In this document: one piece after another, positions 1 through 64,000 of the stretch
How positions within the stretch are numbered: the stretch's first letter is position 1
Layout of the letters: each line of letters begins with the position of its first letter
Source of the DNA: Rhododendron vialii
Lineage: Eukaryota > Streptophyta > Magnoliopsida > Ericales > Ericaceae
Length of the DNA stretch: 64,000 nucleotides
NCBI RefSeq assembly: GCF_030253575.1
Contig: NC_080560.1
Coordinates: 36,466,001-36,530,000 of the forward strand
Reading direction: 5' to 3'
Program-made: the position numbers and the translations under genes
Notes under the pieces: model-generated
What the model was told of the DNA's origin: nothing
Database searches by the model: none
Seen by the model: only the letters and a program-made list of their open reading frames with translations

Positions 1-724
1 TTTAATAGATATAAAGGATTATAGAGAGGATTGGTGGAGCGTGAAAGAAGGGTGGAATCAGAAATTAATTCTGTCCTGAGCTAATCTAAAAAAAAATTTG
101 GTGGACAAAACAGTGTTTATAATATGTATACGAGCAATCTCTAAGAAATAAGACTAGTAATTTATTCTATGCACCGCTCATATTGCTAGCGCATATTGTA
201 AATGTTGAGATTGTAACGATTGAGGACACCGGATATCTATTTCTTAAGAGTTAAAGCAGTGGTGTCTTTAACAGCACAATATAAAAAAAATGCGCCCATA
301 AAAACCCAGGACATCAACAAATCACAAAATAAATCTAAAAAAAAGAAGAAATTAAATAGGCATCCTGTTTAGAAGGCTTATTTATGTGTCCATCCTAGTG
401 AGTTTAAATACTTATGTTCTAATCCTCAAAATGTCATGTTGCCCCATTATACCCCTGTCTATGTATTAATATATTAATTTAATCCTTTTCATTTTCTTTA
501 ATTACCGGGATTAGGCAATCCCATTTACTGTAACTGTCAAGATAAAATTTGCTCCGGATTATGCTGCTAAATATCCGGCCGAGGATCAATATTGGAAAAA
601 GCTCATTAGAATCTTTTCCTCTGTTTCACATGAATCCTATCAATGCTCGAGTTCAAGCCTTGTAATTGAGGCATGAACGTTGAACTCTTCTTTTAATTTC
701 TAGAACCAGGCATGCTTGCAACCA

Positions 725-1128
725 GTTCGAACCAAAGTTGTCAAATCCGTTCCGTACCGGCCGGTACCGGCCGGTACGTACCGTACCGGTGCGTAAACGG
801 AACGCAAAAAGTCATGTTCCGTTCCGGTTGAAATACCGGCCTGTTCCGGCCAATACCGGGTGTACCGGACAATACCGGCCTGTTCCGGACATATTCCGGT
901 GTTCCGGCCGGTACAAAATTACCCTCTTTTTTTTTTTTTTTTTTTTTTTTTACATTTTATTTATGTTTATACTTAAAATATGGTAGATATATATTAAATA
1001 TATATATAAAATATTAATTGCGGTAAATCCGGAACGGTACCGGGATACAGCCCGGTACCGGTACGTACCATTCCAGTAGTGAAAACGGTACGCTGGCCGG
1101 TACGGTATTGACAACTTTGGTTCGAACC
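725..1128. mobile_element. Nested inverted-repeat element rich in CCGGTACCGG
   Basis: The left end GTTCGAACCAAAGTTGTCAA and the right end TTGACAACTTTGGTTCGAAC are inverted copies. Inside each end is a cluster of overlapping CCGG/GGTACC palindromes, with a poly-T run and an AT-rich centre between them. Because GGTTCGAACC is itself a palindrome, the outer 8-9 bases can be read either as part of the inverted repeat or as a 9-bp target duplication (725-733 and 1120-1128). The 82-codon open frame at 738-986 runs through this repeat and is not a gene. The element sits inside the larger element at 345-1982, so it is the younger insertion. Confidence 0.65.
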
Positions 1129-1413
1129 ACTCTAGATCTGGATTTCAAGTCAATGGCAGCGCATCCGGGTTATTAAAAAAAAAGTTGACGGCAACGTTCT
1201 AAAATAGCATCATCGTAGTCATTGATCTTGGAGAAGAACCCGGAACGGCACCGTCGTCATTAATTTTTCGTTTCATTGATATTTAGAAACGAGAGTGGAC
1301 GACATCAAAACAGTCATGAATGATCGAGGTTCTAAGGTTGAGACACATCGCTTCCATCCTCTTGATCACCGCCGTTACCGGATTCCGTTGCAGGAATATC
1401 AGTTTTAGGTATT

Positions 1414-1680
1414 ATGTTTTTCGATTTTTGTCATATTGATTATGTTTTGTTCGTCTACCTTGATTGAAATCTACATTTCTCAAAACATGTCATGTTTTCT
1501 GATTTTTGTTATATATTTTATTTGATCATGTTTTGTTCATCTACCTCGATCGAAACCTACACTCCTCGAAACTTGCCATGTTTTTCGATTTTGTCATATT
1601 TTTTAATTGATCTTGTCCTGTTAATCTACCTCGATAAGGTTTTGCCTTGTTTTGTGAATTCATGTTTTGCCCTGTTTTCC
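1414..1680. repeat. Tandem repeat, ~78-86 bp unit, three copies plus a partial
   Basis: Copies begin at 1414, 1492, 1578 and (partial) 1662, each opening with ATGTTTT and containing TCATGTTTTGTT-like and CTACCTCGAT-like blocks. It lies inside the 345-1982 element. The open frame 1492-1746 over it is a by-product of the repeat. Confidence 0.7.
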
Positions 1681-1992
1681 GGATTACACATTCGTTTTTG
1701 TAAGAATTGTGTTTTCTTTTTAGATTTTAGGAGAATGAAAATATGAGGGAGAAAATTAGGAGAGAGAAAAAATTCAAAAGATTAGGTGAGAGAAATGTTT
1801 GAAATAGGAGAGAGAATTGAGATAATTAGAAAAGATTAAAAAAGAGAGAGATTTGAAAAATTAGGAGAAAGAAAGGGCAGTTTAGGATTTATTTGAATTT
1901 GAGGATGGAAAGATAAGTATTTAAACACATTAGGATGATCACCTAAATAAGTAGGATAAAAAGGATGGCTAATTAAGTTCCCCTAAAAAAAA

Positions 1993-3254
1993 TGCTCTGG
2001 ATTTTTTGTTGTTCTGCCATTATAATTTAAACCGAAAAGAGTAAAATTGTAAGAACCAACATTTTATAATTTAAACACATGCACCAGCTACTGTTATGTA
2101 TCAACTTAATCAATAAAAATCTACGCACACTAGTCAGTGCTCTGAATTTAACAACATAATAGTAACAAATTTAAGCACATCAGCCAGTACTGCATTTAAC
2201 AACATGCACATCAGTTAAGGAACAAATAAATGGATTTGTGACTTAGTGGGTTGGGCTAAACAAATAAATGGGCTAGGCTAAAAAAAACTTGAACAAAAAT
2301 TTTACATATAATTTTTTTTTTTTTGATTTTCTAAAATGCACCTGGGCTACAGCCCACTCCATGGTGCGGCTGTAGTTCCGCCCTTGGTGTGAAAGTTAAA
2401 AGGAGCGAGCCAGCAACAATACATTTTCGTGCTGTTCACTTGTTATTTTGCCTAACCCTTTGGTGTACATAGGTTCAACACAATTACAAAGTTTAATTCA
2501 GGACAATAATACTTTATTAATAATGAAACATTTACAACTATAGGATGTTACAGGCCGGATCAAGCCAGGGCGTTCGAATTTTTGTTTGGGTCCGGACTTT
2601 TGCTCTAAGCCATTGAAGATCTGTCGAAAGTTTATGACTATTAAATGACCTTAAACCTTCCACTGATTTGGACCATTGAAACACAATTCAACGACTGAGA
2701 TCGTAATTCGAATTTTAGCTAAAATTCGGACGTCCTGACTTGTTCCTTTGCAAGAATATTTCTTACTCAGTAGAAGATCTGCCAGACTTATATTTTGCGC
2801 AAGGACATTCCGGGAATCCGTGTCGTCTCCTTGGTAAAAAAATTAGTGCCTTTTATAGGCAATTCCAGACTTCGAAACAAGGACTTTTGTATGCGAAAAT
2901 TGAATACAAAAATAACGCTAATTGAAGAGGTCGAAAGCAATAATAATATTGTAATCAAGATTGCTTGTTCAAAATTAATGTGAGGACTTTTATAGGGGAA
3001 AACTATAGTACACAGGGTATACCGTATGTCTAAATTACGACAATTTGAGATTTTCATTATACCAATTTTTGGTTTTCTAATGCATATTTATGATGCTAAT
3101 TACGACTTGTACTTTAAAATTTACTTGTTGAACAGGTCATTAGCAGGTTATCCATAATTAAAAATATTGTTATTATGTAACCATAATTATTCGTACCAAA
3201 ATCCATAATACTTGTATCCCAACCAAATATATGCATACAATATCAAAAATTAAA
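1993..3254. other. AT-rich intergenic DNA, no gene seen
   Basis: No coding sequence can be supported. Short open frames on both strands around 2740-3057 overlap one another and resemble nothing. A poly-T run at about 2312-2324 and a more GC-rich stretch at about 2340-2390 look like edges of old insertions, but no family can be named. Confidence 0.5.
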
Positions 3255-4035
3255 TAATGCTACACATAAATGTTATAACAACACCAGAAATTGGCATTAT
3301 CTTACCACAATGAGTTGTACCAAAAATTCTTTGACTCATATGATATTCCGTAACAAAATCAAAACTTGTCGTACCAGAATCAACAATTGTTATACTCAAG
3401 CCAAAAATATTTGTAAAATACCACAAATTTAATAAAATAACCACAATTGTTATGACAACACCTAAAATTGTCATTTTCTTACCACAATGTGTTGTATCAA
3501 AAGAAAACATATGTAAATACTACAAATTATATAACAAACCACAATTGTTATAACAATACCATAAATTGACGTTTTATTACCACAATGTGTCGTACCAAAA
3601 GAAATTGATTAAAATATTTCATAATAAGACATGTCCAAAATACCACAAATTCAGTAATATAACCAAATTTGTTACGACAACACTACAAATTGACATTTTC
3701 ATACCCACGTGTCATATAAAAAAAAATTCAATTAGCTTGTTCAATTAATGATAGTTATGATCGGCAAAATATCATACCATAATTAAATAATATAACCACA
3801 ATTGTTATAATAAAATCATAAAGTGGCGTTACCTCACAACAACTTGTCGTAAATTTTTTTTTTGTGATGATATATTCCATAACAAAATAAAAATATGTCG
3901 TAAAAACTCCACAATAATTATACCGAAGCACAATATATACGTAAATTAAATACCAAATATTGAATAAAATAATCACAAATACTATAACAATACCATAGAT
4001 TGTCGTTACCTTAGCACAATGTGTTTTACGAAACT
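3255..4035 (+). repeat. Degenerate AT-rich tandem repeat, about six units of 100-180 bp
   Basis: A block of the form CCACAATTGTTATAACAACACC, then AAATTG, then a CATTTTCTTACCACAATG-like stretch followed by TGTTGTACCAAAA, recurs with variation near 3255, 3435, 3535, 3659, 3791 and 3967. Spacing is irregular and the copies have diverged, which points to an old array. An inverted-orientation unit lies at 5490-5675. Confidence 0.65.
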
Positions 4036-4040
4036 TAGCC

Positions 4041-5485
4041 TAATTATTTTTAATTCCCACCACATAATTTTTTCAAATTTTGAAAGTTTCCACCATGTTA
4101 TCTTAATTTTCAATTCTCTCCACATTATTTTTTCAAATTTTAATTTTTCTTACACAATACCTCAATAATTTAAACTAAAAATGAAGTTCTCACTCAAAAT
4201 TTTCATCCAAGAAATTCACCAAAAAGTAAGTATTATACTCAAATTTTCGAATACAACTACAATTTTCTCTCAAAATATTAGTCTAAAATCAAATTCTTTC
4301 TCGACAAAATTTAATTCAAAATATCAAAATTCCTTTGTGGAAAATGAGATGTCACTAAAAAATATAATTATCCAACTGTAACTTTCGACACTAAAATGGA
4401 GTACAAAAAAATAAGTGTGAATATCAAAAAATAGAGTGAAAAATACTCCATTTTTTATAATTGGTGAAATTAATTATATTACTACCCAATCTTATCAATA
4501 TTCAGGGCGCTACACTTAAGAATTGGCACTATATATTTGACACGTGGATTGGTGTCAAACCTTCACCCTATGCATACCAATCCAAATTTAATGGTGGTCC
4601 CTGGAACTAGCTAGGTCGTAGAAGTATAATCTAAATAATTTTGTAAATTTATTTTCATTGTACTTTCTTTCAAAACAAATTATTATAGTCGATATATTGA
4701 TTTACACCAATGACATAAGCTATAGTATGATCTACAAGTGCAGGCCCAGCACTAGAACAGAGGCATTTGATGCCACTGTCTTCTCAAATTTTCAGCTGGG
4801 AAATAGAGCCTCTAAGTACAAGAAAGTATTATAGAATTAATAGCCTTTAGAATTGCAAATTCTCAATTGTGTACCATAGTGATAAGATTTTGGAGTTTGA
4901 ACATTTATCTAAAAGATCTGGGGTTCAAGTCTTGCACCCTTCATTCCTATTTTTTTTAAAAGAATGTTATTTTTTAGGATAAATTACATAATTAGTCCTT
5001 GAAGTTTCACACTTCAACAAATCTCGTCGTTCAATTTCAATACAACATTAAAATCTAATAATGCACCATCTGAGCCCCATGTAAGGTGTTTTTTTATTTA
5101 TTTATCGAAATTGTCTATCTTTTAAAATTTACATAATATCAATTAGGTCATTCGTACAAAGAATGAAGTTGATGGCTTATAGTTAGACACTTAATTGGAT
5201 GGAAAATATCATTCTATTATTCAATTTGCGTGCTGGTGATGGAGCTTCCTAAACCTGACCGAGGCAAAAATTTACGTAGGTGACTTAATCAACAAACATA
5301 AAAAAATTCAACGGATTTAATTGTCATTATTGTGTCACAATTTCATGGCTACCTTACATTCAACTACAACAGAGGACTATGTTTCATATCAAATATTAAT
5401 TGAATGTACAATCTAAATGTCATTAGTGAGTGTATTTTTAGAATGATCGATTAGAGCTGTTAAGATGTCAACTTATACGATATTT
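4041..5485. other. AT-rich intergenic DNA, no gene seen
   Basis: The stretch 4040-4480 is strongly A/T-biased low-complexity sequence continuing from the repeat array. The rest carries no supported open frame. A GGGGTTCAAGTCTTGC block near 4919-4934 resembles a tRNA B box and may mark an old SINE, but no A box or tail could be paired with it. Confidence 0.4.
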
Positions 5486-5489
5486 AATT

Positions 5490-5675
5490 TGTGATATTTT
5501 AGACATGTATATTGCTTGGGTATAATAATTATTGATTGTGCTACGACATATTTTTGTCTTGTATCTAGTATCTTTTGATCGATTTCTTTTGGTACGACAC
5601 ATTGTGGCAAGAAAGTGCCAATTTTTTGTAATGTCATAACAATTGTGGTTATGTTAAATAATTTGTAGTATTTTA
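5490..5675 (-). repeat. Inverted-orientation unit of the 3255-4035 repeat
   Basis: Read on the minus strand this stretch contains the same blocks as the upstream array: AACCACAATTGTTATGACAT, a CTTGCCACAATG-like block and GTCGTACCAAAAG. Together with the array it forms a loose head-to-head arrangement over 3.2-5.7 kb, which may be the two sides of one large old element. Confidence 0.6.
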
Positions 5676-5910
5676 CATATGAGGGAGAGGGAGAGAAAGT
5701 CAAGGAGGAGAGAACAATCTGTTACCTGCTAAGCCCTTTTTTATTTTATTAATTGATTTAATAAATGGGTGGTCCGGATTATTCACTTTGAAATCTAAGG
5801 GTTTAAAATCATGGTGCGTATGGTGTACCCCCTAATAAGGGGTGTGTACCATAGGACTACCCTTTTTTGTTTAGTATATTTAAGTACAAAACATAACTTA
5901 GTAAGGTGCA

Positions 5911-6694
5911 GGAACGGGGGTTGCTGGTGCAACTGATCCGACCATTCATTTCGGCAATGGACGATTCAGATTTTAATCTGAACAATGAACGGTTAAGATT
6001 TGTAGAGAAGTTTGGATTAAGAGCACGTACACAAATAAAATATATTTTACCTACCCAATAATCCACTTTTTTTATTTTACCTACTGAAATCTCTCTCAAT
6101 CCCATACCAATCCTCTCTATTATATCTCTTTATCCTTATAAAATATACATACTAAGAGAGAGAGACAGAGAGAGGGTAGAGAGAGAATGAGAGAGAATGA
6201 GGGAGTGATAGAGAGAAGTGAGAGAGGAAGAATTATTTTTGTTTATTTATACATAGCTACAGCTGTTCAGTATCTTTGCCCAACCAAAACACCAAATGTA
6301 TTTTATCTTGGGGTTTTGCTACTCTGGTGTAGCATGATTTTTCAAGATTTGCATAGCTATTTTACCGAAATTTCCTCTTTACCTATGCAGATGTTGTTGC
6401 TCTAAATTAATTCGGAGTCGTCAGTACTGAGATGGATAGCCGATTCGGCCACGCTACACTTTGTGGGGGGTGCACTACAACATGTACCCTTCGGTCTTGG
6501 GGAACCGGGGGTGCAGTCGTCCATCTCAGCACGTACGTCTCCGAATTTAATCCAAACTCCTACAAATCTTAATCGTTTATTGTTCGGATTAAAATTCGAG
6601 CCGTCTATTGCCGAGATGGACGACCGGATTGGAAGGTGCACTACAGCATCCAGAGTCCGCATTACACTGTGTAGTGCAGCAGCACCCCCGTTCC
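5911..6694. mobile_element. Foldback-type element with ~110-150 bp inverted arms
   Basis: GGAACGGGGG at 5911-5920 is inverted as CCCCCGTTCC at 6685-6694. Further in, the left arm (GGCAATGGACGATTC, TTTTAATCTGAACAATGAAC) is matched in inverted order at about 6540-6625. The right arm carries ~40 extra bases. The centre (6120-6230) is GA-rich. The open frames 6402-6722 and 6463-6876 are the two strands of the right arm and are not genes. No target duplication was found with certainty. Confidence 0.6.
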
Positions 6695-6982
6695 CCTCAA
6701 TCGGGTGTGAGTATGGGTACAAAGTGAAGAGATTGGGTATGGAAGGAGTACCGTTGGTTCAAATCCGACCCGTACGTGCGCATTGGGTGCTTGGTGTGTT
6801 TGATGGCGAGCGGGGATCAGATGAAATAACCTTATTCGTGTGGAGTCTCAAAACTCATAGGCACGGTCTCCAATGAATTTTCTCTATCTCTTTCCACTCA
6901 TTACTCTCAAGAACCTTCCTCGAAACCCCATAGGTGGTGATCAAAATCGGTATGCAGAAAGGTGCGGTGATAAAAATCAATA

Positions 6983-7136
6983 ATGCTAGGTACATATCAA
7001 TTTGTCACACCATAACCACACCCCTCTTACATACATGTGTACGCGGGTCTCATTCCACGATTAATGCCAAGGACCCACATGCATGTATGTGAGATGAGTG
7101 TGGCTGTAGTGTGACAAATTCATATGTCTATAGCAT
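6983..7136. mobile_element. Short MITE-like hairpin (~154 bp)
   Basis: The two halves are nearly perfect inverted copies: ATCAATTTGTCACACCATAA on the left against the complement of GTAGTGTGACAAATTCATAT on the right, continuing through CATACATG-type sequence to a ~25 bp loop. There is no coding capacity. Family and target duplication are not clear. Confidence 0.65.
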
Positions 7137-7505
7137 CTCACGATCAAAATATTAAGAATGAAACAGGCAATTCAATGGTGAGAGGTTGACTTCGGGGTAC
7201 TGAGGAATAACGCCTGGGTTAAGTTTCGTGTATTGGTAACGAACCGGTACCGGTGGTTTTATCCAACTGACTTTGTGAGATGGCGTTACAACGGACTTTG
7301 ATCCAAAAAAATTTCGCGTTTACCACGTAAGCCTTGTTTGATTCACACATTAAAACTTATGGGATTAAGTGATTAATAGTACTCCTGGAATTGTTAATTC
7401 CTAGATTATTTGTTCTGAATTAATTTTTTCTCTAAAACAAATTTAAAAAAAAGTACATCATTAAAATTTTAAAAAAAGTATTCTCATGGGATCCCATTTT
7501 AGATA

Positions 7506-7791
7506 CTCCTTCCGTTTCTTGTTTAGTATTCAGTATTCTATTTTAAGTTATCCCTTAATAAATGTCTATTTTGTAAAGTTAATGGGTAAAAGTTGTTATA
7601 ATATTTTTCATTTTGAGCCTAAAATTAGATTTTTTTTGAAAAGTTAGTAAGTTAACAGTGTAATAATGATGCCTCCATAGAGGATAAGTAGAGAAAATGA
7701 AGGTAAAAATTGATGTGAAAAATGTAATGATGATGCATGTCTCCTTAAGTTGAAGTTATAAAGCCGGACAGTTAAAAATGGACGATCGGAG
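7506..7791 (+). mobile_element. Stowaway-type MITE (Tc1/mariner), diverged copy
   Basis: It begins CTCCTTCCG and ends CGATCGGAG between TA dinucleotides (7504-7505 and 7792-7793). The interior (CCCTTAATAAATGTCTATTTT, TTGATGTGAAAAATGTAATG) is collinear with the better-kept copies at 8402-8672 and 27409-27680. The terminal repeats are partly eroded, so this is probably the oldest of the three. Confidence 0.8.
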
Positions 7792-7793
7792 TA

Positions 7794-8400
7794 ACGGTTT
7801 ATACTCACTTGATTATTTATTGTCATTGAATTTGGGAGGCCATATTTGGTGAACCTATTTAGCTTTGCAAAATGTTATTCCTCAGGAGAACTATGCCTCC
7901 GCTGCGGGTGACTTTGGCCTTTGTCTGGAGCGACCGACTCGTGAGGCCACGTTGACTCTAATGCCCAACGGCTGAAGGAAAATTTCACTTGCATTTTGGT
8001 GGCCTTCATGGACTCTGGAATCCTGTAAGGCGGAGTGCCCTATAGGGGTGGTACCGTTGTAGTGCAGCGCACAGCCGTTGATCTCATCAATTAACGGTCT
8101 AGATCAAAAATTATATCTCAACCAATATTCATTGTCAAGATCGATGGCTCGTGTGCGTCTTACAGGGTGTCTTGCAGAGTCTTGCACTACAGAATTTCCC
8201 AATCTGGCCTTCACCAGATTGTCTTAGAATTTTATTTTTACAGGCCACTATGATATTGGATTCAATGATTTGTTGGCACTTGATATTATTTGGTATTTGT
8301 GTTTTACCATGTTCGTTGTATATCACGTTTTAATAACAATTGAGATTCATTATTGGAAGTGATTTGATCACAGTTTGCCACATTTTTGTTTATAACACAT
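7794..8400. other. Intergenic DNA, no gene seen
   Basis: A more GC-rich patch (about 7880-8200) has weak inverted matches of GTAGTGCAG and CTGCACTAC type like the foldback at 5911-6694, but no clear boundaries. The two overlapping 60-codon frames at 8135-8333 are opposite strands of the same piece and have no recognisable product. Confidence 0.4.
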
Positions 8401-8401
8401 A

Positions 8402-8672
8402 CTCCCCCCGTCCCTTATTTAGAGTTTAGTATTCTATTTTGGGCTGTCCCTTAATAAGTGTCCATTTTGTAAAGTTAGTGGCTAAAAATTGGTGCATTGT
8501 CTATTTTGTAACTAAAAGTAGATTTCATTTTGAAAAGTTAGTGAGTAAAAGTATATTGATGATAGGTAAGTAGGGAAAGTGGAGGAAAAAGTTGATGTGA
8601 AAGATATAATGATGATGTCTTTTTAATAAGGTGGAGTTACAAAGCAAGACACTTAAAAAGGAACGGAGGGAG
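8402..8672 (+). mobile_element. Stowaway-type MITE (Tc1/mariner)
   Basis: The 271-bp element has terminal inverted repeats CTCCCCCCGTCCC / GGAACGGAGGGAG and lies between TA target duplications (8400-8401 and 8673-8674). The sequence between is the same as in the copies at 7506-7791 and, in opposite orientation, 27409-27680. Confidence 0.9.
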
Positions 8673-8674
8673 TA

Positions 8675-9239
8675 TATTATTTCAATCGTCGTTTTAGAAA
8701 TTTATTTTTTAACATTCATGGCTTGTCATTTAATGAGATTTCACGTGACATATTCATTCCTACGACTCTTTAAGTCAAGTTGTGGTGTTAGGTGAGGACT
8801 TACCTAAGAGTTTCTCATATTAATTTGATCACCTCCTTATGAGTAGCATTTTAGTGTTAGGATTTAATTCATTGCCTCTGCATTTCTAAAAACTTTTTGG
8901 TTAAAGATGAATCCATTTTATTTTATTTTTTTGAATTGCAAAATGATGATGAATCCATTTTACTAGCTATTTGGTGGTACATTCCTATTATTTGAGTCAT
9001 GTGACAGTTTAATCCTATAATTCCGAAGTACAAAAGGGAAAAAAAAGAAAAAAAGAAGATAGTTTGATCCCACGGTTATGAGTCATTAACGATCACCACA
9101 TTCGAATTCAAACTTTGGAAGGATGGTATGGCAAGTTACTTGCTATCGAATTTTATATACATCATTCACATTTGTATTCTATGTTTTTTTCCCTTTTTTT
9201 TATACATAAGAGAAACAAAAACACTTGACACAGTAGCTT
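8675..9239. other. AT-rich intergenic DNA, no gene seen
   Basis: Low-complexity A/T-rich sequence with poly-A and poly-T runs near 9030-9055 and 9187-9210. No open frame or repeat that I can support. Confidence 0.5.
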
Positions 9240-9747
9240 GATGAACTCCAAGACCACCGCAGTCATTGCGCAAAACCTCCAACACAATTGATATGGGGTT
9301 TGATTTGCTTTCCTCGGTCTAACTACAGACCCCACCTTGCTGGATTATGGGCGCAACCATTAGCCTCTCCAACTAAAGATTAATTCACACGTCCAACCCA
9401 TATTACATTGCTCATTGATCAAGGTGATCAAGTTGTAATTAGGATCAGAGGGGGCTGATTCGAAATTGTCCAGAGTGCCACTTGTGAATCCGTGTCTAAC
9501 ACAACATGATGTAACCTCATATATCCCACAAAAGTTCAGCCCTTAAAGCATCCAAATTACCAATTCTACGAGCAAAGCCCCTAATCCTATTCCCACCGTC
9601 ATCACGAACTACCTCTCCACTCGCAGCCTGTCTTGGACTTCCATTGGAGGCCCCATCGACGTTGACATTGAAAACACCATTGAGAGGACCTTGCCATTTC
9701 ACAGCTATCCTTTTCAAGAATTTGTTGGAAGGATAGAGCATCAACAA
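9240..9747 (-). pseudogene. LINE RNase H domain relic (RVT_3 type)
   Basis: On the minus strand the frame 9747-9517 reads VKWQGPLNGVFNVNVDGAS, then GEVVRDDGGN and ALRAELLWDI. This is the start of the RNase H-like domain common in plant LINE polyproteins and related domesticated proteins: VDGAS holds the first catalytic Asp and AELLW the Glu. A stop follows ALRAELLWDI. Downstream (9516-9240), short stretches in shifted frames resemble the remaining DL..LI.E, GW and REAN parts of the domain. It is truncated at both ends and non-functional; a poly-A-like run at 9763-9781 lies upstream on this strand. The LINE assignment rests on one domain. Confidence 0.65.
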
Positions 9748-9805
9748 TGCATTTTTATCATGTCAAAAAAAAAAAAAAAAACAATGCATTTTTATTAAAT
9801 CAATC

Positions 9806-10340
9806 AATCAATACAAATTTTTTATTCCACTTCTTTCTAGAAAATCCACCAGCTAGGTAACTGCTTACGTCAGGCAAAAATGGACGTCACATCAAGCATT
9901 TGGAATGATAGGGCGGGTTTTGTTTGGATTCGGTTTTTCGAGGGTAGAGAAGGGTGTGCGGAATATACTAAAAATTAAAAAAACAAGAAGAATGTGCGGT
10001 TTAGATTGACAATCAATAATTCAGATTTGTTGAATTTTTTTATCGGTAAAAGTCTTTTATTATCGGTAAAAGATGGAAAACAAATCTAGACCATTAAAGA
10101 CACTATCAAAAGTTGCAATCACTCGGAATGCACAACTGCAGTCCAGGTTAGATTGTAAACAAGCCAGATTCTTTTGTTCCCTTGAGAATTTCTACTCATG
10201 TAATTAAGTGAAATTATCCTTTTGCCCCTCCTAAAAAAATAAAAAGAGAATTTCTACTCATACAATTTTTCAATGATCCGGACATTTTCTCTTTCAAAAT
10301 AAGAACATCCTTGTGCCTCTGCTTCTGAGTTTCGTATATT
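9806..10340 (+). repeat. Local segmental duplication, copy 1
   Basis: The segments 9812-9935 (ATTTTTTATTCCACTTCTTT, TAGAAAATCC, CATTTGGAATGATAGGG) and 10246-10340 (GAGAATTTCTACTCATAC, AAATAAGAACATCC, GCTTCTGAGTTTCGT) are found again in the same order at 13060-13420. About 300 bases between the two halves here have no partner in copy 2. A short direct repeat GAGAATTTCTACTCAT occurs twice, near 10184 and 10246. Confidence 0.75.
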
Positions 10341-10344
10341 TTTT

Positions 10345-11963
10345 GTTTTTGGATTAATGGCAATAGAAATGTTGTTTCCACTAAAAATATTATTTAGTCC
10401 ATTTAGTTAGAGGAAATGACCGGTTTGAAAAGTGAAAAACCAAGTGCAAATTAAAGTCCATTTAATTAGGATAGTTCCATTGATAAGAAAAAAAAAAGTA
10501 CAGTAATCAAGAAAGGAATACAAACCAAATACGCACCCCAATCCATTATGGGCTACAACTGACAAGTGTTGGAGCTTTGGTGTGTTTTTGTAAAACACAT
10601 TGTGCATGTTTTCTCTAGTCCCACATTGCTAAATCACAAAACTTCTAGCCACTTTAAATGACGTTGCACACAAATGAGTTTGTGAATAAGGACTAAAAGA
10701 GAGGTCTCGTGCGCTCAGGAAAATGGGTGGCAATTTGAAAAATTGATTCGAAAACTAATTAACCGGGTGCGCGTCACGAGTTATTTGCGCAGGAGGGAGG
10801 GTTGCAAATCCGGGATTTTTTTGCTAAATTTCTGAAACACGTTTTTTGTTACAGAATATTTTCAGTCAATCAAAAATCCTTTTCCAAATGGGAAGTTCTG
10901 GCTGATTGACGGATTGAATAAAAACGTGTGATAAATCAAATTCCTTTGATTTGAGCAGATTAAGGAAACCGTTTAAAAACCGTGTGCTAAATTAACGCAA
11001 TTCGATTTGATTTGATTTTTTGTTTCCAAAAATCAAACCCAGCCATCACCTATAAATACAACATTTCGGAAATGGTTTTAGACACAGAAAAAAATCATCT
11101 CTCTCTCCACGAAAAAATGATTTCTGTTGAGTTCGAGCAATAGGTAGAATTGTGTTTTGTTTTCGGTTTTCTTCTGTGAAATAGTGATTTGGCTTGTAAA
11201 GGTGAGATCTTCCGGAGAACTATTGAAGTCTTGGTCCCCATCAAGCCTGCTAGGGTTTCGAATATTTCCTTTGCTTACTCTGCCCGCACACGGACACAAT
11301 CACACAATTATACTTTTTTAATTTTCGGATTTAATATGCTGAGTCCTCATTGTTATTCTATTGAGAGTCCTTTTCTGAGATTCATTCTGTTGAGAGTTGA
11401 ACGAATATTTCCTTCGCTTACTCTGCCCGCACCCCTAACTCCACACTTGTGACGGGTTCCGTCCGTATTGTTTGGCGAATCTGGTGCAGCTCAGAGCTGA
11501 GTAGGCATGGCGTGTGATGGTCCGGCAAGTATGGCTAATAAATGTGAGGCTCGAGTTAGGGGGTTTTTTTATTGTTGCTTTTCTTGTCCTGTTGTCGGCT
11601 ATTTGGCCTAGTGGTGTTCCGGCTGGTCTCCCAGTTCGGCTTGTACTAGTCTAGTGTTTCTAGGTTCCGTGGGTGTTGGTGGTGGGTTTATAATTTTAGG
11701 TTTAGTGTCGTTTGAATTGTTTGGCTAGAGTCTTCAACTGCGTTAGGGTTTCATTGCGTGTCTGGGTTGTGTCGGCAGTTTGGTTGTGCGATTGGGTTGT
11801 AGTTGGAGGTTTAATTCGGTGTTCGTCTAGATTTCATATGTACTTTCTCGGGGTTGAGCTGGGGCCAATTCGGGTTTCTTTACTACCTAGACCTAGATTG
11901 GTTCTTAATCTAGGCATTTCGTCGGTTTTGCTTTTGCAAGGGGTGCCTGTGTCAAAGTCTTGG
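10345..11963. other. Non-coding stretch, possibly an old LTR-like unit
   Basis: No gene can be supported. A TCCCACATTGC block at 10619-10629 and a CTATAAATACA box at 11050-11060 followed by a leader-like stretch are what a retroelement LTR often shows. The block CGAATATTTCCTT.GCTTACTCTGCCCGCAC occurs twice (about 11259 and 11402). Clean ends and a target duplication were not found, so the class stays open. The 84-91 codon frames in 11189-12265 resemble nothing. Confidence 0.4.
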
Positions 11964-12165
11964 TAGTTTTCGTCGGTCTTGCTTCAGGCTCACATTTTTT
12001 TTCCAGAGGTAGCAAATGTGCGGGATTGGTTGGGTTTGGACGGGTTGATCATACGGTTCATGGGTAGTTTTCGTCGGTCTTGCTTGAGGCTCACACTTTT
12101 TTTCCAGAGGTAACAAATGTGCGGGATTGGTTGGGTTTGGACGGGTTGATCATACGGTTCATGGG
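11964..12165 (+). repeat. Perfect-period tandem duplication, 101 bp x 2
   Basis: Copy 1 (11964-12064) and copy 2 (12065-12165) both start TAGTTTTCGTCGGTCTTGCT and end CATACGGTTCATGGG, differing at only a few bases, so the duplication is recent relative to its surroundings. Confidence 0.9.
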
Positions 12166-13059
12166 TTAGATGTGGGTCATGAATGATCGGGTTGATAAAC
12201 GGGATGGCGTGGAGTAACCCAATTAGAACCATTCTCATACATGGGCGTTGTAATTGAGCGGTCATGAGCGGGTGAATAGGTTTGGGTTAAGATTGCATAA
12301 TACAACATGCATACTCATCGCATGTGTTGGGGCATCTAGTTGTTGTGTTGAGAGTCAACACCTCAGTCTCCATAGATCTAGAATCCTCTACATCTAGGAG
12401 GGTGCACCAATCACCTATTAGGAAGAGTAGTATGTTTTGATACAGGTTCCAACATTAACCAATTCTTTCCAATGTCGTGTATACTTTGCTGCTTTTGGAT
12501 TATTTTGTTGTAGTATGTAGGTGCGGTCAGATTTGTCAATCTTTGACTCAAGAAGACCGTTTGACTCGCTAATTGGCCGTGGGCACATGGCAACAGGGTC
12601 TGCGCGACAATTAGACTTTGGTCAAATCTTGACCTAATGAAGAAGGTTGACCATCCAATTACGAAAGCACATGTTTACAAAGCTTGGAGAAGCATCCGCG
12701 GAAGATGTCCACGAAAGAACAGCCTCCATGGGACAAAATCTTAAGCTCGCGGAAATCCGCCAGAGCTCGCGGAAGGAAGATGCGCCCCCTTATCAGGGCG
12801 GCCTGCGCAGTGGAAGACCGTGGATAAAGTTCCGCGAATCGCTGCGATTCCAGAATTATAAGAGAGAGACTTAGTTAAATAATGTTCGGAGTTCCATTCG
12901 AGCCATAAGGCAAGGTCTGGAAAAGGCTCTGCGACAAGAGAACGATCGCCGGGGGTCGCGACCTTGCTCCAGTGAGAATGCGAGAGATTCTTGTGGCTCA
13001 GTGGCCGAAGAAGGAGGTTGCGTTGCAGGGATCAGGCTCTCTCGTGGGATCAGGTCATT
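12166..13059. other. Non-coding stretch with a GC-rich transposon-like segment
   Basis: The part 12650-13050 is clearly richer in G and C than its surroundings and has several CGCGGAA/GCTCGCGGA repeats, as seen in decayed transposon coding regions. The 75-codon frame at 12647-12874 falls here, but I do not recognise a domain. No ends were identified. Confidence 0.4.
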
Positions 13060-13420
13060 ATGAATTTTTTATTCCACTTCTTTTAGAAAATCCCCCAGTT
13101 AGGTAGCTCCTTACATCAGACAAAAAAGGACGTTACATCAGACATTTGCAATGATAGGGTAGGTTTCGTTTCCATGAGAATTTCTATATAGACCATGTTT
13201 GTTTTGGGATTTTGGATAATGAGTGGAGAAATAGAGAAATGAGAGTAATAATTGAGAAAAAATTTATTGGAGACTGTACACAAAAAGAGAATTCCAAATC
13301 CAAATCCCAAAACGAACATGAATTTTTAAAATGATATGGTCATTTTCAAATTCAAAATAAGAACATCCGTTTGCTTCTGAGTTTCGTGCTATATTTTTTT
13401 GTCTTTCCAACTAACGGCAA
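13060..13420 (+). repeat. Local segmental duplication, copy 2
   Basis: Matches copy 1 (9806-10340) in order and orientation: GAATTTTTTATTCCACTTCT, TAGAAAATCC, CATTTGCAATGATAGGG, GAGAATTTCTA, AAATAAGAACATCC and GCTTCTGAGTTTCGT. The copy is interrupted by the MITE at 13194-13320, absent from copy 1. Confidence 0.75.
13194..13320. mobile_element. Short MITE (127 bp) inside duplication copy 2
   Basis: The ends CATGTTTGTTTTGGGATTTT and the complement of AAATCCCAAAACGAACATG form a ~23 bp inverted repeat. Copy 1 of the duplication has an uninterrupted sequence at the matching point (about 10262), giving an empty site. Related sequence (TTTTGGGATTTTGAATTTGG, GATAATGAG) recurs at about 43235, 43725 and 44060-44275. 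Confidence 0.75.
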
Positions 13421-13887
13421 AACCTGTACCTAGGGTTCTTGTAGTGTGGTAAATGCACTGCAAATTTGTAGTCCTCCCTGACATGGCTTTTCGAGATATA
13501 TTCATCACGATCCAAACCGATCATTTTAGAGTTATGGAGGAGTCCTATGATTGCTTTAAAAATTAAATAAATCAAACATTTATAAAAGCATGATCGAGTG
13601 AGATTTGTCATGTAGTTCATTCTCTAAATCCTGCTAACCATTCATTTTCCATAAACATATGTTATCTGACCATGTGACAACCAATTAATTTTCAATTGAC
13701 TTGAGTTTTCACGAAATGAAAGGTTTCAAAAAACTCTATAAAATAAATGACTCAAGATCATTTCCCCAAAGTCACTTTTGGAGTGCCCTGCACACCCGTA
13801 GAGCGTTGCCATACCACATGAACTCCAAGCCTAGTAACAACTATTGAGAGTTGACTAAAACAGTAAAACTCCATGCAAGAAGCATAC

Positions 13888-14020
13888 CCGCTGCACAGCA
13901 CTGTGTTGTGCGGCATTCGAGCCATCCGTTCGGATATTCTATGATCCAAATTTCGACTTGATAATGAATTTTTAAATTGTCAAATGAATGACTCGGATGC
14001 CGCACAGTACTATGCGGTGG
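13888..14020. repeat. Hairpin-forming inverted repeat upstream of gene 1
   Basis: TGTGCGGCATTCGAGCCAT on the left is matched by the complement of ATGACTCGGATGCCGCACA on the right, with an AT-rich ~60-bp loop. The outer parts (CAGCACTGTG / AGTACTATGCGG) match more loosely. It lies 110-240 bp upstream of the dioxygenase start codon at 14132, so it falls in that gene's promoter region. It could be a small MITE. Confidence 0.6.
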
Positions 14021-14049
14021 ATTCACAGCACCATCCCCAGTTCCAATAC

Positions 14050-14057
14050 TATATAAT
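14050..14057 (+). promoter_or_regulatory. Candidate TATA box of dioxygenase gene 1
   Basis: TATATAAT lies 75 bp upstream of the start codon at 14132, a normal distance for a plant gene with a short leader. Position is the only evidence. Confidence 0.45.
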
Positions 14058-14131
14058 ACCCCTAATGGACGGGCTTTTGCTACAAAATTCACAAGTAACA
14101 AGGGACCACCCTTTCAGCAAAGAACACTCAG

Positions 14132-14654
14132 ATGGCCGAATTCCCGTCAACCGAAACTCCATCGGGCTACAACCGATTACAAGAGCTAAAAGCCTTCGAC
14201 GACACAAAATCCGGCGTCAAAGGCCTAGTTGACGCCGGCATCCAAAGCATCCCCAAAATATTCGTCCGACCCCCCGACGAACTCGCCGCCGACTACCCGA
14301 TTTCTGGCACCCACTTCGCAATCCCAATCGTAGACCTCGGGCCGTCCAGGGGCCCCGCAACCGTCGACAAAGTCAGGCACGCGTCGGAGACTTTCGGTTT
14401 CTTCCAGGTGGTGAACCACGGGGTGCCCGAGAGGGTGTTGGAGGAGATGTTGACGGCGGCGCGAGGGTTCCATGAGATGGAGAGAGAGGCGAAGATGGAG
14501 CATTACACGCGTGTGGAGAGGAGAGTGATGTATGGGAGTAACTACGATTTGTATCGGACACGATCTGCCAATTGGAGGGACAGCTTGTTCTGTGTTATGG
14601 GTCCAGATCCTTTTGATCCACTTGAGTTGCCTGAGATTTGCAGGTACATATATA

Positions 14655-14713
<59 letters not shown>

Positions 14714-17334
14714 GTATATATAGGATTAAGATATTGAGAACGGCCAAGCAGAACCCATCAATTAATTTTGTGTCCTATTTGCACGCCTCCCTCAGTGAAC
14801 GCATGGTTCAAGCCCCACAAGGGACGGTTTGGAGTTCAGGGCTATGGATAGCCTCTGAACTCTCTGTGGACTACCACCACTGATGTATACCATATTGGCC
14901 ACGGGCCACCCCGGTCCTAACCTCCCACCAAAAAAGTTCCAGCTTTGCTTTACCACCTTCCATCAATTCTAATCGCTCACGGGGCCGGGGTGAGAGCTAC
15001 AATCTGGTGGCTCTTGGGTTTTTCATCTCTTTATCGTTTGAAGCATTTAAGGGTTTCCACACCCTTGCCTTCACTCAACATGGGCGACATCCAGAATAAG
15101 GACTCCCCGGTTGAATCCGCAAGTCCTTTTTTTATTCATCCATCTGATCATCCGGGCCTCTTACTAGTCATGAAACGTCTTGACGGTAACAATTATGCAA
15201 CATGGAGACACTCCATGGTGATTGAGCTCACTGCCAAAAACAAAAGTGGTTTTGTTAACAGTGTGATCAAAGCTCCAGACACAGCCAAGAAACCGGTCGA
15301 TTATGCCCTATGGGAGCTCTGTGACAAAGTGGTTCTCTCATGGCTTCTCAACTCTGCCGAAGTAGATTTATTGGACGGTGTTGTGTACGCTGAGACGGCA
15401 GGGGAAATTTGGGGCGATCTCCATGGTTGTTTCTCACAAGGCAATGCTCGACAAATTTTCAAGATTCAAAAGCCAATACGTTTTGAGGCGGATGCTTTAA
15501 TATGGTATCAGAGCACACAATAGATACTGTGATCGAACCTCACCACCTACCTAATGATTAAAATTACACATGTTTAGCCCGCTTATGGAGGAGAGTCTGG
15601 CTACACGTAAGGGTGCGTGTTGAGGATATAAATAATAAATTTGCCCATCTCTCTAAGAATTTAAGCTCTTGTTAGATGAGTTGGTGGTTAACAATTTAAT
15701 AGTCCCATGTTTTTACTTCGATAATTTTTTTACCCCAAAACTTCTTGTTGATTTGGTTTCTCGTTTATTCTTGTTATAGCCGAATTTTGTCTAGTTTAGA
15801 GCAAGTGCAACAGATCCGGCTACCCCAAAATGGAGCTCTAACCAGTAACAAGCAGGCAGAATTTGAGAAAATGAAAATTGTGCACTGTTCAATAGCATTT
15901 TTGGCTAGTAACTGCTGCACTTGTCCTCGATAGGGAAATTGAAGCTAATTAGAGTGCCATTGATCGATCGGACCTTTACTATTCAAGTTTTTGGGCTTGT
16001 CGAGTTGATGGTCCCTTCCCTGACAGTTGTCGTTGCATGAGCGGATCACGTTTGTCCTGAAAAATTGAACAGCTAACATGATTTTTAGGATACATTCTAA
16101 GATAAATGTGCTCAATTATCATATGTCGACAACCCTATGATGAACTTGATTTCTTTGAATGTGCAACTACCACGATGATCCTAAAAAACCGAAGCAATTC
16201 AGATGATAAAGTTGGATCTTGGTGGGCTCAAATATCTCCTCAGAGCAGGCTGCCCTCAGCCCGCTTCCAATTCATCCTTGATTTACATGGAGTTTGGCCT
16301 GACCAATCTATGGAACAGAATTGGAGTTCCTCCAGAACTCAAACACAGGCACCAATGCAGAATCTGGGAGAAGTATAAGCTTTAATTGGCTAATTCCTAA
16401 ACCATATGGCTTTATGGGCTAGGTAAACTGATCCGATTCTGGAAATATTTGAAATTTCGGCTTGATCTGGCAGACGTATATGAAGAAAAGTTCTTATCTT
16501 TTTGTTGTAGGAAATATTCAATTTTAAATTGGACAAATATCCTGTTCATAGATTAAACATTGTAGGCTTGATACGCGTTACATTGGCATGCAGAGATATA
16601 ACAATGGAGTATTCAAAGCAGATGAAGAGATTAGGGACTACTTTATTTGAACTACTATCGGAGGCGCTTGGGCTCAAACCCAACCACCTAACTGGCTTAG
16701 ATTGTTTGAAGGGGCATTTAATCATAAGTCACTATTACCCTGCTTGCCCGGAGCCGGAACTGACCCTGGGCACGTCCAAACACTCCGATCCTGATTTCCT
16801 GACGATCCTACTTCAAGATGGTATCGGGGGACTCCAAGTACTGCATCAAAACCAGTGGGTCAATGTACCTCCTGTTCCTGGAGCTTTGGTTGTAAACATT
16901 GGAGATCTCTTACAGGTAACCCCTTCGTAGTTGTTCTCTTTTCTTTCTCTACGCATCTATGTGTTCCTATCCTCCTTGTGCAGATGTCGTTTATGGTTGC
17001 AGTTTGTTCTCATGATGGTTGCTGATCGATTTTTAATGATGCCTAGCACTATTGATGGGTTGTTCGTTCATGTACTTTACAGCTTGTATCGAATGACAAA
17101 TTTGTAAGTGTTGTGCACCGAGTCTTGGCAAACCACGTGGGCCCAAGACTCTCCGTGGCATGCTTTTTCACCACATACCGTTATCCATCGACAGAGATAT
17201 GTGGCCCAATCAAGGAATTGTTGTCAGAAGCTAATCCGCCCATATATAGAGATACGACAGTGAGCGACTTCACTGCACACTACAATTCTGAAGGGCTTGA
17301 TGGAACCTCTGCTCTCGGTTATTTCAAGTTGTGA
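14132..17334 (+). CDS. 2-oxoglutarate/Fe(II)-dependent dioxygenase, ACC oxidase homolog type (gene 1)
   Basis: Exons 14132-14643, 16594-16915 and 17083-17334 join with GT-AG introns (phase 2, then phase 0) into a 361-aa protein, the usual length for this family. The N-terminal DIOX_N part carries [26 protein letters not shown] and [12 protein letters not shown]. The catalytic jelly-roll has [11 protein letters not shown], the iron ligands H234 and D236 (KHSDPDF) and H290 (VVHRVLAN), and the 2-oxoglutarate-binding R300-x-S302 ([10 protein letters not shown]). Such enzymes are soluble cytosolic oxidases that hydroxylate or desaturate specialised metabolites; the substrate cannot be inferred. 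They differ from true ACC oxidase in the long N-terminus. This is the most divergent copy of the cluster, with a noticeably GC-rich first exon. Intron 1 (1950 bp) is swollen by retroelement pieces. No inactivating change seen. Confidence 0.9.
14658..14720 (+). repeat. (TC)n microsatellite followed by (TA)n
   Basis: About 20 TC units (14658-14697) run directly into a short TA tract, starting 15 bp inside intron 1 of gene 1. It is likely to vary in length between individuals. Confidence 0.95.
14945..15526 (+). mobile_element. Copia retroelement fossil, gag N-terminal part, inside intron 1 of gene 1
   Basis: The reading frame holds the Copia gag N-terminal signature: [14 protein letters not shown], then [14 protein letters not shown], then [33 protein letters not shown]. 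Only this gag segment is present; protease, integrase and reverse transcriptase are missing, so it is a broken fragment. It is in the same orientation as the host gene and would be removed with the intron. Confidence 0.85.
15504..15700 (+). mobile_element. Retroelement fossil: primer-site-like and LTR-like piece
   Basis: TGGTATCAGAGC (near 15504) is the usual plant initiator-Met-tRNA primer-binding sequence of Copia elements. It is followed, without any coding region, by a purine-rich stretch and an LTR-like start TGTTGAGGATATAAAT at about 15619. This arrangement fits a small internally deleted (TRIM-like) element joined to the gag piece. It is incomplete and its outer ends were not fixed. 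Confidence 0.6.
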
Positions 17335-17489
17335 AGATCACAAAGCAAATAAGAGGTTGTATTAGAGATAATTATGGTTGCAACAATAGGTTGGTGTACG
17401 TTGTCTTCAATGGATGTTCAAAAAAAAAAATGGATGTTCATGCTGTTATATAGTTAATGTTAGCTATATGTACGGTATCTGGAATGATA

Positions 17490-17845
17490 TTGTTCGGCTA
17501 AATAATCCGTCTTGGATTATTTTTCGTCCTTATTCAATTTTTTTTTGCATTTGTTAGTTTTTCATCAATTTTTTTTGGATTATTGCTTCATCATGATGAA
17601 AAGAATCTAAAAAGTAAAACATTAGGACCGGAACTTTTTTTTAATAAAGACAAAAATAAGTTAATAAGCCAATTTTTTCGGCTTTATTCAAAAAAATTTG
17701 AATTTTGATCGTAATTTTTTATTTTTTAGATTCCTTTGGTTATGACTCAGCAATAATTTCAAAAAATTGACGAAAAACTAACAAATGCGAATTTATTTTG
17801 AATAAGGACAAAAAATAATCTAGGATAGATTATTTAGCCGAACAA
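17490..17845. mobile_element. MITE-like element (356 bp) just downstream of gene 1
   Basis: TTGTTCGGCTAAATAATCC at the left and the complement of ATTATTTAGCCGAACAA at the right are inverted copies, continuing through TTGGATTATTTTTCGTCCTTATTCAA-like sequence on both sides (~45 bp arms). The interior is AT-rich without coding. It starts 156 bp after the stop codon of gene 1, so the 3' UTR may reach into it. Confidence 0.75.
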
Positions 17846-19100
17846 CCCAGGGCAGAACACACATTTTCTATCCTGTTCTTCTTTCAAGATGTGAAATATG
17901 AATAGTTTTTCATTTGAACTTTAAAAGAATGAATACGTCGTGCTTACTTAATTGAACGACGAAAACTCAAAAACGGATTTAGTTGGGTCAGGCGGTACAT
18001 ATATGTACCGATTATTGGCACGATTTAGCTAGCTTAATTAGCTCTTATTAGTGCCCACATTTTGATTTGTGATATTGTGATCTTTTGTTTACATGCACTT
18101 TTCTTGTTTGTTAGGCCGTTTTGGAACTTGTCGAGCCGCTTTTTCACCATCTCTTCTAAAATCAATTGGTATTGGGGAGGATTACAATTAAGTCTTTTAT
18201 GGCTTTCGATATCGCATCCGTAAGTCTGTTTTTAAAGCGGTCCCAATGAGTGACATTATGTAACCAAATCTATGGGGTTTTTTTTTGGCCTAATAGAACT
18301 TCATGCAACTTTTTAATTGGTTATATCTCATAATTTGTGGAGTAATATTTTTTTTGTGATTTTGAAATCTTTTAATAGAACTAATTGTGATTTATCAAAT
18401 AATATCCATCTAACATGTAAAATGTATTGCCAATTGAAAAACATAACCAATTTTCTATCTGGTTATTAGATAGAACGAGGGATGAACAAATCGGAACGTA
18501 GAGAGTATTTACGGAGATTTTAATTTGTGAAGGCAACATCATCGTTAAATTCTATAGGTAGTGAATTTCCGTTATTACCCTTGGAAACTCTCATTTCGGA
18601 TTTCATTTTTTAAAATGAAATGGTATCAAAGAGAGTGAAGTCCTCAACTTATGTCCGTTTGACTTTTTGAAATGCAAAATTCTTTTGTGACAGCAGAACG
18701 TGCAAAAATGGACAAATAATAACGGATGGAAGGAGTAATATTAGAATTGGGTGGGCGACCGACTTATGAACTCTTGGCTACAAATGAATCGAGCTGAGCT
18801 TTACATTGTTCAAACTTGGCTCGTTCACTAATTAAACGAGTCAAAAACTCAAGCTCAAGCTTGGCTCAGCGAAGCCCATAATGAGCCGAGCCTAATTCAT
18901 TTACTAAACGACCAGAAAACACATTGAAGGGAAAAGTTTGAACTAATTAACATCAATGTTTGAACTTACTCATACGAAAGGGAAAAGTTTTCGCGAAAAC
19001 GCAATACAGGCTATACAGCTCCACGCAGGAACTTTTATTTGTTCACTTCTTGACGATATAGTTTTGTTTGGAGAATGCATCCCCTGAGTTCCTATTACCT
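17846..19100. other. Intergenic DNA between convergent genes 1 and 2
   Basis: No gene seen. At 18600-18740 there are short blocks (ATGTCCGTTTGACTTTTTG, AACGGATGGAAGGAGTA) that look like an eroded MITE end. At 18780-18900 a GCTCGAGCT-type degenerate repeat occurs. The 3' UTRs of the two dioxygenase genes must lie at the two ends. Confidence 0.45.
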
Positions 19101-21088
19101 TCAAAGCTTGAAATAGTCGAGGCCAGACTTGTCAAGTGCCCTCGAAAAGAACTTTTCAATATAATCACTCACTAGAAAATCCTTGTATACCGAAGGATTT
19201 TCATCTGATATCAGCTCTTTGATAGGGCCGTACAACTTTGGAGGCACAAAAACACCAGTGAAAAAGCACGCCACAGAAATTCTTGGTCCAACAAGGTTAG
19301 CCACCACTTTGTGATCGACACTCTTGAACTCGTCATTTGACATTATCTGAAATCAGAATAACGAAAAAAGTTGGATTTTATAGTTATTGATTTGCAGCAT
19401 AGTTAGGAAGTGATATTTACTGGGAACAAACCTGGAGAAGATCCCCAATGTTAACTACCAGAGCCCCGGAAATTGGCTGAACATCAACCCATTGGTTTTT
19501 GTACATGACTTGGAGACCTCCAAGTTGGTCTTGCAGCAGTACAGTTAGGAATGCTGGATCTGTGTGCTTGCTAGCTCCCAAAGTTAGCTTTGGTTCCGGG
19601 CATGCTGGATAATAGTGGCAAACAAAGGTGCGACCTCTACCACATTTGAGGCCGTTGAAGTGGTCATCTTTGAGGCCAAGAGCCTCTGATAACAACTTGA
19701 ATAGAGTACGCCCGAGGTTGGTAATATGCTCTATATACTCAAGTGCTGCAGCTCTTCAAATTTAAGAGCAGAAATATGGTCTTAGTTGCATTCTTGTCAG
19801 TGTAGATTGGGATAACTCCAGTGAATTTTATTTCAAACTTTTAGATGTGCAATGAAATAGCCAGGGGAATTGACATCCAAACATCTTCATGGGTGGTGTT
19901 CTTTCGCCTTTTGGGATGAGATCAACTACGAGGGTTGAATATGGATAAGCATAGAGGATAAATTCATCACATGGAGAAGAAAGAAACCTTAAAATGGTTT
20001 TATTGTATGCCAAATGAAATGTACGAATTTCAACTCTTTCAAGAAGTTTAGAACACATTTGAGGCTTTAGGATACAGTATTCAACCTCAACTCTCTATCG
20101 TTAACACAGAATTGATAGAATACTCACCCAATCAAGTATAGTACACTGTGATTGCCAACTCGACGAAGTGAAATTTTCAGCTGCCGTAAAAGAAATTTAG
20201 GATAAAAAGTGGGGATTCTACCATTCTTTGTACTAATAGTTACTCTGATTTCAACTGGAGTTGATATGCGACACATTAACGCAGATGGTTTAGGTTTCAG
20301 AGGAGATCAGAAAGAATAGTTGTAAAATGGAGAACCTCCGCACCTGAACGCCTCATAAACCAGCAGTCATGTCCATATGATTCATTTTTTCCTCTTGATG
20401 GCAGACCAATCTACCACAAAATTACTTGATGTGCGAAAGAGTTAAAACTTCACCATAGGCCAGGAATGCGTAAAAAAATTTGAAAATGGCTAAAGGCTTA
20501 CTGCTCATATCAGCAACAATGGATAATCAAAGTTTAAAGGACTGCGTACCTGCATGCTGTGGGAATTTCATCAGGGTCAAGTTGATCTGAGACAAGCATA
20601 GAGATGTTCAAGGTGTCCCTCCAATTCGCGGCTTTTGATTCGTACAAATCATAATTACTCTCAAATCTCACTCTGTTCATCCGATCACGCGTATACAATG
20701 ATTTCTTTACCTCGGGATCTTGTTCGTGAAACCTGCGTACTCCATCAATCATCTCATTCATCACGTTCAAGGAGATCCCATGGTTGACCACTTGAAAAAA
20801 TCCCCACTCCTCTGATGCCATCCGGATTTCATCCACTACTTTTTCGCGCCTATCGCACCCCTCAATAGCACTGAGATTTATAACCGGTACCTGTAAATTG
20901 TTCTTGTACCTGTCAAACTCCTCAGCAACCTCATCCGGTGGGCGAACAAATATTTTTGGGACTTTTGCCACCCCAGCATCTATTAGCCCTTTCACTCCGG
21001 CTCTTGAATCATCAAAGGCCTTTAGCTCCTCTTCCCTGCTGTAATTCACAGCCGTTTCAGAGGATTCTTCGAAGCCTGAGATGTCCAT
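19101..21088 (-). CDS. 2-oxoglutarate/Fe(II)-dependent dioxygenase, ACC oxidase homolog type (gene 2)
   Basis: Exons on the minus strand are 21088-20550, 19753-19432 and 19346-19101, giving 368 aa with the same intron phases as gene 1. The start is placed at MDISGF because it aligns with the sister genes; two in-frame ATGs lie 12 and 36 bases upstream. Motifs: [60 protein letters not shown], iron ligands H243, D245 (KHTDPAF) and H299 (VDHKVVAN), and R309-x-S311 ([10 protein letters not shown]). It probably encodes a cytosolic oxidase of specialised metabolism; the substrate is unknown. Gene 5 is the closest relative: the leaders share the block upstream of the ATG (CTTGTGGACTTCAACTAATT). It is convergent with gene 1. 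The open frame appears intact. Confidence 0.9.
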
Positions 21089-21180
21089 TTTTTGTTCCAT
21101 CCAAGAGAAGAATATGGGGATCAATTAGTTGAAGTCCACAAGATTTTTAAAGTCCATTTTCTGTGGTTTAATCACCAGCT

Positions 21181-21196
21181 TATTATAATATAAAAG
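21181..21196 (-). promoter_or_regulatory. Candidate TATA region of dioxygenase gene 2
   Basis: On the minus strand TTTTATATTATAATA lies about 95-105 bp before the MDIS start codon. Assigned by position only. Confidence 0.35.
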
Positions 21197-21667
21197 AACT
21201 TGGCTGTAAGATAAAATATTAATGTAATGTCCAAAAAGTCTATCAAAGCCAACTATAGATGGAATAGTTGTTTAATCAATCCCTTATTGTTATAAAGGAA
21301 AACTTGGCAATCACTCAAAATCCTGTAATAATGTCTCAAAATACTTATAGTCAACTATATATAGATGCTATAGTTACATAGTGTTGATTTCTACCCAAGA
21401 GTAAATGGCTTTGGCAGCCATTGTTGACCCCCTGTGAAAGTCTTGGGAGCATTAATGGCTGGGGTTGCTGGATTTTCTGGGATTGCAGAAGATTTGCCGC
21501 ATGCAAATCTTGATTCTCTCTCACGCATGAAAAGAGCATTCAATGCTCTTTGGATTTTCTCCCCTGGTTTCCCTATAAATACATGCTGTATTTGAGAGGT
21601 AGAAGAGTGGGTTGAGCTGATGAGAGTCTGAGAGGGCGAGGTCTGAAAGGGGGAGCCGGTTGTGGCT

Positions 21668-22400
21668 TTGTTACACCATAATTTTGCAAATTAGTCAATA
21701 TTGATTGACTAGGTCAAATCATGCATGTGTCAACAGTATTCGAACTAGTTTGAACATAATTTATGCATGGTGAAAAATCAAATGGACAGATTGACTATTT
21801 AAAATGTGTTTTATAGTCAGGGACACATGTCAAATAGTGGAAAGCAGGCAAAGAACATCTAGATCGTGGATGAGACAATCGATAAAGACAGTCGATAAAG
21901 GTGTGCACGATGTGGCATTCCATCTGATAACTACCTGTCTCAGAATGTGGAGAAAGAAGAGAAAGAACAAGAGAAGTAACCAATTGATTCAAATTTAAGA
22001 AGGGAACTTTGTCAAGTTTAAATTTCAAGTCGAGTAGACAACCTATAAATACAAGAACAGAAATGTTTAGAACCCCCACTCAATCACCCAACGGCTTCTA
22101 CTTTTTATCTATACTTTACTTTTCTTGCTCTAGAAGTAGCTTGTAATGTAACCGTCCACTCGACTGTGTTTACATTATCGATCGACTTCTACTTTGAAGT
22201 ATAATAAAGTCCATTTGTTATTATTCTTCCATTTCCATTCACTTCATTACGTTTGCTTCTAGAGAAGTCCTGAAATATGGCAAGGAACCAAACTCCACCA
22301 CCACAAACATCTACATTCCAATACTTAGAATATTTCTCTGTCGATCATCGACAGCAAGTGAAACAAACGACAAACAGGCTCTCCCCGAAGAGATTTTTTC
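21668..22400 (+). mobile_element. LTR-like retroelement fossil, copy 1 of a pair
   Basis: The part 22080-22310 (AATAAAGTCCATTTGTTA, CACTTCATT, AAGTCCTGAAATATGGCAAG, GAACCAAACTCCAC) is found again at 44880-45060 in the same orientation. The layout, with a TATAAATACA box at about 22045, a leader, a polyadenylation-like AATAAAG and a block that could be the start of internal sequence, suggests an LTR. Ends are only approximate, no coding part is present, and it is broken. Confidence 0.5.
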
Positions 22401-23544
22401 AAGTTTGTATATATTGTGCGAGTATATATATAAATCAAGTATTTCCTCTTAAATCAGTGTGTATTGTGTGCGTGAGTGACCCCTGGGGCACAACACATAA
22501 ATAAATGGGGAATCTAAAGGGGTGCATAAGTACTACATGAACCTGAAGCTCTGTACCTGGAGGAATTACTCGATGGGCTTGGAAGACCACGTCATTTCGG
22601 TGAAATGACCGGTCTCCCTGACCCACCAAAAACAAAAATTTCTCCGGTCCTTGGGACATGTTGCGAGCATTTTTTTAATTTTAAGCTATTCCCCCCTCTC
22701 AATATATTCATCTTCACATCATATGTTTTCGATGTCCCCATTCTACATGCTGCAGGTCGAAGGATCTCACTTGGAGAAGGGCATGTAAATTGTAATATGG
22801 ATCATTCTAGATATATACTATGCTCGTGTACTCGAGTCAGACACTCTGCACTCGAATAAGGGTTATAGTAAGGGATGTTAAAAGTAAGGAAACAAGTGTA
22901 TGCCATGTAGAGGTTTAATTGGAAATTTGAAGCAATACTTGGCAGCCTAGGCTCAATTTGGTGCACCAAAGGGAAGGGTTTTTTTTTCCCTTCCCATTTC
23001 TTTAATTTCTTACCTCCAATAAACAACGAAAAGACAACAACTCTCCCTGCAAATTCTCTTAGCTCTTTACCTTTCAAAATCCCAATTATGTATTGCTTCA
23101 AGTATAGTTCACTATTCCATCTTTGAGTTTAATTGTATGGTCCAGTAAAGCTTGACTCCTCAGACGTTCCATATACTGGCTGAAATGAGAGTACCAAAGA
23201 GTGCGCAAAAGTGACCGCCTTCTTTTGGGCTTATGGCAGCCACATCCCAAATGGTTGAGTCAGTGACCAAACAGAATACGCCTTATGGTGGACCCACACA
23301 GAGAGGATCTTGTTGAAGGTTGGGAACACATCTTGAGGGAAAAAATGGAAAACCAAAGCCCAGGAACGAAACTTTGTAACTCCGGTTCTCATTTTATTCG
23401 ATCAGACACAGATATATATACAGAAAACTACCACAAACTCGCACAGAGAGAAAAATATATATGATGATGTACCTTGAATAATTCATACAAGAAGGAAAAT
23501 TAACAGCACAACACAATACAGCTTGACACATTAACTCTATTCGT
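22401..23544. other. Intergenic DNA, no gene seen
   Basis: No supported coding sequence. The short open frames between 22435 and 23101 overlap on opposite strands and resemble nothing. The last ~180 bases before 23545 are the 3' flank of the truncated dioxygenase copy. Confidence 0.5.
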
Positions 23545-24029
23545 TTACTTATTGATGATATGGTTTTGTGGATACATATCCTCCAAGTTTCCTAGCTTGA
23601 AATCGCCGGGGCCAGAGTTGTCGAAAGCCTTGGAAAAGAACTTTTCCCTATAATCACTCACTACAAAATCCTTGAATATGGGAGGACATTCTTCTGATAA
23701 CAGTTCTTTTATAGGGCCGTATAACTTTGGAGGTACAACAACACCATTGAAAAAGCATGCCACAGATATTCTTGGTCCAGCAACGTTGGCCAACACTCTA
23801 TGAGCAACACTCTTGAACTTGTCATTCGATATTATCTAAAATCAACATGAGGAAAAGTTAGATTTGATAGTTATTCTATTGCAAATACAATTAGCAAGTT
23901 ATATTAAATGGGGACAAACCTGGAGAAGATCCCCAATGTTAACTACCAAACCTCCGGAAATTGGTTGAACATTAACCCACTGATTATTAAACATGACTTG
24001 GAGGCCTCCAAGTTGATCTTGCAGCAGTA
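23545..24029 (-). pseudogene. Truncated dioxygenase copy: end of exon 2 plus exon 3
   Basis: On the minus strand 24029-23920 encodes [20 protein letters not shown] to NIGDLLQ (end of exon 2), a GT-AG intron follows, and 23835-23545 encodes exon 3 from [17 protein letters not shown] through [12 protein letters not shown]. The similarity to genes 2 and 5 stops abruptly at 24029, so exon 1 and the HxD half of the iron site are missing; it cannot make an active enzyme. The C-terminus runs 15 residues past the usual FKL end (GNLEDMYPQNHIINK). The reading frame of what is left is open, which suggests the truncation is not very old. The final catalytic His and the RxS motif are kept. Confidence 0.9.
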
Positions 24030-24825
24030 CAAACATATTCGCGTAGGATATTAAATGCTGATTAATTAGGTTTTAGGATGGACACATTTCTTTATCTAGG
24101 GTGCTATGGGTTACCTTGCGAGCATTTTGAAATAATTTCTCTAATGTTTTGCATGGACAGTTAACATGGTTATATATGAGGATGATGTAATTTTAGTAGT
24201 TATTGAAAATGAGACTTTAAGACATACATTTTTTGATGGAACAAACACTAAAATGCCAAGTGCGAATCACTTTACTTATCCTTTGGAGCTGATATAGTCG
24301 TGAGACTTGTTTGTGTAAAAATACCAAAATTCATTTATATATTGTACTTGTACATTTTGTTGGATTTACTGAGTAGGAGAACAGAGTGTATTCTATCAGA
24401 TATTCGTGGAGCCAAACTATTTTATTAGTTTTGTTGAGTTTGGGGATTATTTCTTTAATTTGGACAGCAATTTTTAGACCTAGCACTTTGAAGGCTTTTG
24501 GAGTTGAATAATTTTTAATAAATTACAATTAGCTTAATTGGTAGAAATGAAGTAGAATTCAAATTTGGGAGGAGATAGTTTTTGAGTATAGTAATGAGGT
24601 TTATTTATTTTTGGGGTCTTTTTTCGTAAAATTTTGTCAATTCGTTTTTTACAATTTTAGAACACCAAAAATTGTCCAAAGTCCAAACTGTAAAGCTTAG
24701 TAAGAAAATAACTGAGTTATAGGGTGGGATCTGTGTATCCAAACTTTTATGAATTCGATTGGTCATGATTTTTTTTTGGATATCAATTTTTGGTCAAATT
24801 ATGTATGCGTAGAGCACTTATCATA
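24030..24825. other. Intergenic DNA, no gene seen
   Basis: AT-rich sequence beginning at the truncation point of the dioxygenase fragment. No open frame or repeat family recognised. Confidence 0.5.
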
Positions 24826-25135
24826 TGGGTCCTCTCATCCTAATCGGCCGGTGTCCCTTGTGGATGGATCCATGGGAGTAGTTAACCTGTTTTTAGTTAT
24901 CTCTGTCGTTGTCCAGATTTCAGCTGTGTTTTAGTGCTTATCAGGATAGCACTGGTTTCCTTGGGGATTTCTACAGTTATTTTCGTAGACTTGCTCCTAG
25001 TCCGGCAACCTAGTTGCAGGTCTACCTCGGCAGGGGTGCTTGTGTCTAGACTGTAATAGCAGTTTTGGTTCGATCCTGTATTTTCTCTGAAATTTGTTTG
25101 CCCTATGGGCCTGATGTAATAAAAAAAAAGAAAGG
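24826..25135 (+). mobile_element. 5'-truncated LINE insertion with target duplication
   Basis: The 15-mer AGAGCACTTATCATA occurs at 24811-24825 and again at 25136-25150. Between them lies a 310-bp insert ending CCTATGGGCCTGATGTAAT followed by an A-rich tail. A 3' end with A tail and a long target duplication is the mark of target-primed reverse transcription. Only the non-coding 3' part of the LINE is present. The intact duplication suggests a fairly young insertion. Confidence 0.9.
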
Positions 25136-25150
25136 AGAGCACTTATCATA

Positions 25151-26200
25151 AATGTTCGTAAGTTTACATTGGTGGAATTATTTCATCCGATATTCAATCT
25201 ATTTTTCTTGGAGGAAAAAGGGTCTTAATATTTCGATCAAATATTGGAGATTTCTGGGCATATGATATATTATCACATATCCATAATATCTTTCTATTTT
25301 TCTTGGAGGAAATAGGGTCTTAATCTAGCCAAGTGGTCTATTGCTATAATCTAAACCCTGAATCTTGTTCTTCTTGAGGGTTCAAAACTTCTCGATATAA
25401 GTTAAAAGTAAGGTTGCGTTCTTTTAAACTTCTAAGATTGGAATTTATTTACGTATTTATTACTTCTTGTGTTTTCTAATTTACCTTCTCAACATAATAT
25501 CAAGAAATTGAACCAATCTTGTAAAGAATAAAGATTCAATGAACACAACACTTAAGCTTTAAAAGTTTAATTTCTTTTTTTCTGGACCTCAACGATTTTT
25601 TAAATTGGTGATGATAATTGTGTACTCTCTAGACTTTTCTCATGGAAATGGATAATCAATCCTGAAAAAATCACGTGCATCTTTAAAAAATCCCGAAAGA
25701 TCTTACAATAATTTGGAGACCTACACACTTAAGTTTGGCTCATCTGTAATTACTATGAAATTCAAGCATCCTCCAATACCATGTAAACTTGTCATGGATG
25801 GAAGTTAGCACCTTTTTTTAATATTAATAAGAAATTGGTGCATCAACTATTACTATCTCTGATGTTCTAGTATGAACAATTATCCTAGAAAGCATAACAC
25901 AACCTAAATATGAGCTTTGATTGCACAAGAAATTTAGGACTTGCGATTGCATCCAATATCTGAATTGACTGCAATACAGCATTGGATAGTTTGTTTTGTT
26001 GATTGTACAAAACGACTGTACCCTGATTCGACTGCCCATACACAACACAACTGGTTAGTTCCATTATTCCTTAATATTTTGCTACATATAGATGCAATAA
26101 GTTTAAGCAAATAGGCAAAAGGTAGTTACATTATTTTGGTTTCCGTAACGAGCTGGTGTGGCAGTTAGATGCACTAAGAAGTTTGCCTTGATGTTTGAAA
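25151..26200. other. Intergenic DNA, possible 3' flank of the Helitron
   Basis: No gene recognised. The 74-codon minus-strand frame at 25824-26048 resembles nothing. The 3' terminus of the Helitron (hairpin followed by CTRR on the minus strand) should lie here or shortly before, but I could not identify it. Confidence 0.4.
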
Positions 26201-27408
26201 TTAGTGTTTCTTCTTCTTCCCAAAAGCAACCGCGAGTGGAAGATCATCCTCATTTGTAGATGCATTGCATTGTTTGTTCACAAAGAGCTGTCGACGGTTT
26301 TTTTTGGGTGGCTTTTTAGTCTTTGAAGCTGAGCTACCGGCCTTTTCAGCATAGTTATCTCGCTTAATCTTATTGGGGAATTCATATTCATGAATTGAGT
26401 ATAGACAATTTGGGAGCCTATGCTTTGTATAGTTGTAAGCTTTCACTCGCACAACATATTCCACACCTTGGCAAAGCTTTTCAATTGCTGTTGCGGATAG
26501 CTCGCCCTATGTTTAGATTCACAATCTAAGAATTCCAAACACAAATATGTTTGTATTTTGAGTACCATATGTCATGCAAGTTACCTGTTTTATGTTTTAC
26601 CTCATGTACTCAGCTGTGATGCCAAATATTCCTTCAGCAGCTTGTGGAGACATTGTAGCAACAATAGACCCTGTTTTGTCTGATAACTCCATGTTGAATT
26701 TAAGGCTGTGGAATATTTCAAGGGGAATTGCATAGTTAGCCTTTGCTAGTTATGATATCGTATATTCTTAAATGTATTCAATGAACCATTTCTACGATTA
26801 AGAACTGACTTTGGCACCGGCGATACTCGTTCTTTGCAATGGTTGCACCAAAATGGTCCATCAGTCATGGCATCCATGACATTGTTGCATTTTGAGCATG
26901 TTAGGTACCAAAATTTTTGTGTCAGATCAACAACCTTGCAAATGGCTTGGATCCAGTGGAATTCATACTGCACATTAATTTAGTTAACTTTCTATGCTTT
27001 TGTGAGGTCAAGTTTAATAATGTATTCCAAGTTTTGATGTTGTACCTTGTCAACAGTGGTTGGTCGAAAGCTGATTAACCTTAATGGGGCCCTTTTTGTG
27101 TGGTGTCTTGTGCCGCAGTGGTGTCACACTTGTATTCCTTTCTGGCTTTGGCAATTTGTGGATTGCCTTTGCATTAGCCATACACCTACAGCAGTTGTTT
27201 AATTGGGTTTTAGAGCTTATATTTTGTGATACTTATAAATGGACATTCTTACCAAGCACGTAATTTTTCAGCTGCAAGAATTGGCAGATTGAAGTTGAAG
27301 GTAGTAGAACCTCTTGTAGCCAGCTGGAAACCTGTCAACATAATGGTATTCCCAATCCCCAACAACCTTAAATTCCATAAACATGGGTGACTATTTTTAA
27401 AACAAGTA

Positions 27409-27680
27409 CTCCCTCCGTTCCTTTTTAAGTGTCCTGCTTCGTAACTCCAACTTATTAAAAAGACATCATCATTACACCTTTCACATCAACTTTTTCCTCC
27501 ACTTTCCCTACTTACCCATCATCATTACACTTTTACTCACTAACTTTTCAAAATAAATTCTACTTTTAGGGACAAAATAGACAATACACCAACTTTTACC
27601 TCCCTAACTTTACAAAATGGACACTTATTAAGGGACAGCCCAAAATGGAATACTGGACACAAAAAAAGGGACGGAGGGAG
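27409..27680 (-). mobile_element. Stowaway-type MITE inside the Helitron RPA gene
   Basis: The 272-bp element has the terminal inverted repeats CTCCCTCCGTTCC / GGGACGGAGGGAG between TA duplications (27407-27408 and 27681-27682). The interior is the reverse complement of the copy at 8402-8672. Its crisp ends suggest it is younger than the 7506-7791 copy. Confidence 0.95.
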
Positions 27681-29529
27681 TAGAACTTATGGTTTACCTT
27701 GATAGTTGTTAACTTTCAATCTTGCTCCTTGCACAATAGAGAATGGTCCTTCAAGTGTAGCCATTATTTTTCCCTCATGTTCGGTGAACTGCCCCATAGC
27801 ACAAGCGTTGTTGAAACGTTGCTGCGAATTTTATATTGTGGATGATTAAGAATGTTGGTAGCACACAAAATATAGCTTTGATGTTAAACCGTAAAGACTG
27901 CTATATTTATGTTGTTAATAGGATGCATGACACAACATACCTTGTGTCAATGACAGTTATATTTTGTATGGGGGTGTCATCCTTTGTAGTGTGTTTAGGA
28001 CCAATATGGAATATGGCAAAGAGAACATCTGTTGCATCATGACGCAAACAAAATTAAATTCTTTTGGATTTATGAATTTACCAAAGCCTCGGGTGTCGCG
28101 GGCATATTCACTCAAATCTTTAAGTGGCACAAATTGGTATCTGATACGTCTAATATTGTAAACAGCAACTGAGCTTTCTTCAATTGGTGTTCGGCAAGAG
28201 AGATTCCATTGCAGAGTATTGTCCAGAATACGTAATCTGGTGGGGTGATCTCCACTTTTGCATTGCTTATTAAGTAACTGTCACGCCCTCGATTTTCAAC
28301 TAAAATAATAATATATTTTCTATAAACAAAAATCTTTTTCCTCAACTATCTTTACCATTAAATGTCAAGCCAATCCAAACAAAGAATCAAAGTCTCTTCT
28401 TCTTCTTCTCTCTAATTTTTTTTTTTTTTTACATAAAGTCTCCCAAACATATTCCATTAAAAGGGCTTCACAATAATCAAAGAGAGGAGTTTATACCTAG
28501 CTTTACATATGTTCTAACCAAAAGATACAACCTTCAATTGTGAGTAAAGTACACGACATGAATTAGACTAGATGATAAAACACCTCCTTAATGATTCCAA
28601 TGAAGCTCTCAAGAGACGTCTCAATGTGCACTCCATGCAATCCAAGCTAAGTGCCATGACGAGTACCTGAAAGGATAGGGTGAGCTACACTAGCTCGTAG
28701 AGATATCCATACCTAAATTGCATGCAGAAGTGAAGACAGATCACAAGGGAAAACATTTTCCAAAAGCGTACTTGTTTTGTCAAAAGTGAAGCTCAAAATG
28801 TCATACTCACGCTGGAAAATATTTAACTTCATTTCTCAAACACCAACACTCTCACCCACACACACATCAATATTCTTAAAAATCCCAGCTTACCGCTACG
28901 GCATTACCCAACCCAATCCCTGCTTTTTCATTTTTCCATTTCAATGATCTAAAGATTAGTCTGAGTTCTTTAACAAAATGTTTTCACTTCCTTTTCTCAT
29001 ACAACCAACCAACCTCTCACCAAAAATATACACACTAGGCATGTAGAGCTAGAACATAAGGTAAGCAATGACAAGTCGAACAATACCGCACCTCAACAAT
29101 AAGGAAACTCATCCGTCAATCCCAAATCAAACTTCAAATCTCAACATCTAGCAAAACTCCTCCACATTAAGATTTCCCTTATAAGTCTGACAAGCAAATA
29201 CCATACATGAAACTCTCACAATGCATCACACCACGAGGTACCACTTATACATTCACACAGAACTGCCCATCACACATCAAGAGAACAAGCCACAAGGATT
29301 TGGCGGTCTAAAGGGAAAAATAAAAGAAAACATGTATTGACACATTAGACGTTCCAAGTTACCAACTCAAACTGACATTTTCAATCTTAATTTGATAATA
29401 AATAATAACAAGATTCTCCGTTTCACCATGTCACGCGTTTCGATTTTATTTCCGGGCATTAAGGACCTCATGCGTCTTATGTTCATTTCGGCATCACACC
29501 TTTCGGTAGATCCATGGCTTTCTTGTGCA

Positions 29530-29910
29530 CTTCCGGGCACTAGGGACCCCCGTGCGTCCACTAAAATCCTTTCGTTCAATTCTGGACTTTTGGAACCCCC
29601 GTGCGTCCACTAAAATCTTTTTGATTCAATTCCGGGCTTTTGGGACCCCCGTGCGTCCACTAAAATCCTTTTGATTCAATTCCGGGCTTTTAGGACCCCC
29701 GTGCCTCCACTAAAATCCTTTGAATCAATTCCGGGCTTTTAGGACCCCCGTGCGTCCACTAAAATCCTTTGAATCAATTCCGGGCTTTTAGGACCCCCGT
29801 GCGTCCACTAAAATCCTTTTGATTCAATTCCGGGCTTTTAAGACCCCCGTGCGTCCACTAAAATCCTTTTGATTTAATTCCGGGCTTTTAGGACCCCCGT
29901 GCGTCCCATG
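29530..29910. repeat. Tandem array of ~47-bp units inside LTR-like unit A
   Basis: About eight copies of a unit containing TTCCGGGCTTTTAGGACCCC and GTGCGTCCACTAAAATCC follow each other with few differences. More diverged pieces extend to about 29430 and 29935. The array lies in the intron-like part of the unit. Confidence 0.9.
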
Positions 29911-31795
29911 TTCGGCATCACACCTTACGGTGGATCCGTGGCTTTCATTATCATTCAATTAGTGTCACATATTCTCACTAACAAGCAATCTCTTTATCCA
30001 CCGTTTCTCTAATCCCCACACATAGCAAAACATATCTCTCACACCAATACTTAGATTCAATTACACATAAATAATCTTGTCTTCATCATTTCAATAAAGA
30101 AAGCACAAAAACCCACATCCTTCACATTGTAAATCAACCATTTATTTCACATCTCATATTACCACCAAACGGACCCCCTTTGTGACATCGCCATTAAGAG
30201 TCTAATTTGCAAATACTTATAAAGATCCTCATCTTTGTAGTACCCATCAATGCTTAACAACCATGCACTCATGCCAAGTGATTCACCAAATCCTGTTTAA
30301 CTTACTGCAAGTATCCCGCAAGCCCAGAGACTCAATCTCATGAAAAGACATCGAATAATTTACACATCGCGTCAAACATTCTACAACTTAATTTATCATC
30401 GATCGTATCATCCATCTAATCCATTTTCTATTCCAATCGTTTACAAGTATTTTAACCCTTATGCTCACTAGTTCTCATATCCCAATAGTTAATCATCTAG
30501 ATCAACTCATCCTATCCCCACATATCAAATTGGCGAAATTAATCATTTACATTTGACCATATCCAATTAAACAACATGAATTCCAGGGCGACACTTAAAC
30601 AATTGAAAAGTAGACTTCTTTTTTGAATCCATAGGTCATACATCAAAAGCAGAGTTTGGGTAACCTAACTACGGCCTTGCGATTATAGCTTTAACATAAC
30701 GGTAAAAACTAGTGCAAGGCAGAATTTAGGTCAACTTTGGGTGCAAATCTGTTATCGCTCGGACATACCCACGATGCATGGGATGTATCGTTGGAAAGCT
30801 CTATGTGTCTAGTTTCTAACAAAACAAACGGTGCGTCATTTCGAGTCCCGAGCTAGGAGTTATGGCCATTATACCAAAGTCCGCTGGTGCTGTCAGATTC
30901 TACGCGGGAATAAGTAAAATTGATTGAAAAATCATAACTCTTTCATCTTAAACCTAAAAACATTGAAACCAACGCCAAAGGCTGCACCACTACAAGCCCT
31001 ACACTCAGTAAAAATTCCAGGTTCAGAAACGAGAGGAGGTTAACCCAACAATCAAAAGAAAAACCAATTCGCAACCATTTTCGCACCAGTCAACCAACCC
31101 TGCTTTAGAAATTCACCAAAAATTGTATACTTAACCAAATTACTTGATTCCAACGCCAATCCCTTCTTAACTTAAATATGCAGCTCCTTTAAAAGACCCA
31201 AAGCCACCAAATTGTTCATCATGCCCAGAAAGTTAAAAGAAGACAGCCACGCACAGATTCGCGTATCCAAGAAACAGCTGATATTCAAAAATTCATAACT
31301 AATTGTGTGATTATCGGTTTTTCATGATCTTAGTACCGAAATCTTCGTATTGAAACGTACTTTAACTGTTATGAAGGCACCAAAAATTAATTCCTAGCAG
31401 AAAGGGTCCAAAGAGACAGATTAGCAGAACCCACGAAATTTTCAGCATACAAGATTTATTCAAGACTCAAAATAGATGATCAAACTTGATTCTTGTACAT
31501 CCAACTAACACTTAGACATGTAAAGAAGGTAGGAGATCCCTACCTCGAGGGTTAGAAGCAAGCCCGAACATGGAGGAAACTTCGAAGTGCTCCAATCGTG
31601 AATTTTCTTCGATGGATAGGAAGCTCTCGTCGCGTAGAACAACTTTAGTACTTGGGATTTTTCAAAAGTCTCACTCGTGGTTGATGAAATCGAAGAGAGA
31701 AGGTGAGAGAGGTGAGAGCCGAGAGAGACGCCGGAGAAGAAGAAAGAAAGGAAAGGAAAAGAGAAAAAATAATCTCCTGCTTCCCCTTTTTTTTT

Positions 31796-32119
31796 GGGCG
31801 CCGCTATTCGCAGCCCTCTATTTACTCCCGTAACCCACTAAATTTCGGTAAATGATTGTTGAAAATCATAAATAACATTTCGGTAAATTGCTGTTGAAAA
31901 CAAGATTATATTTCGGTAACTACATGTCGAAAATATGTTCAACTTTCGGTAAACAACTGCCGAACATGCATTTTCGGTAAACATCTGTTGAAAAAAATAT
32001 TATATTTCGGTAATTGGACGCTGAAAATATATCTCAATTTCGGTAACTAACTGTCGAGTATAATTGGAAATTTTTAACGGGTTATGGGAGTAAATAGAGG
32101 GCTGCGAATAGCAGCACCA
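31796..32119. mobile_element. MITE with ~40-bp inverted repeats, inserted in LTR-like unit A
   Basis: The left end GCCGCTATTCGCAGCCCTCT and the complement of the right end (AGAGGGCTGCGAATAGCAGC) match, as do the adjoining ATTTACTCCCGTAACCC and GGGTTATGGGAGTAAAT. Both sides are flanked by runs of T, which may hide an 8-9 bp target duplication. The interior consists of about six direct repeats of a ~35-bp unit beginning TTTCGGTAA and containing a TGTYGAAAA-like block. No coding sequence. Confidence 0.8.
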
Positions 32120-34608
32120 TTTTTTTTTTTTTTGACTTATATAGCACAAATAATACTTTCACCCTTTCACTCCTATTGTATCACGTCAACTCCCACAACT
32201 TACAAGTCATCTCACATTGACCCATCTCATATCCACATTGTTATACACACTTTGATAATCCAAATACATATTAAACATTTAAAATTTGAGAAAATAATTA
32301 CGGGTCTCTACAGTAACTGTGGTATAGTTTGAGTGTGTCTTTCAGCACTTGTATATCAGCATTCCAGATGGTGCACTGGATTTTAGTGCCTTGCATATGG
32401 CATTGCTTTATTGTTTGAAATCACAAATATCTTGGTACTCTTTTTAGGCAGAGGCATCATACAATTATGCTAACCTTAGTCAATAAGCATAAGTTTTTGG
32501 TAAGTCTGATCCCCTGAAGTTACTCTAGGGTAACCTTTTTCAATTACCATTGCTTGAACCGTCCAGTTGGTTATACCTTCTCTGACATTCTCAATCATCC
32601 ACAATTTGTCTGCCATGGCTCAGGCAACAATGGGAACCTGTATTTGTAAAGTTGTATTATGTAAAATGTAAAAGTTTCTATTTAAGCAGATAAACACTAC
32701 AGCTTATGTATTTAATTGTTCCTTATGATGCAAATACTACACAAAAGGGTGGTAAGGCACAAGATTATATACGAGCATTAACTTGGTCATGATTCAGAGC
32801 ACATGTAAAACCTAAAAGCATTTGAACAAAAATGTTTGCTAGTGAATAAGATTGCACTTACACCAGATAGCTCCAAGTCCACTTCTGTTGGATTTGAGCG
32901 TGCTTCGCTCAATATCTCATTGTACACAATATTTTTAGTTGATGTTACTATTTTCTTCTCATTAGAAGATGTATCTAGTATAACTTTTATTTTCGATGCT
33001 GTTGTGGCACAGGAAAGAGCAACAGCAACATATAGTTGTCCATGGGAAAACACAGTTGCTGTAAATTAACGCCCACAATATCTAGTGTTTGCCCTTGAGC
33101 TTTATTTATCGTCATAGCAAAACAGAGCCTTATTAGGAATTGACGCCTGGTGAATTGGACTGGATAAAGCTTAGCATTGGATGGTTGGAGTGAGATACGA
33201 GGTATGAATACAATGTCTCCTTAGTGCTCTCCAACAGCTATTTGCGCCATTATGACGTGTTTATGCAATTTTCGACATATTGGCCTGGTTCCATTGCATA
33301 ATCTTTTGGAAGGATCTAAGTTCTGCAACATCATCACTGGGCAATTTTCCTTTAACACAAGCCGGTGAGATGGCAATCCAGGAGGACAAACTGAATGCAT
33401 GAAATCAACGTATAGTCCTTGGTCAGCTTGGTTGACTATTTCATCAATGCTAAGGAGCACGTACTCTTTTCCTGGAAATCTGTTAATCAGCAGCTCGTTT
33501 GTTTGATCTACTGAATCATTCCTGGGCGTTAGTATTGCAGATTGTGTCATTGATATTGCATCGATAGAGTAGCGTCTTAAATCCGGGAATACAAAATCTA
33601 TAAGTTGTTCAACAGGTGTGGTCTTTTGGTCAGGTGTGATAACCATCGAGGGAGGAATTGTTATCTCATCATTTGAATTGCATGGTTCCTCTCCGTTACC
33701 TACTATTAATAGGTAACAGCTAAGCGATGGATCTGTTCTAGCTCGCATGTTTTCTTTGAGCGTGAATTTTTTAAGACCAAGGCCATATGTGCGACCTCAC
33801 CAAACTGGCATCTATACAATCCTCCTTTGTACCCTTTGGTATAACTGGTAGTACCTGTCTAAAATCCCCACCAAGGACTACAACTTTGCCACCAAACAAA
33901 CTATCAATTTCTGTTATGTCTTTTAATAGATTATCTAGTGCTTCAATACTCTGCCTTTTAGCCATTGATGCTTCATCCCATATAATAAATGAAGTCACTT
34001 TTAATAGTTTTGCTAAACCTGTTTGTTTGCCAACGTTGTAAGATAGCTTGCCATCTCTATCTAGTGGGATCTTAAAGCGAGAATGTGCAGTGCGACCATT
34101 TGGCAAAATTGATGCAGCAACCCCAGAAGTAGCCGTTGCAAGTGCAATACTCCTAGCAGATCTTATGGTTGTAAGTAAAGTACGATATAGGAAGGTTTTG
34201 CCTGTGCCACCAGGACCATCTATGAAAAAAGAGGTACCAACATTTTTTCTAACAGCTTGTAAGATTTCACTGTATGCTTTTAATTGGTCCAGATTAAGTT
34301 TCGAGACGCTTAACAAATCTATCTCTGACACGCTAATATCTTGTTCATCTGAGATTTCTTTGCACATTCGATCATGCTGAGCTTCATTTACTAACAGATC
34401 ATCAAGCCCGAAATCTTGCAAAGTCTTGCCCATAGACTCTAAGGTAGACTTCACAAAACGCAAAAGACATTGTCGTGCCACAGTTGGGAGCATTTTTTTA
34501 TCTCTTAACATAATCTTCCATCAAGGGCTCTTCAAATTTTAAGAGTAGCTCCTTTGGATTAAGTGCACCACAAAACACAAGTATAGTACAAAACAATTGC
34601 ATAAGGGA

Positions 34609-36398
34609 TGTAAAGACCCGTAAATTTCCGTTATATGTTTTAATAATTTATAAATGAATAAGTGTTGGATTATTGAGAATATTAAAGTTGGGGGTCAATG
34701 TGAGAGAATATGGAAAGCCATGGGTGTTCGTGTGATTAGTGCATGTGTGTGCCGTGTATACCAGGAGAAATCCTTTTCTTTTTTTTCATTTTCATCTCAT
34801 CACTCTCTCGTCTCTCGATCTCTCTCACTCTCTCACCCAATCACTCAAAACTCACAACAATCAAGCTTAACTCCATCGTCTACTAGTATATTCGAGCTTG
34901 TATCGTGTTGGACAAAGCTTGGTTCGGCGTATTGTTGCTTGATTTGGACTCCGGAAGCTAGGGTTTACATAATCTTCTTGATTTCGGTTTGGATACTTGA
35001 GGTAGGAAATTCTATCTCTCTTTATATGTTATTTGGGTTCTCCTATGTCTTATTTGAGTATTTCCATGCTTTGTTTGAGCTTGTATTGGTTGTTGTTTGG
35101 TCTGGATCAAAATCTGTCATTTGGTGAAAAATCGCCAAATTCCGGATTCCTACCGGTAGGATATTTTCCTCTACCGGTAGAACTTTGTTACCGTAAAAAT
35201 GTGTGCTCAATGTTTTGAATTTGTACCGGTAGAACTTATTCCCTACCGATAGGATTATTAAATTTTTTCCCACCTACCGGTAGTATTTTTCTTTCTACCG
35301 GTAGAACTCTTACCAGCTGAAACTTTGTACCCACTGTTTACAATTCCTACCGGTAGCTCCATGTTCCCTACAGGTGGACCACCGGTGAAAAGCAAAATCC
35401 TCCTGTACCGTTCTACTTTTTCTTTTCCAAGCCTAAAGGCCTTTCCAGGGGATTCAATGATTAGTTTATTATATATGATGATGGCATGGGCAATCATGCA
35501 TGGTACCATGATCATTGAGACATCCAACTTGGATTTGTCCGAAAATGTAAATTCCTTTTTTTTAAATGTTAAGGATGAGCTTCGAATTGCACAATGTTTT
35601 ACGAAAGATACACTTGAACTTGCAAATGACGCGCAAACATTCAGGGCCCATCGACGGGTGGGTGCCTGGCAGGGGATATCAGGGTTCCATAATTAGCCTG
35701 GCAGGAGCTAATGCTCAAAATAATCACTCAAGGCCCAACCTTCAAGGTGGGTGCTTGGCATGGGATATCAGAGCCCCAAAATTAGCCTGGCAGGAGCTTC
35801 GGCTCAGACACCCAAACGACACGACATGTTGAGACATAAATTGAAAGGGTATGGTTTATGGGTTGAATAAAAGAAAAATTGGAGATTTTGGGACACTTGT
35901 TCATGAAAATTGTGCTTCCTCCGTTGTCTTGTGATCTTTTATCATTCGTTCATTCGTCTCGCTCATTTGCATATAGAGTTTGCGTAGACATTTCTACTGA
36001 GCTAGTGTAGCTCAAGCTTTATATTATTTTCAGGTGCTAACCCGGAACCATAGCTTGCATTGCTTGGCGTGCTTGGAGTGTGGACATTATTTTTGAAAGC
36101 TAACTGAAGGAGTTACCTATTCATCTTTGTCAACTTATTTTGAAAGATGTATTTGTAACTTAAATTGTAATTCTTTTGACTCGGAATATTGTAACCACTA
36201 ATTCTCTTTCGAACTTCGCTACTTATGTTAAATCTGGGGCCGTTGAGCCGATATTGTAATATTTTGGAACCGTGTGAACTTGGAAGTATTTGCTTTGGGA
36301 ATGAGAATATAGTGATCTTTTGGGTACCGTACGGATATTTGTGAGTATTTTTATTATGTAAATCATTTATAATTATGTTTAAAATCGAGGACGTGACA
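34609..36398 (+). mobile_element. LTR-like unit B (solo LTR), 1.8 kb, inserted in the Helitron helicase gene
   Basis: It begins TGTAAAGACCCG and ends CGAGGACGTGACA and is bounded by the perfect 5-bp duplication AGGGA (34604-34608 and 36399-36403). Its termini match units A and C. It has the same internal plan: CT-rich leader, donor-like CTTGAG^GTAGGAAA at 35002, several CTACCGGTAG palindromes (35148-35355), the block GAGCTAGTGTAGCTCAAGC followed by acceptor-like TTTTCAG^GTGCT at 36033, and a ~360-bp conserved end. No coding region is present. Orientation is opposite to the Helitron gene. Confidence 0.85.
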
Positions 36399-39149
36399 AG
36401 GGAATTAGGCATCTGATAACCGCATGCCTCTTTTAAGCATTTTTCATTACCTCTATCATCACTGAGCAATCCATGAGCAATTGCTGCTTCTCTATATGTA
36501 CCATATGTTCTTCCTCCTACGGTTCTTAAGTAAGCAAACGAGGTTGGACTTGGGATGTGGTTCAGTAATAATCTCAAGTAGTACAATTCACCTTGGGATG
36601 GATTTACGGTTATGATACGACCTATTACATTCTTGTGCTGTCGCTCAGACCAATATCTTGTTTGCGTTGACCAAACAAATGCCATCGGAAAATCTTTGTA
36701 CAAGAATTTTGCCTCTTTGGCTTTCTCATTGTGGGCATTCATGTAGAAGAACTGTGTTAACATTGTTCTTGAGAAGAATTCAGAGTCAGCCAAGCAATCC
36801 AAGTTTGTTGTTTTTCTGAAACCCACAACTTGGCAGTTTTCTAAATGCAATTGGAGAGCTATAACTGATGGATGCATATCAAACAAGTTGAATTTGTATA
36901 TCCGCCACATTGCTTCGGGTGGTGTCACCCATCTGGCTGATTGGAATGCTGTGATTTCATCGACAACTTCATTGGTTTGCTGTGCAATGATTTTAAATAC
37001 GATTTTGTCATGTCCTTTGTAGATGTACATGTATAAATATTTAACGGCTTTTATAGTTGAGCAAATTTCAACATTGACATGACAATCCAACATAGCCAGT
37101 AGATATGGATTATAAGGCACCACCCATCTGTTATCCAGCATTTGTTGGCGCACTTGTACTTGCTTGTTATCATTCCTTTGTCGGTAAATTGGATAACCAT
37201 CTGCTGCAACAGTTGTAGCCTCTGTGAATTTTTTGGGATAATGGTTCTTGCATTTATCATTTTTCATGCAGAAGTTACTTGGGTTAAGCTTTCCACAAGG
37301 ACCATGCATCATGTGTCTCAACATGGCTAGATAGAGATGTGGATTTTCATTTTCATCGGTATTTCAGCAGATATAAATTGGTCAAAATGCTCAGGACTTG
37401 TAAGTTTGTGACCTCTCTTCAATATCAGCAGCAAGTGCACATGCGGTAGACCTCTTTTTTGGAACTCGATTACATAGGTGTATGCTTGAACAGGACCAAA
37501 CAGTTTCTTCTTAATGACCTCTTTTTTCATCTGTTCCAATTTGCTTTTAAAGACTCTAGCCACGAGATCAGGCCTGTTCTGTACATCTTCATGTGGCTTC
37601 AATTCATTTGTAATTTCTATCCATTTGGGATTACAAGTCATCGTTAAAAATACATCTGGTTTTCCGTATCTTTCCACTAATGCCATTGCATCCAGATATC
37701 TTTTGTGCATGTCCCGTGGGCCTCCTATGAACGAACCAGGTAGGATTATCTGCGTTCCAATTTTGGATCCCCTTGATTCTCCTTGCGCTACGCTGTCTAT
37801 AATTCCTTGGTACAAATCCGCTCTTATTTCATCTTGCTTATGCCTAAAGTAATCCAGCCTTGAAGTTTCAATCTTGACATACCTACGGCATATTGTTGTA
37901 GCAGCCGACCTGATTCTAAGATAATAGAATCAATTTTTGGCCGTATTTGAAACCGGTACGCATAGAACTCACGAGCCAAAACCATATTTTGTTTTGTCGA
38001 GTTTTCTTCAAACACCGAGGATGAAGCGCAACAATAATAAGTATTTATTTACACCAATTTTGGTAATGAATAGCTTAATAAATTATTTTACTCACATAGA
38101 GATTCAGCATTGAGTAGCTGTTCTACCGTTGTAGATTCATCTGGTATAGATAACGTCTGGGTAGAACATTTGTAGCAATTGGTTCGTTTAATGCCGCGAT
38201 GCCATCCTGGTTCTCCATATGGAAATAATAGTGGATACTGTAGAGGGTCATAGCATCCATAGTAATATTTTATTGTTACACTATGGCCATCATGCTTCTG
38301 AACCAATATATCACGTTCTCTTAGTTCTGAAGCATCTTCGGTGTCCTTCCAGATAAGCGCAACTTGTGATGCTGCTGGTGCACTAAAGGTTTTATCATTC
38401 ACAATTGGATCAGCTCTAAGCCTTATCTGGTAGGAATCTATATTCGGTGTTGTTGATAGGGATCTGAAAAACTTTGAATAGGGATTGGGTTTTAAGATAT
38501 CTATAAGTAGAGTAATGGTGGCTAGATCTAAATTGTCCAGACAGTCTAATCTGTGCTCAACTTCCTTTGCAGTGTCGTAGATGTAAGGACCCGTATTTTT
38601 CGGATATTATTTGAACATTTTATAAAATAAAATAAAATAAAATAAAATGTGAAATTGATTGAGTTTATTTTAATTGTGGGTCAATGTGCAAGAGTTTAAA
38701 ATATGTGGGTGTTAGTGTGATAAGGTGCATGTGTGTATAAGTGTGTGTGTGCCAGGGGAAAATAATTCCCAAAACCCCATCCCATTCTCTCTCCCATTCT
38801 CTCTCGGCTCTCTCTACCTCTCTCACTCCCTCACCCAAAAACTCACCTCTAAATTCAAAACCCACAACAAATAACCTCCATTCCATCTTCTACTCGTGTA
38901 TTGTGGTCCGTATCGCTCCGGTTCGAGCTCGGAGAAGTTGTATTCCGGTTGGAACAAGGTTTTCGGAAAGCTAGGGCTTGTAACTTCTTGGGTTTCGTGC
39001 TCCGACTTCGAGGTAGGGAATTCTACCTCACTTTATATGCTATTTGAGTGTTTTTATGCCTTATTCGAGCTGGTATTGGTTGTCGTCGAGATTGGATCGA
39101 AACTTAAAATTTTCTGTCGAAATCTGTTGAAATCGTCTGTAAGTAACTC

Positions 39150-39540
39150 CTCCTACCGGTAGGAGCTTTTACCCTACCGGTAGAACGATTGAGAAATTTT
39201 GTCAACCAGCTCAAACGTACAGCAGCAGCTCAAAAGCTGCTCAACGTATCGAACTTCTACCGGTAGGAATTCCTTACCTACCGGTAGGTCAAGCATGTAT
39301 CGAACTTCTACCGGTAGGAATTTCTTGCCTACCGGTAGGTCACGCTCGAATTTGAATGTTGACCTTTCTGTTTCCAAGTTCTACCGGTAGGACTTGCTTG
39401 CCTACCGGTAGGTTGCGTGAATTGGAGTTTCTACCGGTAGGACTTGTTCACCTACCGGTAGGTCTAGGTTTTACCGGAATGTTAGCCTTTCTGTTTTCAA
39501 GTTCTACCGGTAGGACTTGCTTGCCTACCGGTAGGAGACT
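39150..39540. repeat. Array of twelve CTACCGGTAG palindromes in six pairs
   Basis: The 10-bp palindrome CTACCGGTAG occurs about twelve times, mostly in pairs whose members are separated by 10-14 bases, typically of the form GAATTCCTTAC or GACTTGCTTGC. The pairs themselves are 20-60 bases apart. LTR-like unit B has about seven intact or nearly intact copies (35148-35355). Confidence 0.9.
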
Positions 39541-40372
39541 AGAAGTTTCACCTGCTTTCACCTGCTTATTTGAGCTGCTGCAGTATCTTTCAGCTGCTTT
39601 CCTATATCTTTCAACTTGCATGTCAAAGCCTCTCATCGACTCTAATGAGCTTGTTTGTGTATTCTTCCAAGTGTTTTGATGAGTATTACTCATTTCTCAC
39701 TTAGAGTGGCATCCAATGGACTAGAGTGAACATGTCTAGGGATTCGATGAGTAGTGTTGCAATCCGTTCCCTCTCTCGATTCGTAAATTTCTTAGATTCG
39801 TTTAGTACATGCTTTTACGGACTCCAAGTATAGAAACTAGATGATCAGGCATCGTAAAGTCTAGTCATGGGTTAATATGTGGCGTGTGAAGGTACGGGAA
39901 ATGTACTTAGAGGTACGGTGAGGACGCGTGAGGTTATGGTGTACTTAAAGGAATAGGCGTGTAATAATTAATTAGTCCGAGTCTTGATATGGATGACAGT
40001 TAGGAACGGTTTGAGATGTAGTCAACGTGGTAGATTGGTAGATTGTTTGGAATGCTTGAAGTGAAAATTGATGTGAGAAAGAATTGTTTGAAATGAGGAA
40101 ATAACTCGTGTCCTCTCGACTCGTCAAGCCTTTTAATCCTTTTGACACTCTCTCTATGAGGCTCAAGTGTAGAAACTAACGGATAAAGTATGGTAGGATT
40201 ATATGTACGGGCTTAGTATGCTATGTCAAATGTGAATGGCTAAATTAATGAAAAGGCATGAACATGTATATTTGTGGAGTCACGTAATGATTAATTAAAA
40301 TTCAGTGGTATAACCGTTAAAGGGATGATGAAATTGATTATGAAATGATGTCGATTGTGAAAAGTGTGAAAG

Positions 40373-40597
40373 GTGACCCAAGTGGTCGTTATTGAGGGAA
40401 AAGACTCGGGGTGACCCTGCGCTCGAGGGAACTAGACCCGAGGTGACCCAACTGATTCATATTATTGGAGGAAAAGACTTGGGGTGACCCTGCGCTCGAG
40501 GGAACTAGACCCAAGGTGACCCCACCTGATTATTGTTATTGAGGGAAAAGACTCGGGGTGACCCTGCGCTCGAGGGAACTAGACCCGAGGTGACCCT
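40373..40597 (+). repeat. Three tandem copies of a ~73-bp unit in LTR-like unit C
   Basis: Copies start at 40373, 40443 and 40516 with GGTGACCC or GTGACCC and contain GGGAAAAGACTCGGGGTGAC and CCTGCGCTCGAGGGAACTAG; a fourth begins at 40590 and breaks off. Confidence 0.9.
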
Positions 40598-42800
40598 AGT
40601 GATTATTTGATGGGAAATACCGGATTAAAGGAAAAGAAAGGTTTTGAAATTAAGGGATTTAATGAAGATCAATGTGGACACGAGAAAGATTGTACTATCA
40701 TACGGAGAATAATAAGATGTTTTGATTTGATTATAGACAAGTGTGAGATGACGTGAGTTTAATAATGTAACTAGTTAAAGAAGTAAACGGCTAGTGACAT
40801 TGATGTGAAGTCTAGGACTCTTAGGCGATAATTCGCAGCTTGTTGGTAGTCATTTGTGGTATAGGCGTATCTGTCAGTACTCATTCATTCTCGGTGCATG
40901 GTTCATTCAAATTGCATATAGCTTGAGTTTAGAATTTTCTACTGGGCTAGTGTAGCTCAACCAAATCTTTCTTTTCAGGTTCTGATGCCGGGCAATAGAT
41001 TGCATGCATTATGTGCTTGACAGTAAAAGACTTTTGGAAGCTGACATCACTGGTTATTTCGTCATCTTTGTGAAGATCTCATTTTGTTAAAGGTGGTTTT
41101 GTAACTAATTATTACTGAATTTTCTTTTGACTAAAGTTGTAATTATCTAAACTTAAGGACTTGTTTGTAAATTAAACAGGTGGGAAACTCATTTGGGTAA
41201 CGTATATGATATGCGAGGTTTCTCTTTTATTGAAATGTATTACTTTATTATGTTGAAAATCGAGGGCGTGACAGTAGAAGTGTAGCTGAAGGTAGGATGG
41301 CTTCCCATCTGCAGGGTATAGAGTGTGGAGGAAGTGGTAGATTTGACATTAGCACGGAACGTGTAGATCCCTTGGTGGTTTTTGGTGTACCGTGGGTCGA
41401 GAGTTACACCGAATGAAGTGAAAGCGAACATATTGTTGTAAGGACGAATATGTGTTCGGAAATCTTTGGATAATTTCGAAGAATCTCGATACAGGTTTAG
41501 TAGCTTATCCGAAGTACACAAAGGATAGAGGGAGACTTGACCCTTGGAGCAACAAAAACCATCAGGTTCAAATGGGAAGCGTTTGGCATGACAATGAACA
41601 TACTGAGGTACGCTCGGCAACACAAATGGTTTGGTTGGCACTGGATGTCGACGTACAGGTACAGGTTGGCCATTTGTATTTCCTTTTCCTATAGTAGCAA
41701 AATACGAGAGAACGGAACTATTAGTTGTCGTGCGGGTAATCCCCTGGTATGAACAAATACTTGAGTTTAAGAAATAAATATACTGGATCTTTTTGCGGCT
41801 GCAACTGTTGCACATGAGCTTGAACCTGAAATCGACTAGAGTTAGAAGGTCTGTCATTTATTCGAAAGTTGAAGATGGGACTGGGAAATTCCATACATGT
41901 TTTATTACTATGCTATAAAGAAATCCCACTCAAAACATTAAATTACCTATTTCATGTATACTGGTAGCACAACAATGAACAAAAGGCCGAGAAACCTTGG
42001 TAAGTACACCTGCCACAAAGGTTTTTGTGGCATCTTCATCTGTCGAAATTGTCGCAGCTGGTTATGGCTCAGTCACAACTTCTGAGTTGGTTGGATGAAC
42101 TGTTTGTGTTGGAACCATGGTACGTGTCATATTTTGCCAGAAGTTTCCAGACCTATTTGTAGAGCGAATTGATCTTGTTGATTCTTCGCTGTTCTTTTTT
42201 TTTCTGTAAGCGTAATTGTTTACGGCGTTCATTCCGCTTGGCCCTGGCTGCTGCTGGAAGATTACCATTTAATTCTCTACGACGTTGATTGCGCCGATCT
42301 TTGGTATCTTGTGGGATATCAGCATACGAAGTTCGAGGTTTCTTGTTTGCAATCTTGCTAGCTAACCAATCCAGGTACTGCAAGACTATTATATTATTCA
42401 TGTTACGTCAATTAGCATTCTATTATTCGAGGCTGTAAAATTAGTTTTCCAACAGGACTACCATATTAACTTCGACCAACAGCTAATCTCACTAACGCAT
42501 AACCTGATAATCAAACTCCAACAATTGTTTACTATGCCTAGCTCTAGCATATTGTTGGCCTGGCCTTTTTCTGACTATATATAGTCAGGAGGCTTACAGA
42601 TAGCAAAGTTAATAACAAGTGATATTAGATACAATGATTAGCATTAATACAACAACAAAGTATATCTAATTTATGTTTGTGTGATACACAACTAATAACA
42701 AGGTTCCAAGAATTTTTATGGTTTTACTAAAAATTAAGGTTAAGAGTTATTGAGATACACACCTTTTGGAGGCCTGCTAATTTTGCTGAAGAACAAAACC

Positions 42801-43938
42801 CAGGAATTGTGCAGATATAGTTACAGCTTTTTTCGGAGCAAGTAAAGGATGACGGAAAGATTCAATACACAGTTTTATAGCACAACGCTGGGTTTTTTCC
42901 CTTTTCTCTTTTTTCTGTTTTTTGGGGTGTACTACTCTGTGCATTTATGGCAAAGCAATGGTTCAAGATACTATTCCAATACACATCATTTTCTTCTTTT
43001 CATAGCTGTTTTATAGCTGCTGGGCATTTATAGCAAATCAATAGTCATGATACTATGCAAATTCACATCACTTACTTCTATTGATAGGTCTTTTTATAGG
43101 CTTAGGTGCCTCATGTAATAGCGCGTAGTGTTACTTGTGCTACCCGATTACTATTTATTGTGATCTGATTTATATATCACAAGCAACTGGTTAAAACCTG
43201 CGTCTTCTTACCACTCCAACAAATTCCTCTAATCCTTTCTCTTTTGGGATTTTGAATTTGGATTTGCAGATAATGAGCGTGAAAAGAAATAGAATAACAA
43301 AACTCAAGAATTGTGCAGATATAGTTGCAGCTTTTTTCGGAGCAAGTAAAGGATGACGGGAAGAATCAATACACAGCTTTATAGCGCAACGCTGAGTTTT
43401 TTCCTTTTTTCCTTTTTTCTGTATTTTGGGGTGTACTACTTTGTGCATTTATGGCAAAGCAATAGTCCAAGATACTATTCCAATACACAGCATTTTCTTC
43501 TTTTGATAGCTGTTTTATAGCTGCGGGCATATTTATGGCAAATCAATAGTCATGATACTATGCAAATTCACATCATTTACTTCTCTTGATAGGTCTTTTT
43601 ATAGGCTTAGGTGCCTCACGTATATGCTACCCGTGTACTATTTATTGTGATCTGATTTATATATCGCAAGCAATTGGCTAAAATCTGCGTCTTCTCACCA
43701 TCCAACAAATTCCTCTAATCCTTTCTCTTTTGGGATTTTGAATTTGGATTTGTAGATAATGAGCGTGGAAAGAAATAGAATAACGAAACCCAAGAATTGC
43801 GCAGATATAGTTGCAACTTTTTTCGGAGCAAGTAAAGGATGACGGGAAGATTCAATACATAGCTTTATAGCACAATGCTGGGTTTTTTCCTTTTTCCTTT
43901 TTTCTGTATTTTGGGGTGTACTACTCTGTGCATTTATT
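42801..43938. repeat. ~490-bp tandem repeat upstream of the Helitron Rep gene
   Basis: A unit with ATTGTGCAGATATAGTT, TTTTTCGGAGCAAGTAAAGG, ATGACGG and TTTTTTGGGGTGTACTACT-like blocks starts near 42801, 43305 and 43791. The third copy ends after ~150 bases at 43938. Copies 1 and 2 also share CACATCA-TACTTCT and ATAGGTCTTTTTATAGGCTT. The small open frames here (43191-43448, 43695-44009) are repeats of each other for the same reason. Position suggests the untranslated 5' side of the Helitron gene. Confidence 0.8.
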
Positions 43939-44054
43939 GGAAGAGTTTGTTTAAAATCTAGACCATCCAAATACATCTGGACGGTCAGAATTACACACAC
44001 AACCAACACAACGGTTGTGCAAGTAGCATTTTTGAATAAGTAAAGAGAGAAATA

Positions 44055-44275
44055 GGATAATGATTAGAGTACTAAATTCTATATCCTTAACCAAACAAGG
44101 TCTTATTCTGTTAAAGGTTTTGGATTTTGGATTTTTGATTTTAATCATTATCATTACTCTCATTTTTCTTTTTATCTCTCTCCAATTATCACTAATATTT
44201 TCAATAATTACTATCTTTCTCTCTACACTCATTATCTATAAATTTAAATTCAAAATTCCAAAATGAACAGGGTCA
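44055..44275. mobile_element. MITE relic related to 13194-13320
   Basis: CCAAACAAGGTC at the left and AAAATGAACAGGGTC at the right, with GGTTTTGGATTTTGGATTTT and AAATTCAAAATTCCAAAAT as inverted parts, give a ~220-bp AT-rich inverted-repeat element. A similar half-element (TTTTGGGATTTTGAATTTGG, GATAATGAGCGTG) lies in two of the repeats upstream of the Rep gene. Confidence 0.5.
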
Positions 44276-44439
44276 TTGAACTTGCATTGCATAGCATGAA
44301 ATTGTAAGATGAGTACCAAATCATACCTGCTCATACCATCCTGATATAATGTAATTGTAAGATGAGATTGTTATTTTTTAATTGCGAGCTATCTATGACC
44401 TCAAGACCAGACCATTCTTTAAACACATGCGTACCTGTT

Positions 44440-45170
44440 TGTACCACAATTAAGATTTCCATCTTACCCGTCGATTTGACGACACGTGGCAAGGGTAAAT
44501 ATGGGCAAGTAAGAGGATAGAATGGGCTTACCCAAATAATGTAGAATCGATGGTGAAACTATGAAAAGTCTTGTCCGTCGATTGGCCTACACGTGGCGTA
44601 TTCTTATGACCTTTTTGTCCGTCGATAAGGTGACAGGTGTCAAGTGGAACTGGATCCCACGATTTCACGATTGAAGAGGATGATGACCGCAATTAACGAG
44701 ACAATTTTCCCAACGTGGGTATGATCGGCAGTTGGAGGAAGTTCTTAAGCAGCAATCAAGGGAGTCTTTCAACTGCAACTTTGGAGGGAAGATTTGAATT
44801 CAAAGGTAGAGAGGCCTATTTAAAAACAAGTTAGTAGCAGTTTCAGGGACACACAAACAACGCCAATCAGGCCTTTATCTTTTCTTTTCTAGGAGTAGAA
44901 TTAACTTGTAATTGTTCACTCAATCATCTCGATTGGTTGTTCTTCTACCTTGAGGGTTAATAAAGTCCATTTTGTTAATCTTCTTCCATACTTCATCCAC
45001 TTCATTGTTTGTTTCCAAAGAAGTCCTGAAATACGGCAAGGAACCAAACTCCACTTTTCACATCCACATTCCAGCAAGCTTTACAATACGATTTCCCGTC
45101 GATTCTCCGTCGATTGGAAAGAAAACAAGAATTTTGGTAACAGTACCACGCATAGCAAGTTGTAGCAAAT
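44440..45170 (+). mobile_element. LTR-like retroelement fossil, copy 2 of a pair
   Basis: Its right part (TTAATAAAGTCCATTTTGTT, AAGTCCTGAAATACGGCAAG, GAACCAAACTCCAC) matches 22080-22310 in the same order. The left part holds three CGTCGAT-type blocks near CACGTGGC. It is broken, carries no coding part and its ends are approximate. Confidence 0.5.
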
Positions 45171-46499
45171 AGTAGTACTATTGTTTCAATGTACGTGCAT
45201 GCACTATTCTGTCAGCCGTTTCACCCTAAAACAATATGGATGTTACTTTTTAGTATCGCAGTCCTTTGTGTGATACCTACTACTATAATAATACCACCTT
45301 GCTAGTTTGCAATTGTTGGATCATGCAAAATTATTTAGATTAGTTAGAGTTGCTTTGAAATTTTTTTCGTTGTGGCGGGATAAAGGAGAAAATATGCTTT
45401 CGCATTCATTTAATCTCAGCTTTGAAATTATTTTAAGCTATTTCCGTTCCCACCATCTTTGTGCAGGGGTTAGGCTTTCGACGATGTGTGAAATAGACCC
45501 CAAACACCAACTTACTTAGTATTTCACGAAACTCTTTACGGGGTGCCCCATTGCCTGGGCATTCGTGGATGAAGTTAAATTAGTCAGATTAATGAGAGTT
45601 GTTTCGAAAACATTTTGGCAAACATTAATTTGTTAATCCACTCAAACTGAAGGGTCCTATAAATAGGAGATTTCATCCAAGATTTGATTCTATGCCAACT
45701 CATGCAAGTATGCCAATCTTCTGCAATTTAGCAAAGTCCTTTTAAAAACCTATATAGAGGTCGATCATGCAAAGATCATTGGTGCAATGATTCCAATGAT
45801 GCTATAAAGATCAGCATAAGATTTGGTCAGTATACCCTAGCAATCAATGCAAGATTTCTTTCAAGATTTGTTGACGGGCATTTTAACCCCAACCTCATGC
45901 CAACTCAGTTTTGATTCGAGCATACCTCATCGAATCCACGTAAGATTGTCACTCAGGCTTTGGTAAAATCTTTCATTACTGCCCTGACCGAGCGGATTCT
46001 GTTTGGGGAGATTGATCCAAATCCATGCATGACTTTACCAAAGTATCCCCACACAAAAACCCAAATCATAAATTGCAGCAAGGAAAACAGGACATGGAAG
46101 GAAAACATAGAAAGTCTAAAAATCCATTAAAGTAAAAAATAAATAACCACAATCTGGACACCCAAATTTGCGGGAGCCACCACCCAAAGCCTGCGAATCT
46201 ACCATACCACCCTCCAAAACACAATCCAACCCTACACAATAACTGCATACATACAAGGGCATTTTTTTAACTTCACACAGATGGCTTCGTCGCTTACAGG
46301 CTCTCAAAACAAGCCAATCCTCCTTTAGGAAGTCAAGGAGGGATAGGGATAGCATCTGTTTTAAGTTTTAAAATGGCGCGAGTCTATACATTTGCTAGCT
46401 AATGCTGGATGTCAAAGATTGATTCAAGTTTCGTGCTACTTACAACTCCTCAAGGCCAAGGACGGGGTTAATTCAAAAATATAGTACGTCTTTTTGTAA
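45171..46499. other. Intergenic DNA, no gene seen
   Basis: No supported gene. The opposite-strand frames at 46066-46355 overlap in two registers and resemble nothing I know. The stretch looks like mixed old insertions. Confidence 0.45.
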
Positions 46500-46860
46500 T
46501 GGACGATAATTTGGAAAGGAGGGAGTGTAACATTTGGGCCAAGCTCCCTGTGAAATAATTTACGTCTCTCTATAAGGTTTGTGTTTCTTGTACTTCATCC
46601 TTATTATCAATGAATTTATTTCTCTTCCTCAAGAAAGAAAAAAAAGAAAACATAGAATATCGTGATAATATCGTAATCATGATTTGATTACGATATGATC
46701 ATGATTTTTCGTGATTATGATTTGATCCTAATTTGTCAATTAGGATTATTTTAGTTCCATAATTAGGCCTCTTCTCCTTGTATAAATAGGTGGCCCGTTG
46801 TATAGTTTATTCAATCAATTTAATACACATTTTCCATCTTCGTTTTATTCTAACAGCCCC
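46500..46860 (+). mobile_element. LTR-like fossil and LINE-like scrap upstream of gene 3
   Basis: 46505-46620 (GGAGGGAGTGTAACATTTGG, GCCAA.CTCCCTGTG) is found again at 55587-55640, in the matching place upstream of gene 4, and ends like a LINE or SINE tail with an A-rich run at 46626-46650. 46655-46858 has repeated ATTATGATTTGAT-like blocks, then TGTATAAATAGG at 46788 and TTTATTCAATCAATTTAATA, the look of a Copia or TRIM LTR. Incomplete. Confidence 0.45.
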
Positions 46861-46997
46861 AATACACGTTCAGAGCTTCTTGTCCAAGTAAAGTTGACTT
46901 TGATTCTAGTTTTATTTAATCCTTCAAATAGATTGATGAACTGTCAAGTTACCTTATTATTAAAACCGTGAGAAATTTTATTTTTCAGAAATGTGAT

Positions 46998-47004
46998 TAT
47001 AAAA
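46998..47004 (+). promoter_or_regulatory. Candidate TATA box of dioxygenase gene 3
   Basis: TATAAAA 53 bp before the start codon lies in the conserved context GTGATTATAAA.CAGAGGACTT, shared with gene 4 (56315). Confidence 0.55.
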
Positions 47005-47056
47005 CAGAGGACTTCGACTACTCCTCCTCCATCTTCTCCTCTGAATTGAACAAAGA

Positions 47057-48671
47057 ATGGATATCTCAGGCACCAAATTATCCTACCCAGAATGTGCTGG
47101 AGACCATTTTGACAGGGCAAAAGAGGTACAGGCTTTTGATGATTCGAAAGCCGGAGTCAAAGGGCTAATTGATGCCGGAGTGGTAAAAGTCCCAACGATA
47201 TTCATTCGCCCGCAGGATGAACTGTCTAAGGATTTGAAAAGTCCTCCGGTAGAGATGCAAGTGCCAGTCATTGATCTCGGGAACATTGGAGAACGTTATA
47301 GTCGGGAAAGAGTTGTGAGCGAAGTCCGGCGTGCGTCGGAGGAGTGGGGATTCTTTCAAGTCGTCAACCACGGAATTCCGTTGAATGTGCTGGAGGAAAT
47401 GATTGATGGAATAAGAATGTTTCACGAGGGTGACCCGGAGGTAAAGAGAGCGTTGTATTCGCGTGATCGGACGAAAAAAGTGAGATTTGAGAGTAACCGT
47501 GATTTTTACAGGTCAAAATATGTGAATTGGAGGGACACCTTGAACATCTCTATGCTTGGTTCTGACCATCTTGACCCTGAAGAAATTCCCAAAACTTGTA
47601 GGTATGTTGTTTCAATCTTTACTCCTTTTGAAGGACAAACTTTTCTTGATCCCTCTATTTATTATCAGGGAGCCCAATTAAACTGGGACAAAGTCTCGTT
47701 TGGACTGACCCGATGCATGAATAGATAGCAAACGAGTGTGAGTCAAACCCATGCCAAAGGCTTCATGAGGCCTCAGGTTGTCATTTGACTACCACTTCTT
47801 CTTTCCTTTTTTCCATACAAAAATGCAAAGCATACTATTATGATCTGCCATTACTTTAAACCATCCGTCTATTCGACATCGTAACAAAAGTAAAGCAACC
47901 ATTTGGTGTTCGGCGTATCGAAATTTGTATCGAGAACAATTTTCACCTCAATTGATCTAAATTTTATTGAAGGAGAATCAATTCCAGTGTTGCGCGGTCT
48001 TACATAGTCATGTTCGCAGGGCTTCTACAATCGAGTATATCAAGCACGTTACCTACCTGGGACATACTCTATTTGAGTTGTTATCAGAGGCTCTTGGCCT
48101 TGCACTTGACCACCTAGCCGCCCTCGAGTGTGCTAGAAGCGGCACTTTCGTCTGCCATTATTATCCAGCATGCCCAGAGCCAGAGCTGACTTTAGGAACT
48201 GGCAAGCACTCAGATCCTGTCTTCATCACTGTACTCCTACAAGACCAACTTGGAGGCCTCCAAGTCATGCATAAAAATAGATGGGTTAATGTTAAACCGA
48301 TTCCCGGAGGTTTGGTAGTTAACATTGGGGATCTTCTCCAGGTTTGTCCTACTAATTACTACTATAACTCATCAAGTATAATTAGATTCAGTCATGTTTC
48401 TGATTCTGTCCTTATTTTGACATAGATCATATCTAATGACAAGTTCAAGAGCGTTGATCATAGAGTGTTGGCAAATCGTGTTGGACCGAGAATTTCTGTG
48501 GGAAACTTTTTCACTGGGGTTTTTGATCCTCCAAAGGTCTACGGCCCTATAAAAGAATTGATATCAGAAGAAAATCCTCCTATATACAGGGATTTTACGG
48601 TAAGTGATTACATTGGAATTTTCTTTTCGAGGCCGCTTGACAAGCCTGGGCTCGACTATTTGAAGAAATAA
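47057..48671 (+). CDS. 2-oxoglutarate/Fe(II)-dependent dioxygenase, ACC oxidase homolog type (gene 3)
   Basis: Exons 47057-47601, 48020-48341 and 48426-48671 give a 370-aa protein; exons 2 and 3 have exactly the lengths (322 and 246 nt) seen in genes 2, 4 and 5. Motifs: [57 protein letters not shown], iron ligands H245, D247 (KHSDPVF) and H301 (VDHRVLAN), and R311-x-S313 ([10 protein letters not shown]). Residues 315-316 are Gly-Asn where the relatives have Ala-Cys or Ala-Ser, next to the cofactor motif, and VFDPP replaces VFVPP just after. Cytosolic enzyme of specialised metabolism by family; substrate unknown. Sister of gene 4. Intron 1 is 418 bp and has the empty site of the MITE found in gene 4. 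Confidence 0.9.
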
Positions 48672-48846
48672 CCCCAGTAGGAATTACAGGGATTGCGTTT
48701 CCACACACCACATTATGTAGTATATGAATAATGTTTCTGTACGGTTGTATTGTGATGACCTATGAATTGTTCCTTTCTACTACAGTAGTACTTTGTAATT
48801 CAAATTATATAAGCTGTTTTCTTGTTTTCTGGTACTTTATACGGAC

Positions 48847-48852
48847 AATAAA
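48847..48852 (+). terminator. Candidate polyadenylation signal of gene 3
   Basis: AATAAA 176 bp after the stop codon, within a block (TTTCTGGTACTTTATA, AATAAAACTA) conserved in the 3' region of gene 4. Confidence 0.45.
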
Positions 48853-48859
48853 ACTATCA

Positions 48860-49566
48860 ATGCATGCATTCTATTGGTCTTCTAAACGACTTGTTAAGAT
48901 AGATTTGCCTTCGCTACAATGCTTATGATTTTCATGGACGTCTATCTCCTAGCACTACTTGATCGAACGCCCCACAGAAGCATCACTAAATTGGTGGGTC
49001 CTTTGGAATCAGCTTGGATTGGGAGATTCCAGATGCTATTTTTGTGTAGAGGCTGATTTTCCTTGTTTGTAGACAGTTTTAGTGGATTAGTTTTGAAGCA
49101 AAAATTCAAAATATCCCCAAACTTTACACACTCAAAGTCTAGACTCCCAAACTTTCGAATAAACAAAGTTATCTACCGTTTTTCAAATAGACCATTTCTA
49201 TCAAATTCAGTAAAATTGATAACAAACAGAGAAAACCCAATAGTTCAAGCTTGTACCCAAGAAACGCAGGAAAACCCAATAGTTCTCTAACTTCAAGACC
49301 CATATCCTTGATCAAGTAATCCATCTTCTCTTGCAGCAATCCATGATTGTATTGCAGTACCTGGGGATGCTTCTTACTCATGATCAAAATGTCATTGCAA
49401 GTCAGCCCATAGTTCAAATACAGCCCAATTACCTGCTGAAAATTCTTGCAGTTGATTCTGGTATTTTCAAATCCTTTATTCTGTTTTTATACCCAATATT
49501 CACCAAAAATACCAACTTATAAGCAAGGTTCTTTTCAGAGGAAAGGATCAGAGATAGGGGAGCTTT

Positions 49567-49611
<45 letters not shown>

Positions 49612-50545
49612 CTTAGCGCCAGAAACTTTATCCTTCCCTATCCATTTCAGTAATAGCTTGCACAAATTGTACATCAATAGAATGACATGGAAATACTAGA
49701 GTCACTGGGTAGTTAAAACTGAGGACAGAGCAACTTCAGACGCTTTAGAAATTATCGAAACGGCCTTCCTTGAAAGAAGCAACGACTTCAATGTTACTGC
49801 AACCCACCACTGGATCAATCAACAAGACTAGAATTACGGATGGATATATCAACAAGACTAGAATTACGGATGGATCAATCAACAGTTGTAAATGTTATTA
49901 TGGATGGATCTATCCTTCAAATTTGAGAATTACTTCTGACCCAAATGCATTCTTCATCTACCTCTCCAAGAACTAGAACGCGAAAATACACAATGCCAAA
50001 AGCAGAGGCTCTCAAACATCCCCTTAAAATAGTATTAGTCATAAGTCTATGGCTTTTGGGCTTTCGTAGGGACCAATTCAATCACTGCTTTTCCTATCGA
50101 AACAATTCTTCTACCCTTTTCATTCTTCTTATGGAGTATCATAAAGGAGATAGAGGACAAATAAGCATTCCTCTGCATTGGAAAAAACGTAAAGAACTCC
50201 AGAGAAAAATACCTGAACAGGAGACTTTTTGAACTTCTAGAAGTGAAGGAGGGCAAAGAATTGAAGAAACTAAAAGAACGGAATAAAGCACCGACATTCA
50301 GCATCTTTGATACACCAGTAAAAACTTAGGTTTCCAAATGGATGAAGTGAACTCACAATTATGATACAAGGCCACGCCTTATGGGGGATACCACTCATTG
50401 CAAATTCTTCATGGAATTTAAAGATCGTCAAACTAAGAAAGAAATGTAACCCACAAGTGAAATATAAAATATGAAATTTTACAGACTGTTATTTTTCTTC
50501 ATTTCCCCCTTCAATTTTTTTTTGTTTTATAATGTTCATTCCCCT
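48860..50545. other. Intergenic DNA with LINE scrap and microsatellite
   Basis: 48995-49090 (AGATGCTATTTTTGTGTAGA, GCAGACAGTTTTAG-like) repeats 55258-55330 and is probably a piece of a LINE 3' end. A (GA)n run of about 20 units lies at 49569-49609. Two 31-37 bp direct repeats (CAACAAGACTAGAATTACGG) lie at 49818-49880. The 95-codon frame at 49945-50232 and its opposite-strand partner resemble nothing. Confidence 0.5.
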
Positions 50546-52079
50546 TCAAGATGCGGAATGACTGTTATTGAGACCTAAACCTTTGTTTTCAATCACGTGA
50601 AATAATGACAATGCTTCATCTATATGCCCGGTCTTGCAAAGCCCCCTTAACAACATAACATAAGTTTTACACTCGGGAGTTAGGCCCGCAAGTTCCATCG
50701 CATTGAGAAGTTCTCGACCAACCGTAAATCTACCAAGCCGAGAGATACCTGAGAAGATAGTGGTAAAAGTTGCAAGGTCAGGCTTCAAACCCCTTTGAGG
50801 GATTTCTCGAAAGAGACCGATGACCTCGTCTATTTTCATATTATCGCAAAACCCCCGGATTAAAATGAGGTACGAACCGTAGGTTGAATGCCCCTATCCA
50901 CCATGGTATTCATCACTCTCATTGCCTCATCCATCTAGCCTTGCAAACAATAGCCGTTCATTAAAGAATTGTATGTGATTATATTAGGATGCACACTTCT
51001 TTGAATCAAGCTTTCAAGTACTTCTTCTGCCGCATTTGTCTTCCCTTCCTTGGTAAGTGCATCGACCAAGACTTTGAATGTAATGATGTTCAGAGAAATA
51101 CCAATATCCAACATCTTTCCTAACACTCTTGTAGCCTCCTTCCATTGGCCACAACTACATAAGCCATGAATCAAAGAGTTATAAGTAACAACATTCGGGT
51201 GAACTCCTTTCTCTTTCATTTCGTAAAAAAGGTTCAAAGCATCATCCACCATTCTATCCTTGCAATGACTGTCAATGATCATGCTATACACCATTCTGTT
51301 AGGTTTACAACTTCCCTCATCCATGATCCTAAGCCACCTCACAGCCATTCCGGTGTTTCCCTTTTTGCAAAGCCCATCAATAATGGTTCCATACATAACC
51401 TCATTGGGCTCAGTTTCCCCCTTTCTCATTAATCTCTCGAATAACTCAACAGCTTCAGTAGTTTTATCTTCTAATATAAGTCCCTTTATCAGGGTAGTGA
51501 AGGTAGCTACATCAGGTGTATAACCGCGTTTGAAGATGCCACCTAACAAAGAGAACCCAAAACGACTCGATTCATGTGACAGCAACCGTTTATTACAATG
51601 TTCAAGGTATACAAATTTACCCGAGTGCCTAGTAAGTGGAAATTTTCAAAATGAGAAAGAGCCTCGACGTAATGACCCGTTTTCACAAGAGTCCCTAATG
51701 CTATATTGATGTCAAAAATGGGTGGGAAAGGTCGCATTTGGGAAATCCGATTGAGAAACTCTCGAGCTTCTTGGAGCTCGTTGGGTTTAACAGAGCTCTT
51801 TTTCCTCGACAGCGGTGGGTGTTTTGCTGGACTCGTAGTTGGAGAAATAGGGTTTTTAGAGTGAGAATGAATACGGAAGGAAACAATCTGAGAAGGGTGT
51901 GGAGGTAGAGAGAGAAGAATACCTCTTGGGAAATTAGAAGATTCAATGGGATTGGCTGCAGTGAAGACACCAATCCTCTCCATCCTCACGAATTCGAAAG
52001 CGAGTGGTGCTACTGGTACAGATTTAAAGCGAGTACAAATGGCTTTTTGGGTCTCAAAAAAATGATCGGAACCGCTCAT
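50546..52079 (-). pseudogene. P-class pentatricopeptide repeat (PPR) protein, pseudogene
   Basis: On the minus strand the likely original start is at 51983 (MERIGVFTAANPIE), with a Ser- and basic-rich presequence suiting an organelle protein; an extra in-frame ATG at 52079 lies inside the neighbouring foldback element. From about 51800 on, 35-residue PPR motifs follow in series, for example VMYGTIIDGLCKKGNTGMAV, YSMIIDSHCKDRMVDDALNL and VTYNSLIHGLCSCGQWKEAT. Lesions: a one-base frameshift near 51560 (after the NR of CCHMNRV), a stop at 50935 (YCLQG*, where QMDEA would be expected), and another frameshift near 50860, after which KIDEVIGLFREIPQRGLKP resumes. About ten PPR motifs remain, fewer than most RFL-type relatives. 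Such proteins bind organellar RNA; this copy is not expected to work. Confidence 0.85.
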
Positions 52080-52370
52080 TTTGTTTAGAATACTTTATTT
52101 ATAATCCTTGCAAAAAATAAACTCAATCCGGTACCGGTAAGGATGTTTACAAAACATCCAACTTTGCTTTAGAATTTAGGCATGAATTCTGTAACAAAGT
52201 TGAATGTTTTGTAAATGCTCTTACCGGTATCAAATTGAGTTTATTTTTTGCAAGGACTATAAACAAAGTATTTTAAACAAAATGAGCGGCTCCGATTATT
52301 TTTTTGTAACCCAAAACATGTCCAAAAAGGCATTTGTACGCACTGGTACAGACATAAATCTGTACCAGTA
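52012..52370. mobile_element. Foldback element overlapping the 5' end of the PPR pseudogene
   Basis: TACTGGTACAGATTTA at 52012 and its inverted copy TAAATCTGTACCAGTA ending at 52370 bound two ~150-bp inverted arms. The arms share AAAATGAGCGGCTCCGATTA (or its variant), TTGCAAAAAATAAACTCAAT and ACCGGTAAG. The centre is near 52185. A clear target duplication was not found. Confidence 0.75.
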
Positions 52371-52449
52371 TCATTTCTGTTCGAAAGCTTAGATTGGATA
52401 AATTGTACTGATGTCTCCTGAGTTTTTTGACGACAACCAATAACGCTAC

Positions 52450-52830
52450 CAGTAATGCTACCCACACAGATTTTGTGCAAAGATTTTTTTTGGGGCCCAC
52501 TACGGGTCCCACACAAATAATCCGAGCCGTTCATTAAATGTAAAACATTTTTTCAAGGGCCTCCACAAAAAAAATCAGCTCAATCCGATACTCATAGATG
52601 CTTGATTCAATCATTTAACTTTTCATTCGAATCTCAGGATAATGAAAAGTTAAATGATTGAATCAAAAGACTTATAGATATCGGATTGAGCTGATTTTTT
52701 GAGGGGGCCCTTGAAAAAACGTTTTACATTTAATGAACGGCTCGGATTATTTATATGAGATCCGTAGTGTGCCCCACACAAAATCTGTGCACACAATCTG
52801 TGCACAAAATCTGTGTGGGTAGCATTACTG
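52450..52830. mobile_element. Foldback MITE, Mutator-like, with 9-bp target duplication
   Basis: The element starts CAGTAATGCTACCCACACAG and ends with the exact inverted copy CTGTGTGGGTAGCATTACTG. It is flanked by TAACGCTAC at 52441-52449 and 52831-52839. A 9-bp duplication is the Mutator-family signature. The arms are almost the full half-length (~185 bp each), meeting near 52640 at TTTCATTCGAATCTCAGGAT. It has no coding capacity. Confidence 0.9.
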
Positions 52831-52889
52831 TAACGCTACGTCCCCCGCGTCTCATGCGGTGACCAGCTCACCTCACGGTAGGCCCCACC

Positions 52890-53300
52890 CCTTTTAAAAA
52901 AACGAATCAGCAGAAAACAAAACCTCGCAAAACCCACGTTCCGTTCTTCTGGTTCCAAAAGAGAGGGGGGAGAGAGAGAGGCGACGGAATAGCGACGACC
53001 ACCGCCGACGACCCCATCATCACCTCAGGCCACCACAGCGGCTCCACCTCCGGCGACCACCCCCACCACCTCTCGCAAAAACCTGCCTTTTTGCCCTAGA
53101 TTCAAATCGGCAGAGTAGGTACACTCTTTCCCTCTATCTGTGTGTTTGTCAGCCATAGCCCTAGAAATTGGGGGTTTCACTCTGATTAGGGTTAGCGCTG
53201 AATTGAAATTGGGGATTTCAGAACTTGTTTCGATTTCGATTTCCCTCGGATTAGGGTTAATTCTGTTTCACTCGATTTGAGAACTTGTTGCTCTTTTTGT
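52890..53300 (+). other. Leader-like GC-rich segment, possibly the 5' end of a lost gene
   Basis: This short GC-rich block (52980-53090, rich in CCACC and CGACGA) followed by CGGCAGAG^TAGGTAC-like sequence and a T-rich stretch with repeated TAGGGTT motifs looks like a plant 5' untranslated exon and first intron. No open frame or downstream exon follows. It could be a captured gene fragment or a remnant of a lost gene. Confidence 0.35.
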
Positions 53301-55070
53301 TTGATGGTTGGGGCGGGGGCAGTTACTTGTTAATCAAATACTTCAGGAAGTCTCTAACTGGGTTTGACTCCCCACCGTGTGCAAAACATTCTACTCAAAA
53401 AAGAGGGGGGCAAAAAAAGAGAGAGGCAAACTTGGATGAAAGTGGCGTTAATAAAAAAAGAGAGTGGCAAAATCAGCAGTCTAGTTTAAAGATCCAGATT
53501 AGTTTTTTAAATTAGTGTGAACAAATTTGTAAGTTCTTAGAACTACAGCTCCAACTTACGAGCATAATACATTTTAGAATCTCAACTACAATCAATGAGA
53601 ACCAGTGCAAAATTATGTATTTGAAATTGCGAATACATGCAAATACCCAATAGATAGAAATAATTAAAATCAATTCATTCAATTGTAACGAAAAAGATTC
53701 TTAGTCTTACTATCAATTCGAATAACAAATTCAAAACCTATGTATCAAAGAAGTTACTCGGTGCGGAGCTTCATCTCCCTATTAGACAAGGGATTTAGTC
53801 GGCCACAGATCGAGAAGACAAAGGCGCTTGAATTTGAAGAACGAATGAAAGACATGGAGCTTTTCTTTTAGATCCACTCTTGCCTCTCTCTATGCTTGCT
53901 AAAAAAGAGTAAGGCACCCTAAAATAAGTTTTGGAAAGCCTATTTATGGTTTTTGTAACGCAGCGGAATTCATAAGAGATTAGTTAGCGTACTAGTCCGA
54001 ACGAGATAAATAACTCGAGTCCACGAGAAAACCTTGCGTACAAAGAAAATAGAGAGAAACTTTGCAATATTATTGATAAGAAACTGAGCAAAACATTAGG
54101 TTTATAACCCTTTTATAGGGCGGAACTCAAAATCCTAATAATAATAAGCTGAAAAATAAAAAGTTTTTCCTAAAATTGAAAACGAGAAAGAAAAACAGGA
54201 CTTTTCCAAGAATTACAGTTTAAGAGTTATTAACGAATCAAGACTTTCCTGAAACGGCAAAGAAAGTAAATTGAAGACCTAAATAAAGAAATTTGGCCGA
54301 AAAATACTGGGGCTCACAACTTAGGATTGTGAGTCTTGACCGCAACAGGAAAATAAGTCAGCCCACCAAGTTTGGGCCTATTCCGAGCTCATCAGAATCT
54401 TGCCAAATCGGGTAATCAAGAATTAAACACCATTTGGGCTTCTGAGATTTGGCACGATCTAGCTGATCATAAAAAAATTGGGCCTCCACATGTTCTACAT
54501 CATTTTGACCTAAAAATTAGTACATAAAGATGCTAAAAAACGGAGAAATTTGGTCCCGATGGTCTGGACCAGAGCACGAATCGTCCGAACCATGACTGCT
54601 ATAAGCTATTCGCGCATTGAGGCCCCGTTCGTCCAGACAAAGGCCGGGCCGGTCCAGATCACATGTACTGCAAGTTCAGTTCTTCTTCAGGAGGTTCTAG
54701 TCCGGACCAGCAGTGCTGCAAACTTTTAGTTTTGACCCCTCTTTACTTCTCGGCTTTTTCTCTTTGCTCCTTATCACCTCTAACAACCTCCACTTTGCTA
54801 CTTTTCGCCTCCAATGGTCTCCAAGACTTGCTACGAATCCTAAACACAAAACATATTAAATAACAACGGAAAGGACAGCAAATCGTAAATTAAAGGGATT
54901 GAATGGGTGCTTTTCAGTTTTCACCAAGTTGGGATCTTTTTCTCACGACTAGTCTCTATCTTCTGAAGTTCATTGGGGCTCCAATTTCTGCAAGAATAAC
55001 TCTGTCAGGGCCTCGTTATTCAACCTCGGTTTGACTGCTTCTATCTACTACCTTTGGATGGAGACCGGAG
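53301..55070. other. Non-coding stretch, possibly old LTR sequence
   Basis: No gene can be supported. The segment GGGGGCAGTTACTTGTTAAT with AATACTT at 53315-53345 recurs at 57018-57045 in intron 1 of gene 4 and may be a SINE head. On the minus strand 54080-54130 has a TATAAAAGGG box and leader-like sequence; pyrimidine-rich GGTCC/GGACC blocks at 54555-54715 suggest a retroelement origin. Ends not found. Confidence 0.4.
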
Positions 55071-55490
55071 AGAAATGGGCGTATCTTCCAAAGGACTGGG
55101 CATGACTATTGGATGGAGAGAAATGGGCGTATCTTCCAAAGGACTGGGCATGACTCTGGTTCAGTTATTCGCCAAATCTTAGAAGAAGTCAAGGCCTGAG
55201 CAAGCTCATGGAGGAATGTGCCCAAGACTGTGGATAACCTCAACATCTGCCTCGATTGGGGGATTCTAGATGCTATTTTTGTGTAGAGATTTACAGTATT
55301 TTCCTGGTTTGCAGACAGTTTTAGATGTTTAGTTTTGCCTTTGAGTTGTATGGTTTTCATCTGGGCTCCTAGCCTCCTATGAGTCTTGTTTTTGTAGCTT
55401 AGGCTCTATTGTATCCTGTTCCAGAGCTTTCTCCCTGAATTCCATGGGCCTTGTCCCGTTAAAAAATTGCCTGGTTCCAAAAAGAAAAAA
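55071..55490 (+). mobile_element. LINE 3'-end remnant preceded by a short tandem duplication
   Basis: GAGAGAAATGGGCGTATCTT with CCAAAGGACTGGGCATGACT is present twice in direct order (about 55068 and 55116). After it, AGATGCTATTTTTGTGTAGA, TTTGTAGCTTAGGCTC and CCATGGGCCTTGTCCCGTTA up to an A-rich tail resemble the 3' untranslated end of a plant LINE; part of it recurs at 48995-49090. Confidence 0.5.
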
Positions 55491-55962
55491 TCGCAAGTAT
55501 TTTATCATATAAGCCGACAAATTATGCGCAATTATTTTATCATTTCATTAGAAAATTGTCATAATGCATTATTATAATTCTAGAAAGGAGGGAGTATAAC
55601 ATTTGGGCCAACCTCCCTGTGGATCAATTTCTGTATTTAACCCTTTTCTGCAACAAAAAGTAATGTGTCGTGCAGAACAAGTTACCGCAAGAAAGAGGAA
55701 AGACCTCAACCTATGAGAAGAGTGCCTTCCAGGAAATTTGTTTCCTAGAACATGTCTGATGTACATGTACAGAGATTGTTGCCCAAGTAAAGTTGACTTT
55801 GATTCTAGTATTATTAATCTCTGAAATTCATTGATGAATTGCCAAGTTACACTTTTTTTATTATTGTAACATTGAAGTGATAATATTGAGAATCTTTGAT
55901 GATAAGTATTGTGGACTTCAACTAATCCTCCTCCATCTTCTCCTCTTGAGTAGAACAAAGAA

Positions 55963-56028
55963 TGGATATCTCAAGCACCGAATTATCCTTTCCGGAGGGT
56001 GCTGGAGACCATTTTGAAAGTCCATAAT
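55963..56028 (+). pseudogene. Dioxygenase 5' fragment: leader plus 21 codons
   Basis: The leader from about 55770 (CCCAAGTAAAGTTGACTTTG, CTCCTCCATCTTCTCCTCT) and the first codons MDISSTELSFPEGAGDHFE match genes 3 and 4. The match ends sharply at CATTTTGA, after which a stop follows. Where genes 3 and 4 have GATTATAAA before the leader, this copy has GATGATAAGT, so its TATA box is also lost. It lies 345 bp upstream of the intact gene 4, a remnant of an extra tandem copy. Confidence 0.9.
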
Positions 56029-56314
56029 AGGCGGTGGTAGAAAAGTAGGGTTTTACACCGGTGGTGGATAGAATTTATTCTCTCTATTTGCTGTGTTTGG
56101 TTTGTGTTTTGAAAAATAGCAGGGGTAATAAGTGGAAAGAGATAGAGAGAAAAATGTTGGAAATAGGAGGAATCTAGGGGGAATTTTTTGAAAAATTCTT
56201 TTCAAAAACCAAAGAGAACAAGGCATAATCTTTCAAATAGGTTGATGAACTGTCAAGTTTCCTTATTATTATTAAAAAAAACCGTGAGAAATTTTTATTT
56301 TTCAGAAACGTGAT

Positions 56315-56320
56315 TATAAA
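56315..56320 (+). promoter_or_regulatory. Candidate TATA box of dioxygenase gene 4
   Basis: TATAAA 53 bp before the start codon, in the context GTGATTATAAACAGAGGACT shared with gene 3. Confidence 0.55.
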
Positions 56321-56372
56321 CAGAGGACTTCAACTCCTCCTCCTCCATCTTCTCCTCTGAATTGAACAAAGA

Positions 56373-58581
56373 ATGGATATCTCAGGCACCAAATTATCCT
56401 ACCCAGAAAGTGTTGGAGACCATTTTGACAGGGCAAAAGAGGTGAAGGCTTTTGATGATTCGAAAGCCGGTGTCAAAGGGCTAATTGATGCCGGTGTGGT
56501 AAAAGTCCCAAAGATATTCATTCGCCCACCAGATGAACTCTCTGAGGATTTGAAAAGTCCACCGGTAGAGTTACAAATGCCGGTCATTGATCTCGGCAAC
56601 ATTCGAGAAGGTTACAGCCGGGAAAGAGTTGTGAACGAAGTCAGCTGTGCGTCAGAGGAGTGGGGATTCTTTCAAGTTGTCAACCATGGAATCCCGTTGG
56701 ACGTGTTGGAGGAAATGATTGATGGAATAAGAATGTTTCACGAAGAAGATCCGGAGGTAAAGAGAGCATTGTATTCACTTGATCACGTGAAAAGAGTGAG
56801 ATTCTATAGTAACCGTGATTCGTACCAGTCAAAACATGTGTATTGGAGGGACACCTTGAACATCTCTATGCTTGTTTCTGACCATCTTGACTCTGATGAA
56901 ATTCCCAAAACCTGTAGGTACGTGGTTTTAGTCTTCCTCCTTTAATCGTGTTTTATCTTTATAATTGTCTTGAAAAGCCCTTACGTATCTCCTTATTGAA
57001 AACTAGAGTGGTTGGCGCAGGGGGCAGTTACTTGGTAATCAAATACTTTGGGAAGCCCCACCGCGTGTTGTACATTCTTGCGTAGGATCAATTTAGACGG
57101 GATTTTTCTCCGGCTTTAATTGGATCCTCCGGTAATAGACGGTTGAAATTGGTCCTCCAAGCTGGTCGGATATTTAATACGAGATATCTAAGTTATCCAA
57201 TGAAAAAAGGTTTTCCCTCTATGCTGTTTCGATGTATTATGCGAGATAAGAAAGCCTGGCCTCTTCTTCTTATTTCCTTTTTTTATTGAAACTCCGGTCA
57301 CTAATTAATCCAGGTGATTAGAGGGGAGCGCAATTAAATTTAGGGAGAAACACACCCTAGTTCCTCTGTTTATTGACGGAGAGCCCAATTAATCTGGGAC
57401 AAAGTTTCATTTGGACTGACCCGATGCAGGAATAGATATCAAACGAGTGTGACTTGAACCCCACACCAAAGGCTTCGCGAGGCCTCAGCTTGTCATTTGA
57501 CTCTCACTTCCTTTCTTTTTCCATACAAAAGTGTAAAGGATACTTCTATGATCTGCCGTTACTTTAAGAGAACTTATTACGGAGCCGCGCAATCATAGCC
57601 ATCCGTTTCGGCAATCAATGGTTGAGATATGTTTTTAAACTTTGACCGGTAATAGTTGTATTTAATCCGGACCGTCCGAAATACTTTTGGACGCGCGAGA
57701 TTGAGGTCGTAAAACATATTCACGTCCCCTCCGTGAATAAGTTTTTCTCTTACTTTAAACCATCCATCTAATTCGATTTCGATGTCATTTCAAACGTAAA
57801 CCAACCATTTGGATGTTTGGCATATCGAAATCTAAATTCAGAACCAATTTTCACCTCAATTGATCTGATTTGATCAGAGGACAAGCAATTCCAGTTCTGC
57901 TAGCTCTCTTACATACTTACCTTTGCAGGCCTTCATCGATCAAGTATATCGAGCACGTTACCGACCTGGGGCGTACTCTATTTGAGTTGTTATCAGAGGC
58001 TCTTGGCCTAACACTTGACCCCTTACCTGCCCTCGAATGTGCCAGAGGCCGCACCTTTCTTTGCCATTACTATCCAGCATGCCCTGAGCCAGAGCTGACT
58101 TTAGGAACCGGCAAGCACTCGGATCCTACCTTCATCACTGTGCTCCTACAAGACCAACTTGGAGGCCTCCAAGTCATGCATAAAAATCAATGGGTTAATG
58201 TTAAACCGATTCCCGGAGCTTTGGTAGTTAACATTGGGGATCTTCTCCAGGTTTGTCGTATTAAATATCAATCACTCATTGAGTATAATGCAATCCGGTC
58301 ATTTTTCTGATTTCGTCCTTGATTTGACTTACTAGATCATATCTAATGACAAGTTCAAGAGTGTTGATCATAGAGTGTTGGCAAACCGTGTTGGACCGAG
58401 GATTTCCGTGGCCAGCTTTTTCATTGGTGTTTTTGTTCCTCCAAAGGTCTACGGCCCCATAAAAGAACTGATATCAGAAGAAAATCCTCCTTTATACCGG
58501 GATTTTACGGTAAGCGATTACATTGGAGGTTTTATTTCTAGGCCGCTTAACAAGCCTGGGCTCGACTATTTGAAGATATAA
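56373..58581 (+). CDS. 2-oxoglutarate/Fe(II)-dependent dioxygenase, ACC oxidase homolog type (gene 4)
   Basis: Exons 56373-56917, 57929-58250 and 58336-58581 encode 370 aa with GT-AG introns in the family phases. Motifs: [69 protein letters not shown], iron ligands H245, D247 (KHSDPTF) and H301 (VDHRVLAN), and R311-x-S313 ([10 protein letters not shown]). All catalytic residues are present and no break is seen. It is a sister of gene 3, alike in promoter, introns and 3' region, so the pair arose by tandem duplication of the whole gene. Intron 1 (1011 bp) is longer than that of gene 3, partly through a MITE (57568-57749). Substrate unknown; a role in specialised metabolism is inferred from the family. 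Confidence 0.9.
57568..57749. mobile_element. MITE (182 bp, Mutator-like) in intron 1 of gene 4
   Basis: Ends GAGAACTTATTACGGAG and the complement of CTCCGTGAATAAGTTTTTCTC match. The element is flanked by TTACTTTAA at 57559-57567 and 57750-57758, while gene 3 has a single uninterrupted TTACTTTAA at 47851-47859 in the same intron context (GATCTGCCATTACTTTAAAC). This shows both the insertion and a 9-bp target duplication. Confidence 0.9.
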
Positions 58582-58753
58582 TGCTGGTAGGAATTACAGG
58601 GACGCGTTCCCACACACCGTATCATGCAATAATATGAATAACATTATGTGTACGATTGTATTTTGATGACCTATGAACTATGATGTATGAATTGTTTCTT
58701 TCTGCATTGTAATTTCAAAGCTGTCTTCTGGTTTTCTGGTACTTTATAAGGAG

Positions 58754-58759
58754 AATAAA
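58754..58759 (+). terminator. Candidate polyadenylation signal of gene 4
   Basis: AATAAA 173 bp after the stop codon in the block TTTCTGGTACTTTATAAGGA, conserved with gene 3. Confidence 0.45.
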
Positions 58760-58799
58760 ACTAACAATGCATGCAAATGTTTGATTGGTTTTCTAGACA

Positions 58800-60647
58800 A
58801 CTGCGTAATATGTTCTTGTTACGACTATTGAGATGACATCCCGTGATCATAGTTCCTTTTGGTACTGGACATTGACAAACTCGTACAGCGACGGCAGTCA
58901 CCACATTGCAACTGCAAATTCATCGAACTTGGATACGCTTGATGCTAGTGACAATGAAACGATGCATACGTACAGTTGTGGCGGCCAAGGGTGGAGGGAA
59001 GGAGAGACAAGTGGGGTCATACTTTTCACCCAATTTTTACTTACTTGACCCCACTTCTAAATACTAATTTGTCAAAGCTCATTCAAAAAGATTTGGTACA
59101 AAGTAAAAAAAGGGGGTAAAATAGATTCTCCTTTTATCTCTTGTTTCCACAAAAATCCCCAAACGTTTTGTTTCAACACTGATGATTTCTCAATTGCCAT
59201 GGAGGATTCGTTGGAGGTATGAACCGAGCAATTGGTATTTTGACTTTTTTTTCCATCTAATAGAGCATTTTCAAATTTCGGTTTGCATTTTTATACTTTT
59301 CTGATTTATCTTACCGAGAAGAATGCTTAAATCCCAAGAATTATGACAAAAAACTATATAAAAATTATGAAACACAAAAAATAACCGAAAAATAGCAGAC
59401 CAAAAATTCAGACAGAGTAAAAAATGGTCAATCCATATTTTGCAAAATTCAACGCTGAATTTTGTAGTTTAATTGTTTTTTATGCATTGGATCCGCACTG
59501 GAATCGGAATTATGGGCTATTTATAGACGATTGATCATCGTTTTGGAGAAGGGTGTGATGAACAGGAAGATTGAATCGCACTCCCTTATTATAGTGGTCT
59601 AATGGCAGCCAGCCAGACAGACTTGGTGCTGAGCAAGTTGAAGACTACTTGATGGTCACTTCCGACGTCGCACCTTCGACAAGGCCTTCTATTATTGCAC
59701 TTTGCTTTTTCTATTGCTTCAGTTTTATCCATATCTATTTCCATCCGCCATTTCGTATTTCAGTAATTTTTGGAGTACATTCCTCTCTGGTCCTTTTAGA
59801 AGCTGGACCGGGATTCTTTTCTGTCTCACTTCGATGTTGGGCAACAATTGAGAACATCAATCGCGCCAGAAATCATTTTAGTCGGATATTATTTGATATG
59901 CTTTTGGAACATGTCTAGGTTGCGAGAGGATGTTCTATATGTGCATAGTTACGATGCATGTCAGTCGATTGGGCTAAGAAGTCAAGGGATGACATAGGTG
60001 CAATTAAACACCCCTTTGATTCACTTCCTTATTTTTTTATTTGTCTACAATAGTAAGAAATAAGCTAGTTTGGTGGATTTAGGGATTCACTGGTCTAAAT
60101 TTTTATGGACTTTTTTGCACGGTCTTTTCGGTTGTTTTTTCTTAATCTTTTCAAGATTCAGATAAAAAAAATTTACTTCATTTTTTTTTCCATCTTGACG
60201 AGAGGAATCATATTCTCATTACTTCCTTTCTGTGTTTATCTCTTCTTTCTTTCTCTCCTCCTCAGTAACCATGCAAAATGTACAAAATCAATAGTTTTGA
60301 TCCAGACTTTATTGACTAAACGAAATGGAAAGCATCAAATACAATCACCATGCCAACAACTATCAATAGTGAAATTATGGAAGGTTCGATCCTTCCATTA
60401 TCTTGGATGACCACACACTAAAAATATCTCTTCAAGACCCGGTCAACGAAAACCTAGCGGAAAAAAACCTTCGAAAACCTAGCAAAAAAAACCTTTGACG
60501 AAGAAAAAAGAATACAATATTATTCAATGGATAACTGCCACAAACACAAAACAAAACCCGATATCGAATTTATTCGTATGAAAAGGGAAAAGTTTAACAG
60601 GACAACACAATATAGCTAGCTTCACAGATGAACTTTATGCATTTGCT
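58800..60647. other. Intergenic DNA, no gene seen
   Basis: No coding sequence can be supported. The 89- and 101-codon frames at 59649-59918 and 60105-60410 have low-complexity, T-rich coding and resemble nothing. 60430-60490 has two close copies of a TCGAAAACCTAGC / GAAAACCTAGCGG block. Confidence 0.45.
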
Positions 60648-62240
60648 TCATATCTTGTAGTCGTCGACCCTAGATTTGTCAAGTGCCCTGGAAAAGAACT
60701 TTGCAAAATAATCACTCACTAGAAAATCCTTGTACAGGGGAGGATTTTCTGCTGATATCAATTCTTCCATTGGCCCGTACGGCTTCAGGGGCCATACGAC
60801 ACCAACGAAAAAGCACGCCACAGAGATTCTCGGTCCGGCAAGGCTGGCCAGCACTCTATGATCAACGCTTTTGAGCTTGTCGTTCGATATCATCTGAAAA
60901 TCAAAATAAGGTAATGAACTCAACTTTAAAGTTACTGAATTTAGCAAGAGATAAAATTACGAGGAACAAACCTGGAGAAGAACCCCGATGTTAACTACCA
61001 AACCTCCGGAAATCGGCTGAACATCAACCCACTGATTTTTATGCATGACTTGGAGGCCTCCAAGTTGGTCTTGCAGCAGTACAGTAAGAAATGTAGGATC
61101 TAAGTGCTTGCCAATTCCCAAAGTTAGATTTGGCTCTGGGCATGCCGGATAGTAATGGCAAAGAAAGCCGTGGTCTCTACCACATTCGAGGGCGTTTAAG
61201 TGGTCGCGGTTCAGGCCTAGAACCTCTGAGAGCAACTTGAACAGAGTATTTCCCAGGTTCCTAACATGCTTCATATACTCAACTGTTGTAGCTCTGCAGA
61301 TTTTAACACCATGAATTTGTTACTAGTTGAACTCTAGTTAGTGCAGATTGGGATTGCAACGTGCAATTGTGAGAACCCCTAGAATGGTTGTCCCACATCG
61401 GGCAAAAATAGGAAGTGTAGGCAGTATATTAATAAGTCAAAGCAGCTACTGTATAACTTGAGCTTATTTTTTTGAGCCAAGTGGGTTAGGCTAGTAAGCA
61501 GCTGGCACGGGTCGGTACAAATGGTATCGTGTTTTTTGAAGACATTTTTTTTTTTCTCGAAGTAAAAGTGTGCATGGAAAAAAAAAACTAATTGGTAACC
61601 CCCTTAGGCGCGTCAAAAGGAGTCCCACACGTTTTCCTCTGGTGTGTTCGATAGAGGCTGCATATGAAACTAGCACATAGTTCATTAGCTAAAGGACTAC
61701 ATACCTGCACGCTGGGGGAATCTCATCAGGGCCAAGTTGATCTGAAGCAAGCACATAGATGGTCAAGGTGCCCCCCCAACTAGCGGATTTTGAGTTGTAC
61801 AAATCATAATTAGACTCGAATCTCACTTTTTTCTTCCGATCATACAATGGTTTCTTTTTCTCGGAATCTTGGTTGTGAAACATGCATATTCCGTTGATCA
61901 TTTTATCCAGCACGTTCAAGGGGATTCCGTGGTTGACCACTTGAAAAAATCCCCACTCCTCGGATGCTATCCGGATTTCATTCACAACTTTCTCGCGCCC
62001 ATCATTTCCACCAATAGCGCCAAGATCAATAACAGGAACCTGTAAATTGGCCTTGCAACTGTTGAACTCCTCAGCAAGCTCATCGGGTGACCTAACAAAT
62101 AGTTCTGGCACTTTTGTCACCCCCACGTCAATTAGCCCTTTTACACCAGCTTTTGAATCATCAAAAGCCTTTAGCTCTTCTTTCCTGTTGTAATTCACTT
62201 CCATTCCAGCAGAGGATTCATTGAAGCCTGAGACGTCCAT
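60648..62240 (-). CDS. 2-oxoglutarate/Fe(II)-dependent dioxygenase, ACC oxidase homolog type (gene 5)
   Basis: Minus-strand exons 62240-61705, 61293-60972 and 60893-60648 encode 367 aa. The start is set at MDVSGF by alignment with gene 2 (MDISGF); the frame is open further upstream. Motifs: [53 protein letters not shown], iron ligands H242, D244 (KHLDPTF) and H298 (VDHRVLAS), and R308-x-S310 ([10 protein letters not shown]). The iron and cosubstrate residues are kept. The normally constant WRDTLNISM is WGGTLTIYV here, and the segment before it is shortened (YDRKKKVRF), so folding or substrate choice may differ. Sister of gene 2, convergent with gene 4. Intron 1 carries a retroelement scrap. 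Confidence 0.88.
61376..61510 (+). mobile_element. TRIM/LTR-like fossil piece in intron 1 of gene 5
   Basis: GTTGTCCCACATCGGGCAAA followed by TAGGAAGTGTAGGCAGTATA and GAGCCAAGTGGGTTAGGCTA is the typical start of a plant TRIM or Copia LTR (TGTCCCACATCGG). Only a fragment is present. It runs opposite to the gene. Confidence 0.6.
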
Positions 62241-62369
62241 TTTTTGTTCCATCCACGAGAAAAAAAGATGGGGATCAATTAGTTGAAGTCCACAAGATTT
62301 AAACACCATGTTCTGTCATGTTGTTCAATCATTAAGTGGGTTCTCATTATATTTACAATAAAGAAACTT

Positions 62370-62401
62370 TAGCCCTTTCTTTGAAGCCTGAGAAAGGGCT
62401 A
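62370..62401. repeat. Short perfect hairpin upstream of gene 5
   Basis: TAGCCCTTTCT and AGAAAGGGCTA form an 11-bp perfect stem with a 10-base loop, about 130 bp upstream of the gene 5 start. The flanks on its two sides share a direct repeat (ACCATGTTCTG, about 62307 and 62428), so it may mark a small duplication junction. Confidence 0.6.
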
Positions 62402-62479
62402 AAGAAAGTCCATAAGACTTTGATGCACCATGTTCTGCTGTTTAACCAGTCGGTATGTTGTCATTATAATCGCCAGAAC

Positions 62480-62914
62480 GATTCTCAAACTCAACTTTAG
62501 ATGAAATAATTGCACTGGGCGCGCACTGACAAACTAGGGGTGCATCAACGTGAGCCCGAACCTATCTATCTGGGCCATGTTGAAAACAAATCATTCTTTC
62601 AAGGTACTCTCCATCCTTTAATTTATTGCTTTCAAGTTTCCACACTAAAGGGTCTGCAATGTCCGCCTTTTGGACGCTACCGTTAATTTGAAGGGCCGAT
62701 CTCGCTCACAACAGGGCATGTGAAATGCGGTAGATGCGTAGCCTCCCAACCACGTACGTTACAATATAACATGTTCTCTAGAAGTATCATAAAATACGTA
62801 CGTGATGAGAATAATGTGTAATTCTATCACATGTTTTTCATCATAAGACGTAAGTTAAACTCCACAGCAAGCTCATCAGGTCGATACATAGCCTTCGAAC
62901 CACGTTATGATAGG
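62480..62914. other. Intergenic DNA, no gene seen
   Basis: No open frame or repeat family recognised between the gene 5 promoter and the retroelement at the right edge. Confidence 0.5.
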
Positions 62915-63166
62915 TGTAACTGTTAAAGCATCCAACTCCAAACCAATTGGCAAAGAGTGGAGAGGCTGCCCAAGCTCATATACTAGTTTTGAAGGAGATA
63001 TTTAACCGATGTGAGACAAATCCCAATACTCCCCCGCACGTGCAACCCCTGACTCGCACGTGGAGAGGTCAACAAAGGATTCGGAACACACGAATCACAA
63101 TGAAATAAAGTGCAACTATGGCACAAACAAAGGGGAAAAGCCTCCGAAACTCTGGCTCTGATACCA
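62915..63166 (-). mobile_element. LTR-like fossil with primer site, joined to the Copia LTR
   Basis: Read on the minus strand, the Copia LTR is directly followed by TGGTATCAGAGCCAGAG (a primer-binding site), ~110 bases of non-coding sequence, a purine run GCGGGGGAG (about 63030) and then a second LTR-like start TATTGGGATTTGTCTCACAT. So an internally deleted element shares the LTR with the coding Copia element to its right. It is broken. Confidence 0.6.
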
Positions 63167-63366
63167 TGAAAATAAACACAATTGTGGAGTAATTTTCTGA
63201 TAATTCCATTCATCGTAGTTGTACAATATATATAGTACAAACATTAATAAGGAAAGAATACAAGATTACATGGAAATATTCTACAACTACGGCATAAAAT
63301 AAGATTACACAATTAAGGATATTGACCAAATCAAATATTGACCAAATCATATCCTTAATTCTAGCA
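63167..63366 (-). mobile_element. Copia LTR (200 bp)
   Basis: On the minus strand the unit begins TGCTAGAATTAAGG just after the purine-rich tract TTGAGGGGGAG and ends TTATTTTCA just before the primer-binding sequence TGGTATCAGAGC. TG...CA ends and this placement define an LTR. A TATATATA box is present inside. Confidence 0.8.
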
Positions 63367-63373
63367 CTCCCCC

Positions 63374-64000
63374 TCAAGTTGGAGCATGTATATCGCACAT
63401 GCCTAACTTGTCTAAAGAGTGACTGAAAACACTGCTGGCAACAGCTTTGGTAAGGACATCGGCCAGTTGGTCTGCAGACTTCACAAACGGGAAAGCAATG
63501 ATTCCGGCTTCAAGTTTTTCTTTAATGAAGTGTCTATCAATTTCCACATGCTTCGTTCGATCGTGTTGGACTGGATTATGAGCAATCTCTATAGCAGAAG
63601 TGTTATCACAATATAGCTTCATTGTCTCCTGAGAGTGAATACCCAAATCCTTAAGTCAGTTACTCAACCATAGTAACTCACATACTCCAAAAGCCATGCC
63701 TCTATATTCAGCTTCTGCACTTGACCTTGCTACCACCGGTTGTTTTTTACTCCTCCAAGTCACAAGGTTGCCCTCTACAAAAGTAAAGTATCCTGATGTA
63801 GATTTTCTGTCGTCAGATGAACCAGCCCAATCTGCATCAGTGTAACCTTCTACCTTCAAGTGATTATTCTTGCTGAACAATAACCCTTTACCCGGAGTAG
63901 ACTTTAAATATCGCAATATGCGTTCCACAGCATCCATGTGAGGTTTACGAGGATCATGCATAAATTGGCTTACTACGCATACTGAATAAGCAATATCTGG
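63374..64000 (-). mobile_element. Copia retrotransposon fossil, RNase H end of pol, continues beyond the window
   Basis: The minus strand encodes the usual end of a Copia polyprotein: HMDAVERILRYLKSTPGKGL, EGYTDADWAGS, RKSTSGYFTFVEGNLVTWRS, KKQPVVARSSAEAEYRGMA, then KLYCDNTSAIEIAHNPVQHD, RTKHVEIDRHFIKEKLEAG and VKSADQLADVLTKAV. The rest of pol lies outside the window. The part seen contains at least one break. The LTR follows at 63366. Confidence 0.9.

What the first reader, a model, noticed from the sequence alone, without database searches (positions are those of the whole stretch)
26201..43938. One dead Helitron hit three times by the same LTR-like family, each hit a single unit with a perfect 5-bp target duplication
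Units A (GTAAC), B (AGGGA) and C (GTAGA) all have TGTARRGACCCG-like starts and CGAGGRCGTGACA ends, yet none has an internal gag-pol region or a second LTR. Two lie in the Rep-helicase gene and one in the RPA gene. Three out of three being single units inside one element is striking: either solo-LTR formation is very efficient for this family, or the family moves as a stand-alone LTR-like unit. Duplications and ends are read directly from the sequence; the mechanism is inference.
Basis: partly seen in the sequence, partly recalled or inferred. Interest (0 to 1): 0.7.

Follow-up and report, generated by a model that had tools for sequence, protein, structure and literature searches.

The report
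Three ordinary solo LTRs in a Helitron
Three single ends of plant retrotransposons sit inside an old Helitron; full two-ended relatives are plentiful in the same genome, so these are most likely normal remnants of recombination between the two ends and not a new kind of mobile unit.

Summary
Units A (28279-32312, minus), B (34609-36398) and C (38582-41273) have the stated ends and perfect 5-bp duplications, and other copies of the Helitron show the empty site for each. They are not one family: they share only ends and short patches, so they are three families of one lineage. The genome has 227 LTR ends followed by a primer-binding site, and relatives of every unit include LTR pairs. The one B-type element read carries gag, protease, RT, RNase H, integrase and a borderline chromodomain; the one C-type internal region read is deleted, the one A-type is 1.36 kb and non-coding. 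Among 100 LTR ends on contig 1, at most 54 were unpaired against at least 28 elements, not unusual for plants. An A-type array of four LTRs lies inside one duplication. Against this reading, four B-type solos, unit B included, cluster in a tree with modest support. One side pattern is unexplained: LTR and internal length trade off with slope about -2.

The parts
28279..32312 (-). Unit A: solo LTR, family A (4034 bp; contains a later 322-bp inverted-repeat insertion)
   Evidence: ends and flanks; relatives; empty site
28274..28278 (.). target duplication GTAAC of unit A, low side
32313..32317 (.). target duplication GTAAC of unit A, high side
31797..32118 (.). 322-bp inverted-repeat (MITE-like) insertion inside unit A; arms 46 nt, 89% complementary; matches of many related LTRs break at unit-A positions ~190 and ~517
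34609..36398 (+). Unit B: solo LTR, family B (1790 bp)
   Evidence: relatives; empty site L069
34604..34608 (.). target duplication AGGGA of unit B, low side
36399..36403 (.). target duplication AGGGA of unit B, high side
38582..41273 (+). Unit C: solo LTR, family C (2692 bp)
   Evidence: relatives at 95-99% over the full length; empty site L070
38577..38581 (.). target duplication GTAGA of unit C, low side
41274..41278 (.). target duplication GTAGA of unit C, high side
33224..34520 (-). Helitron helicase pieces (PIF1, Pif1_2B)
37330..37929 (-). Helitron_like_N (Rep) piece
26749..26979 (-). RPA-like C-terminal piece (weak, below the Pfam cut-off)

Best explanation
The three units are solo LTRs. 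Three separate two-LTR retrotransposons of one Ty3/gypsy chromovirus lineage (probably Del/Tekay) inserted into the Helitron, each making a 5-bp duplication. [quoted passage not shown] Shown: insertions, duplications, empty sites, full-length relatives with PBS and PPT, coding capacity of one family B element, and a four-LTR array inside one duplication. Inferred: that these three copies were once full-length, and that families A and C use the proteins of coding members such as family B.
For: 227 places have the LTR end CGAGGRCGTGACA followed within 8 nt by TGGTATCAGAGC and 189 have the PPT directly before an LTR start; the reversed controls gave 0. Recount of the capped lists by 3' LTR end: C 18 same-strand pairs and 3 other singles (17 pairs 5.81-5.94 kb apart, one 14.3 kb apart); B 17 pairs and 5 other singles (14 pairs at 7.0-7.1 kb, the rest 6.4, 6.6 and 14.2 kb); A 6 pairs at 4.65-5.13 kb, one array and 21 other singles. 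Unit B's best outside match (96%) is in a pair; unit C's ten best outside matches (97-99%) are all in pairs. One full element per family has a perfect outer duplication: ATTTT (C), GTAGT (A), GTCTA (B). The B element's pieces match Retrotrans_gag, RVP_2, RVT_1, RNase H, integrase domains and Chromo. Single units elsewhere also carry perfect duplications: 8 of 15 on contig 1, L041-L043 of family B, and 3 of 3 A-type singles read at both LTR ends. A fourth B-type single, L054, has AAAAT on both sides only if its end is taken two bases further out, TA for TG. Four A-type LTRs on C12 (spacing 5059 three times) lie inside one duplication TTCAC. Over the matched stretch of 1257-1783 bp, 10 of 12 B-type LTR pairs are 99.9-100% identical, so full elements inserted recently.
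Against: In the tree of 28 B-type LTRs (19 distinct) unit B groups with three other duplication-flanked solos (support 89/82, below the tool's 95/80 mark), beside the pair L040/L044; the solo label of 5 rows needs 2 changes against 4.7 in shuffles, 0 of 500 as low. Stand-alone movement would give such a cluster too. Unit A's best relative (C10:35255291, 93%) is itself single. Seven of 15 single units on contig 1 lack a perfect duplication, and 39 of the 54 unpaired ends were not read at their 5' end.
Confidence: 0.95

Rival explanations
1. The units move as stand-alone LTR-like elements: a single LTR is copied and integrated with a 5-bp duplication, with no two-LTR stage.
For: Single units with perfect duplications are common, and four B-type solos cluster in the tree.
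Against: Paired relatives with PBS, PPT and outer duplications exist for all three families. Unit C's ten closest matches are LTRs of pairs. The excess of singles is modest.
Confidence: 0.02
2. Single LTRs arise at integration and not by later recombination, for example by integration of one-LTR products.
For: A single LTR with a perfect duplication looks the same under both routes; no call here separates them directly.
Against: The four-LTR array inside one duplication fits LTR-LTR exchange, although PMC11899658 (Discussion read) says such arrays could also come from retrotransposition. The best-matching B-type pairs are young while its solos lie on longer branches, which fits loss with time.
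Confidence: 0.03

Closest known systems
Solo LTRs of plant LTR retrotransposons (unequal homologous recombination)
   Same: single LTR, TG...CA ends, 5-bp duplication, full relatives in the genome
   Different: Nothing of note. PMC7251063 (passages read) fits solo/full against genome size as 2.69 + 0.00114x over 15 plant species, all families together; the upper bound here is 1.9, by another method
Del/Tekay chromoviruses (PMC4029996; section 14 and passages read)
   Same: LTR length within the reported 1.1-4.8 kb; GGG at U5 positions -8 to -10 in A and C; chromodomain match in the family B element
   Different: B has A at -8; the start TGTARRGACCC differs from the sorghum and maize motif TGTAACACCC; no RT tree with reference elements was made
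LARDs (large retrotransposon derivatives; definition recalled)
   Same: family A: long LTRs, PBS and PPT present, non-coding internal part in the one copy read
   Different: internal part of only 1.35-1.36 kb, shorter than its LTR; LARD internals as recalled are several kb
Tandem LTR-RT arrays (PMC11899658; abstract and Discussion read)
   Same: alternating LTRs and internal regions inside one duplication
   Different: none seen

Membership tests
solo LTR | single LTR with intact ends, no internal part or second LTR | tested here: met
solo LTR | target-site duplication and empty site | tested here: met
solo LTR | full-length relatives with two such LTRs | tested here: met
Ty3/gypsy chromovirus | gag, PR, RT, RNase H, INT and chromodomain in that order (one family B element, C5:6144317-6153124, read in pieces) | tested here: met
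   Chromo E 3e-5 at 24.2 bits is just under its cut-off of 25.1, and rve at 24.8 is under 32.6; the other named domains pass
Ty3/gypsy chromovirus | own coding region in families A and C | tested here: not met
   one copy each: A internal has no stop-free stretch of 80 aa or more; of four C pieces scanned only one matched, a zinc knuckle
Del/Tekay lineage | type A U5 end with GGG at -8 to -10 | tested here: inconclusive
   A and C have it, B has A at -8; motif from PMC4029996 section 14
Del/Tekay lineage | placement in an RT tree with reference elements | not tested
   no named reference elements on hand
LARD | long LTRs, PBS and PPT present, non-coding internal (family A) | tested here: met
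   one internal region read; definition recalled
LARD | mobilised in trans by a coding relative | not testable with these tools
   shared ends, PBS and PPT are compatible

The most novel reading that the evidence does not exclude
Across this lineage LTR length and internal length trade off with slope about -2: r = -0.98 over 25 elements, r = -0.97 and slope -2.04 over 32, r = -0.97 and slope -1.93 over 6 family means. Total DNA length stays at 8.6 +/- 0.3 kb (7.8-9.0) while LTRs range from 1.7 to 3.7 kb and LTR plus internal from 4.7 to 7.1 kb. If general, selection would act on the length of the finished double-stranded copy and not on the packaged RNA.
Probability: 0.1. Interest if true: 0.5.

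Novelty: new member of a known kind. Interest (0 to 1): 0.15.

Why it matters
It shows one coding and two coding-poor retrotransposon families with similar ends, PBS and PPT in one genome, a possible case of cross-mobilisation. The near-constant total length is a cheap pattern to test in other genomes.

Tried and rejected
Rejected: (1) one family for A, B and C (BLASTN patches only). (2) Chance duplications or a misassembly within the window (empty sites in other copies). (3) LTRs growing by taking in internal sequence: BLASTN of the three LTRs against B, C and A internal parts found only the short LTR edges fetched with them. (4) Stand-alone movement.

Led nowhere: ARAGORN on the window found no tRNA. 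Pfam on further Helitron pieces at E up to 1 gave Rep_fac-A_C in two pieces (4e-4 and 0.04), DUF223 at 0.08, and otherwise unrelated weak matches. Of the searches I saw listings with the starts of abstracts, and opened three papers (PMC4029996, PMC7251063, PMC11899658).

Limits of counts: the genome search scored only the 39-40 best candidates of each long DNA query, so searches are not unbiased samples. The ratio comes from the first 100 of 1299 exact 17-mer ends, all on contig 1 up to 25.06 Mb; decayed ends are missed. The 100 are: 19 with exact PBS, 6 with a one-mismatch PBS, 15 paired with an exact-PBS end by spacing (one, at 8121 bp, doubtful), 2 paired with a one-mismatch-PBS end, 4 preceded by the PPT (one with a mismatch, read by eye), and 54 left over. 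One of the 54 (L160) has a three-mismatch PBS-like match that I took as chance. The 54 are an upper bound for solos. The elements are 25 PBS ends plus 3 of the 4 PPT-preceded LTRs, 28 in all; the fourth (C1:6302254) is the 3' LTR of an element whose PBS end is already counted. Of the 54, 15 were read at both ends: 8 perfect duplications, 2 with 4 of 5, 1 with 3 of 5, 4 with 2 or fewer (two of these share flanks and are copies of one event; one, L135, stands next to a PPT-preceded LTR with the same downstream flank). In one search four more A-type places were read at one true end only and not counted (L170, L171, L172, L179), and for C13:24099145 (L168, L169) the low end read was not an LTR start.

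The 25 elements were picked by hand from those with boundaries; one search adds seven, so lists are not exhaustive. A suspected short element (starts C1:6098918 and 6102446) was fetched: the 1.08 kb before its 3' LTR is 94% like the last third of a C-type internal region, with no LTR end or PBS motif, so it looks truncated and was not measured. In one search, 78 of 100 listed PPT rows were typed (rows past C5:18 Mb left out, and one C5 row missed by oversight). L045 and L046 (partial matches) were left out.

Full report
Observation. The window lies at C4:36466001-36530000 of an unnamed 533-Mb genome in 13 contigs. Three units with the stated ends are present. Limits and perfect 5-bp duplications are: A 28279-32312 (minus, 4034 bp, GTAAC), B 34609-36398 (plus, 1790 bp, AGGGA), C 38582-41273 (plus, 2692 bp, GTAGA). 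The host is a Helitron with Helitron_like_N and PIF1 pieces and a weak RPA C-terminal match. Other copies of the Helitron continue straight across each site: L002, L003 and L004 for A, L069 for B and L070 for C. The insertions are real and later than the split of these Helitron copies.

One family or three. BLASTN among the units finds little beyond the ends. At the 3' end A matches C over 49 bp at 86% and B over 53 bp at 77%, plus one short stretch each (29 and 86 bp). B and C match in several patches, the longest 423 bp at 67%. They are three families of one lineage.

Full-length relatives. LTR end plus PBS gives 227 places and PPT plus LTR start gives 189, both with 0 in the reversed control. 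In the capped lists, grouped by 3' LTR end, family B has 17 pairs and 6 singles, C 18 pairs and 4 singles, A 6 pairs, one four-LTR array and 22 singles, the window's own units included; one of the B singles is paired. One full element of each family was read at its outer flanks and carries a perfect duplication. The internal part of one family B element (5.24 kb) matches gag, protease, RT, RNase H and integrase domains and a borderline chromodomain. The one C internal part read (3.2 kb) has a zinc knuckle and patches similar to B near both ends. The one A internal part read (1.36 kb) has no stop-free stretch of 80 aa and shares with B and C only 65-79 bp next to the PBS and 37-51 bp next to the PPT. 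Among PBS-PPT spans of 1.3-5.7 kb found in the partial lists for contigs 1-5, 27 of 35 lie between 2.9 and 3.3 kb; three longer spans re-use a paired PBS or run across a nested element.

Ratio of single units to full elements. Of the first 100 17-mer LTR ends on contig 1, 25 are followed by a PBS (19 exact, 6 with one mismatch), 17 are 3' LTRs by spacing, 4 are preceded by the PPT, and 54 remain. That is at most 54 singles to at least 28 elements, about 1.9 to 1. PMC7251063 (passages read) fits 2.69 plus a small term for genome size across 15 plant species, so this is not unusual. At this ratio three singles out of three has a chance of about 0.29. Fifteen of the 54 were read at both ends: 8 have perfect duplications and 2 have 4 of 5. 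B-type singles L041-L043 and three of three A-type singles read at both LTR ends have perfect duplications; L054 has AAAAT on both sides only if its end is read two bases further out.

Evidence for recombination. Four A-type LTRs lie on C12 at 5059-bp spacing three times over inside one duplication TTCAC. Three LTR starts on C1 near 13.9 Mb lie 6204 bp apart twice. Such arrays are the expected reciprocal product of LTR-LTR exchange, although PMC11899658 (Discussion read) leaves open an origin during retrotransposition. B-type pairs are young: over the matched stretch 10 of 12 are 99.9-100% identical, the others 98.2% and 97.5%.

Evidence that points the other way. In the tree of 28 B-type LTRs four duplication-flanked solos, unit B among them, group together with modest support (89/82) beside the pair L040/L044. 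A search with one of them (L041) finds the other solos first, then the pairs. This could be read as a lineage of single units. I read it as age: the solos are on longer branches, the neighbouring pair is the second most diverged of the 12 measured, and one solo (L042) lies between two more stretches related to the same LTRs. The sample was the best 40 candidates only.

Lineage. LTR length and the U5 end of A and C fit the Del/Tekay description in PMC4029996 (section 14 and passages). B deviates at one base and no RT tree was made, so the name is probable, not shown.

Side observation. In 25 hand-picked elements total length is 8.57 +/- 0.28 kb although LTRs range from 1.78 to 3.74 kb, slope -2.0. 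With seven more it is 8.60 +/- 0.31 kb, range 7.82-9.03, slope -2.04. Over six family means r is -0.97 and slope -1.93. PMC4029996 reports no correlation of internal with LTR length in Del elements (passage). Few independent families and hand selection make this a lead only.

The odds did not need to change.

Noticed in passing
32 elements on C1, C2, C5-C9, C11 and C12: LTR and internal lengths trade off with slope about -2, keeping total length near 8.6 kb; unexplained, few independent families.
   Followed up: partly
G000:C12:14576509-14595295: Four family A LTRs in tandem at exact 5059-bp spacing, flanked by a single duplication TTCAC.
   Followed up: partly
G000:C1:13903797-13916218: Three LTR starts 6204 bp apart twice, with two PBS-bearing LTR ends: a three-LTR array.
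   Followed up: no
window 27409-27678: 270-bp insertion with CTCCCTCCGT-type ends in the Helitron, absent from copies L002, L003 and L004; looks like a TA-flanked MITE (label recalled).
   Followed up: no
window 31797-32118: 322-bp inverted-repeat insertion inside unit A, missing from many related LTRs.
   Followed up: no
window 42788-44013: Three copies of a 236-nt stretch at 504- and 486-bp spacing (92% and 62% to the first) at one end of the Helitron region.
   Followed up: no
G000:C1:7240504, 7314069 and 7438451; C1:9855673 and 10459890; C1:12509300 and 12624183: Single LTR ends that share their downstream flank: one insertion copied together with its surroundings.
   Followed up: no
G000:C1:6285344-6302254: A C-type element interrupted by a second two-LTR element of the same lineage (6289738-6298162).
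   Followed up: no
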